A DNA stretch of 64,000 nucleotides, taken from the NCBI RefSeq assembly GCF_000165425.1, contig NW_001799544.1:186001-250000 (forward strand). Direction: 5' to 3'. Positions 1 through 64,000 of the stretch are shown here, one piece after another; within the stretch, counting starts at the first letter, position 1; every line of letters starts with the position of its first letter. The notes beneath the pieces are model-generated. The model was not told the origin of the DNA, did no database searches, and saw only the letters and a program-made list of their open reading frames with translations. Origin of the DNA: Paramecium tetraurelia. Taxonomy: Eukaryota > Ciliophora > Oligohymenophorea > Peniculida > Parameciidae. The position numbers and the translations under genes were made by a program.

Positions 1-1545
1 TCGAACAATCAAGATTTTTGATATTTTGAATTAGGATTTATTGGATATGATTAAGCTTCCATTCCAACCATACGGGTGTGAGTTTGTGGATACAGCGGAT
101 GTACAATAATAGTTATTATTAATCAGTGATGGTAATAGTGGAGATATTTATGTTACTGAAAGTGGTAAAATATTGAGAATGGTAAAAATACATAATCAAC
201 CTGTTAAACAATTGAAGTATTTGTCTAATTTTCAATTCATGTTAACTATCGATACAACTGGTAGAATGGAAGTCTGGGATCCCATTACTTAGGACTTTCC
301 AAAATAAGCATATGCAAAACCCCAATTCAAAATTACTTACTCAAGCAAAGTAGGCACTGATTTATACGAATTGATGTAGCATAAATTACAATGTTTTGGA
401 TTGTGTGTGAGTAACAAGCAGAACCTTATTGTATTGTATGTTTCTGACAAGAAATTAAGAGTATTTAATATTTAAACGGGTAAGATAATTCTTGTAATGG
501 ATGAATCAATCGAAGCTATTACAAGTAGATAAAACGACCAAGCAAATTATCCCATTTTACACATTGAATAATAAGATTTTGAAAGAAGACTATTAATTGA
601 GAAAGACATAGATAAACAACCTGAGTAGTTAAAATAAATTACTATGTGCTTTGATGAAACTGATTCAATATTGATATATCCTACTTTTATTGGAATCAAG
701 TTCATCCACATCAAGACAGGGGAACTTGTAAAGCTTTTAGGGAAGATGGAAAGTAGTTCAAGATTCATGAGAGTTGCATTGTATTAAGGACCTGCCATGA
801 AGAATACTTAAAATGAATAGTCTCATAGTTCATTAAACAGAAAAGAAACTGATCCATCTTTGTATATTAGTGCTCATAAATCAAACAAATTTTATGTGTT
901 CTCTCGTAGAATCCCTGAAGATCTGGCAGATAAACCATGGGCAGTAGCTAGAGATGTATTGAATGAACCTTTGAATATGATTCAGCAAAGCATTAGTGTG
1001 ATGTCTGACAATAAAAATAAAGTACATTTTAATTAAATTATTAGACTTTGTCTGGATGTTAAGCCATTATTCAAACAACATTTGGTGAAATCTACATCAA
1101 TCTATTTCCAAATGAAACACCTAAAACAGTTGAAAACTTTATTCAACACTCTAAAAATGGGTATTATGATGGCTTGATCTTCCATCGAGTTTAATAAGGG
1201 TTTATGATCCAAACTGGTTGTCCTAAGGGAAATGGAACAGGAGGAGAGTCCATTTGGGGAGGAGAATTCCAGGATGAATTCCATCCAGAATTAAGACATG
1301 ACAAACCATTCACAGTTAGTATGGCTAATGCAGGTCCAAATACTAATACAAGTTAATTTTTCATAACTGTTTGTCCTACTCCTTGGTTGGATGATAAAGT
1401 ATGAAATTATTTTAATGTCTTAGCATACAATTTTTGGCAGAGTGTATAAAGGAATGAATATTGTAGTTTAGATTAGTGAAGTGGAAACTGATGATTTCGA
1501 TAAACCTCTTAATGATATCAAAATTATAGCAATTAAGATTTTATG
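1..1545 (+). CDS. PPWD1: WD40-cyclophilin peptidyl-prolyl isomerase (PPWD1-like), 5' end missing
   Basis: The frame is open from base 2 to TGA 1543-1545 after removing two introns, 1022-1044 (23 nt) and 1399-1423 (25 nt). The first ~340 codons are WD40-like: a beta-rich repeat with MEVWDP near base 270, and further blades ending in the linker that precedes the isomerase in PPWD1. The last ~150 codons are a full cyclophilin domain: [52 protein letters not shown] and the C-terminal FGRVYKGM. The arginine of FHRV and the FMIQ segment, which belong to the active site in this family, are present, so the domain should be catalytic. PPWD1 in other eukaryotes is a nuclear, spliceosome-associated proline isomerase. 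The spliced frame closes exactly and the fusion order is diagnostic. The N-terminus lies before the window. Confidence 0.88.
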
Positions 1546-1651
1546 AATGTGATTTATTTACAATAATACAAAATAATAATTTATTTCAAAATTCATTAAA
1601 GAAAATTAAATTATATATTTTAGTTAATAAAAATTAATTATAATTATCAAA

Positions 1652-2284
1652 ATGTTCAATACTATTGGTAAGCGTTGGTTGTATATTTGATATGATTTAG
1701 AAATAATCAGCAAATTCCCTCTCACACAATACTCAGAGACACAATTGAAGTAAGCAGTCTTAAGAGATAATTCTTGTTTCGTTTAGAACTTAGATCATTT
1801 TTTTGGGAGGAAAGAATCTTTTAAAGATTGTAAGATATGCAGTTTTATGCATATGATCAAGTCAATCATTAGATATAATTATAATATGAGAAGGATGACC
1901 TTCATATTTTGTTCATCTATGCAAATTAGTTCTGAGATAAAATTTTTTTTCTCTTTCTGATATCATATGTGATAAGGAGGATTAGGAAGAGGAAACGGAA
2001 TTACAAAAATTATCCTAAATAATAGATTATAAATAATTAATTGAAAATTACTCTTTGGCAACATTTTGGCCTCAACTTTAGATACAACTGAGATTAAAGA
2101 ATCCTTTATATTTGAAAAAGGGAGAGAGATAGAAAAATAAAAAATTCAAGAATTAAAGAGATAGACATATTATTTTAAAAAATAATAATACATTCAATTT
2201 AAATATTTAAAAGTAAACCCAAATTTATAAGAGATTTAGAATCAAATGAAAAATCGAATCTAAAAAGAATAAGTCATTGATTGA
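1652..2284 (+). pseudogene. Decayed or broken protein gene of unknown function
   Basis: ATG 1652 with a 20-nt intron (1681-1700) opens a good frame with a soluble, charged sequence, including QFYAYDQVNHQIQLQYEKDD. This frame meets an in-frame TGA near 1930. Coding-like sequence then continues in two other frames: an acidic stretch around 1975-2070 and a Gln/Lys-rich helix around 2100-2280 ending at TGA 2282-2284. I found no GT...AG pair of 20-35 nt that joins these blocks. Adding one T to the 8-T run near 1940 would restore the second block, but the TGA before it remains. I see either a pseudogene or a region with several base errors. No family recognised. Confidence 0.4.
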
Positions 2285-2495
2285 GTTTCGATCGAGTTAT
2301 TATAAATATATAAAATTTATTTAATTTACCTAATAATTATAAGAAAAGTATTTAAAAAATGTTAAACAGGAAAGTATAATCAATTTTCATCTTTGAAAAT
2401 TTTCTAAATTATGAAGCTTAAATAGGATCTCAATTTCAACTTAAATTTCATATTGCTTATATAAATTTAATATTTTAATAATATATTTTTTTAAA

Positions 2496-5400
2496 ATGAG
2501 TGCAATGTCTCTAATTTTAGTAATTTATAGAGTATCCGCATATTTCATCATTTTAATGAATGATGACTCTTAAATACTAACTTAGGAGTTTTAAATAAAC
2601 TTAGACAATTTTGAGTTAGATTCTTACTTTGGCTATGGTTTGTGGAGCAGATATGCTCCTTTAGGCAATATTGCTCAAGTAGGAACAATAGGAATATTAG
2701 ATAGTAATTGTTTTCATCTTCACAATGCTGTTTCAAAATCAACCTAAGATCTGAATCTAATTGTTTACGATTGTCTCAACTATGAAACTTTAACTATAGT
2801 AAGAAAAATTCAATTCGTCACCATTGATGAGAACTGGCATAAAATTGAAGTAAAATTAGATAATCAAAATTTCGAATATGTCTGGCATTACTTTCAAATT
2901 ACATAGTGGCCTAAGCAGAAAAGATTTGAATTGTTAATTATCCAATACCCTGAAGTTAAATTATAATAGATTGTAGAAGATACATTATATCCATACAAAG
3001 ACGCTGAGCTAATCTTAACATTTGGAGGAGGTTTATAAATATAATCATAAAATATGATCTAGATTTTAGATGGCATATCAAAAATATCATTTTATCCAGG
3101 CTCTTTCCTTTTATATCCATTATCATTTGATAAATATGAAGTTTCCACAGATACAGCAATATCCACCATTTAGTTTAAAGTTGAATGCTAGTGCTTTTCA
3201 AATTGGCAAACATATTTACAAAATCAAGAGCTAACTTGGCTCGACAATATTTTATTTACTTCTTAAAATCCTAATTGTAATTCTTTTTCATATACAACTT
3301 GGATCAAAATTACAAATGTTCACCAAACCTCATAAGAGTTTTTATATCAAATTATAAAGTTATCTTCTAATTTTGAAAATCCTTAATTGACTGATGATAA
3401 TTTGGCGGCGTTCTAATTATTTTATAAGTTTATGGAAGGTAAAACATAATTGATTTTCACTACTTATAGTTATACCTTTCCTCTTGTATCTCTTAATTTA
3501 TAAAATGATCCCTTTCTAATCAAAAAAGAATTTGATCTTATAAATGATATCAAACTTTGGCATTTTGTTTAAGTGATATTAAAAAATAATTAATTAAACA
3601 TATCAATAATTTTCTATGGAAACTTTATTCATTATGAGTACAAATCTTTATTAACAGTAAATTAATTTCATTTGGTTAAATTTAAATTATAATATGGGAA
3701 TTTACTATAAACTCCTAATAATTATTTAAGTGTTAATTTTGTAGATACATAATTTTACAATTGTTTTGAAAATATCGTAGTACCTGAAGTACATTGTCAT
3801 ATTAGTTGTGAAGACTGCGATGGTCCAACAAGTACAAATTGTTTATCTTGTTCTAAAGCGTCAAATCGTATTTTTAAATCTGAGCAAAAATCTTGTGTCT
3901 GTCCGTATAATACAATTGATGATTAATAATGCAAGGATTTTTAAAGTTATAATGCTGTCCTTGTAAAGGAAAATACAAATGATTAGAAATGTTTATAAGG
4001 ATATTTTTAATTTGAGGAAAAATGCACCAAATGGTAACTTAACTCTTTATTCTAGTCCATCTATCATAAGAAGTACGTCCATAACATGCTTAGAATGTTA
4101 TTTATATCCTCAAACTTGGGCAAATGATGCCTTTTGCTAAACAAATTCATTTAACAATCTTCAAGGGACAGTAACATAGTATTGGTAAAATGTATAATAA
4201 AATTTTATTTATGATGGAAATGACCTTTTACCAAGATACAGTTCTTATTCAGAAGATCTTAATGAATATCTTAATATTGAATTTGAATAATCATTAGCTT
4301 AATTTAGAAACTTTTGTTTTCAAGGCAGCTCTCCTTTTGCTATTTAGAGAGATTAGAATTAATGTTATAATTGTGCTATGAAAAGCTGTTTAAATTGTTA
4401 GATAATTGCATCCAAGGCCATATGCTTGAAATGCGAATTAGTTTCAGAACTTGTAGATGGAATTTGCAATGATAAACACTAACCTGGTTACACAGAGCAA
4501 AAGATTTGCCAAACTCCTTATTATCGAACTTCTACTTATGAATGCAAATTATGCAGCATTGAAAATTGCCAGTATTGTTTTGAGTATTTAAGTAATGATT
4601 TGACTAAGTGTACTCTGTATAAGAATTTTTAACCCTTTGGTTTTGATGATTCTTATCATCTAGGTTGTGCATTATGCAAAGATGGTTTTATTTTTGATTT
4701 CACTTCAGGTATTTGTAAATATCAGTAACCATAAATCATTAATTGTATAAGATCGTATATCAATTTATAAGGATAAGAAATTTGCACTCTATCAACAGAA
4801 GATAATTTCAATGTTGCTCCTGAAATTATTAATTGCAATAGATATATAGCTAATTGTAATTAGTGTTTATAAACTCCATAAAAAGTTATCAAATGTATAC
4901 TGTGTGAAGATGGTTATGCAACTTCTGTAATCACAGGGTAGTGTGATAAATGTAAAATTTAGTATGCTAAAATATGTATTGAAGGAGATTTTTTCCTAAT
5001 GGATGAATGGGTATAATTGATTTAGAGCTTTTTAATGCAATTCTTGCCTGATCAGTATCTTTATCCAAAACCTGAATTAGAATTAATGAGGAAACAATTG
5101 CCATTTGAATGCTACCCAGGTTATAAGCCTGATCATACAGGTTTTTGTATCAAATATTGTGATTCTGATTGTTTGTAGTGTGTATTGAATTAGGATACTC
5201 CAAATAGCTATTAGTGTGTTTAATGTCCTTTAAATTATTATAAGTCGCCAATAATTTCATCGGAATCAGGCAAATGTATGTAGTGTCCATAATTATGCCA
5301 GTTATGTTAATCAAGAACAGAATAAGAAATTAAAGTATAATTGTAATTAATTATAGAATATCAACCCTTATTTTGTTGTGACAGATCAAACAATTAAATA

Positions 5401-8400
5401 TACATATAAATGTCTTGAAAAAGCACCAGATGAAAATATAGTAATTGATCCTTATAACAATATTGCTAAGTATTGCGAAAATTCAATTTGTACAGACAAT
5501 ATTTAATATCAAGTAATCAAAATTTATGATCATAGTTTGATGTTAATTGTGATAATAGTTAGTTTGTTTTCTTACAATGGTTTCCATATGATTATTATGG
5601 CGCATAAATTAAACTGGATTATGTTAATTAATTAGGTGGAATTAGTTTGACGATAATCTTTAATTTTATATTGATATCTGAAACCTTTTGCGAATTTTCA
5701 GAGGACACTATTATAGAAAATTAATTTAAATATAATATCTTTTCCATTTAACAAACAAAACTTAAAATTGTAGGAAATGATCAATCAAATAGAACATTTT
5801 CCAATAGATTGACAATATAAAATTTTGACACTGTTTAAATCATAAACATGACTATTTTTATATCAACAGATCGATTTATAGATACATATATATCTTTCGA
5901 AAATCATTAAGATCCAGTTAATTTAATAATAAATAATACAATGTTTTATGGAATTATAGATTAAATTGCAAAATATGAGTTGAAATTGATAAAAAGTGGC
6001 GATTGTATTTTTGACAATGTTACTTTTATAAATTTAAATCTAAATAATTCCATATTATTTCAACATCCTAAGGGAAATTCTAAGAATTTAATTTAAATTT
6101 ATAATTTCATCCTCATAAATAGTGTAATTTAGAATTCAGTATTATTTTAATTTGTTGATTCTTAACAGGATATAAAATTCAAAAGTATATAAATTATTGA
6201 TTGCAAATTTTATAATTCCACAATGTTCAATTTTTATTCTAATACAGAAGATTAAATTAATATCTATTTTGATGAAATTACTATTATAAATAATTAAATG
6301 AATTTTACAACATTTGCATAAAATACCAATCAATCAACGCTTTCGTTTAAGAACATCGAGTTTTTTTTAAATAAGGTATATTAATCAAAAGTTTTAGTTT
6401 TAACAAGCAATTTATCAATCTCAAATACTTAATTCGGCTTTAATTAGTTTATTGATTCATAATATTTATTCTATCGTTCCTAATAAAGAAAATTAAAGGC
6501 TGTTTAAATTCAAACTTTAATTGTATTTAATAATGAATTTACAAATTCATCCATGATTAATTTGCAATCAATTGATGCTACCGATAATATATAAGTTACG
6601 ATGAGTGACATCTAATTATATGATAACATCAGAAATTTGAATTCTGAATAATTATATCTATTTATTTTGACTTGTTCATAAATACTGATTTAAGATTGTG
6701 CTATAAAAACCTCAAAAAATATGCAGCATTTTAAATTATTTGATACATAATCAATTATGATTGAAAACATGAATTACATAAACGAAGAATAATCTAAATA
6801 AATACCTCTCTCAATTGAATGCTTTAATAGTGAAGAAAAATACTCATAATTACTTTATATTTCAGGGTTTTAGAAACTTGTAATTCATTAAATTATCATT
6901 TAAAATTAATTTAGCATAGATTATTCATTTGTGCACATTATTTCAAACATTTTGTATTAACCTCATGTATAAGAAATAATTGAAATAAAAGATGTTTTAT
7001 TTCAAGGAAATATATTATTAAAATAGCACCTAGGGAGTATTTTTTCCTCATTATTGATATATTCTGAAAAATTATAAGAAATCCGATTAGAAAATATTAT
7101 TTTTGAAGAAAATTTTTTTAATGAATAAATTGATGATCCATCTTAAACTTCAGCCGGATTATTATTCATAAACTCCTTACAAAGTTCTGTATTCATAAGC
7201 AATATAACATGCTTATCAAATGCTTTAACGAACTCTTCAAATTCTTTTATTTTTATCAACTCAATATCTATTTAGATATAGTCTATTATCTACTACATAT
7301 GAGATTTAGAGTAAAGGAGGGGCAATGTCATTAACTTCTTCCAATATCAATATTGCCATTGGTTAATTCACTTATATATCTTCTTAAAGTAGTTCAATCT
7401 TTGATATTAAGACCTAAGGTTTGGGAATTGTTCAGTTAAATTAACTCTAAATTAGTTAATCTGAAGTTGATCTAGTATCAACAACTGAGACATAAGGTTG
7501 TATCAGTATATACTCAAAAGACAGTCAGTTAAATTTATTAATAAGGAATGTAAAATTTTAAAACGTCTTTAATAGATTGAGTTCTTCAATTTTGTCCATC
7601 ATTCCATCGCAAAAGTATAATAAAATTGATATTAATGATGTGATATTAGAAAATTGTCTCTCTTTAAATAATCAATTTATGAAAATTGAGTTTACTTTAT
7701 AAAAGCAGGATCAAAATTTAGTAATAATCTAAAATTTATCTATTTATTAAAATTATTAAGATTGGAAGGAATATTTCAATAAAATTTCTCCAATTAGTAT
7801 AAGTGAAATCAACAAAGTTATTATTGATAATGCTCTTATTAATTTAAATGGATGCTAACTTCTTATAAATAGATTAATATCAGAAGGAATATATATTTCT
7901 CCTATTTTAAAAATTGTAGATTCTTAAATTACACAAATTAAAAATTGCAAAATAAATTCTATTTAAACCTTTTATTCATTTAGTATTTTTTATTTTGGCT
8001 AAATAAAAAATATAAAAACTTCTTTATTTCTAGAGAATATTTTAATTAAAAACGTTACAATACTGTAATTAAGTGATGAGAATATAACCTAATTCGAAGA
8101 TTTTCAAATTAAATTTGATGTGGATAAATGTTCCATTTAAAGAAGTGATTCAATAAATTAAATCTTATAATCTGAATCTTTTTGGTCAATTTTGTAATAT
8201 TTAAATTACAATATAACTTCATAAGGGTCTTTATTTTTTATATAGAGTATCTCAAACGAAAATTCAATAATTCTTAGATCCTTATCTTTAATTAAAAACA
8301 ATTATTCAAGAAATCTTAATGGATTAATTTATTTTGATCTTTACGGATTCTAAGATTTGAAAATCATTGAGGTTCATTGTATTTAAAATAACATAGATTA

Positions 8401-11076
8401 ATTTGGATGTCTCAACCTTATAGCAAATAAAAACTTAGAAAAAAAAATTTAGTTATCGAATTCCAAATTTATACTCAATAAAGGCATATACGGCTCTGCC
8501 ATCTTTGCAAAATAAGTGATAATCCACATTAAACACTGTTAATTCCTTTAAAATATTGCAGGATAACAAGGTGGAGCAATCTATTTTGAGAATTGCAGCA
8601 ACAATTTTAGAATTATAAATTCCTTAATAATAGAGAATTAAGCTAAAGAAGGAGGTGGAATATATTTTAATGGAGTAAATCAAATCAATTAAAATAATAT
8701 GAACAATTCGTTAATTAAATTAAATTCAGCTGAGAAATTTGCAGATAACATTGTAGAACAGCCACATCACTTAGTCTTAATAATAAATTCTTATGAAATG
8801 CATTCTACCCAAGAACTAAGTGGAAATCTAACAACAAATACTCTTATATTAATATTCATATTCAACTATAGAGTAAGGCAAGTTATTGAAAACTAACTAG
8901 CTTTATTTACCTAGTAATCAACAAATACTTAACTTTAAAATATTCAATTAGAATTAGTAAGGATTTTTGTCATATTTTTATGATTTTTCATTGGAGTTTT
9001 AAAACAGTATAAAAGAAAAGATAACTAATTTTTATAACTTTACTTGTAACTTATAAATGATGTCATAAACATAAAGTAATAAATAATTATCGGATCCCTA
9101 CCCCATTTAAGTATTGCCTTATGATTTAACCAAAAATTCTTATGATTTACAGTAATTATCTTTTTCTTTTGATCCTTATTAGAACACTGATAAACTTCTT
9201 TTAGTTGAAATAAATTGTTCAACTTAATTAAATGTACTAAAATACATTTTTACAGCAAAAACCTTCAAATGTTAATTAGGAGAATTTTATGTTAATAATG
9301 GATGTTAAGTATGTCAATCAATTCAAGGCTTTTATTCAGTCACTTACAACGCTACTAAATGTTCAATTTTTGATAAGACCAAATTTTAAAATATCACCTC
9401 AAATAAAATTTAATTATTGGAAGGGTTTTGGAGACCAAACATTTTGTCAGACCAAACTGAATAATGCGTTTAATGTAAAAATTGCTGTTTAGGTGGTTGG
9501 AGAGTAGGAAACAACCTTTGTGCAATAGGCCACATAGGTGGTCTATGTGAGGAATGTGACAATTACAATATTCAAGGAAATGGACCCTATTTTAGAATTT
9601 TGTAGAGTACATCATGTTCGCAATGCTTTTATTTTTTATCTGGTTTACTACCTTTTCTTCTGTCCTCAGTATGGTATTTGCTTTAATTATACTAGGGGTA
9701 TTTTGCAGATATTATTGACATTAAGAAGCATAGATAGGACAAATCAATTATTTTCATCATTGAAATTAAAGTAAAAATTTGGAAAGATACTCTTTAAACT
9801 CAATTAAGGTAATAATAACATAATTTTAGATCATGAAAGCATTCTAATTAAAATGTTACTTAACTATCTATGGATCTTTTCCATTATTTTTTCTTTTAAT
9901 ATTACTTTCTCATTTTCTTTTGATTTCGTTGATCAAACTTGTAATACATCATTTTTTATGGCAAACAGTTTAGATTGTTATCTAATACAAATATATAACA
10001 CTGAAGTTAATTATTCAAGAATTATAACTTAATTTATTCTAATATTTATTCAGTTACTAATAATTTTTGCAGGTTTCTAAGTTCACTCTATAGCAACTAA
10101 AACTAAATTTGATAAAAGTATTCTATCAAATACTGCTCTATATCTTTACCTTTCAAATTTTGCAGCCATAGTTAAACAGTAATTTTATGTTGAAATTTTA
10201 GATTCTTTTCGTTATTATCAAAAAGGACAATTTCAGATATTGAGTATATTCAAGGAAATGTATCTCTTGAATTTAATACCTAATCACATTATCTGTGGAT
10301 ATACTTTTTTATTTTGCCAGGATTATCTTTTATAGGATGTTTTATACCATTTATTTTGTTTTTTGTTAATGTTTTTAATGAGAAAAAAGCTTGATATAAT
10401 TAAAATTAGAAGACATATTTGTTATATGTTTAATGAATATAATGACGAAAGTTTCTTTTGGGAATTTGTGAAAATTTGGAAAAAAACTTTATTAATCGGT
10501 ATACTTACCTATTTTGAATCCAACGTCTTTTTAAAGGCTACACTTATTGGCTTGTGTTTGCTTTTTTATTAATTATTGGCTTTCAAAATTAAACCATATA
10601 TTATTAAAAGTTTAAACTTACTTGATATTTCTACTGATCAAATTTGTTCAATCACTATATTTTTGGCGGCAGTTAAATATGTTAGTGAATAGTAAGAGAA
10701 TTAAGCCTAACAAGTTTTACTTTAAGTCCTTATATCAATTCTATGTATTAAACTTTGCTACCCTTTTATATATGATATTTTTAGGGTTTATTATAAAAAA
10801 TATAAGATAATATATCTTAATTACTTAATAACGATAATGAAATTTATTAGCCCAAATTCATATTTGTATAATTATTTAAATTAGTAATTGGTAGAATGGA
10901 AAGATAAAGAAGTATAGTTAAAAAAAAATTTCTTAAAACTCAAGTAATATTTATTTAATGCATCAAAAGTTTAAGCTGAATAAAAGTAAATATCTTATTA
11001 ATTCAAATAGGAATTTTTAGTCTATCCTGAGTCCATCAATAACTATAAGGAATAGATTAGTCAGCAAAGAAAATGA
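2496..11076 (+). CDS. Giant cysteine-rich, beta-helix-like multi-pass membrane protein (ciliate surface family)
   Basis: About 2,830 residues. A hydrophobic start (MSAMSLILVIYRVSAYFIIL) can serve as signal peptide. Next come a lectin- or sandwich-like N-terminal region, furin/growth-factor-receptor-type Cys repeats (about 3780-5330, many CxxC pairs), a long Asn/Ile-rich region like a parallel beta-helix (about 5600-8850), a second Cys cluster (FKCQLGEFYVNNGCQVCQS, then WRVGNNLCAIGHIGGLCEEC at about 9500) and seven or so membrane segments (9640-10800) with a short charged tail. Introns: 4034-4055, 5335-5356, 5513-5535, 9674-9695. This order is typical of a large Paramecium family of unknown role, probably at the cell surface. 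Two places change frame by one base with no possible intron (about 7255 and 8845), so the copy is either a pseudogene or carries base errors. The Cys and membrane domains at both ends remain intact. Confidence 0.8.
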
Positions 11077-11530
11077 AACTAAAAGGTTCTTAATATAAGA
11101 GAAAGAGTGAATGGAAATTATTAATTTTAAAATTTAAATGATATACAATATTATATTTATCCTAATTTAATAAACTTTGAGATTTATTAATTATATAAAT
11201 AATGTGTGTGAAAAGGACATTTTTGTTCTTAAATTTCCTTTAGCTAATTTGTATATAATTTATTATAACGCTTCATTGTAAACCTTATATATGGTTATAA
11301 CTTTGAATTTATTATAGCTAAAATTATTGGATAATAGTTAAGCTTATAAATATTAACTCCATTCTATTATTTATATATAGTTCAAGGTATTTAACTACAC
11401 AAGAACCTTTATAAATATTGACAGAGAGAATTAAATTATGTACTACGTTGTACTTTTAATGATTATTAAATAAGACAATTATATTACTAACTTATTTATC
11501 AATATAAATAAAAATTAATTATATTATTAA
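11077..11530. other. AT-rich intergenic stretch
   Basis: About 450 bp between the giant membrane-protein gene and the SAS6L gene. No frame with codon structure beyond chance (TGA alone is rare in such AT-rich DNA) and no RNA gene seen. It should hold the 3' end of one gene and the promoter of the next. Confidence 0.5.
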
Positions 11531-12369
11531 ATGGAGGAGTCTCAATATGATTTAGGAGTGTTGGAAGATATTGATCCAAGTTTAGATGGCGGATTTAAAA
11601 TTTAATTTAATAAGGAGATTAATATAGAAACAAGGTTGATTATCTAAAATTTAATGGTTAGAATATAAAATGCTAATACTGGCCCTTAAGAAATAGGAAC
11701 TCTTGAATAGATCTAAGTGAAAATACTTGTTTAGGTAATTTCTTATTGATAACTTTAGGGAGATCAATAAGCATTTGAGAATTTAAAAATTGAATTGACT
11801 AGCGAAACAGATCTATTTTTTAATTACATATCTATGTATTTTTACTCTTGTAAATTAGTATTGACAAAGAAAACTTTAAAAAAATAAAAGAAGAATAGAA
11901 ACTTACAATAGAGTACCCTTAATTCTTACAAATGTTAATTAAACTATTAAGTTCAAGTCATAAGGAACCTAATCAGTATAAATAAATAAAAACAGATTAG
12001 CTTCTTTTGTGTATTTTTTATGCAATAGGATGGGGCTGCTAAATTAGATTTTATAGAAAATTTAGAATATAAATTTATGGAAATGTTATCACTGAAATTC
12101 AGCAGTGCAACTGAAGAGACTATGAGATAAAATATATCATTTAGATATAATTTTATTAAAGCTAAGCTTCAGTTTGTCCAAAACAGGTATCCTTATTAAG
12201 AATTTTTAGATTAAATGATATAACCTCTCTAATAAAATTAAAGAATCCTTCACTTCTAGCTCAACTAAATAAAGTGTCAATTAGTTCGAATCAAAGTTAA
12301 AGTAATCAAAACGTAAGTAAATACATGGGATAATCTAGAAAAAATAATAACTCATCTAAATTTATATGA
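11531..12369 (+). CDS. SAS6L: SAS-6-like protein (SAS6L), short form without coiled coil
   Basis: Four introns (11735-11758, 11836-11858, 11976-12000, 12187-12209) give a 247-residue protein closing at TGA 12367-12369. The core matches the N-terminal head of the SAS-6 family. ELTSETDLFFNYISIIDKEN aligns with the conserved DDTDPFFLY strand-helix. EYPQFLQMLIKLL follows, then a PISA-like motif DGAAKLDFIENLEYKFMEML and a helix that would start a coiled coil. The long coiled coil of true SAS-6, which builds cartwheel spokes, is absent; a short Ser/Asn-rich tail follows instead. That is the hallmark of SAS6L, the shorter paralogue known from protists, reported at basal bodies or the apical complex. 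Function here is inferred from family only. An apparent 18-nt intron at 12011-12028 was not removed because the read-through residues VFFMQQ fit the fold. Confidence 0.82.
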
Positions 12370-12738
12370 TCCTTTAATATATTTTGTAAATTTTAGAATA
12401 TCAAATTGTCTAATATCTATTTACTTTATAAGCATTATTTTAATAATTCTTTTAAACGAACATAAAAACCTTTTATATTGTTATTCTGCTTTATTTGATA
12501 TTAATCTTAAAAATTAAACGTTATATGTTATATTAATTGTAGATTAATTTTATTCTTAGGTAAACTAATAAAATTATCATGTTGCATTTCTAAACACCAA
12601 AAGAATTTAAAATATTTTAATGAATAAAATTTATAAGCTAACAATTCTAGGAATTGCTTCTAAGTTATAAAAAATCGTAATTATAAAATGCAATTATTTA
12701 TTATAAAATAATTAACTCAAGGATCTCTCAATAAAGTA
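12370..12738. other. AT-rich intergenic stretch
   Basis: About 370 bp between the SAS6L stop and the anoctamin start. No credible frame on either strand; short T and A runs only. Confidence 0.5.
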
Positions 12739-15700
12739 ATGGATACTATTTCTGAAGACACTCCTTCTTAATCTTATATAAAGGATGCATCCATGCAAGA
12801 GAAAACAGATAATCCTTAAAACTTTGAAAAGTTAGAGGCTTGTTATTTAAAGAGGAAAGTAAAAGCAATTTAGAACATTTGTGAAAAATACTCAATTTTT
12901 TTATACTTTTTATTGGGAATAGATCTAAACAAACACTAAATTGACATACTTCAATAGATGTGGGGTAATTTTAGTATGGAAACCTAAGAAACTTAACTTC
13001 CCGATGCGATAATAAAGTGAAATAATTATTATATTAATAGATTTCCTAATCCTGATTATGGATAATCAAGTTCTCATTCAATATCTGTAACTGAAGGATT
13101 TGAATTAGTTAAGACTCTGGTGAAATTTAATAAAGGTAGTATGGAGGAGAAAATATTATTAAAGGCATGTGAAGGTGTATTATAAATTTTGGATGATTCA
13201 AAGGAAAATTCAAAGCATAATCGTAAAAAATTATTTAGATAGAAGGTGAGAAGAGAGAATTAATTTATTCAATTTGAAAACACAGAGGAGTCAAAACGAT
13301 TAGAAACTAGTGCAACAATTAATGAGATGGATGAGAAAGAAAAGTTAAAGGATTAGCTAGTTTTAAAGCTCAGTAATAAGTTAACTGGAAGTTGGTAGTT
13401 TGATTCAGATTAGAATTAAATTAATGAAGCTTTCGAAATAGATTATAAATTGTTGAAATTCTTACCAAACAAAAAAGTAAATAAGGGTGGTTATCTTGTT
13501 AAATATGAAAATGAATGGCATAGAACAAAAAGAGATACAAAAGATTTTTCAACTTTAGTGAGAAACTTGATTTGCTTGATTCTATGCAGACAAGGATACT
13601 TTACTCAATAATTTTTATCAAAAAATGGAAAGTATATATTTTGTTCTTTGTTTGCAACAGAAGAAAGCTTGAAAATTTAAGCAGAATCCTAAGGACTTTT
13701 TAAACTTTTAAACATATAGTTTATAGATCTATACTCTTTCGAACCTCTTGATAAGAGTTATAGACCCCTCAGATTAAATAACAGATTATGGAAACCTCAG
13801 AATTATAAGAATCTCTCTTCAATGTTTTTGTACTTTAGACCAATTTTAGTCGAGTTGATTTAAGAGATAGATTTCAAAAGAATAGCTAGAGAAGTTAATT
13901 AGAGCGGAATCAATTAAAAATTATTTAATTATGGATTTGAAATGTATGATGATTAGGATTGTCCTTCTGATCAAGAATGGGCAGCCTACTATTTCTTTTT
14001 GACTCATTTACATTAGTAAATCACTGCTACAAGATCGAGCTTTAAGATACATAATGATATTGCAGCCTTAATCAATAAATAGATCACTCCATTAGAATTA
14101 TACTTAAGAAGAGTATAATCAGAAAATTGGGTCAAAGCAAAAAACACAAAATAAAGTAATACTTACTATTAAGATCTTGAAGATATTAAGAATAAAAAAA
14201 TTGAATAACTTAAGAAGGATGCTAGTGGTGTTATTGAAGAATATAAGAATATTTTTAATTTAACTACTGCCCCTTATACAAAACTAATAAAAGTCTTAAA
14301 AAAGGAATAATTAGCTAAGAAATATTTGGAAATATTCAAGGAATCTCTTAAAGTAGCAAATAACGAAAAGAAATATCTAAAATGTCTATGGGACTTAGTA
14401 TATTTGGATCAGCCTTTAAATATGAAGACTAAGTATTCGAATCCTTAACCAGATAGATCACTGCATCATAAACATTGTCAGTTGATGTGTTGGAAAAAGT
14501 ACTAATTGAACTAAGGAGAAAAGGTAACAATATTTTAGTCGTCAGAAAGATTGAGACTAGCTTATCTGAATATATATTAAAACTTTAATATCTCCTTGCT
14601 TACTCAAAAAGGTCTAATCAAATAATTATTTTGTTTGCATGATAACTTCGAACTTTATGGCATTTACTATTCCTCCTATGAGAATTTATCTCGAAATAGA
14701 GAATAATTTTATTAAGAAAAACTATTTGATATTGCAACCCAATTGAAATTCCATTTATTAAATCCAATGAAAATGAAATTCGATTTGTTATGTTAATATT
14801 TTGGAGAGTCTGTAGGAACCTACTTTTATTTCCTTTGTTTTTTCTCTTAAATGCTACTGTATCAAAATTGCTTAGGCTTACTCTACTACTTGATTTAAAT
14901 ACCATCCAGTTTACAATCGTATTTAAGTATCTTAGAAATTATCTACCTCGTTTTTTAATTATAGATAACATCACTTTACACTTCTAAATGGGAATAATAA
15001 TTAAAAATATTCAATTAATCTTTTGGCATCAATAGTCAAGAGGATATAGATACTACTTCAAACAAATAAATTGGAGAACCTAAAAGATCCCTCATAAATG
15101 ATTAAATGAATGTACCTTCTATCAATGAATTAGATTAAATATTTAGGGAATGTGTTTCCATGTTAATTTTTATATTGCTTCAATTGCTATACTCAGTCAT
15201 ATTTATAGCACTTTATTTCTTATGTGCATGGTTTCAGTCTCTGTTCAAATAGACCACCGCTATTAATAATTCTGAAATTATAATTATTGCTATCTTACAT
15301 CTAGGTCTAAATAAGCTATACACATTTCATGCCTAAAAAACCATTTAATAGTTAGTTGATTTTGAATAGCAACGAACGATTTAGGCTGTAAAATTGAGTT
15401 ACAATTTAAAACTCTATTCTTTTTCGATCATCTAATAATTGGGGCCTCTTTTGATTTTAAGATTCTTTAATCACTCATTTTAGTTGGTCTGCTAATCTGA
15501 TTCTTGTGAATAGTACATTGGATATTACTTTCTTACTTATATAATAATAAAGAGCGTTGAAAAATTATGTGTTTTTCTATTTAATTTTTATTCCTTAAGA
15601 AGATAACCTTTGTTTATTTATAAATTCCAATAGCATGATATCAACGAGTACATTGAAGTTCAATCTAAGAAGCCTTCCAATATAAAAGATCAATATTTTA

Positions 15701-16998
15701 ATTGCATAGAAGAAAACTTATAGTAAAATATGGTGGAACTGACTATTTTAACATATTTTGCGTACATCTATCCAATCACATACTTTATGCAATGGCTATT
15801 GTTTGTAGTTTAGATCTATGCAGATAAAGCACAATACCTCTATTATTATTAAAGACCTTGGCCATAAATCGATTGTTTTGTCAAAGTTTGGAATAACATT
15901 CTTTAATATATCATATTGTCTAGTGTAATAATAACAAGTTATGGATTATCGAATTCTCTTGTTTTTTAAGATAAAAGTTAGATATTTGTATTCGTTTCAT
16001 TTATGCTCCTCAGTTACACCATGAATTTTGTATACTAAGTATGGTATTCAGAAACGCCTTCCTATTTATAGAAATGAAATTTAAGATAAAAATACTTAGT
16101 CAAATCGACACTTGAGAAATTCAAAAAAAAGAATAAAACTATTAATTTTGTTGATAATTAAAACCTCAAAAGAATGCCCATCTATAAATTTTATGGTTCT
16201 AAACTCTAAGAACAATCAGAAGAATTTGAAACGATGAGTTCCGATAGTGATTTAGATAAATACTATATAAGATAAGATGATTTGGCAGAGCCAATTCTTT
16301 AAGATGATGATACTACTGTCTAAAAACCAAAATTGAAAATTAGAGACAGAAAAACTCCTATTTTTGTAAGATCTTCTAGTTTCTATGAAAAATTTATGAT
16401 TCCTAAAAAGAAGAAAGCAAAAAATGAAGAAAATATTTAAAGATTGTTCCATAAAGTTAACCTATTGCTAAGTTATCACAAATCTTGGACTGATCTAAGA
16501 ATAATTTAAAGGAATTACTATATTCCAAGAAAAAAGTAGTTTGTTAAGAACTTTGACATTTTAAGATATAATATTATATAAAGAAGTTTGTAAACATAAA
16601 AAATTCAAGCAAAGTTGTTTATTTAAAAGTTTTATAGAAAAAAGATTACAAAATTAAAAGATTCTAAAGAAGAACATGATATTCTAGAGCTGGAAGGGAT
16701 CTATGAGAAGATGAGAAAGTATTACAATAAACATAAGTGGTTAAATGCATAGAAATTTATATTTATCAAAATAAAGAAGGCTGTGTGGTTCAATCGATTC
16801 AGAAAGACTACTATTAGATTGAATTCCAAGATTTTAGTTAATGTCTTTTAAAAAAGATTATTAGCCAAGTAATTTCCAGGAGAAGAAACAAACTTTTAGC
16901 ATTTTGAAAAAAACAATAAAGGTTTTGAATTCAAGGAGGTTTCTTTGCTAAATATTATCAATTTTAGTCAATAATATTCTTAAAAGTAATAATTTTGA
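12739..16998 (+). CDS. Anoctamin (TMEM16)-family membrane protein with long charged C-tail
   Basis: One 24-nt intron (13017-13040) gives 1,411 residues. Residues 1-650 are a hydrophilic N-terminus with a Lys/Glu-rich helical region. The anoctamin membrane domain follows: YFGESVGTYFYFLCFFSQ at about residue 680 matches the conserved first-helix signature (Y-F-G-E plus aromatic stretch). A later block around 15720-15960, with ENLQQNMVELTILTYFAYIY, a DKAQYLYYYQRPWP turn and VWNNILQYIILSSVIITSYG, matches the conserved C-terminal helices of the family. About 300 mostly basic residues follow the last helix, longer than in most members. Anoctamins are Ca2+-activated ion channels or lipid scramblases; I cannot tell which from the sequence. 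TGA 16996-16998 is only 19 bp before the next ATG. Confidence 0.78.
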
Positions 16999-17017
16999 GT
17001 ATTTTAGCCATGTTAAA

Positions 17018-20000
17018 ATGATTCCATTATCAGCAGGATACACTAATCTAAAATATTATTCTGCATCTTATAAAAAGTCAAGTACTTTTAAAGATGTCAT
17101 AGAAAAGGTTAGAGATACTTATGTATTTGACACTCAAAAATTAATATTGTAATCAGTGATGATGGAATATTTCGAAGAGGAAATGTTTGCTATGCCTGAA
17201 ATCAACTTTGTAAAACAATTAAATGACACAATGTGGTTGGCTAATATCAATGAAAAGAAACAGCCATAGTTAATATAATTTCTATAATTGAAACATGGAT
17301 AGAAACTGAAGTACTTGCAATCGATCAATAATGATAGAGGTATTAGTTATATTTAGGGTGAGTGTTATACTAGGCTATCTAATCATATCGATAAGATTGA
17401 TGATTTCTATGTCAAAGGATATTGCGTAATAGTCTATGAGTAATCTCCAATTACTACATTAGAGAATGTCATTAAATATCGAAAAAAATATCATATACAT
17501 TATAGTTAAGATGAAATATTGTCATTCTTTTATGATAGCTTACTCTTACTACTCAGAGAATAACATGGTGATATTTCAACCAAAAATTATCTGTTAGACA
17601 ACCGAGGTTATTATTTAGGAAGTGCAGTTAAACCAGAGACTGATGACGATTTATTTTGTTTAGCTAAAGTTCTAATTTCTATGATTACCTTAACATCATT
17701 TAAGAATTCATTGAATTCCTTAGGTGATATGGAGAAGCATGATCTCTATGATGTAATAGTTAAAATGCTCAATGGGAGTAGCAACATAAGCGAACTGTTA
17801 TCATTTGTAAAGTATTAAGAGAAGTTTGAAGAGAGTTTCATTGTAGAGAGATAAGAAATAATTGAAAATCAACAGTGTGATTTCTCTGAATACTTACAGT
17901 TGACTCTGCATAGAGGGAACTTTTCATTGAGGATGAAGTAGTATGAAAAAGGATTGCTTTACATACATTAGTTTGAATAGATATTGCATAGACAAATCTA
18001 TAAATGTGGGAATAATGCTTTAGAAGCCTTTCAAGGATATGTGATTAATAATTTCATGAAATATACTATTGAGCATCATGACATGGAAGAAATAATTTAA
18101 GTAGCTATGGTTTTCTATATTAAATTTTGCATTTAAATGCAAGTGAAGGTTAGACGTTATAATCATTCAACATACAACATCAACAATATTTAGGAAAATG
18201 TTAAGCATGGCAACCAATTGAATTAATAATTTGATTTAATTTAGAATTGTTTAGGAGACCTAATTAAGAATCTAGATCTGGTTCTCATTTAATTGTAAAT
18301 TAATATCAACCTAGAACAAATAACAAAATAGGAAGCTTAAGCATTATTTGGTATTACTAAGAATCAGGCTGGAAATGTAATCAAACTAAAACATATTGAA
18401 AGAATTCAACTTATTAATTAATTAAGATTAAACAAAAAACTTATTGAAAACTTATTTCAATTTCGAAAAACCATTCGTAGGTTTTAAAACTAATTTAATG
18501 CACTCAACTGTTTAGCTCATTATTTTAAAATGGAAATGCCAATTGCAGCTAAAAAAATAGATGATTGCATTGAAATTTAGATGGAATTAATTAGATCTAA
18601 GAATTAATTGGAATTAACAAAGGAACTAAAAGACTTAAGTCCTGATCTTTATAATTATAATTAAATGTCTCCTAAAGAAAATAAAATAGATGCCTTTACA
18701 TTTTAAATTAACTTTTCAATGAGCTAGTTTTGTTAAGACGATCCAACTTATTTCCATCAACTTCTTTATTATTATTTTCTATAAATAGAAATATGGCATG
18801 ACTCTGAAAATGATATTTATGAAAGAAAGGCCAAAAGTTTCTTATTAATGGGAATTGAGAATTCCCCTACCTTTGAGTATTTTTGCAGTTATCTTAAAAG
18901 TATTACATTCGATGAAATACCAATATAATACATTCGAAAAGAATAAGAATGTGAAATAGGTAAATTCGAGTGTGTAAAATTATAAAAATGGATTGAATAA
19001 ACATATTCGTATTAATCAGAATACATATTATCTACTGACTTTTAGTATATGTGGAAATAAGTGATGACTTACAGTAATCTTAATTAAAATATACATAATA
19101 AATAGATATTGCATGAAGAACTAAAAATCAGCCCAAAAGACTTAAAAGTCTAGCTTTATTTAATAAGAATTATTTAATAGATTTTACACTTGGACTGTTA
19201 TTTTCCATTGAATTTTAGGATATCTCAATTAAGGTATCCAGTAGATCAAACAGATAGAGATATTTATAGTAATTCATACATCGCATAATTGCAAAGTCTT
19301 CATCATTCAATTACAATTCCTTTTGATTCATGGTTTCATAGTAATGGTTTGTTGTAATTCAGATTGTATCACATTTAAAGTATATTTTTTGCATTTTCTC
19401 CAAAAAATATTGAGAATTTAGAAAACAGTGATAATTCTTTAAGGGAGATAGCAAGAAATGCAGTGAGTATATTAAATTTACAAAAAGATAATAGGGATAT
19501 TTTGATGAAAATTTAATAAATCCTATTAGAAGACGCTCTCCTTTTAATTGATGTAAATCTAAAAAAGTCGTAATTATTTTAAATTTTATATTCTTATTTG
19601 CTTTTAAAAATTCATCAAAATTAAGATTTAGTCCAAACGATGAATGTAATACTGAAAGAATAGGCTATTAACATCCAACCTTCCATTATTATATTAATGA
19701 TATTACAAATATTGCTATAGTCATAGTAATATGATCAAATGGAATTTTTAATATAATTTTGTTAAAAATCGATCTCAACAAAATCAGGTTTGTTTGCATA
19801 AATGCATGAAAACTTTGAGAATGATTTAAATATTATGGCATTGTATATTCCAAACAAGAAGATAGATTTAAACTTCATTGCTCCCTATGATGCTTTATAC
19901 TAAAGATCTCACAGTGTTATATTTTATGATGACATTAATATTTATACGAGACATCTCATACATCATTTCTTTTATATCTAAAATTTTTATGAAGTCATTG

Positions 20001-21513
20001 AGTATTTCGAAGATAATTTAAATTAAATTGAAAACAACAGAGAATTAACTCATTTGAAATAATTATACGAGAATTTTTTAATTTACATTAAAGTTTCTTT
20101 GGGTATTATAAAATAAGAAAAAGCACAAGACTTCATCTTAAGCATTCACTCATAAATTTAAGATGATAATAATACATTAATAGCAGCAATTAATAAGCAT
20201 ATTCTAATTCGAATTTATTTAAATTAAAAAGAATATCATGTTGCTTTGCAATATTCCTACTAAGTGCTTCAATTTTTTTATGCTTATGAAAATAGTAAAT
20301 AAATAACTTTAGGGGGAGACTTTTAGATTAAACATAGCAAAAGACTATCTAAATTTTAAGAGATTTTATCGAATTTTCTCCCTAAAGATTTAGTCCGTAA
20401 AACTCAGATTAATTAGTAATCAAATGATGTATATTATTGTCATTTAATTGATGATGAATTTATCTCTGAAATCCTATTGAATCATATTGATATTCTGACA
20501 AATATTAATTAATTTAAGTTCTCTTTTTTCTAAGTATTAAATTTATTGGATAAAATAAAGAACTATTATTAAATAGCATATTTGTATAAACTTTTATCTC
20601 TAATATTCTTAGAGAACATGAGTTTAGAAAAATAATCATTAGTTCAATACGATCAATAAATTATGAATGAAGCAAAAGAAACCATAAGAGAAAGGAAATT
20701 ATTAATAAATTGTTATCAGTCCTTTAGACATTAACATACTTAATAGGAAGTTATAGCTTATAATTAGTAATTAGCAAGGTTAACATTCAAACAAATAGTT
20801 TACTAAAAGTTTGCTAAAAAACCAGCAAAAGAGGATGTATTATTCTTAATTCAATTATCTGCAGAAAAAAGTTTAGAGTTTTTTTAAATCCTTTCCTAGC
20901 AACAAAAAATAATAAATCATATATTTTATATAAACATCTATTTGATCTTGGCTGAATGCCATTTGAATTAACTTAATTTCACTTAAGCCTTAGCCAATGT
21001 GGATTTGGCGGAAGAACATACTATTGAAATTTATGGAAAAGCTTGTCATCCTCAGATAGGGTACTTACTTTTATCAAGAGTGTAATTTCGAAAAAAGTAG
21101 CAAGAATTATAAATTTAGATTGTTAAAGAAATCAGATTAAAAAGTTTTTTTGATGTTAGTTAGATTAAAACAATAAGTCTATTGTTAATATAGGAAAATA
21201 AAACATTAACTTATTGGTTAGATATTTATAAAAGGAGTAGAGATATTTAAACGTTTTTCAAAAATGTAAAAGATGTATTAAAACTAAATTAAAACTTTTG
21301 TGATAGTTTTCTATTTTGTGATGAAAGTTCTTCTGTTGAAGATATCTTCAGAGAAATAACTAGATTATTTCCATCTCTTAATTATATCTCTGCACAAAGC
21401 TATTTAAGTGTAAGATATTATTACTAATTTAGGCTTCGCATCATTTTATATATCTAGATGAAAACAATCAATATCGGTAACAAATCAATCAATTACTTAA
21501 TAATCATATTTGA
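17018..21513 (+). CDS. Large protein with degenerate protein-kinase-like domain and helical repeats
   Basis: A single 23-nt intron near the 3' end (21410-21432) gives ~1,490 residues ending at TGA 21511-21513. Residues ~105-230 look like the C-lobe of a kinase: a hinge-like CVIVYEQ, then REQHGDISTKNYLLDNRGYY in the place of HRDLxxxNILL. H-G-D replaces H-R-D and no DFG is visible (YLGSAVKPET follows), so it is probably a pseudokinase. The remaining ~1,200 residues are predicted mostly helical, rich in Leu, Ile, Gln and Tyr. Paired helices from about 20000 onward resemble TPR or HEAT-type repeats but with no clear consensus. No close family recognised. It lies 19 bp after the anoctamin stop and converges with RTF2. 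Confidence 0.65.
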
Positions 21514-21617
21514 ATGTATAATGTATTTAAGAATATAATAAAATTTGATTAAACACATGAACAACTAAGAAATATATTTTGTAAATTATAAATCATAAAT
21601 TCACCTATTCCCGAATC

Positions 21618-22501
21618 TCACATTTCTTGTAAATAGATTATCTTCTAGTTTGTGTTATTGATGAAATAAGGATTAGTAAACTTAGGTAATAATGTATATT
21701 TACTTTCATTATTTTTTAGATCTTAAGTGTGATTTTATAGTTTATTGTCCTCCATAGTTTATCCCTTGAATTTCTGTTCCTCTGTGCATACTTTTTTTTT
21801 TTATTATAATTCTAGATTATTTACTGCATCTGAGACTTTCAACTATTTTTTTTGATCTTTCTTTTATTTCTCTTTCAATTCAATTTCTTTATACAACTAT
21901 GCCTTTTTGATCTCTGCTTCTTCATTAGTTGGACATAATCTATAATAATAATAAATTAATTCGATTACTAAACAATGTCTTTTTCAGTGTAGGGCTTAGT
22001 GCAAATTGGGCATTTTAACCCCTTGATCTTAAGATCTTTTATCAATTTTTTATAAAAAACACACCCGCAAGTCCACAATGCTTAGAACCTATTTAAAAAA
22101 TAAATACATACTTTTCTTTTCCATTTAATGATTTTTAACTAAATAGACAAACGAAAGGAAACTCATTATTTTGATCTGGATTTTCAGTAATATTGAGTTT
22201 TTTGATTTTTTTAAGCTGAAATAAGTTTAAAAATTTACATTTTGTAAATGCTTAAACTCTTAAGGAATTTTCTTTTCCATGAAGGCCTTAAGTAAGGAAT
22301 CGTAGTTGTATAGATATCCAATCCTACAGCAGGCAATTGGTTTTCTCAATTTTTCTTTGGTCAAGGAACAAAATTAGGCTCTTTACTACAATTACAATAG
22401 GATTATACTTTTGCAACTAAAAGACTCTCTACTCTTTTTTCTGGTTTTTTTAATTTAACCAACTCCGCTCTTTCAGCAAAACTTCCACCATCATTACCCA
22501 T
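21618..22501 (-). CDS. RTF2: RTF2 (replication termination factor 2) homologue
   Basis: The start MGNDGGSFAERAELVKLKKP is the signature N-terminus of the RTF2 family. Introns at 22385-22407, 22215-22237, 22091-22113 and 21941-21969 (23-29 nt, approximate ends) restore CSLTKEKLRKPIACCRIGYL (first degenerate RING half), ITENP and then WTCGCVFYKKLIKDL plus LKCPICTKPYTEKDIV (second half of the modified RING). A Lys/Gln-rich helical tail follows, about 262 codons in all. RTF2 is a nuclear protein that in yeast stabilises paused forks and in animals regulates replication restart and, in some lineages, splicing. Modified RING domains of this type keep only some of the zinc ligands, as here. The last ~50 residues depend on an 11-A run, so the exact stop (21618-21620) is less certain. 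Confidence 0.85.
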
Positions 22502-22585
22502 AATTAATGAAATAAATAAATATTTTATATTTAGTAGAGAAGTGGAAAATTAATTTTTGAAATTAAATACAAATATCTATAAGTA

Positions 22586-23559
22586 TCAGTATAGTTTTTT
22601 GTGGTTCTAAAATTGATTGCATTATATCTTAATTGCTTTTAATAGAGTGAGAGTATTTTCGATTTTCTTATCAGATAATTGTGATTTACCAACTGAAATA
22701 CTGTTTTATGTATGATTGCTTTTACTTGGATTTGGTGATGTGGTTAGACTGGACCAAAAATTGGATTATGATCTGTAATACTTTTCCTTTTTGATATCAT
22801 TTTTTTCAGTTTATTTCGTATCCTTAAGTTTAGTATTCAAAAAGGATAAGACTTTATCCTTAACAATTTTGTCATTTGAAATGTTCGGTGTGTCTTCTGT
22901 GAGAATCTTTTGGAAATATGCTCTAGAAGATGAATATGAATGGTGATTATTATGTGCCTTATTTCCTCTTGGCTGTGATGAGGGTCGAAAAGAGAGGCAC
23001 TCCATTGAGGATTGAAGGGTTTCTTGTTTTAGATTGGTGAAATTCAATCTTTTAGAAAGGGAACTAGATTAGTGATTTAAATACTTGATAACAAATTTAA
23101 GTTCTGATATTTCTTTAGATTTTTATTTGTTGATTTTTTCTGATTTTTCTACTTGTGATTAAAGTTACTCACACAATTAAATACTTTCTTGTAATTACAA
23201 TTCCTTTGAGTCTATTTATTCCTATAGATCTTAAATCAATTTTGCTTATTAACCCAACTTATTCTCTAATAACTATATAAATTAGGCTGACATACTTAAT
23301 TTTTTTAGATTTCAATCACAAGTCTGTCAGATGCATGAACCACTTTCATATGAGTAACATTAGAATTGTCTTCTGACATTTTATCCAATTGAGATACTCT
23401 TGACATGGTCATAGATGGCTCAAGGATGTTTTAGCTATTCTTAAATTTGCTATAATAATCATTCAAAAAGATGTCAGTTAAATTGTTGGAGAGGAGCATG
23501 CTGGTTAATCGATCAGAATCAGAGATTTCCAATAATGAGTCTTAATCTTGCTAATCCAT
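22586..23559 (-). CDS. Coiled-coil protein of unknown function
   Basis: ATG at 23559, one 23-nt intron (23273-23295) and TGA at 22586-22588 give 316 residues. The first ~90 are acidic and Ser-rich with alternating hydrophobics. A Gln/Glu/Lys heptad region follows (LIQDLQEQIDSKELQLQESI), a clear coiled coil of about 60 residues. The C-terminal half is Ser/Asn/His-rich and looks disordered (NNHHSYSSSRAY). No enzymatic motif. It lies in a minus-strand row between the ankyrin gene and RTF2 with 115 and 84 bp spacers. It may be a cytoskeletal or scaffold protein, but that is a guess. Confidence 0.7.
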
Positions 23560-23674
23560 TTAATAAAGTAAAATAATTAAGTTGATTGCTTTAACAATAA
23601 AGAAAATATAATTATCAAGCTATATTCAAATACAATCTTCTTCAACCTTCTTATCGCCCCAAGTATTAATGATG

Positions 23675-24769
23675 TCAATCTAAAGTAATTTGAAATGCTT
23701 ACTCTTCTTACTAGAGTGAGAAGCTTTTATACTTTTCTATTGTCTTGCACGACTTCAGCCAGATCTGTGTAGTAAGTTGACCAAGGATAAGCTTTGTTCT
23801 TAAGTAGAGTCTAATGGGAAGCATAGACGAAATTCATACTTCTACAATGACAAGGTGATTGCCCTGTATTGCCAAATAAAGAGGAGTTCGATGTAGTATG
23901 TCTACTGCATCTACGTCTGCGTGATTCTTTATTAGTAGTTCAACCATCTCCACCAATCCTTTCTTGCATGCCCAATGCAAGGCAGTCATGTTGTAGAAGT
24001 CGAAATCAAATACAAGATATCTGTTATATTCTAACAATTCAATAACTCTATCCATTTAATTCAACTTTACTGCATGAATAAATTCGTTCGACATTTTTCG
24101 TTAATAAGGCTTTTTAGAGAAGACCTTATTCTCAATCATATACTGTGGATCGATATTCATTGCTTTAAGTTTATTGATTGCCCTCAATAGAATCATTCTC
24201 AATTATTTTTTTGAACGTTTCGGAGGCTCAATCTTGGCTTTCACAAATTAATGATCGAAGTCAAATCGTTACATAATACGAGGAGATTGAAATTCAGATA
24301 TAACAGTTTCTTTGGGAGACTACAAAGCAGTAAGTTGTTAACATGAAGATATTTCCAATTAGGGAGGTCCTTCAATTGCCTATTGAGATTATTGAATCTG
24401 TGGTAAAGTCTTAAACTTTCCTACTTTCGTTTAAGTAAGATAGGCTCTTATGGTTTTGTGAGTAGTAGGTCTAGAACTTCTAGCAGTATTTGTAGGCGAG
24501 ATATTCTTATTAATACGGAATCTAGGGGAAGTGTTTTTACTATAAGTATATTCTATTTTAAGTTGAGGTACTTTTGGACAATGTTCACTCAACATTTTAC
24601 GATGACTTGTAGGTTTTCTTAATAAATCTATTATCTAATTTGTTTGCTGGCAGTCCTTTTTTAAATTTGTTACTTTTGGAGGCAATTTCAGTTCCCTGTA
24701 TATTAAATTTCAATACCTGAATTCACTGAGTATTCGCAAATAACATTTATTTTAATATAATTCATTCAT
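23675..24769 (-). CDS. Ankyrin-repeat protein
   Basis: Three introns (24696-24716, 23811-23839, 23711-23732) give 340 residues with exact frame closure. The first ~190 residues are basic and Ser/Thr/Pro-rich. From about residue 200 there are three ankyrin repeats: a weak one (IHAVKLNQMDRVIELLEYN), then NMTALHWACKKGLVEMVELL and HRTPLYLAIQGNHLVIVETL. A short tail ends at TGA 23675-23677. Ankyrin repeats bind proteins; no partner can be named. The start is set by intron 1: without it the frame upstream of MLSEH has no ATG. The ATG at 24769 lies only 11 bp from the divergent ATG at 24781. The third intron has an alternative acceptor that would lengthen the tail slightly. Confidence 0.78.
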
Positions 24770-24780
24770 TATTATAATTA
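24770..24780. promoter_or_regulatory. 11-bp spacer between divergent start codons
   Basis: The only sequence separating the ATG of the ankyrin gene (minus) and the ATG of the next gene (plus). Both 5' untranslated regions and any promoter must overlap the opposite gene, or one start is mis-set. The spacer is all A and T. Confidence 0.4.
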
Positions 24781-25827
24781 ATGTAGAAATTTAAAAAGAG
24801 TTAGACTATTCCTCCTAGGACTAAGGAAAAGAGCAGTATTCTTGCTCTCTGTGTTAATTGTGAAGAATTTATTAATGTTGATCGAATAGATCTTCATGCT
24901 TAAATGTGTACTTAGGTTTCCAATAAAGTACTCAAATTTGCTGTCTCCTCCTTTTACTTTGAAGAAAATGATTTCAAATTGAAAAAATTGAAATAAATAT
25001 TATAAAATAAATATCCAGAACACTCTTAAAGATTGTGCAGAATTTGTGAACTGGTTACATAAATCAATAGTATTGGATGTGTAGAAGAAGCATCATTGAT
25101 ACAATTTGAATAGGAACTTATTACCATGAGTAAAGAACCAATTTCATCATTGAATTTATCATTATATTTAGAAAGATTGCACTCTCTCGTCATACAAAGA
25201 ATATCAATCATTTAAAATTCATTAAACTCTAAAGTGATCAGACCGTCTCAATCTTAATAAAACTTTTATCCATAAACTAGTACTGCATTTAATTCAAAAC
25301 TATCCAAGATATCGTCAGGTTCAATGTAAACTCCCAGTAATGTTAATTTATAAAATTTATATCCTAATTAAGTTGAACAGTCAGAAATTGTATTTTCAGG
25401 ACATCGATTTAGTTAAGGTTAAAGTTCAGAGAATCGAATGACAATCATGACTAGATTCTCATCAGATAGTGGAAATTAATAGTAAGGATTGATATCTCAA
25501 TAAAAAAGAGGAGAAATCTTATTAACCAATAATAGTGAGTAATCTCCTGATAAAAAGTAAGAGCATGACAATTCAAAAACCTTTGCATAACGTTGTTTTT
25601 ATTCTAAGGTATTGAATTTAAAATTGGGTTATCCATCAAACAGTCCTGCTTAAAAAATTCCTGTGTTCTTATTGTGGCGATAGGCAGAGTAAAAATAGAT
25701 CAAATCAGAAAATTGGGATGTATTTATTAAATAATGTCTTGGTAATCCTTTTGAATATTTGGATCCTAAGAAATTAAAAAATAATCTCAATAATTCGAAC
25801 TAGAATCAGCAAATATTTCAACAATGA
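24781..25827 (+). CDS. Uncharacterised protein with putative C2HC/CxxC zinc-binding motifs
   Basis: An intron-free frame of 348 residues. Near the start CVNCEEFINVDRIDLHAQMC has the C-x2-C-x12-H-x3-C spacing of a C2HC zinc knuckle, and CRICELV follows at about residue 87. The middle is helical (residues ~100-165). The C-terminal half is Ser/Gln/Asn-rich and low in complexity, with PSNSPAQKIPVF near the end. No catalytic residues seen. Possibly a ciliate-specific adaptor. The first ATG is used because the previous in-frame ATG is not present in the 11-bp spacer. Confidence 0.65.
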
Positions 25828-25919
25828 GTTTAGTTTTCATTTTCAAATATTTATTAGAAGCATCAATCATGTATTTCCTCTGATAAATTAATATTTTTAC
25901 TTTTTAATTCTTTCAACAA

Positions 25920-26182
25920 ATGGGCAATTCGGAATCAAATAAAAAAAGTAATTTTATGTTCAAATTCAAGATGATCCAAATGGATTGAATGGACAGGAAA
26001 TATCTGCTTAGTTGGATCCTGAGTTGAGTCAAAGTTTAAAAGATCTTGATTCTTCATTCTAAATATTAATTGAATCAACCAATTAAGTATGCAGAATTAA
26101 ATAAAATTAGATTGGCACAAAGCTTAATTCCATTTTAGAAGGAATGCATGAAAAAGCAAGCAAATTTCAAGATAAAACCTGA
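25920..26182 (+). CDS. Small acidic helical protein
   Basis: MGNSESNKK, a 23-nt intron (25948-25970) and then an acidic helix (QLDPELSQSLKDLDSSFQIL) ending at TGA 26180-26182. The length is 79 residues, or 71 if the in-frame 24-nt segment 26087-26110 (GTATGC...TTAG) is also an intron, which I think likely because it removes a poor stretch and joins ESTN to QIGTKLNSIL. The MGN start could allow N-myristoylation. Function unknown. Confidence 0.55.
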
Positions 26183-26320
26183 AGTTTATGATGATTTATA
26201 ACATTTTATTATTATTTCTTTTTGAAGCATTAATTATTGAAAGTAACTCATTTCTTTACATGAACATTTATGCACTTTGAATAGAATGGTTAATTTGATA
26301 AAAATTATTTATTAAATAAA

Positions 26321-26698
26321 ATGTATTAATACAGTTAATCATACCATCAATAAAGAAAAGAAAATAAGCAGAATTAATAATATAATTCCTTATAGCTGGA
26401 AAGGGAATAAGTTAAATCCTTTATTAAATAATAAGAACTGAATCACTAATAGCAATCACAATTTATCAAAGAACAAATAAATAAATAGACAGACTCAATT
26501 AATACTAGAATAGCTTAAAGGAGAAATAGTTTACAAGTTGATTAAGAAGCTAAACAAATTTAAAAAATTGTTGCATATTTCAACTTAAGAATCTAAAAAA
26601 TTAGAGATTAGGTTTAAAATGAGGATTAACTAATATTAATATAGTAATTAGAAGAAGAAAAACTAAACAAGATCATCCAAATACAAAACCAAATTTGA
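26321..26698 (+). CDS. Small Gln-rich coiled-coil protein
   Basis: An intron-free 125-residue frame starting MYQYSQSYHQQRKENKQNQQ and closing at TGA 26696-26698. It is strongly helical with heptads of Ile/Leu and Gln/Glu (REQVKSFIKQQELN, LIQQLEEEKLNKIIQIQNQI). Many Gln codons are TAA/TAG, so it is coding only in the ciliate code. No homologue recognised; composition suggests a coiled-coil oligomer. Confidence 0.6.
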
Positions 26699-27277
26699 TT
26701 TTATCATATTTAATTACTTTATTGTATTTTAGGATGTTTTAATTAATATTAGATTATTATTTATCAATATTCATAATTGAAAATGACAAATTAATCTATG
26801 ATTCCTTTAAAAGAGTTCTCAAAGATTAAGTAAATGTATTCACTTGCATTATATCATTTAATTATTTGTATTTACAGAAATTTAGTAATATTATTATAAC
26901 AATTAGATTGTAAATAATAATGAAACTATTCAAATAAATAATATAAATTTTGTTTAGAAACTAAGTAAGTCGGATTGTATTTTTACAAAACTATTAAAGT
27001 ATAAATTAAAACTCTTTTTTTAGAATTTATATTTTCAATAATGTGTGTGATTGTGAAATAAGTTCTAATTTATGATTCAAATGATTAGGAAATACTTTTG
27101 ATAAATTATATCATATCTATTTTATTGCTTATTAGAGTAGTTATATATTAATATATAATTATAAAAATAATAAGAAAAAAAAGAATTATTTAAAATTGGA
27201 CAAATAGTGAGAAATTGAATTTGTTTTTTATTAATTGTTAACTTAATACAAAAGTTCATATAATATTGATATTAATA
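26699..27277. other. AT-rich intergenic stretch
   Basis: About 580 bp with no convincing gene. A 49-codon frame from ATG near 26783 has no codon bias or motif and I do not call it. Confidence 0.45.
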
Positions 27278-28681
<1,404 letters not shown>

Positions 28682-29104
28682 CATCAATACAATTATATAT
28701 ATTATATTAATGTATTATATATAAATTTATCATATTACAAATTGCTTATAATTTGATGATATATAATTTTAAATTGATATAAAAATAATCTATAATTTTT
28801 ATTAACTGAAGTCCATAAATGATCGTTAATTATAAAAATTCTATAAGTTTCAAAATTTATATATAATTAAATTGTGTATTTTTAAAGTTTAAATATCATT
28901 ATATATCAAGGTGTCAAAATTTCTTACAAATCTAATATTTACTCCTTCTATAAATTCAACACATTTACTTGTAAATCTTATAATTTCAAAGTACTCCTGC
29001 ATTAATTATCAACCCTTGCTGATTCACTTGATGAAGAAGAAGGAATGAATTATAAATAATATTAAGTTAAAAAAGGACATTATTCCAAGGAAATTATGAT
29101 AATA
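28682..29104. other. AT-rich intergenic stretch between convergent genes
   Basis: About 420 bp between two convergent stops. Repeated ATATAT tracts around 28690-28780; no frame worth calling. Confidence 0.45.
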
Positions 29105-29410
29105 TCAAATGAAATCTTCATTTTTGGTTTTACTAAACTGACTCTTTTTCATTTATTCATCTTTTACTGTGTTCTTTTATTAAAGTGGCTTTGACTTGGG
29201 AGAATAAAGATCTTCGGTCCTGGGAGATATAATTTTGAGTTCCTTGATCTCATTTACAAATTGTAATCCATTATTGCAATCCAATTTAGGCGAATATTGG
29301 AGGTAGGAATTGGATTTCTTATGCTTGGGAGTTGCAGATCCTTGTGAAGAGGGAGAAGTCTATCGAGATCTGAAGCCTAATTGAATAGTTAATTGCTTTC
29401 TATTTAGCAT
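29105..29410 (-). CDS. Small basic Ser/Lys-rich protein
   Basis: An intron-free 101-residue frame, ATG at 29410 to TGA at 29105-29107. MLNRKQLTIQLGFRSRQTSP starts a Ser/Pro/Lys-rich, probably disordered chain with SPR and SPK motifs that could be phosphorylated. It uses TAG and TAA as Gln. The base composition is less AT-rich than the flanks, which supports coding. Unknown function. Confidence 0.5.
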
Positions 29411-29632
29411 TTCTAATAAGTAATATTTTTATTTTTGGATGTGGTTAGATTAATAATAAACAATTTAAATCCCATAATATTTGTGTAAGTTATTAATAAT
29501 TTATTAAAGAAATGTAACTTCTAATATTGCTTGAGTAAAGTGAAGAAGAGAAGGAACAATATTCTTTTGGATCTTATGGATCTTTTAATGGATTTAGTGG
29601 GAATTATTTTTTAATTATTTTTTTAATAAATA

Positions 29633-32600
29633 ATGGCAACCAAATAAAAATCAATTGAAGATTATAGAAATGCTGTGAAGTTATTAAAATTAAAAGTGCT
29701 CAAATTGCAGAAGCACAACGAAGAGCTTGTCGACAAACTAAGAGAGCAAGGAATTCCCCTTGATTAATAGCACGATTAAGTTGATCTGAGCAATCAAGCA
29801 GTTATGGGAATTTTTTCAAGAAGTTGTAGAAGGGTTGGACTAACTCCAGAAATGATGTTTAGAGCATCTGATAGGGAAGGATAAGGATAGATAAGTACTG
29901 AAGATATGAGACTTTTTTTATCGAAAGTTAGATTAGGTTTGAATAATACCTAATTGACTATGTTGGTGAGAATTTTTGATGAGGATTGCTCAGGAGTCAT
30001 CAAGAGAGAAGGTATTATTCAAAAAGTAATATAGAGTATTATGATTGTTTGTAAGCGTATGGAATCAATGAGGAGAAAGTATCTGGTTAAGCTAGAACTT
30101 ATGGTTAGGAGAGTCTCTTAAAGTACGCTCGTTTACTATTGATGAATAGAATGTCAGTTGAGGATTCTCTTAAAAGAATGGGAGATAATATAATTCCATC
30201 GCATTTTGTGTAATTTTGTAAACTATTGTAAGGTCTTTCATTCATGGAATTGATGGATCAAATTTATTAAATGAAAAGGAAATCATAGCTGTTTTCAATC
30301 ACATTGATGTCAATAAGAGTGGAGTTCTTTAGGCTACATTTTATGATTAAGAAGTTCGTAAAGCAATGAGGGTTGCATAATCTGACATAGGTTTGGGCGT
30401 CCAAATAAATCCAAATCCAAACGCTGGAGGAGGAGGAGGCAATCCAATTCCTAAGGCTTAGCCTGTGGGCATCCTGAAACCAACTCAAGCTTCTTAATAA
30501 TTGGATCCCTTTAGAATGACTCAAACGTAGATGGGATAATCAAAATCAGGTCTGAATATGTCATCTTCACATGCATTTTTGAATGAGACAATCATTATGT
30601 TGACTGATGAGGACAGGAAGAATATTCAAACAATTATAACCAAATTAAAAGCATAAGGAGTTGATGCTATTGAGTTTATAAGAAATGTTATATAATAATT
30701 GGAAGTACCAGGGGCAGGAATTTTGTTGTATGACTTTTATAAGAGATTTGATAAGAAGATTCCAAAAAGCGATTAATTGTCATTTTTTAATGCAATTGAT
30801 TTGAATAAAAATGGGTCCATCGATTATGATGAACTGATGGTGTTTTTCTAAGAATTCAAGTCTCCAAAAGACAATTATGATTTGTTGTTTGAAATTTTAA
30901 CTAGAAAATTATAAGCGTTAGAAATAGGAATAGTTTAACATTTAGCTTCTGAATAAATTTATGAAGATACCCAATTGAATTAGGAATTATTTTATTAATT
31001 GGCCTAGATTTTATTCTCATGTCCCTCAAAGAAGCATTCTGATGCCCTATTTTCTTATTTTGATATAGATGGATCTGGAGTTCTATCAGCTCAAGAAATC
31101 ATTGATTAAGTCCAAAAGATTCTATTAATTTATGTTCCTTAGAAAACTATGAATTTAGATAATACACTTAATAAATCAATGAGAGCTTCTCTGAAATCAG
31201 TAGGGGAATATGCAACAACACTATCGAAATTGAAACCTGTGTTAATAGAAGAGGATTATTTTAGTAAGTACAGAATGGAAGGAAGTGGAAGAACTTTACA
31301 TAAGGAAGAAACTAAATGGACAACTATTTTCAATTCAGATTTAGCATGTTTAAGGTATGTTTACGAGGAAATTTCGAAATTGGAATAGAGTCCAGGTACA
31401 AAATGGGAAGACCCAGACTTTGGACCTACCAAAGAAGATCCTTATGGTAGTAAGAGTATGTACTTTGCTGATAACGATGTACCAGAGGGAGCTCCATAGC
31501 CTAAGGAATGTAAATGGTTGAGACCTGAGGAGTTCTTGGCAGCATTAGTAGAGAATGGAGATGAACAATATAAAAATTGTACTGTTGATGTGTTTGATGA
31601 AGATGGAGCTGCTTCAAATGATGTGTGTCAATCTAAGTATTTAGGTAATTGTTGGTTTGTCTCTGCATTATCCATTATATCAGGGTATGAGTAATATTTG
31701 CAAGGGGATTTTGTGATAACCTAAGAATCCATATAAGAATTGACAGATGAGGAAGTCAACGGAATGCTTATTGGAGTTTATCCACCTTGTTTCAAATTCT
31801 TAAGAAAATATGGTCTATATGTGATGAGATTCTTCAAGAACTTTGGGTGGAAATATGTTGTTATAGATGACAAATTATGTGTAAAGGATAATGAATACGT
31901 ATTTGGTAAATGTAGAAAGCCGACTGAATGTTGGGTCAATTTGATTGAGAAGGCTTATGCAAAGCTTCATCAAAACTACTTTTCTTTAACAGCTGGAGAT
32001 ATTGCTTAGGGACTAGCTGACATGACTGGTAAGGTACCTGATAAAATTAAATTGAATGAAGAATGTACAAAGGCTGAAAAGGAAGACCTTTGGAATCTGT
32101 TATTAAAATGTAAGAAGGACGGAACAATGTTGGGATGTAGTGCCGAAGGTGGAACTGAGTTGTATTTAAAAATAAATGATGAGGACACAGGTGTTATGAG
32201 TGGACATGCTTATGGTATATTAGATGTATTTGAAATACCTGATTAGAGTTGCGATAACTATCATAAATCACATAGATTATTAAAAATCAGAAATCCTTGG
32301 GGATATGGAGAGTGGAAATTGAAATGGTCAGAAAATCCCGATTATTCTGCTAAATTGGATAAATGGATAGATTGGATAAATGATTATTATTAAAAGGAAA
32401 TTGAAAAGGCCAAGTTGGAAGGTAAAGAACCTCCTGAACCATACGTTTATGGATAAGATGACGGTACATTCTTTATGTGTTTCAAAAGTTGGAGAACAGT
32501 ATTTTCTAATTTGTTCTAATGCATGTATGAATGTTTCAATAAATTAATAGTGATTTTCCTGATGATTGGAGTGGATTGAGAGCATTCGATTAATTTGGAC

Positions 32601-33178
32601 TGTAGAGTTCTGGAGCCCCTATGAAAACTGAGGCCTCATTAATTCAATATGCTCAAAAGAATCCATAATACATTCTTGAGTTGAAAAGAAAGAAAGGAGA
32701 CAAGACTAGTATGTACATATAAATGTAGTAGATGGATGGTATATATTAAATATGTATTTTAATAGGGCGATTGTTTTTGGGGGAAAGATATCCATTCCCA
32801 AATGTGATGAAACCCATATTACTTTGCGTATTTTCTTTAGGACCCACTGAGAAATGCTTGGCCAAATTTGATGACAAAAAGGTAGTTGCCTCTTCGGGTA
32901 AGTTGAATTTGAGAAGAGAAATTGATACTAATGACATCTCTTTAAGTAATGGTAGATATGCAGTCATACCATGTACAAAGGAGGGAGCCTAACAAATTGA
33001 TTTCACTTTGAGTTTCTATTTTGATTGTGACAAGAGCGAAATCAATATCACAAAATATGGTGATCCACGCTTTAAACTTTATCCGATTACAGAGGAAGAA
33101 GAGGAAGTATCTAAGGTGCCTGATGAATTAAAGAAGTTGTTAAAAAAACAGGCTTAGGAAGTATTAAGTTAATAATGA
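29633..33178 (+). CDS. Calpain-type cysteine protease with N-terminal EF-hands
   Basis: Introns 30012-30034, 30210-30232, 32525-32550 and 32739-32765 give 1,148 residues. At least four EF-hand loops precede the protease: FDEDCSGVIKREEYYD, IDVNKSGVLQATFYD, IDLNKNGSIDYDELM and FDIDGSGVLSAQEI. The CysPc domain starts near residue 600, and all three catalytic residues are present: Cys658 (YLGNCWFVSAL), His843 (SGHAYGILDV) and Asn872 (KIRNPWGYGEW). A C2-like domain with FFMCFKSWRTVFSNLF and a terminal beta domain follow. Calpains are Ca2+-regulated intracellular proteases. Here the Ca2+ sensor lies before the protease rather than after it as in classical animal calpains, so autoregulation may differ. 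Confidence 0.88.
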
Positions 33179-33223
33179 TTATGATATTAAGATAAAATAT
33201 CTATATTTATTTTTAATAATAAA

Positions 33224-34690
33224 TCAATTCATTTTCTCCAAATGATAACATACTGATTCTATCATATTATCTACAGGATTCTCTCCTGAGACTTTGTAAA
33301 TGATTGAAGCATATTTTGGAGTTCCATCTATCAGTTATTTTAAATCATCCCATCTCTTCAATCTAATTTATAGAATTAATTCATACCTCGTTTGCACAAC
33401 TTCTCTTTTTTCATTTGGAGCTATGATCAATCTGGGTCTCACTTCCTTGCCAGCCTCATCAATTGAATTGTAAATTATTCCAGTCAATGGATCAGTTCTC
33501 CTTTAAACAAGTCTTCTTGTAATGATGTCGTCAGCTACATCAATTATAACCATCAAAGTTGGTTGAATATTCATTTCATTCAAAGATTCTAATTGTTTCT
33601 CAGTTTTAGGATAACCATCTAGAACATAACCTTGCAATTAACAATCGGTCTAATTGATTCTCTCTTTAATTAGAGCATTGACAATTCTATCTTCTACAAG
33701 ATCTCCTTTGTTTACTTTCTCAAATGCCTCTTTTCCTGTTGTTCCTTTCTAATTTACCAAATTTGAAATCAATTCCCTTGTTGATACATATACAAATCCA
33801 TATTTGCCTGACAATTTCTTAGCTAATGTAGATCTCCCAGATCCAGGAGGTCCAATGACAACTATTCTAAGAGCTCTCTTTGGAGCATTATCATAGAGTT
33901 TGTACTTCAATAATTACTAAATAATGTATTTTAATAAAACATACTGCCATATCCTCTAATTCATAGTTTTTTTCTCCATCGACTGAAAAATACTAATTTT
34001 TGTAAATTTCTTTGACTTATTTCAAATTCAATTAGTATTCCAAAGAATGTGATTTAACCAAATCCTCTTTATTGTTTAGTTTATTGAATGGTTCTGTGTC
34101 TAATTTCTTGAGACAGCATTGATAAACCTTTTCTTATGACATTTCCAAAATAAGAAATGCATCAGGTATTATACCCTCTTTTTGAAGTGCTAAACCTTGG
34201 ACTCTGGTTTTGGGGAACCCTTCGAAAATGTAACTTTTCTTTTCATTTTCCAAATGGTTGATTTGGTTAAGTGCTATATTGATCACAATGTCATCACTCA
34301 CATATTAGAATTTGTCCAAAGATTCTTAGATTTATTGACTCTAATTGAGAAATAGTAAGAAATGCATACTAATTCGGACTTTTTGCTTAGCTCCTTTTCA
34401 ATCAGATCTCCAATAGAAACAATATGAAAATTCAAATAATCTGCCAATGTAAGTGATAATTCTCTCAATTTGGATCCAGGAGGACCAACCACAAAGATTT
34501 TTTTGGCTTGATTTCAGGTGTCATATATACTTTCTGGTTCTTATAGTTTATTGATGAGAAATTAGATGGGATCTTCAGGTTTTTTGATGATCAAGGATTT
34601 AAGTAGATCTTCGAAGATGTGATAAACTTTGTTTCTTTCAAGGTACTTCTCAACCGATTGTTGGTATTGCAACTTATTGGCCTGGTCCAT
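33224..34690 (-). CDS. AK8: Adenylate kinase 8-like protein with two kinase domains
   Basis: Introns 34507-34530, 34341-34369 and 33917-33944 give 461 residues. The 24-nt GT...AG segment 33363-33386 is in frame without a stop, so it may be a fourth intron (453 residues). The N-terminus KVYHIFEDLLKSLIIKKPED matches the small helical domain that precedes the two nucleotide-kinase domains of AK8. Domain 1 has VVGPPGSKLRELS and FEGFPKTRVQG. Domain 2 has VIGPPGSGRSTLAKKL, LDGYPKTEKQL and RRTDPLTGIIY. AK8 is a ciliary or cytosolic AMP/ADP phosphotransferase in animals. Both P-loops are unusual: the first lacks the GK spacing and the second has Arg for the nucleotide-binding Lys, so activity is uncertain. 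The gene converges with calpain, leaving 45 bp. Confidence 0.8.
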
Positions 34691-34744
34691 AAGTTATCTT
34701 TTTTTATTTAAATTATTGAATATAATTATAATTAAAAATTGAAT

Positions 34745-35083
34745 TCAAGACTTCTTCATTTGTTCTAACAAATCTTTTTGCTACTAAATCATCTCCTTCA
34801 TCAGCCTATTCTGGAGTTTCAGGCGATGTATAATCTCTTTTTTTTGTTTTTGATTTTCGACTTGAATTGGTTGTGTTTGAATGATCCGAGGGACTTACTT
34901 GACCTTTTATTCCTATTGTTTCTGACAAGCCCTATTTATTGTAGCCGAACTGCTTATTTGAGGCATGGAGGAGTTTAACTTGCTCTTCTTTTCAGGTTGA
35001 GGATCCAAGGAGAAAGCCCATTCTCTGATTTCTTCATTCGTCATCAATTCTGAGAGTGGACAATTAATCTATTGTGAATCCAT
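34745..35083 (-). CDS. Small Gln-rich helical protein
   Basis: An intron-free 112-residue frame, ATG at 35083 and TGA at 34745-34747. MDSQQINCPLSELMTNEEIR starts it. The end is a strong helix, NRLMKEMIQQQKDLLEQMKK, like a short coiled coil. It ends 54 bp upstream of the AK8 ATG, and the correct frame depends on an 8-A run. No family recognised. Confidence 0.55.
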
Positions 35084-35220
35084 AAATATTATTGAAATGC
35101 CATAAAAGAATAAATGCCATCTGTATAAAAATGAAAATCCTTCTTAAATTGTTCATAAGAGTATATGAAGGTTTAGATATATAAAACAATAAAGGTAACT
35201 AATTGAATGCGTAATAAAAA

Positions 35221-35712
35221 TCAATTCTATGAATCTGAATCGATGCCGCTGATGATGACTTCTTCTTGGGGAGGTCTTTAGCATTCTCTCTTCTCGATTG
35301 CTTGGACATTCCTTAACAGTTTCTGTCTCAATTCCTCGTCTGCTTCATTATAACTATTTTCATCGTCATTTGCGCAATCATCATCGTCCTCATAGGGAGT
35401 GATTTGTTTGGTAGATAACTCTTGTTTGGAAGGGTAGGTTTCTTGGAAATGGAACTTCTCGATGTGATTTTTGAGGGGTAATCTGCTGGTGTATTGCTTG
35501 CCACAATATTGACAATAGACTTTTTCCTTATTGGAACTGTAGCTGTAATCTGAATTGGAGGACCTCTTCTTGAGATTTAGGATGGAATTGGAATTGCGAC
35601 CATAATAATTGTCAGCTTGTTTGATTTGATTGAATAGTCTAGTATACTTATCGGTTAGATGTTTCTATTCGTTGAGATAGTTGCTAATTAAATCAGCAAG
35701 TTTGTTGTTCAT
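35221..35712 (-). CDS. Single C2H2 zinc-finger protein
   Basis: An intron-free 163-residue frame. CQYCGKQYTSRLPLKNHIEKFH is a complete C2H2 finger (C-x2-C-x12-H-x4-H) at about residues 73-94. An N-terminal helix (MNNKLADLISNYLNEQKHL) precedes it and an Asp/Glu-rich region follows (EDDDDCANDDENSYNEADEE). Single fingers of this type can bind RNA, DNA or protein, so no target is proposed. Likely nuclear. Confidence 0.68.
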
Positions 35713-35819
35713 TAAATTATTGGCAATTTAAAGATCAGGAATATAAGGGGAGAGGTTGGTCAAATAATTTATATGATATTGTCAAATAATTAATATGATT
35801 ATAAAAAGTAATTAATTAA

Positions 35820-37198
35820 TCATCTCAATTTATTTAAGTATTTTAATCGCTCAAACAATGAAGGATGACTGTTATAGTACCATTGATAGATTGGGTCTAC
35901 CATCAAATTCGTGGAATTCTATTTGAACAGCTTGATCAACCCACTCATCAAATACGACCCAAGACCATGACGATTGGCAAACATATCTGCTTGATACTCA
36001 AAGAAACGGGACAAATGGAGTTCGAATATTTGGAACAACGTATTCATGGGTTCAAAGAGAGAGAAGAACAACGCAGACCCGATGAAGATGGACTTCTCAT
36101 TGAACCCAAAACTCAAGAAAACCACATCCGAATCTCTGTAGAAGCCAAAGATATAGAAAGTGATCAGAACTATCATAAAATATTAATACATACTTTTGAT
36201 GCAAAAGAATACTAATTTGATATAGGGATGTCTATATTTCCAATGTCCCAATTCATGTGCTACGACAGCCACGATCTCCTCGTTTGTCAGATTGTTGATG
36301 AGAGTGTCATACAGCACTATTCGCTTGCTGTACATCCCAAAGAAGTAGGCATTCGAATGATCTGATCTTTTGGACCCATCCATGACCAGGATCTTCTCCA
36401 AGGGGAAATTCATTCTGAATGCTAATTGACTGATTGCTTATTTGAGTTGGGTTTCTTTGAGTTCCTCGAATTCATTGAATAGTGGTTAAATGTAATTAGG
36501 ATAGACGAGACTGGACACTATTGCCATGATCAGCACAAAGAATTGCATCTATATGTTGTGTAGGGGAATATACCGCTATGAAGAAGTAGTCTCCTCCGAG
36601 TTCAGCCACATACAAGTAGGAGTAGAGGAGTATTGGTACAAAGACCACCCACAATGCTGATTCAATCACTAGATCGCTGAATTGGAGAGCGAATGATATT
36701 TGACTCAGATCATATCTCTTCTCTATCACGTGAGTGTTATAAAAATTATTAGGAACATCAATTAATTTGAGGCGTAAAAACTCCACAAAGATATATGCCA
36801 ATCCTCTTTGAAACTATAATCAAAATAGAATTACCTCTGAATTCGGGTCCATCTTGAAGAAAGTCACAGTCCTTTCCCAAATAAAAGGCATCACTCCACA
36901 TAATATTACGATGATCTCCATTGCTGTTTTTATTGATTTGGTGTACATTTCAAACGACCTACGCAACATCAAATCAAATTTACAGTTTGTCATAATAAAA
37001 TCGCTAGCTTCTCTTGAATTATTTCTGTGTGATTCCCAGAGTCTATTCAATATGAATAGGCATCTGTTTCACTGACAATTAATCCAATTGCCTCAGATTG
37101 ATAAATTGTTCCAAAAGATACTTGATCACTATGTATGATACCACGATGTAGAGATAAGAGTATGACACCTCTTATTCCTTTATTCTCAATATTGCCAT
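35820..37198 (-). CDS. STE24: CAAX prenyl protease 1 (STE24/ZMPSTE24)
   Basis: Four introns (36959-36983, 36814-36834, 36549-36573, 36170-36193) give 427 residues and exact closure. The protein follows the family from end to end: [20 protein letters not shown] (first membrane helix), LGITQKQFKRSQRFYYDKL, several hydrophobic segments, [20 protein letters not shown], the zinc motif [13 protein letters not shown] (HExxH) at about residue 290, a further Glu in [10 protein letters not shown], and the end [17 protein letters not shown]24 is an ER and inner-nuclear-membrane metalloprotease that removes the last three residues of prenylated CAAX proteins. All catalytic residues are present. It lies 31 bp downstream of the PSD stop, on the same strand. 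Confidence 0.93.
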
Positions 37199-37229
37199 TA
37201 AAATTAAAATTGATATATTTTATCAAAAC

Positions 37230-38216
37230 TCAACTTACTTCAGCAAATACATCACCCCACTTACACTTTTGCCCCTCCTCTATATTCCATTTCACATTCT
37301 CTGCCTCAAACATCATAACAACTGTTGACCCCAATCTGAACATTCCCAATTCATCACCTTTTCTAAGCGAAATAGTCGGATCATAATGTTTGTAAACAAA
37401 CAATTCCTGAGCCTTCTAATTTGTCTAAAATTCCTTATCATAATTTAAAGTCATTGATCCCACATTGGTTGCACCCACCAAAACTATACTCATTAATCCA
37501 AAATTGTATGTTCCAAACAAGGCCACTCTCTCATTAGTCTCATATACCTTTGGTGTACTTGAAATGTAGCTGATCTTTACAGGTGCCAGATGTCCCACTA
37601 TATGACTTCTGCTTTTCAATTAAAAATCACTTGGCAAATGATATCTGTGATAGTCTCCAGGGGCCAAATAAAATATTACTGAATACAGCTTTGTATTCTT
37701 TCTTTTCCTTGCATCCTCCAATATTTTAGGAGTCATCTCAAAAGTCTCTTGCCCAGTCAAAAAATACCCCAATTTATAATGCACATTCTTAACTAAGATT
37801 GGACTGTCATCCTTCACTTCGCAAAATGATAGCACCTTAGAATCTGCTGGCACTATTAGTTTATTTACATTTTTATCGAACTCTCTGCTTTTTATCTTGC
37901 GAGTAAAGAATTGTTGAAAGTTTTCATAATTCTCAAGAGGTTCTAACATATCGTCGTAATTCACATCATAAACGTAGCCGAATAATGAAAACAAAGGACT
38001 TCTTAACCATTTTGGAATGTATGTTTCTGCCATCTTACCAGATTAATAGGAGACATATCTAGTGACTGATTATTGATAGGCTTCCACATCGTATTTATTT
38101 CGATTCTCTCTATAATATGAATACACAGCCATGCCGTTTGCCAAGCCGAATATCAATCCCCATTTCATGTAGCCCAAGCCCACAGCCTTTTTCAATGCCG
38201 ATTCCAATATTTACAT
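37230..38216 (-). CDS. PSD: Phosphatidylserine decarboxylase
   Basis: An intron-free 328-residue frame. It begins MQILESALKKAVGLGYMKWG with a hydrophobic helix (residues ~18-40), as in mitochondrial-type enzymes. Then NFQQFFTRKIKSREFD, VPADSKVLSF, FYLAPGDYHRYHLPSDF and, near the C-terminus, FRLGSTVVMMFEAE. The LGST motif (residues ~295-298) is where the proenzyme cleaves itself to form the pyruvoyl cofactor from Ser. PSD converts phosphatidylserine to phosphatidylethanolamine at the mitochondrial inner membrane. Length, motif spacing and N-terminal helix all fit. TGA 37230-37232 is 31 bp from the STE24 ATG. Confidence 0.93.
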
Positions 38217-38363
38217 TTTATTTAGCTGTTACTTATATTATTAAAGTGGAATTTGTCTTGGATACTTATTTGGAATTGAGAATTCTAAAACTGATTAATT
38301 ATATCTATTAAATCATTTCATATCCAAACTCTTGGAATTTGGAAAATCAATAATTTCTAAAAA
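38217..38363. promoter_or_regulatory. Divergent promoter region PSD / SDR
   Basis: 147 bp between two divergent ATGs. AT-rich with no obvious element beyond A/T tracts. Confidence 0.35.
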
Positions 38364-39273
38364 ATGTAAGCCTTAAAGACAGTTGTCATTACAGGAGCAA
38401 ACAAAGGAATTGGATTTGGCATTCTTGAAAATCTCATTCAGAAGCAGTCATACAAAGTCATCATGGCTTGCCGATCCCTTGAATTAGCTCAATAGTCTAG
38501 AACCAAATTGCTCGAAAAATACAATGTATTCAAATACCTTAATGTCCTCTTAGCTATCCCAAGATAGAATTGACACCATTGAGTTGGACATAAGTAGTAG
38601 TGGAAGTATTGATAAGTTCATACAGGAATTTACAACCAGATTCCATTAAGCTGATATCTTAATCAACAATGCAGCTGTGGCTGTCAAGTCAGATGACTTC
38701 AATTTGGAAGTTGTCCAATACACCTTTAAACCAAACTTCTATGGCACTAGTATATATATTTACTATATCTCTAAGTCGAATTGACTGAAAAATTCATCCC
38801 TCTATTGAGTCAAAATGGAAAGATCATCACAGTAGGTTCATCAGCAGGCAAAATAAAAAATTTGAAATCTGAAGATCTAGTGAAAAGATTCTAGAATCCA
38901 GATATCACTCGTGAAGATGTGTTCAAATTGGCTGAGGAATTTTAAGAACATGTCAAGAATAGTATTATGAGTTATGATAACCTTAGATACATATGAACAG
39001 AATGGCTGGCCAAGTTGGGGATATGGAATAAGCAAATTGCTTATCAACACCTATGTTAAAACTTTGGCTTAGAATGCTGAGGTTAAGAATAAGAGTTTAT
39101 AAGTTTACGTGTGTTGTCCTGGATGGGTGAAGACTGATATGGCTGGAGATAAGGCAGAATTGACAATAGATCAAGGAGCATTGACTCCAGTATACTTGGT
39201 GGAATTGCCACATGAAGTAAATCCAGAATATTAAGGGAAGTTCTTTTATCTTAAGAAGGTGGAGGAATTATGA
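38364..39273 (+). CDS. Short-chain dehydrogenase/reductase (carbonyl-reductase type)
   Basis: Introns 38526-38553, 38750-38775 and 38962-38986 give 276 residues. The Rossmann signature is VVITGANKGIGFGIL (TGxxxGIG). DILINNAAVAV (NNAG-type motif), ITVGSSAGKIKN with the catalytic Ser, and WGYGISKLLINTYVK with Tyr-x3-Lys follow, then CPGWVKTDMAG. The inserted segment between Ser and Tyr is typical of carbonyl reductases of the CBR1 type. NADPH-dependent oxidoreductase is the expected activity; the substrate cannot be predicted. Confidence 0.88.
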
Positions 39274-39616
39274 TAGTATATAAAATATTAAATTGGGTAT
39301 AATTATAATTATAATTATAAATTGTGTTGAAATAAAAATTGTTCAATGCTTTGCACAACTATTTCATGGATTAATCATCAATTATAAATGTTCATTGAAT
39401 AATGTTAATGTATGGAGATTAATTGAAAACAATTGTAGTGCTATTTAATCTGATGACTTTTGGATTGTAAATTAATATCCCCCATAAATATTAAAAATGT
39501 ATAAAGGGGGGAATTAATTGAATATCTTGTTAATTTAGTTATCATGATATTAATATTACGTGTTAAAGTGATTAAATATCTTTTTATCTTGACAATAAAT
39601 TTAATATCTCATCATC
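39274..39616. other. Intergenic stretch with a C/G hairpin
   Basis: About 340 bp between SDR and citrate synthase. It is very AT-rich except for one cluster: an attaat-rich arm ending in five C at 39471-39483 and a matching arm of six G at 39506-39518 separated by about 22 bases, listed separately. Confidence 0.45.
39471..39518. repeat. Imperfect inverted repeat with C5/G6 arms
   Basis: Left arm attaatatccccc and right arm ggggggaattaat are near-complementary over 13 positions, loop about 22 nt, ~100 bp upstream of the citrate synthase ATG. The only G/C tract in the spacer. Could fold in the SDR 3' UTR or citrate synthase 5' region. Confidence 0.4.
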
Positions 39617-41125
39617 ATGAATACAAAATAAAAAGGCTTAGCTTAACTATTCTATAGAAGCATCTACAATAACACTCATGGTCTCTTAAAGCAACGAATG
39701 AGAGATCTTGTGCCAGTTAAACAAGCTTTGCTCCGAGATGTGAGAAAGAGATATGGATCCAAAGAAATCTGCAAGGTGACAGTTGACCAAGCCATAGGAG
39801 GCATGAGAAACGTCTTTGCTCTTTTTTACGATGCATCATTGTTGGATGCTAAGACTGTAGAAATTATTGTATTAAGGATTTTAGGGTATCACAATGAGAG
39901 ATTACAACATCCCTGAATTGCAAGAGTATCTCCAGAAAGGGGAGAATGGCCATGAGCCTCTTCCTGAAGCTCTTTTCTGGTTACTCTGCACAGGCGATTT
40001 CCCATGTAATGTGATTTATTTCTATTTTTAGCTGAGCAAGAATTCGCTGATTTGCAATAAGAATGGAAACATAGAGGACAATTGGATTCGTAGACACAAA
40101 ACTTCATTTTGAGTTTACCAAAATAAGCACATCCAATGACTATGTTATCTTAAACCCTATTGTATCTATAGAAAGATTCTCTTTTCCAACAAAATTATGA
40201 TCAAGGGAAGATCTCTAAGCCCCAATATTGGGAGTACTTCTATGAAGATGCAATGGATTTGTTGGCCAAGATCCCAAGAGTGGCTGCACTCATTTACAGA
40301 CATAAATATAAAGTATATGGATTATTACAATGTAGAATGGAGAAATCATCTCAGCTGATAACAACTTGGACTGGGCTGGTAATTATGCTCACATGCTTGG
40401 ATACAATAAATTCGAAGTTAGAGAATGTTTGAGAGGATATTTAAGCATTCATGCTGATCATGAGGGAGGTAATGTGAGTGCCCATACAACGCATTTGGTT
40501 GGTTCAGCTTTGGCAGACCCATACTTGTCATATTCTGCTGGTGTCAATGGTTTGGCTGGTCCCTTACATGGTCTCGCTAATTAAGAAGTCCTCAAATGGC
40601 TATTAGAAATGAGAGTATTTCAATAGATTAATTATTTAATAGGATGAATTGGGCGAAAACATCTCAAACGAGAAAATTCAAGATTATGTGCTTACTACGA
40701 TCAGAGAGGGCAAAGTTATTCCAGGATATGGACATGCTGTTTTAAGATACACCGATCCACGTTTCATCCATCAAAAAGAGTTTGCAGCCAGACATATTAA
40801 AAATGACCCACTAGTTGATTTAGTTAGACAATGCTATCATGTTATCCCACCTGTTTTGAAAACTATTGGAAAGATCTAAAACCCATGGCCGTATTTATAT
40901 ATTTATTATCACAGAAATGTCGATGCACACTCTGGAGTCTTGCTCTATCATTATGGAATGAGAGAGTTCTAATATTACACTGTCGTATTCGCAGTCTCAA
41001 GAGCATTAGGATGCATGGCTAATCTTATTTGGTCCAGAGCATTTGGATTACCAATTGAAAGACCAGGATCCATTACTATGAGATGGATTGAAGAGAAGTA
41101 TGGTGAAAACTAAAACTCTAAATGA
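39617..41125 (+). CDS. CS: Citrate synthase, mitochondrial type
   Basis: Five introns (39857-39884, 40006-40031, 40313-40335, 40615-40642, 40891-40914) give 459 residues. Active-site residues are present: His292 in AGPLHGLAN, His338 in PGYGHAVLR and Asp393 in WPNVDAHSG. The N-terminus MNTKQKGLAQLFYRSIY is Arg/Lys-containing and amphipathic, compatible with a mitochondrial transit peptide. The last intron is in frame without a stop (24 nt), but removing it gives the conserved NPWPNVDAHSG, so it is real. Citrate synthase condenses oxaloacetate and acetyl-CoA in the TCA cycle. In Tetrahymena the same protein also forms 14-nm cytoskeletal filaments, an established double role that might apply here. 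Confidence 0.95.
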
Positions 41126-41198
41126 GAATAACCCTTTCATCATTAAATATAATATTAAAACATTTCTCTTTAAATCTTAGTAACACACTTAACAGATA

Positions 41199-44100
41199 TC
41201 ATAACTAAGAATCCAAAATCTTCCTTACTCTCTTTATTTTTGAGGAAACAAAGCATTTTATAGTGTAATGAATTGGTTTACTTTTTTTGGTTCTACGGAA
41301 TTTGTTCATTCTAAAATATACAATTAATTTGTACCTGATAATTACATTATCGTAGTTATTATGTGGGTTATAATGCTTAAATAAATGCATCTTTTCGAAT
41401 CTATTAAACACAACATCGTTATATTAATAGTGATGATTCTAATCATAAATAAAATTCATACCTCTGGAGTGTTGATTATTTAGAACTGGGACATCTAATT
41501 TAGAATGCTTACTTTAGTGCCTGTTTTAGTACTTTTTTTTCTGTTTGTGTGCCTCTACTGTTCTGAAAGTGATTGATCACTATGCGATCCTCTTTCTTCC
41601 TTCTTTTTTTATGGCGGAGGTTATTGAAATTGAGTAGGGGAAACTCTAGCAGATTTAGTATTAGCCTTAGAATTACTTGAGGGATTATTAGATAAATTAT
41701 TAGATAGAGGATTCGAATAGGTGTTGGAACGATTGGATGTTTGTCTTATTGAATTCTATTATTGTTATTGATATTGAATTTGATCATCAATTTATCCTGA
41801 TTGTTGTTGCTGATAACGAAAGGTGAGTTTAGCATGCATAGAACGAGCAGCAGTATAAAGATGGTGGTTTTTCTTTGCGAATGCTTGTGAACCACTGCTC
41901 TACTTGCTCAATTGATTGGTCTCCTCTTGTTTTGAATTAAGAGAGTCAAATTACTTACTTTAAGATTGTTCAGTAATCACTTGCAATTTTTCTTTATGTA
42001 AGTTTTCTAAGAATGCTTGCTTAAATTAGTACCTAGAGTTTCAGACATGAAGGGAAATCCTGCAGTTCTTAAGGTAGTCTTGTTCTATTGTTTTCTTAAC
42101 TGATTGCTAAGTAATGGATCGACGGCTAGCTCCTCATAGAGTTGATCTTCCTCGCTGTCTGGATTCTCGCTTAATTGCTCAGGACTATATTTGTGCACGG
42201 ATTGGGTTTTACTCAAATAGCTGGCGGATTGCTAGGTCTAATCTATGTAGATTTAATATATATTTATATCAAGAGTATAAATACTTTCACTGTATGGTAG
42301 TTGAGATGACATAGGGAAGTCTTCGGATGTCATTACTTCCTATGATAATTTCTGCTAATATTGTTTGGCTCGTTCCCCCACAATAAATAACATCGAAAGA
42401 GCCTTTGGTTCCTTATTCTTTCTGTCAATTTTATAGCGTTATTGTGGATGAGGGTAAATATGCTTCTCAATGACGTTTAGTTTTTTAGGATAATACTACA
42501 AGTATTGGCATTCAAATAACAAATGACCCTTGATTTTGCAATAATTGCATTCGAACATATTATGATTCTAGTAACAATTGTCCTTGAATAAACAAAAAAT
42601 CTCATTGTCCTAAGGGTAGGTTTTAATGATTTCTAAGAAATCTGATCTTCTCAATTTTAACACTGTGGTCAATCCCTGACTATTGATTGAAATATAAGGA
42701 GGAATCCCACTTACGAATGAGAACTCTCCAAAAGTTTGTCCTTCCGATAATGTATGAAAGGTCCTCTTGGGTTTGCCTTGGAAATACCCCTAAAATTGAA
42801 TCTTCACTTTCCCTTTCAAAATAAAGTAGAGACAGAAATCTTCAACTTAATGTTCCTATGTAATACTAGTTTGAATGTCTTACCTAGACAATATTCTCCT
42901 CGGGATTGTATTGTGCAATATCAAACCAGTAAATCAGTTGTTACTTCAAACTGGATGAGAACTTCTCGAACAATCTGATCTTATCGACCATCTTAGAACG
43001 AATAGAAACTTAGAGTTCTTCCTAAAGCCCTGGTGACAACTTCTTTGATAAAAGTTCTCTCGTCTTAGTTATGTCTTCCTAATCTTAGATAGACGATAGA
43101 CATTACATCGACCACATATTCCAAATATGAATAACAGCGACATTACAACCCATAATCAATTCTTTTGTCTTTAATTCCATTCAAAAAGGAAGCAAGATGT
43201 TTCTCTTTCTCCTCTTCTAACTTCATAGCCGGTTTGATCCAGATGAAAATGGCAGAGGCCGTGTAAATCATAGTAAACGAGCTAACGATCATAAAACCTT
43301 GTAAGAGCAAAGCATTTGATTGAGTGACATCAATAGATATAGCTCCATTATGAGTCAATAAGGATACAGCCAATGTGAGTGAATAATTTAGGTCTTCCTC
43401 GGAGTCTAAGAGACAAGCAAATGTCATAATCAAGGCCACCCAAAGAATCAATATGTACATTATTAATTAAGTGGAATTGTATATGTTTTCAAAGCGTTCT
43501 GATTGTCTAACCAATTGCAATGCGATATAAGGAATGAGGAGGTATTTTATCTCATATTAGTATGGGAAGATTAAGACTATGGCTGACACTAGTCGACTCA
43601 AATCGAGTATGATTTTGGTTTGATCAACATATTCAAGATTAAACTTACCCTCACTCAGATGGAAGGGTCCTCGTTTAAAATAAATATCAGCTATAATTTG
43701 GATTAGTGCCAAACAGTGGGTAATGTAAGCAGGTATCTTGAAGCCTGGCTCTTTGGCTATGTGTATGGGGATGAATATGGAAGATGTGAGGATTATGGCT
43801 GAGGTCAAGGTGAAATAGCAGAAGGTGAACCACTTATACAGTTAGGGTTTGACTACATATAATTAAACGTATTTACCTTAGGTTGAATCGTCTATCAAAG
43901 TGATGTCTTTTAATTGGCTCCAATTGATGTTTGGTCTCATCTTCTGAATAAATTTGGTCACTATATTCTTCACGTGAATTGAATTGAGAGTGACAGATTT
44001 CATTTTATCCATCACTTCCGATTGCAACTAGAATAAATATTTCAATCTTACAGATTCGGAGTACTATGAATCCTGTGGGTCCAATACTGAAACATCCATC

Positions 44101-44423
44101 AATCTACTATCACTATTATAAACTCTTATTTTTTATTCAATTTGAAAAGGGTTCTTTTCAAGGCTGTTGTTCGAGTGCATGTTCGTATAGATTGTGGGTA
44201 TTTTCATATCACTCCCACTGCCATCCACTGGCTGTTTGATTGATGAATTCTTAAATTTGTTGATCAACTCTGGCATATTCACACTTGAAGAAGACTGCTC
44301 CTCGTCTTCTTCTTGGATCGATTCACTATTCTGGTAACCCATGGTCCTTGATACTCGTCTTTGAGGAATGTTTTCAATCGGGTCAAGGTCTTAAAATTCT
44401 TCAAATTTCTTAGATAACTACAT
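41199..44423 (-). CDS. Cyclic-nucleotide-binding channel-like protein with CCHC knuckle
   Basis: Seven introns (44028-44051, 43853-43876, 43079-43106, 42856-42883, 41958-41980, 41439-41461, 41311-41334) give ~1,016 residues and exact closure. After an acidic N-terminus come six hydrophobic segments in channel order, a C-linker (LSKKLSPGLQEELQVSIRSK, then DKIRLFEKFSSSLKQQLIYW) and a cyclic-nucleotide-binding domain at about residues 490-570 (VEDFCLYFILKGKVK, GQTFGEFSFVSG). The order is that of CNG/HCN/EAG channels. The region between S5 and S6 reads LLTHNGAISIDVTQSN, so no GYG/GFG filter is visible. A CNYCKIKGHLLFEC zinc knuckle follows the CNBD (about residue 590). The tail is Gln/Ser-rich. 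May be a channel subunit or a non-conducting sensor. Confidence 0.8.
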
Positions 44424-44448
44424 TATATATTAAAAATCATTCTTTAAA
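44424..44448. promoter_or_regulatory. 25-bp spacer between divergent start codons
   Basis: Only 25 A/T-rich bp separate the ATG of the channel-like gene (minus, 44423) from the ATG of the 5-phosphatase gene (plus, 44449). Any shared promoter must overlap coding sequence. Confidence 0.4.
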
Positions 44449-45581
44449 ATGAAAACTCATTCTGTTTATCCTCTAATTGAGGACCCTCTCCCATTCCCAC
44501 TTCTTAATGATACGTTCTTCAGTGAATATTCTCAAGATCCAAAACTTATAGGCAGCTTGAATCAAGAGATGCTGCATCTCAATCATAAGTGCTCCTACAA
44601 ATGGCTAAATTAGCCAAGAAACGAGTGGAATTTTGAGAACGATATTAGAATGCTCGTCATAACATGGAACATGCATGGCATGATACCCAACCATTCCCTA
44701 AAACGACTTTTCAATATTGATATATTGCATCATGATTTAATAGTTGTTGGAACATAAGAGTGTCAACGTAGTATAGTTACTTCAATATTTTGTGAATCAA
44801 AAAATGAGTGGGAAGTCAAATTACAGAATGAATTAGGAAAATCTTTTATAAAAGTATAATCAGCATCACTGAATGCAATGCATATCATAGTCTTCGCTCA
44901 TAAATCATTGATACCCAAAATAAGGAATGGTAAGTCTTACACTTTCTCTTAAGGTTTCATGGGAATTGTTGGTAATAAGGGAGGAATTGCAGTATCAATA
45001 AATATCAATGAAAAGATCTTCTTATTCATTAATAGTCATTTAGAAAGTGGGTAAAACTCTGAATCTAAAAGATAAACTTAATTTTCGAAATTGGAAACTC
45101 ATTTTGAAAGCTAAGTGTCTTCTAACCATAATCATGTCTAGTATGATTATCTTATTTGGACTGGAGATTTCAATTCTAGAATCGATGACAGGATAATTCC
45201 TTAAACAATCAAAACTCACTCTGATTTTTTTGGATGGCTAGGAAAGGATTAAATGTATCTTAGTCGTCGTAATAAATTAAGTAATTTTAGTTTAATACTC
45301 AAGACTACTAATCTTAATTTTAAGAAGGAATGATCTTTTTTCCACCAACATACAAATTGCTATAATACTATAATTCTTGGGCTGTAGATTAAGATTTCAG
45401 AGTTCCAGGTTGGTGTGATAGAATTCTCTTTAAAGAAAATAAAAAAATGACGTTGCAATCCACCTAATAAAGTTTTCAAGAAATAACTTCTAAATTGAAA
45501 CTTTAAAACTATGATGCCAACTTTGACCTCTTAGGTAGTGATCATCGACCTGTATTTGCTTAATTCACAATAGCACTTTGA
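44449..45581 (+). CDS. Inositol polyphosphate 5-phosphatase
   Basis: Introns 44930-44953 and 45281-45303 (both ending AAG) give 361 residues. Family motifs appear in order: MLVITWNMHGMIP (TWN.NG-type start), IVVGTQECQRS with catalytic Glu, NGFMGIVGNKGGIAVS, FINSHLESGQ, WTGDFNSRID (the WxGDxNxR motif), FPPTYKLL, PGWCDRIL and the final LLGSDHRPVFAQF. The catalytic His/Asp set is complete. These enzymes remove the 5-phosphate from phosphoinositides or inositol phosphates. No membrane or SH2 domain is attached, so the enzyme is probably the short, soluble kind. Confidence 0.92.
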
Positions 45582-45622
45582 AATATTTTAAAGTATTTTC
45601 TATTCATAAATATGACAAATAT

Positions 45623-48243
45623 TCATTCAATAATAATACTCTCTTAAAAGAGCACCATAAGTCCAGGATTGTCAGCTAAGAAAGATCTTAATGATTGTGA
45701 ATCCAAGAAAATAATCTCAGTATCTTCCACCGCCTCAACTATTGTAGAAGTTCTTCTGTTTCTAACAATGGAATCAATTTCTCCAAAGAACATTCCACTT
45801 GTCAAAGGATAAGTCTAATTAATAATGCATTCGATAATATACTTTTATTTCATTTATTGAAGATTTCTCTGATACCTCTGGAGTTTAGATACTTGGTTTT
45901 TATTATTCAAGCATTGCTAAATTGATGGGCAAAGAAAGTCTCTTCTTTTTCTAATCAATAATCTATTATTGTTATTTGTTATGATCACTTGTGGTGGATT
46001 CTTATCGATTAACCTTAACCGATTATCCTTCATATTACTGAACAACATAATCAGAAGGTAAAATAACTTGTGCCTTGCCAGAAACTACAAAAAATGCTAC
46101 TGAAGCCATAACCCCATATTATTGAATCATAGAATGTTTTTAGAAAAATCGTTTCTGGTTCGATATCATTTCTAATTGAATCTTCTAATATGAGGTTAAT
46201 TACGAAAAGAATTTATTTCTTTCCATGATTTATATCTATGAACGCACTACTTAAAGGTTCTCTAATTTCTGCATCACTTCCCCATATTAGAATATCCTCA
46301 AAAAGTCTGCCTTACTCAAAGTTATTAATTCGCATTAATTCATAGCAGTGGCATTGGCTCTTCTCTTATTTTAATTGAAGAAACATCCTTCACCAAAATA
46401 ATCACCATAATGCATATATTTAACAAAAACAGGATTATCAGAGTGTATTTTGACAGTGCCTTTGCGAATTATATAAAACTCACTTCCAACCTCATCTTAA
46501 ACACAGATATTTTAGTTCTATTCATAAGTGTTAATGGTTGAACTCTCAAAAATCTATCTTACTTAATGGATATTAGCATGTTTAAACAAATCTATGTTTT
46601 CAATCAAACTTAATTCTTAAATTGTATTTAATCTAGAATCTTCAGATGATTAAATTATAACAATTGTGTTTTCTAAGCCTACTCCTGGAACTCTTAATCC
46701 AGAATCAGGAGGGATATCCTTGGCTGCAGTATGAATTAATCTTAAATTTTCCTTAACTTCTGGTGGAAGTAAGGCCAACAATTTAGCAGGAGTGTGAATA
46801 GGAGGTACACCAGCTTCATGCAAGATGAGAGAATTCTTCCATTTATCTTCACTCATCAAAAAATTGTACCTTGATTCTGAAATGACTCCTTTCTCAAAAA
46901 TTGCTTTTAATCCATTTGGTTCATAAAATGTGTCCCCACTGAAATAGATTGATTTACCACCTAATCGTACTGTAAAGGACAAACAAGGAATACTATGGAG
47001 TGAATAGTGAAATTCAAATGAGGCTCCGTTTATTTTTAAAGGATTTCCTACTATAACTCTCTCAAAATTAAAAAGGGATTCAATATAATCGACTGAAAAT
47101 CCAGTCATTGCAGCATATTTCCTAACAAAACTCTCTTTAATTGTGGCAGTACTAATTAATACTGTTTTTTCAGACTCTAATAGTTTTTAAAATGTTCCTG
47201 CATCATGATCAGCATGATTATGAGATATAATTACCCACTTCACCAATCTACTTGGTATTCCATTCTTCCTCAAGAGAAGTGTTGTGAAAGGAGGTGGATC
47301 TAGCATTACTCCCAAACCATTTATCCAAAAGATGTAACCTGATACAGAACCCTTTGGATCAAATCCATGTGAACAACCCAAATACTGTCACTCCAAAAGT
47401 AGGAGGAGTGAATGTCTATTCAAAGTAATGCTCAACATATTATTAATCATTGGGATTACTGAACAACCCATACTTTATATATGCATTAGATTTAACATCA
47501 TCAATCATGATTTCCACTTTGTTTTTCATCTTAGCTATCTATTTTCCATTTTCAAATATCAAAAATTTCTAATCTACTTTCTTTACTATCACATCCTAAC
47601 CTAAATTGACTTGATTTTGTTCATCAAAAATTACAAAATTGATCAATAAGTCTACAGTCAAGGGTTCACTAGGATTAAAGGGATTTTTTGCAAAATGTCC
47701 TAATTCCTTCACTATGTCTGGTTTGCCATTATAATCGTTGCTAAAATCTTAATCAAATTTGGATAAATCTTTTGGTCCAAGTAATGTTTCCTGAAATATT
47801 GCTCTGATTGCTTCTTCCCCTTCCTTATCAGTAATTAGAGTCACTCTCCTTCTCTTTACAAAAAAACTGAAATAAGCTGGGAATTCAAATTCAGCAACAG
47901 ACAAACAAAATCTTTTATCAAATCGGTGAGAGGGCACAATAAATATACCTGGCACATCTAAACCTAAGTTGATACTGTCTTTCAAAGTTTCAGGAACCAT
48001 ACTGAACTGTATGGCACCTGCTTTAGTCATTATAACACTCCCTCCTCTGGGCAGTTTAATTTTGTTTGATATGTCACTCTCAGAAAACTACGACTCTGAT
48101 TTTAGAAGTATTGGGTTTTTTATTTGATTCGATTATCTGGCATCCTCGCTTTGACTCTCATTCTCAGTACCATCATCATGATGGGAACTAGTCATAGAAG
48201 CATATTCAAGCACTTCTTACTCATTAACAAAATGACAAGCCAT
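45623..48243 (-). CDS. Metallo-beta-lactamase-fold protein fused to cyclic-nucleotide-binding domains (one frame break)
   Basis: 864 codons if one extra base at 47377-47379 is disregarded, with one intron (45841-45868, approximate). Residues ~1-270 are an acidic start and a mixed domain I do not recognise. The MBL fold follows: GCSHGFDPKGSVSGYIFWI, then SHNHADHDAGTF (HxHxDH, about residue 340), HYSLHSIPCLSF, YFSGDTFYEPNG and VPPIHTP, giving a full set of metal ligands. Two or three cyclic-nucleotide-binding domains are C-terminal: EFYIIRKGTVKI with YFGEGCFFN, a divergent copy around VAFFVVSGKAQVIL, and GMFFGEIDSIVRNRRTST. Members of the MBL fold hydrolyse phosphodiesters or thioesters. The design suggests a cyclic-nucleotide-gated hydrolase, which is inference. 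The frame break sits in a ggg run; see findings. Confidence 0.75.
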
Positions 48244-48369
48244 TTTAATCTGATAAAAATTATTAATCTGAACACAATCTAAGTAATATAAATGATTTCA
48301 TTAGTTTTTTAGAATATCTTTATAAGTGTCTAATTTATATATTTATTAAAAAGGGATTATAAACTTATT

Positions 48370-49875
48370 ATGAATTAATCATAAGAATTTTAAGTTTAGA
48401 AGTTTTTTGAGCCGTCTCAAGATGTCATCAAAATGATTGCCTAAAATGAATTCCTCTACATTGCATATGCGAATGAGATTATTGTGCTGTCACTTAAGCG
48501 TTTAACTCAAAGAAAGGACATTATTAAAAAAAAAATTAGCATTCCTAAATTTCAAACATTTGATGCTCTAACTAGTGCTTTTAATGACAACGAGCAAACT
48601 AAGTTTATTGCATTAGCTTATCGTGAGGGTTCGTATCCCATATTGTATAGCAGCAATCTTGAAAAAAGAATTATTTCACTTAATTCTGAATAGCCATAAA
48701 TAAAGGATTTCTATGTTATGTAAGAATAAGTGGTTGTATTGTGGAATAATGGCGCTTTGGTTACAGACCAATAATTCATGTTTGATAACGTGAAAGCAAT
48801 TGCATGTTGGAATAACAATTTGGCTGTGTATAGAAATAATGAACTCTTGATTGGAAATATAAAATTAACTTTGAATTAGGAGTATAAGGATGAAATGATG
48901 TATTCACGTTCTATTTTAGTTTTATACAATTCCTCTTCAATTCTAATTTATGATGACAAAAGCACATTTGAAATCCCATTTCCTGGAGCCTTACAAATAG
49001 AAATTATTGATGAAAACACCCTATATATATTATGTGGAACTTAAATACAGAGTCTAAAAATTAGAACCTAGGAAAAACAGATAAAACTGTAAATGTCCTT
49101 CATGAGTAAGTTTTATCCAATCAATGAGTAAGACTTCTTATTCAAGAATGGTAAAATCTTGATCAATAATAAATGGAGCACTAGAAATAGAGTGATTTCG
49201 GTGTGCAAATCATACAACCAAGTCTTAGAATTTGCTTGTCTCAAAGAACAAGTCGGATAATCAATAAATTGTGTCATTTTGGAAAAGGATCCACAAGAAG
49301 TTTTCAGACTCATGATTCAACCTTAATTGAGTAGCAATTTTTAGTAACCACTTGACATCAATGATTTCAAAATCTATTACTATTATGCCAAAAAGGAATT
49401 TATGTGTCTAGAAATAGCAAAACAATTATATGAAAAAAAAAGGAAAGCTTAGGATTTATAGCTGCAATCGTATAAATTTGAAGACTTATAAAAATCAACT
49501 AGCAGAGCTATTTTAAATTTATTGATGTTGATGGAATAACATGAAGTCTACAAAGACTTTTATAATCATGTCTATATTACTTATCTTGAGTCAATCAAAC
49601 CAACCAACGATAAAATTAAAATTTAGATTGCTGCAGTCAAAAATAAGTTTGTACCTAGTCTCTTGAGAAAAGAGGATGTTTGTCCAATCTGTAAACAATA
49701 ATTAATAACATGGGTTACATGTCCAACTCATCGATTTATTAGATGTTAAACCACACTTGAACCAGTATATTAATAATAACTTTATGTTTGCAAAGGCTGT
49801 GACTTGCAATCTGTAGAGTCCATTAAGGTTTGTCCAGTGTGTGGTTGTGAGATGAAAAGATTATTAAAATTATGA
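48370..49875 (+). CDS. TFIIIC-type zinc-finger protein (GTF3C4-like)
   Basis: An intron-free 501-residue frame. Residues ~1-300 are beta-rich and may form a WD40-like propeller (short FIALAYREGSYPILYSS-type strands). A helical region of ~130 residues follows. The last ~70 residues hold paired CxxC motifs with His: EDVCPICKQQ, VTCPTHRFIRCQTTLEP, YVCKGCDL and VCPVCGCEM. This pattern (C-P-I-C, C-x-x-x-H-x-x-x-R-C, C-x-x-C) fits the zinc-finger domain of the TFIIIC subunit GTF3C4/Tau90. TFIIIC recruits RNA polymerase III to tRNA genes. The propeller plus terminal finger supports that, though homology is remote. Confidence 0.68.
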
Positions 49876-50532
49876 ATATAATTAACTAATACATTAATAA
49901 TATAAGTAAGAATTTCATCAGACTTAAAATTTATAATCAACATAAAAATAATTTTTATTGAATTGATATTTAAGAATATAAAAATATATATAATACAATA
50001 CAGACTTTCCAGTATTGAGTGGTATATGGGGTTTGATAGTTAATTATGCTAGTAGTACAATTATTATGTATCTACATAAAAATTTTCATTTTAAGTTTAA
50101 TCATAATTAAACATTAAGAGCTAATAGATTGTTTTTATGTTATTATTCAATAAGCGGATGTTTAAATTCTGTTTTAAATCAATGTAAAATTTATTGATCT
50201 ACAGTTGCTGTCCTATTGTAATTTATAGTGAACAATCTAAGAAATTTGAGATCACTATTTTTTTGAATTTGAGACTTAGTTTTTATTTTTTATCGAGTGA
50301 GTAGTTGTCTTTGTAATGTTAGAAGGAATGATATTGATAATTTTGATATGTTTTAGAGTTTATATGATATCAAATGATAATATTGAGCTCTAAAAATAGT
50401 ATTGAAATAATGATGATTAACTAAATAAAAAATGCGTCACTTTAATATAAGTTTAAAAGATAATACGCATGTTAATAGGCACTAATTAAGGAAATTTATC
50501 AATTTATGATCTAATTTATAAATATCCAGCAA
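49876..50532. other. Intergenic stretch, no gene recognised
   Basis: About 660 bp, longer than most spacers here. It is less uniformly AT-rich around 50140-50460 but all frames are broken by TGA or lack codon structure. It may contain relics; I found nothing nameable. Confidence 0.4.
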
Positions 50533-51527
50533 ATGCACTCTCTTCACGTTAAGCTTAGTGATGAACCAGAACTCTCAGCAGTATGTTCAGCTTTACTTCT
50601 TGCATTCATTGAAAACTCCAGAGTATTGAGATACTGTTCTGGAGGTGGAGACTATACAAACACCCAAAATGATTTCGGAGATCATCAATTAGAAATGGAT
50701 GTACAATGCGAATTGAATGTCAATACAGAATTGAAGAAAACAGGATTTGTTAGCCACACCGCAAGTGAAGAAACCCCAGAAGTAAAAATGAATTCTAATT
50801 TTTTATAGATGAAGCTACTTTCTGAAGGTGGAAAGTATATAGTGACATTTGATCCATTGGACGGAAGTTCAATTATAGGAACCAACTTTGCAGTGGGCAC
50901 AATAGTTGCCATTTGGAAATCCGATGAAAAACTATTAATTGGAAAAAAAGGTAGAGACATGGTTTCTGCTTGTTGTTGTTTATATGGAAGCAGAACAAAC
51001 GTTGTGTTCTGGAATGAGAAGGAATAGAAGGTCTAAGAATACACATTATTTGGTATGGCATTAATTTTGATTATGTAGATGGCGATAAGTAGGGACATTG
51101 GGAATTGACTAAGGATAATATTAAGATCAAGCCAAAAGGCAAGTTGTTCAGTCCAGGAAACACAAGATGCATAGCTGATCACATCCCCTACAGAGAAGTC
51201 GTAGATTATTGGATTCATAATGGCTACACATTGAGATATTCAGGTGGAATGGCTCCAGATATTTGCTAGATCTTCTTGAAAGAAGTAGGAGTTTTCTCAT
51301 GTTTCGGTGATGCCAAATATCCATCGAAATTGAGATATCTTTATGAGTGTGCCCCACTCTCCTTCTTAACCGAGAAGGCCGACGGAAAGTCTTTCAATGG
51401 TAAACATTCTGTGCTTGACACTGAAATTACAGGATATCAATAGAAGAGTGAAATCATTGTGGGAAGTGCAGATGAGATCGAATTTTTCAAGAGTATCTGG
51501 ATTAAGCATGGACTTTTAAAAGAATGA
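50533..51527 (+). CDS. SBPase: Sedoheptulose-1,7-bisphosphatase (FBPase family)
   Basis: Introns 50782-50808 and 51053-51078 give 313 residues. [18 protein letters not shown] carries metal-binding residues, ASEETPE follows, then [19 protein letters not shown], the DPLDGSS metal motif of the FBPase superfamily. [33 protein letters not shown] and [20 protein letters not shown] match the order of SBPase rather than typical FBPase, and no N-terminal plastid peptide is seen. SBPase removes the 1-phosphate of sedoheptulose-1,7-bisphosphate. It is a Calvin-cycle enzyme in plants, and related genes are known from some non-photosynthetic protists, where a pentose-phosphate role is presumed. Confidence 0.85.
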
Positions 51528-51552
51528 TGTGTTTATTGAATATTTTAAATTA

Positions 51553-53273
51553 TCAATAATAAATTCTAATCAATTCATTCAATTCTTATATAAGTTAAGG
51601 ATCTTTCACTTTCAAAAAGTTAACTATATTGATCTCATCAAATAATTGTTTCCGAGAATATAACGCAGATTAATTGCTTATTCCACTATTAACTATTTAT
51701 TGTTATTCAAATCTTTGCTGACTTGGAGTTTTCTTTAATTATTATAGTTTATTGATTGGCATTTCATTATGTAATTTTTCGCTGCTTTAACTACGGTTTA
51801 CTAATTAATCTCCTGATTTATCATTCTTGCTTCCTCCTGCACTCACTTATCTCAAGATTCTTGAAGAGCTCTTTGAATCCTTAGAAACAGAATACGATCT
51901 CTGTTGTTAAGGTTGTCTCTTGTCTAATTCATATTGAATAAACTGGTTTAAGGGACACTTGACATATTTCATTAAGAACTCAGTATTCATCAAAGACAAG
52001 TTGAGTTAGTTGATGCATCTTTCATAATCATTTGGATTTAACTAAGGCACTAGATCAATAGTGTTTTATAATAATACCAAATTCTAGAAGCAACTAGAAT
52101 GACTTCTCTTATGCTTGTTAAACTTAAGGAGTAGCAGCTAGCAGAATCAGACAATCATCCAGATCAAGTTTGCTTAGATTGTATGTAGGATTCAAATTGT
52201 AATAGAGATGATTTAAGCACAAAGTCAAAACTTGATCAGTATTAAGATATACAGTGAATTCCAATTTTTGTTAATCAAATTTATTTAGATCTATGTTTTA
52301 GTGCATAATCATATACCATTGAATTCACACAAGAGAATTTTATTCCCTTTGCTGGCTACTAAATTGACTAACTTCAATGGTTCTAGGCCGAATTGTGAAA
52401 GTTACAATTAGAAGTAAAGCGCGATGATTCTCAGATTCAATTCAGGATCAATATCTTCCAATTTAAGATAAATTTTCAAGACTTTATCTTCCATCTTGGC
52501 CACTAATTTCCATGTGAAATCTGAAAATTTAAACTATTAGGTTTCTTTGTTGATTATGGATGATAGATTCGATAACTTCCAATTAATACTAGGATGAGTT
52601 TGATAATTGATCTTCTTTGCTAACACCGTTTGTTTTTATTAAGTAATAATTTAAACAATGTCTTGGCAATTCCTTATCTTTTATACTATTTACAGGAGTT
52701 CAGGATTGTTCTTTTTGCGATAGTGTTTTAATGCTCTTTCTAATATCTCTTCAATGACTTTCTAGTTGATCTTGTTGAGATCAATTGGATTGGATTAATA
52801 TATCAAAAGTAAATTTCTTGCTGTAAAGTTCATACACACATTCAACATCTGATACCATACTTCTTGGGAATCCTGAATTAAATTAGATTATTACTTCGCA
52901 TGCTTTCAACTTTTTGAATGCCTCATTTAAAAACAAAATGCAATTTTAAACACTTACTCTGTCCAAAATGAGATCGCGAATGACGGTCTCTTAAAAGAAT
53001 TCCATCTACAAATGATCTCCTAACCATAATAGTCTTTGCAGAGTTTAATCAGTGTATTTTCGCTGAATATCCAGCTAATTGTTGAGGAACTATTGGAAAA
53101 CTGAGAAAGCTTCCATCGTTAACCATTTTGGCATTGTGGCAGTATACACCTTTTCATAAGATTAATCTGTTTACAAGCCCTTTTTTCTCAGTTTGGAGAG
53201 TCATGCTCAAACACTTGCTAGCTTCAATGTAATGAGTTTATCCTTCTACTACAAAGCAGACGAATTCAGACAT
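51553..53273 (-). CDS. BTB/BACK-like helical protein, function unknown
   Basis: Introns 53150-53174, 52873-52894, 52291-52316 and 52050-52077 give 539 residues with exact closure. Residues ~1-90 resemble a BTB/POZ fold (hydrophobic strands, LLWLGDHLQMEFFQETVI). A BACK-like helical block follows: RVSVQNCILFLNEAFKKL, then WYQMLNVCMNFTARNLLLIY. The middle contains two more helix-rich blocks and a Leu-rich stretch (LDLDDCLILLAATPQVQQAQ). The last 150 residues are Ser/Gln-rich. BTB-BACK proteins often act as CUL3 adaptors; that assignment here is by eye and uncertain. The gene ends 25 bp from the SBPase stop. Confidence 0.6.
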
Positions 53274-53879
53274 ATATATTCGTTTATTTATTATATATAA
53301 AATAATTTCAAAAATTGTTTTAATTTCCTTTGCAATGAATAATTGATACAATAAAATAAAATGCATCCTCCTAGATGTTGAGATGATCCAGTAATACCAT
53401 TGAATCCAATTTGTATATTTTTGGTTGAGAATTCATAATTTCATTTGATTTAATATTTTTAGTATTACTAATTCAATCAACACTAAGAGATGATGAAATA
53501 TTTCTGAGGTTCTGATTTAATAATAATCTATTTTCTCTATTGTTTTATAATCACGAATTTTTAACTACTTGTCTTGCTATTTCAAATAATTTGCTTAATC
53601 CCCATTCTGTATTCTACTTATAGATATATTTAATCCATCTCTTTATCTCATATTTTTCATGCAAAATTTGAGTCAAGTAATTAAATTCATGATTTTTGTT
53701 CATAATATTAGGACATTTCAATTTGAATAGTTTAATACCCTACCCCAACAAGAATGAGTATCTGTCAAAAAATAGTGATGAATATATCTTGTTTTCCTTG
53801 ACCTAATAATAGTGATATATTAATTATATTTTATTTTCTAATAAATTGATGCAAGAAAAGCTTAATCAATAATAAGACA
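53274..53879. other. Intergenic stretch with possible minus-strand relic
   Basis: About 600 bp upstream of ARP8. On the minus strand, roughly 53860 down to 53560, a frame without TGA reads FFDRYSFLLGQGIKLFKLKC and then NKNHEFNYLTQILHEKYEIK. It has a sensible amino-acid make-up but only an internal Met (A at 53703) and no clear end. It may be a relic or a small gene. Confidence 0.35.
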
Positions 53880-55663
53880 ATGTGCAAAACACTATCAAGT
53901 CATTGCAGGATAAGATCTAAAATATTGAGATTTGATAGAGAGGGGAAGTGATTGCATCATCATATAGTATGGATCACATAGTATAAAGATGAATAAAGCA
54001 AGCGGTAATTGGTGTGTTTATATTCTATATAGAGATGCTTCCTAAGAAATTCAGAAATTTGATAGGCTATAAAGTACAATCCTAACAAAAGCAAAGTTAA
54101 TCCACAGATCTCACTGTGATTGATGAAAGTCTTTTGATATTGGAACAAAAACTCATTTAGAAATGTGCATTAAAGGCTTAGCCTAAAAGCATGCGTGGAA
54201 AGCCTAGAGCCAAGATTGAAGTAGATTTACGTAACATCAGGGGATTCCTGGGCAAGAAGGAACAAAAATAGCCAGAATGCATTCTTGCTTAGATGATGGA
54301 GGATAAATCTGTTGTATTTGAGGACGACATATTTACAGGCGATTATTTGGTGAGACAACCGATTAAGCATGGATTTTTCAATTTAACTGATGGTTACAAT
54401 ATGCAAGATGTGATAGAAGATCTATACAAACTAACTCTATATGGATTGAGTTGCAAATTGGAAGTCAAAAATGTCTCTGATTACTATTGTATATTAGTAA
54501 TTCCAGATATCTTCCAAAGAGTGCAAGTGAAAATGCTGGTCGATATGATAATAAGACAATTGGGATTCAAAGGCATCTATCTACATTTGGAATCTGTCTT
54601 ATCAAGTTTCGGAGCTAATCTTTAGTAGTGTTGTGTAGTGGATATCGGATATGAGAAGATCAACATTACTTGTGTAGATGATGGAGTCATTTTGCCAGGA
54701 ACATATGTGAGAAAGAATTTCGGAAGTAAGGACATCGATTTAGTACTGATGAGGCAAGTTACAAAAAGAAATGCTTGTGATTAGGCTGTTCAATTGTAAA
54801 GCAACAATTATGGAGATCTACTCTAAATGGAAAAACTCAAAGAAAAGGCTTGCCAATTGACATAAAAGGAGGATAAACTCAATTACAATTATGAACTTCA
54901 TTGTTTAAGAAATTAAAAGGAAAAGAGGTTCTTTGTATAACACAATGATGGGTTGTACATCTCTGCAAATACACTGTTTGAATCAGAACCATTTAATGAA
55001 ATCAGAAAACAAGATATGCATGAATGTTTTGATTTTACAGGACGTCTTTTTGAAATGTAATATGATCCCGAAGACAATTTTGAAGAACTTAGTGGAGGAA
55101 TTCAGTTGTGTTGGTATTGGGGCTCAAAAGAAAAAGAATAATAATATTTCATAGAAGGAAATCAGATGTTGAATCCTAATTATATGATCCCTCTAGATCA
55201 TATGATTGCTTACTCCATTGCCTAAGTGTAGGATCCAGAAATCAGACAGAAATTAGCCAACAACATTCTGTTTACAGGAGGAGGAGCCCATCTCATTGAT
55301 CTTGTGGATGAAGTAGAAGCCTTATTGATTGAAAAGTTCTAAGTAATGGAACTCAATGAGATTGAAAGAGTAGAAGTGAAAACAATCATAAGAGATGTTA
55401 GGCCTATCAATATGGCATGGGTTGGAGCAACTGTCTTACCCAAAACAGAAAGTGTCAGTGAATTATGGATTACAGGGTCTAGATGGCTAGGTAATTTGGA
55501 ACCTCAGAAGGATGAATTGGAAGATATGATCAATTAATTTGATGGAGATGTTTAATAGTTGGAAAAAAAACTAATTGCTTTTGCAAAAAAAGACAAAGAA
55601 AAAGATCGAAGTTGTGAATACGGACTTAAACATCTGAAAGAGAAGATTCCCTTTATTTGGTGA
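53880..55663 (+). CDS. ARP8: Actin-related protein 8 (ARP8), chromatin remodelling subunit
   Basis: Introns 53899-53929 (31 nt, ending GAG, less certain) and 54005-54032 give 574 residues. IIIQYGSHSIKMNKAS corresponds to the first phosphate-loop strand of the actin fold. CVVDIGYEKINITCVDDGVI is the second loop, LANNILFTGGGAHLIDLVDE the adenosine motif, and INMAWVGATVLPKTESVSEL and KEKIPFIW the ARP8-type C-terminus. Loops are extended relative to actin, as in ARP8 (Gln/Lys-rich insert after GKPRAKIEVD; another between ITGSRW and the end). ARP8 is a nuclear subunit of INO80 that binds histones. If intron 1 is wrong, an alternative ATG at 53849 would change about ten residues. Confidence 0.78.
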
Positions 55664-55701
55664 TTTGTTTAATTATTTATATTTAAATGCAATCAATCAT
55701 A

Positions 55702-58508
55702 TCAATCAGAATCTTCAAACAAAGCTCTCTGCATTCTTTAATTCCTTTGCTAAGTAGTTGTTGGTTTAGGTGCCTCAGGTTTCTTAGCTGGTTCAGGTGG
55801 TTTGACTTGTTACTATTAAATAGTAGGTCTTTAAGGTGGCTTCAGATCTTCTTCAGAGTCATCTTCAAACATGTTCTTCTTCATTTATGGCTTCGATTGA
55901 GGAGGGGCAACTTATTATTGCTATTACACAGAAGGTCTCGGTTGTCAACTATAATAATGAGATCTTACTCAACTCTCTATCCTGGCATAGGCAATTTAGG
56001 AACTGCATCTTCTTCTTCATCACTAAACATATTCTTTCTTTGTGGCTTAGCTATTGTGGGAGTGATTGCTGCTTAAACAGTTGTTGTCTAAGTGTTTGAT
56101 TTACCTAAGATACTTAATTATTGCTTACCTCCAAAGCCTGGAAGATTACTTATCTAAACGGGCTATTGTTTCTCTTTCTTACCTCCTCCTCCAAGAGGGT
56201 CATTAAAGAAGTTTGGTAATCCTCTAAATCAAATAAGTGAATGAATTACTTTTGTTCGAATTCTTTTCCAATATTCTTTTTTCCTAATGGGTCTTATTAT
56301 TAGGCTGGTTTATTCGAACTTAGACTTGGTAGCTATTGGGTAGGTTGACTGATTGTCACTTGGATATCCTTCTTTTCAGTTTTCACTTCCAAAGTTATTG
56401 GAACCTCAAAATCGGATTATTTACTCAATTTAATAGACTCTCTATATGATGTTCTATCGATGACTACTTCAGCCTTTTGAGCTTATTAGGTTCTCTCCTT
56501 TATAACAAAAGCTGGTTTAGTGGATTTCTTAGTAGAATCATCATCATCGAAGTCAAGTGCCTATCTTCCTCTAGCCTTCTTCTTCTATACAATAGGTCTT
56601 TCTGCTTATTGCTCAACAATTTTAGACTCGTGTTCCTTTTCATTTTTTTTAATATCCTTCATTGTGACTTATTCTCCAGGTGGTTTCATAAACATGTTCA
56701 AATTCAATCTATTTTGTAATTATTAAATGGAAGGTCGAACTTAAGGTTCTTCAGTTGGAACTGCAAGTTATTCTTCTTGTTTTACTGGAACTTGAGGCTG
56801 CTTTTTCTTTTCATCATCTGAATCTTCAAAAGCATTTCTTGCTGGTGTAAATTTAGGAGGAGGCACTTATTTTGGTTATTCTTGTTTTGGTTGTTATTGT
56901 TGTGAATAAATTGCAGCAATCTTGTCTGCATTTGCTTTTTAAAGATTCTCTTCTTCTGCCTCATCAAATAGTTATTTTTTTGGAGGAGGCTTAACACTTT
57001 GAACTCTGGGTTACACACTGAAATCAGGTTCTTCTTCTTCCTTTATGACAACAGCTGCTGGTTTATAATTTTAATCCTGTTTTGCAACTCCATCTGTCAG
57101 TAGGTTGTTGAATTTATTTTTGTTTGTGGTTGTAGATTTAAATAAACCACCATCATTATCATCGTCATCATCCTCGTCAAACAAACTCATCATCTTATCT
57201 TTTTCTTTTGCATATGTAGGTGCTCCAATTACACTGGGGGGTTAAAATACTTTTATTGGTTATTGTGGATTTCTTTATTCAGGAAGAGGTGGTTATTCCT
57301 ATTAATACTATTATTAAGTGTTGTAAATTGGCTATTGCTACTGTTACTGCTGTATAGTAGGAGGAATTTGCTCTCTCTTTTGTGAAATTAAACTATTTAG
57401 TTAATCTTAGAGAGTTTAAGGAGGTTGTTATTGCACTACTGGATTTTACACTTAAGGTTATGCGTATTAAAATTGTTGAGTAGAAGGAGGCAGAGGAGGA
57501 GGGGGAGGAGCATCAACCATTGTTGGTCTTTGTGTTTGAGGAGGAGGCATTGGTTGTTATCCTTATTGTGGTTATTGATATGGAGGTGCAAATGCTTGGT
57601 TAAAGGCTTCCTTTTATTGCTGGTCGGCAAATCCTAATGCTGAATTCATCATAGAATTGCCTAGAGCAGAGTTAGTGCGCGTGATGAATTAATTGTTATC
57701 TCCACCATATGAGATTTAAGATTGACCTTACATGATTGATTATCTAATCTGCTATTGAGGCTAAGGTTGAGCCTATTGAGGCTACTAATTGGCAAAGGCT
57801 TGTTGTTAAGGTTGTGCTTCCGATTACCTGTATACAGGGGCAGGAGCTGTTTGACGGACTGGCTCTTGAATGGGAGCTTCATCAAAGTCATCGAAAAGAC
57901 CTAAGTGTGGTGTGGAATAATACCAATAAATTTGTTATTGTTGAATTGGGGAGTACCAAACATGGCAGGCAACTTAACAGACTTACTTACAGTACCGCTG
58001 GTGGTGGCTGCAGAGAAGACGGAGATTGACTTATCATCTCTGTCATCAAATATGTCATCTAGGAAATTTGATAAAATTGTTTACCATCTTGTGCCATCTA
58101 TTACAAATCAAGAGATTGTAATGCTATGCCTAAGGCCTTGGTGTACTTCTGAGCAGTTGTGAGGCCTTCGTCTTTGTTCTAGGGTGGTGCTGCCTTCGGA
58201 GGAGCTTCTTGTGGAGGGGCCATTCTCTTTAATGATCTTTAAACAAAATACTTGTTCAGTAAAGCGACTATCGCTCAAAGTTAGAAATCTATTGAAGGCC
58301 TGGTTGATTTGAGCATGGATAGAGTTGGCCTAGTGTTGAACTGATCGGATATCGGATGACACAGCTCCGAACTTTGTAAGCAGATTGGTACTCATCTGAT
58401 CTAATTTATTGAAGGTCTAAAGTAAGTTAAGCTAATATAACATACTCTGTTATCTTGATCTAGGGTCCATTGATTGATTTGACTTCGCAATGTTGTCAAG
58501 TCACCCAT
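55702..58508 (-). CDS. FAM21/WASHC2-like WASH-complex subunit with LF-acidic repeats
   Basis: Seven introns (58417-58445, 58227-58251, 57973-57995, 57901-57923, 56224-56249, 56105-56128, 55937-55968; the last has an alternative) give ~874 residues. The N-terminal helical head, ending NQAFNRFLTLSDSRFTEQ and then GLTTAQKYTKALGIALQS, matches the FAM21 head that binds the WASH complex. A long disordered tail repeats acidic L-F motifs: GLFDDFDEAP, MMSLFDEDDDDDND, KQLFDEAEEENL, RNAFEDSDDEKK, KNMFSDEEEDAV, KNMFEDDSEEDL and RALFEDSD at the very end. In animal FAM21 such LFa motifs recruit retromer and capping protein to endosomes. Between them are Gln/Pro runs, with Gln written mainly TAA and TAG. 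Confidence 0.78.
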
Positions 58509-59738
58509 TTTAATTAAAAATTATATAACAATACATTGAATATTCTCAATCTAGATCCACATAATCATAATTATTCAGTATCTTCATTAATTACACTAAG
58601 AATTAAAGCACCAAAAATCTTCTGGAACTTTATAGAGTCTAACTTAAACTTTTAAATCTATATACAAATTAAATATCAACAGAATCTACATACTCTATAA
58701 AAAGATGAAAATAGAACTTTTTAAAAGAATCTGGTTAATTGCATGATAGACTTCAGCCTAGGAAAATTTGAAGGATATCATCTTTATAGAGAATTAGAAA
58801 ATGAAATATAATGTTAAATGATAATCAATTAAGATGTAATAACCTATAATGTTGCCATTTTGAAAAATAGTTTTATAAATCAATTAATGAAAATTATAAG
58901 TGCTAAATAGTGGAATTGATTTAGAACAAATGAGAAAGAAACTAATAAAAATTAAATTAAATTGGAGAGGGATAGAAAGTAGATGAACAGAACTTGGAAA
59001 TAAAATTCAAAAAACAATTATATTTCAATAATCGAAATTGGAAGTATTTTTATTAAAATTTAATTGGAATTTATAAGTCTTGATATATTAAGAATCTCGT
59101 ATCAATATTATGTTAAAACAAGTATTAATGATCTAATAAATTAATTGAATACTCTACAAAGCATGAAATATATACTCAAAAAAAAGATTGCCGTTTTGAA
59201 AATTATAAATATTTCCCTAAGTTAATTCTAAAATAGGCATATTGATGTCAAATATCATAAAAATCCAATCTGTATGTAATTATCATAACTGCAGTTAGTA
59301 GCCTCACTTCTCCTAATTAATTTAATAAGGGATTTAATGTAGATAATTAGTTATTTAGGATTGGAATTAGCAGTTTATATAAAATATTTATGAGCCGAAG
59401 TTAGTATTTTAAAGAAGATAATTTAATTCCTCAATTTAGAGCATGTATCGTTATTGAGTCATTTATGGGATGAAATTAATATAAATTATCTTTTTACGAG
59501 ATAAGCTTGATTGAGTAATGTCAAAAATGAAAATTATTTTTTTTGACTTCTATTGTAACTTTTGTATTTGTTGTTTTTCAGATTAAATATTTTACTTTTA
59601 ATTTTTGAGTGCGTCTTTTATATAATTAAATAATGTTTTTTTTTCTTAGAAATTACATAGATATTCTTGGTATATATAATACAAAATTTGTTTATTCTTG
59701 AAGAATTTATATAATTATTTATTCACATACGTATTTCG
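58509..59738. other. 1.2-kb AT-rich gap, no confident gene
   Basis: The longest gap in the window. A 58-codon frame (58743-58919, plus) starts MIDFSLGKFEGYHLYRELEN and looks coding-like, but has no partner. A TGA-free frame runs from ~58930 for ~150 codons without codon structure, expected at this length now and then when only TGA stops. I would not call a gene. Confidence 0.45.
58743..58919 (+). CDS. Possible 58-residue protein or gene remnant
   Basis: ATG 58743 to TGA 58917-58919 without an intron. MIDFSLGKFEGYHLYRELEN starts a charged, helix-prone chain ending NQLMKIISAKQWN. No domain recognised and no relationship to neighbours, so it may be a remnant of a larger gene or chance. Included at low confidence because composition differs from the surrounding AT-rich gap. 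Confidence 0.25.
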
Positions 59739-61665
59739 ATGTTCAAATATCAAAAAAGAGAAGCATAATTCTGCAAGAATACTTCCAGAAATTTGTTCAC
59801 AAAGCTGGATTATTTTGCTTAGCGTCCCTAATTCTAAGTTTTAAAAAAGACTTCATTTAGTACAGCTTTTGGTTACTTACTCACGATTATGCTATCAACG
59901 ATTTGTGTATTCTATCTATATATATAAATGGATGAACTCACAAAGTAATCTAATCCGTAAGTCATCATTTCAGATAATCAACCCCTAAACACTCCAGTAT
60001 GAACAATTTATTTATATAAAATATAGGTAATATACTTATCCAGAAGCAACTTCACTTTTGTAATTAGTATTACAAATGCTCTCATACAATCTTTCGATAA
60101 AAATTTGAAATATTATAATCTGACTGTCAATCAATGTCACAGATAAAGAAGCTATGACGAAGTAAACAGTAAGGCGAATGTCACATTAGAGTATGATATA
60201 TCATAATAAAAAGGTGTTTTAATTACATGATAGAACCATGTAATTTGGAGAGGCATTTTGTAACAGATTTGTAAAAAACTTATTTCCAGAAGTTTAAATT
60301 ATCAACTATGTATTGTCTAAATCCTGAATAATGGGATCAACGACCAATAGTAATATATCAATTTAATTTTAGTAACTTTAAGGTCATTCATAAAGTGATA
60401 ACTTTTAATTTATAACGATTAACGTAAATCTCTGCAAAAACAGTACTTCTTACAAGGAATGCAGCCCAATGGAAGAAATTTAAAAGGGACTTGTAAGTTC
60501 TTACTATGCAATATATATGTCGGATGTCCTAATTAAAATGTAAAATCCTGGAAGACCCTACGATGATGTAATCACAATTTAAAATACTTAATTTTCTTAC
60601 GCCAAATCCCAACAACTGCATTCTCTGTTTAAGATAGCCAACACTTAAACTGATGTTGGTTTGATCAATAAAGATGTGTAAGTTGATGAAACTATTTTAT
60701 AATCTGCAACAAAAGAATACTCTGAGTCATATAATGGATACTATTTAGCTAACAATATTCTATATTTAGATTAAAGGGAAACCATATACTACAGATCGTA
60801 TATTAAACTGCAAACAATTTTGGGTAATGTCGGTGGTTTGTGGTAGATCATCTCTTTAGTGATTTCAGCTTTCTTTGGACCTATCTTATTTACATACATG
60901 AATCTATCACTTGTAAGCAAGTTCTTCAGAATCGAAGGCAATCAAACTAAGAATTTATTTGATAAAAAGATAATAAAGGATGATGAAATAAAGGAGATTA
61001 ACATGATGGCTTCAGATTAATAAACTAAGAATTTATCAATAATTCAAAACAGTGATCAAACTAAATTAAAATAGTATCTTAAGAAAAAGAAGAATCCTAT
61101 AAGTATCTCTTTTAAGGATGCATTGCTGATGCATCTGGGATGCTTAGGGAACAATTAAAAAATATATCGATTTGCTATTTAAAAGATAATGATGAAATTG
61201 GATGTGGCATACATCATTAAAAAATTGCATGAAATTGATAAACTCAAAAGTATTTTGATGACAAATGAATAGGTAAAGCTCTTTAATTATATTCCTAAAC
61301 CATTAATACCAACGGATATCTTTGATATTGGATTTAAAAAATAATACACTCCTAATTCTAATTAAGCAGAATCTATCTCCATTTTTGAAGAGGAGAAAAC
61401 GGAAATTTAAAAGTTGGAGGATTCATTCCATGCTTATTAGAAAATTAGATAAAAAGATAATCCATCTGATCTAGATTAAACTATTATAGGCCAGATGGAT
61501 GAAGAAATTAAAGCCTATTTCGAATGTATGATGAAGAAATAAAGTGGACTTATGTATCCTTTTTCTCCGAGATGTGATTCAATACCTTAAAGTCAAAGAG
61601 AGGAGGAAAATCTAATAATAAATTAAGAACCGTAAGCAGGAAAAGTATTAACAAGAAAGAAATGA
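59739..61665 (+). CDS. Two-TM ciliate membrane protein, family of unknown function
   Basis: Introns 59997-60026, 60214-60233 and 60350-60372 give 617 residues. The N-terminal cytosolic start MFKYQKREAQFCKNTSRN is followed by a membrane helix (FGYLLTIMLSTICVFYLYIQ), an extracellular or luminal domain of about 300 residues with Cys residues (HCHRQ..., CNLERHF, LCKNSTSYKECSPMEE), and a second membrane helix (GGLWQIISLVISAFFGPILF). The remaining ~270 residues are cytosolic, rich in Lys, Ile and Asn. I recognise this layout from many Paramecium and Tetrahymena paralogues but no function is known to me. Confidence 0.75.
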
Positions 61666-61899
61666 TATATCAATATAATTCAATATTACATCATTATTAT
61701 TTTCTACAGATTTCAATTATGAATCAAATTATAGAATTTTGTGGATACATATATATACACTAATTAATCAAAAAAGAAATAATTAATATTTATTGAATTA
61801 GAAAGTAATCAAAATGATTAGATAATAATCTTGAAAAACAGAATATTCAAATTAGCTTAATTTTAAGGAATCATTATCTCTGATAAATATTTATATATT

Positions 61900-62231
61900 T
61901 CATTATGTTTTGTAAAATAGGTATGCTGTTTTATCAATGTAAAAGTAGATAAATCTTCTTTTTTCATGAATGGAATGACATCCAAAATTTTTACCAAAAA
62001 ATACATGCCAATAGGGTTCAAAATTAGTATCCAGATACTTCTTTAGATGCTCTGCCATCTTAATATAAGTTATGAAACTGTTACCTTTTATCCATCTTTA
62101 GCTTCATATGTTTTCAAACAACTTTGTGTTTCATTTATTGCTCCTTCTAGAATATCATCAGGACAATCAGGTGGCCACAACACTCTAGCACCCAAGTACA
62201 TCCTATATTATGCTGTTGTTTGAGATGACAT
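61900..62231 (-). CDS. Dynein light chain, LC8/DYNLL type
   Basis: One 26-nt intron (62059-62084, ending AAG) gives 101 residues, ATG at 62231 and TGA at 61900-61902. The C-terminal half matches LC8: HLKKYLDTNFEPYWHVFFGK, NFGCHSIHEKRRFIYFYIDK and TAYLFYKT. These correspond to the IKK..D..Y.PTWH.IVGRNFGS.VTHE segment that forms the dimer and cargo groove. LC8 is a small homodimeric subunit of cytoplasmic and axonemal dyneins and other complexes. The N-terminal ~20 residues are less conserved, as usual. The gene lies 89 bp upstream of the RCC1 stop. Confidence 0.85.
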
Positions 62232-62320
62232 TTTTATTATTTAATTAATTAATTAAAAATATATTCATAGAAAACACAATTATTCAAATTTTGAAACCTT
62301 AAAAGTAAAAACTTATTCAA

Positions 62321-64000
62321 TCACATTCTGAAATAATAGATTAAATAAGAATAACCTTAGAATTCTTAGAAGTACTATATAATCGTTGGCTTAATAACGA
62401 TTGGGTTAAATTTTGCCAATTTATTTAAAGTTAAATTTACTTAAAATGAAACATAAATACTCATCATTCCCTTCCCAATACCAAGGATATTAGATCTCCA
62501 GCCAAAACTTCCTGGAAAATATTAATTAATTACTTCTACGAAAACAGAACAATCATTGTTTTGAGTATCATTTTTTGATAAGGTATAAATATGATTGTCG
62601 AATGAAGCAAAGATTGATCTATCAAAACCACAACTATATGATTTGAATTTCTTTTATGGCAAGATGCTATATTTATTAATCTTTTATACTTACTCTATTT
62701 GGTTTCTCTTGCAAGATTTAGCTGAATTTTTATTACTTACAGATTGTCCACATTAATTATATTTGTTGTAACCCCAAGAAAGGTATTGTTCGCTTTAATT
62801 ACTCTTACAAAACACTCTTACTACACAATGATAAGCACCTATTTAAAAATCTCTAAAATTATAAGAACATAATTGTTTACTTAATTTCATATTCGTTCTC
62901 AATATTAATCCTAATTGGATCTAATAAATGAATGATAATCTAGTCATCGAGCTCTGGGCATTTCAGAAACCCAAAGACTTCATGTTCGTTACACCCCCAC
63001 ATATAAAGGTTGTTTTCTAAGGAAAGTGCTGCAAAACAAGAATATCCTGCCTAGATTTACTTAGCCTTTAGATTTATCTTTCTAGGGACCAATTAACTAT
63101 TAGTTTAATCAGCACATTATAAATTAATGGCCTCTTTCTAAGCATTTAGCACCTTGATAATATTGTCCCCAAATAAGTTTTGCATCTTACCCCAAGTATA
63201 CACGTCCCCTAAATCAGATCGGCATATTGATATTTCTTGTCCTGCAGATATATCAACTACAAATATTTAATTATTCTTGAAATAAGAGATTTGTTAAGGC
63301 TACATAGAACTAATGGTCATTCCTAATTGATAATATTATTTGATGTTTACCATTTCCTAATTAACCGTGCTTATTGTATCCCCAAGAAAGTACATTGCCA
63401 TCCACAGTAAGTGCCAATGAATGGTATAATCCACAGGCTATTTTACTAATTGCTCTATCTGTGTTAATGTGATAAGGGGGACTAAGATCAAAATCTTTAA
63501 TTGGATCTACATCGAAATGTTAAGTAATGTTTTCATCATAGAAATTAAGTATGCTACCCCATTAACAGGCCTGGAATCTAGTACTCACCAGTGCCACTGT
63601 ACTAACACTCATATAAACACATACTCTTTTTTGATAGATACATTCCTTATTTATTATTTCTCCAGCAAAACCAAACTATAATCTTCAATTATAAGATAAC
63701 TTTTATCTTCCTCATTTACAATCTATTTTATTTAGAATAGTTCTAAAAATTGATTTGAATCCTCGATTAGGACAGAACTAATAGTCCCTTACAGATAGAG
63801 AGAAAGAGGCTCAGAATATTTAACATATAATTTGATTGGACATAATTCATGATCAGATGACCAACCATATTTATTTTAGGCTTCAACGGATAAGTAGACC
63901 ATTTCATTGAATGGTAATTCGCCTTTAGTTAAAGGGTGATTTCTTGTAAAGGTTAGTGTTTACTATTAAACTTACTCTTTGTTGTTCTGAAATTCGAGCA
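62321..64000 (-). CDS. RCC1-repeat protein (5' part beyond window)
   Basis: Minus strand; the N-terminus lies past base 64000. RCC1/BLIP-type repeats are clear: IACGLYHSLALTVDGNVLSW then GYNKHGQLGNG, DISAGQEISICRSDLGDVYT then WGKMQNLFGDN, and QAGYSCFAALSLENNLYMWG then CNEHEVFGF, with more divergent copies such as YLSWGYNKYNQCGQS. A fibronectin-III-like strand set (NEMVYLSVEAQNKYGWSSDH) precedes them. Introns include about 62860-62890 and 63300-63350, placed only approximately, and frames shift several times, so I list the span as one gene. The stop at 62321-62323 is tentative. RCC1 propellers act as nucleotide-exchange factors or scaffolds. Confidence 0.65.

Follow-up and report, generated by a model that had tools for sequence, protein, structure and literature searches.

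A likely cyclic-nucleotide phosphodiesterase with a metallo-beta-lactamase fold and built-in nucleotide sensors in a ciliate, with relatives in bacteria

Among described proteins, the closest in layout to the ciliate protein analysed here are GbpA and GbpB of Dictyostelium discoideum, also named PdeD and PdeE. According to the accessible part of the source, they are class IIb phosphodiesterases in which a metallo-beta-lactamase (MBL) catalytic domain is followed by two cyclic-nucleotide-binding domains (CNBs), and they are activated by cGMP/cAMP bound to these two downstream domains (PMC11988041). The ciliate protein likewise has an MBL domain and then two CNBs in one eukaryotic chain, a likeness of description and not of compared sequences, but it differs by an insertion in its second CNB, and its activity is a predicted one. 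A preliminary description of the locus had stated that each fold is known alone, which does not hold in view of the two Dictyostelium proteins, as presented in that part of PMC11988041, and of the full-length bacterial relatives reported below. Rv1339, YhfI and CpdA form a second reference group and, in the excerpt available, define atypical class II phosphodiesterases with the signature [T/S]HxHxDH (PMC9293780). Our protein shares the MBL fold and this signature with them and with phage and bacterial Apyc1, whereas YhfI and Apyc1 are chains of 245-257 residues without a CNB, and the identity in structural alignments is 17-19%. The curated model NF041851 reached 13.6 bits (cut-off 400) in the window, i.e. 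the whole 64-kb stretch of DNA analysed, and PF23023, which was not listed for the window, reached no more than 15.8 bits (cut-off 50) among three relatives tested, indicating that the window protein is the nearest kin, but not a member, of the atypical class II phosphodiesterases. Its CNBs have the fold and cassette of those in PKG and PKA regulatory subunits, which regulate a kinase and not an MBL hydrolase. A search of open-licence literature gave no match joining ciliate, cyclic nucleotide-binding and metallo-beta-lactamase, and no ciliate or bacterial member of the family is described among the matches listed (titles or abstract starts; open-licence literature and a few subscription journals). 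The accessible part of PMC12399478 mentions a radial-spoke 'Pde' of Tetrahymena with its type unstated, and that of PMC11971395 held nothing relevant. We consider it likely that the locus encodes a cyclic-nucleotide phosphodiesterase of class II type, with the MBL fold and two metals, that carries its own allosteric sensors.

The gene occupies 45623..48243 on the minus strand and was read with translation table 6 (TAA/TAG=Q). The standard-code reading was rejected for want of a long ORF, the gene stretch containing a single ORF of at least 100 residues with a length of 152. Over the 64-kb window, table 11 gives one ORF of at least 150 residues and table 6 gives 48 ORFs of at least 200 residues. 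In well-aligned parts of the gene family, introns in the same genome measure 22-29 bases, and genes are duplicated. The DNA is that of a ciliate, probably Paramecium. The architecture, metal-ligand motifs, cassette residues, fold match, purifying selection and family spread given in the following were all computed directly; conservation in the list refers to an alignment of 34 family proteins introduced further below.

45623..48243 (minus strand): whole gene in the ciliate code, ATG 48241-48243, TGA 45623-45625
45843..48243 (minus strand): exon 1, in which the frame shifts by one base within 47,359-47,390
47362-48243 (minus strand): 294-residue frame, table 6 translation
47509..48069 (minus strand): conserved N-terminal domain (about residues 59-245), from conservation in the family, its structure hinting at a degenerate MBL half
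47359..47390 (minus strand): frame-change stretch, one base off the frame of the intact duplicate, from comparison with G000:C204
45774-47381 (minus strand): 535-residue frame, table 6 translation
46653..47397 (minus strand): metallo-beta-lactamase domain, from Pfam PF00753, profile and structure (on the duplicate copy)
47205..47222 (minus strand): HNHADH metal motif with Ser before it (SHxHxDH signature); HxHxDH in 34/34 family proteins
46995..46997 (minus strand): third-motif metal His (LHSIP), kept in 34/34
46932..46934 (minus strand): fourth-motif metal Asp (SGDTF), kept in 34/34
46791..46820 (minus strand): HEAGVPPIHT motif, a family signature; HEAG in 32/34
46731..46733 (minus strand): fifth-motif metal His (LIHTA), kept in 34/34
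46242..46616 (minus strand): CNB-A, first cyclic-nucleotide-binding domain, from PF00027 (E 6.1e-19) and PKG and PKA CNB structures
46353..46406 (minus strand): CNB-A phosphate-binding cassette GDYFGEGCFFNQNKRRAN, Glu and Arg kept
45843..46232 (minus strand): first half of CNB-B with low-complexity insertion, from frame reading and family alignment
45815-45842 (minus strand): intron of 28 bases, GTA...TAG; a 23-base intron lies at the same place in G000:C204
45623-45814 (minus strand): exon 2 (last), with the stop codon and the second half of CNB-B including cassette FGEIDSIVRNRRTST; PF00027 E 5.6e-5

The one-base difference at 47,390-47,359 sets the N-terminal domain and the MBL domain of the window in different frames. 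The duplicate copy G000:C204 runs through the corresponding stretch in a single frame and, after removal of its one 23-base intron, gives 864 residues; window and duplicate share 85% DNA identity over 2,695 aligned columns and 91-92% protein identity. The 864-residue model proposed earlier agrees in length with this copy, but in the window it crosses the frame change unremarked, and the earlier MBL-plus-CNB architecture, right about both domains, overlooked the frame break together with the conserved N-terminal domain. An intron at the frame change was rejected: the GT...AG candidates, weighed by eye, would each delete sequence that the relatives conserve, and no intron occurs at that place in the duplicate. 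Three paralogues have a short intron close to the frame-change point. Between window and duplicate, the piece ahead of the break has a dN/dS (Nei-Gojobori, ciliate code) of 0.024 at a dS of 1.68, which is near saturation; the corresponding values are 0.052 at 0.76 for the piece that follows the break and 0.093 at 0.62 for the last exon. No in-frame TGA occurred in 865 compared codons, of which two or three, at the end of the first piece, already lie past the break. A dN/dS of 0.02-0.09 on both sides and the open codons indicate that the break, if real, is recent, and that either the gene ceased to be maintained as protein-coding only recently, or it is still maintained and the assembly has an error at this place. 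Quite possibly, the window holds a duplicate that broke only recently, or the break is an assembly error, with the function carried by the intact G000:C204. The frame change relative to that copy and the fact that the window's version of the stretch 47359-47390 occurs once in the genome both favour this reading, whereas the purifying selection and open frames just described leave room for a recent break only. Either way, it is compatible with the phosphodiesterase explanation for the family.

The N-terminal domain had no Pfam match, no match to PDB sequences up to E 5 and no profile similarity to the family's MBL domain. In a predicted model of the longer chain, the N-terminal part and the MBL part both align structurally to the long RNase Z ELAC2, while a sequence signal is absent. 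ELAC2 is not known to contain CNBs; it differs from the ciliate protein further in its RNA substrate, and the N-terminal domain here is without sequence similarity to the MBL domain.

In the 535-residue frame, Lactamase_B was matched with E 2.9e-6 and 27.8 bits (Pfam cut-off 22.7), and cNMP_binding with E 6.1e-19, also above its cut-off, confirming the MBL and CNB motifs where the preliminary description had placed them. The predicted set of MBL metal-ligand motifs is complete in the window gene. When a predicted model of the duplicate copy was ranked by structure, Apyc1 took places 1-3, and the MBL part superposes on Apyc1 in this model at the level of the fold, the earlier description having asked for superposition of the metal ligands; in the sequence-profile ranking of the MBL domain, YhfI and Apyc1 held four of the top five places. 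A first AlphaFold model, made from pieces of five paralogues only, had a pLDDT of 41.7 and was set aside. The viral structure library gave seven matches at E <=0.001, the best being F8WQ61 (317 residues, unnamed; TM 0.54 by target), and a 587-residue Hyperionvirus MBL protein aligned over 580 columns with an rmsd of 24 and a TM of 0.17-0.22.

In the C-terminal half, Pfam indeed gave the CNB match for which the earlier description had asked. CNB-B is interrupted by the 28-base intron and by the low-complexity insertion, and the last exon alone matched the second half of cNMP_binding with 23.5 bits (E 5.6e-5), under the cut-off of 27.5. One CNB stretch of the spliced duplicate passed Pfam on its own (E 0.001), and two stretches each were found in one spliced paralogue and in 3/3 bacterial relatives tested (E 0.1). 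From the spliced exon and the relatives with two Pfam stretches, a single chain carries the MBL domain and, downstream of it, two CNBs; in the window this chain is broken by the frame change. Of the two or three CNBs suggested previously, two are thus supported and a third was not seen. Judged by their sequences, both cassettes contain Glu and Arg in the window and in the duplicate. Across the family, the CNB-A cassette has Glu in 34/34 and Arg in 29/34 proteins, the five without Arg all being spirochaetal. For CNB-B, two of the 34 rows are gapped and several loci stop before the protein end; among the 32 rows with letters, Arg occupies the canonical column only in G000:C204, as it also does in the window (FGEIDSIVRNRRTST), which is not one of these rows; in L015, L016 and L021 an Arg stands one column earlier. 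This restriction makes the gene pair unusual among the compared proteins in having two apparently competent sensors. The Thr that follows this Arg is a mark of cGMP-selective cassettes in PKG, and the second CNB of the window copy looks cGMP-type. In the spirochaetal proteins L018-L021 and L034, the phosphate-binding Arg is absent from the canonical column of both CNBs and the four MBL metal motifs are intact; these sensors may respond to another signal, or to no signal at all.

In addition to the window, a protein search of the same genome (69.07 Mb, 231 contigs) yielded the close copy on C204 and three paralogues of lower similarity (C177 at 640 kb, C177 at 247 kb and C69), which are 40-57% identical over matched stretches. 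With introns read through, these three keep the N-terminal domain, the MBL domain and two CNBs; the C177 copy at 640 kb has 800 residues counted from the first aligned residue, its start not being fixed. Eleven further introns put forward by the splice aligner (24-45 bases, in a poorly conserved linker) were dropped as the frame is open across them, and a frame change that the aligner placed near the end of the C177 copy at 640 kb vanished on straight reading of the exon.

A scan of 84,980 bacterial and archaeal species with the ciliate alignment gave 40 pattern matches, nine of which encode relatives: four from Planctomycetota, one from Myxococcales and four from Spirochaetes, with 34-39% identity over query residues 1 to 404-444. 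All nine correspond to a complete protein of 714-724 residues, counted to its end from shortly ahead of the first conserved motif. With one protein as query, the genome scan gave 27 pattern matches and no relatives, and viral contigs held no relatives. A profile of the N-terminal domain matched 8/294 Planctomycetota, 100/296 Spirochaetota and 4/282 Myxococcota among the sampled genomes, counts that take in the genomes of first discovery and some weak or fragmentary matches, full-length alignment covering only the 34-protein set. G003, G004 and a number of other spirochaetes have a second, divergent family copy (weaker N-terminal matches, E about 2e-19 to 6e-5). By eye, no shared gene partner was found among the ORFs flanking seven of the nine bacterial loci.

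Altogether, 44 proteins were gathered (3 ciliate, 9 from the first scan and 32 loci from the profile scans); removal of 9 duplicates and of locus L031, which has no open frame, left 34, among which neither the paralogue C69 nor the window's own pieces are included. In an unrooted tree of these proteins, the ciliate clade (99/100) grouped with planctomycete and myxococcal proteins, four of each (96/99), and the spirochaetes stood apart; the order within the ciliate-planctomycete-myxococcal group is unresolved, the branches of L030 and L028 are long, and 15 rows deviate in composition. This grouping makes a transfer from bacteria to ciliates possible. Tentatively, we regard the family as a cross-domain four-part machine, its catalytic MBL phosphodiesterase flanked by a degenerate MBL half and a pair of CNBs; it would be common in spirochaetes and scattered in Planctomycetota and Myxococcota, with the ciliates grouping with the latter two. 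Nucleotide control might then depend on lineage, ranging from two apparently competent CNBs (window copy) to none, and self-activated cyclic-nucleotide destruction might be an old bacterial invention that unicellular eukaryotes share or have received.

Most likely, the protein works like GbpA, with a catalytic domain nearest to Apyc1 and YhfI. The MBL domain would open the 3',5'-cyclic phosphate of cGMP and/or cAMP, and binding of the same or another cyclic nucleotide to the two C-terminal CNBs would raise its activity, so that a rise of the messenger would speed up its own removal, a negative feedback as in GbpA. The substrate, activation instead of inhibition, the preference for cGMP and the intracellular location we infer. 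The earlier idea of a hydrolase under cAMP/cGMP control stands, and profile, signature and predicted structure favour a phosphodiesterase over glyoxalase or nuclease-like chemistry. It is unlikely that the enzyme is a cyclic-nucleotide-controlled MBL hydrolase for another substrate (RNA, a phosphonate diester or other), with CNBs that sense a messenger it does not degrade: Apyc1, which fills the first three structural ranks, is a cyclic-mononucleotide phosphodiesterase, the profile ranks of YhfI and Apyc1 point the same way, and the characterised enzymes of this layout degrade cGMP/cAMP as far as the accessible part of PMC11988041 goes. That the protein is a catalytically idle sensor or scaffold is very improbable, given that the four metal-site motifs are kept in 34/34 family proteins, even though some bacterial members have degenerate CNB cassettes. 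MBL-fold proteins without catalysis do exist.

Exon-level matches in the same genome comprise 105 cyclase domains and 69 class I phosphodiesterase domains, so that an MBL-CNB phosphodiesterase would be an extra, self-sensing arm. Ciliates may thus possess a messenger-destroying arm alongside class I enzymes, and, within the searches made, the phosphodiesterase layout of Dictyostelium is extended to ciliates and also to bacteria, where the proteins are complete. Since the bacterial relatives lack introns and an odd code and would be easy to express, switching of an MBL phosphodiesterase by CNBs becomes directly testable, and the same route could tell constant activity from a response to something else in members with degenerate CNBs.

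Rfam and tRNA matches were absent from the window. The next minus-strand gene downstream (41980-44456) contains a CNB domain in the frame 41980-42933 (PF00027, E 5e-9). Our guess is that a 511-residue frame upstream of it, which had no Pfam match at E 0.001 and no PDB match at E 0.1, belongs to the same gene; the start of this frame likewise follows the phosphodiesterase gene on C204. A gene of the Endonuclease/exonuclease/phosphatase family 2 (44365-45330, plus strand; PF22669, E 6.2e-35) separates the two CNB genes in the window; by eye, there is seemingly no room for it beside the C204 copy. Elsewhere in the window, the plus strand encodes an Anoctamin-family channel (13021-16074, PF04547), an EF-hand calpain-type protease (30162-32576, PF00648) and a divergent actin-like protein (53993-55660; PF00022, E 2.5e-22, also PF17003). 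The G+C content rises along the window from 0.24-0.27 (1-28000) to 0.30-0.35 (28001-60000).
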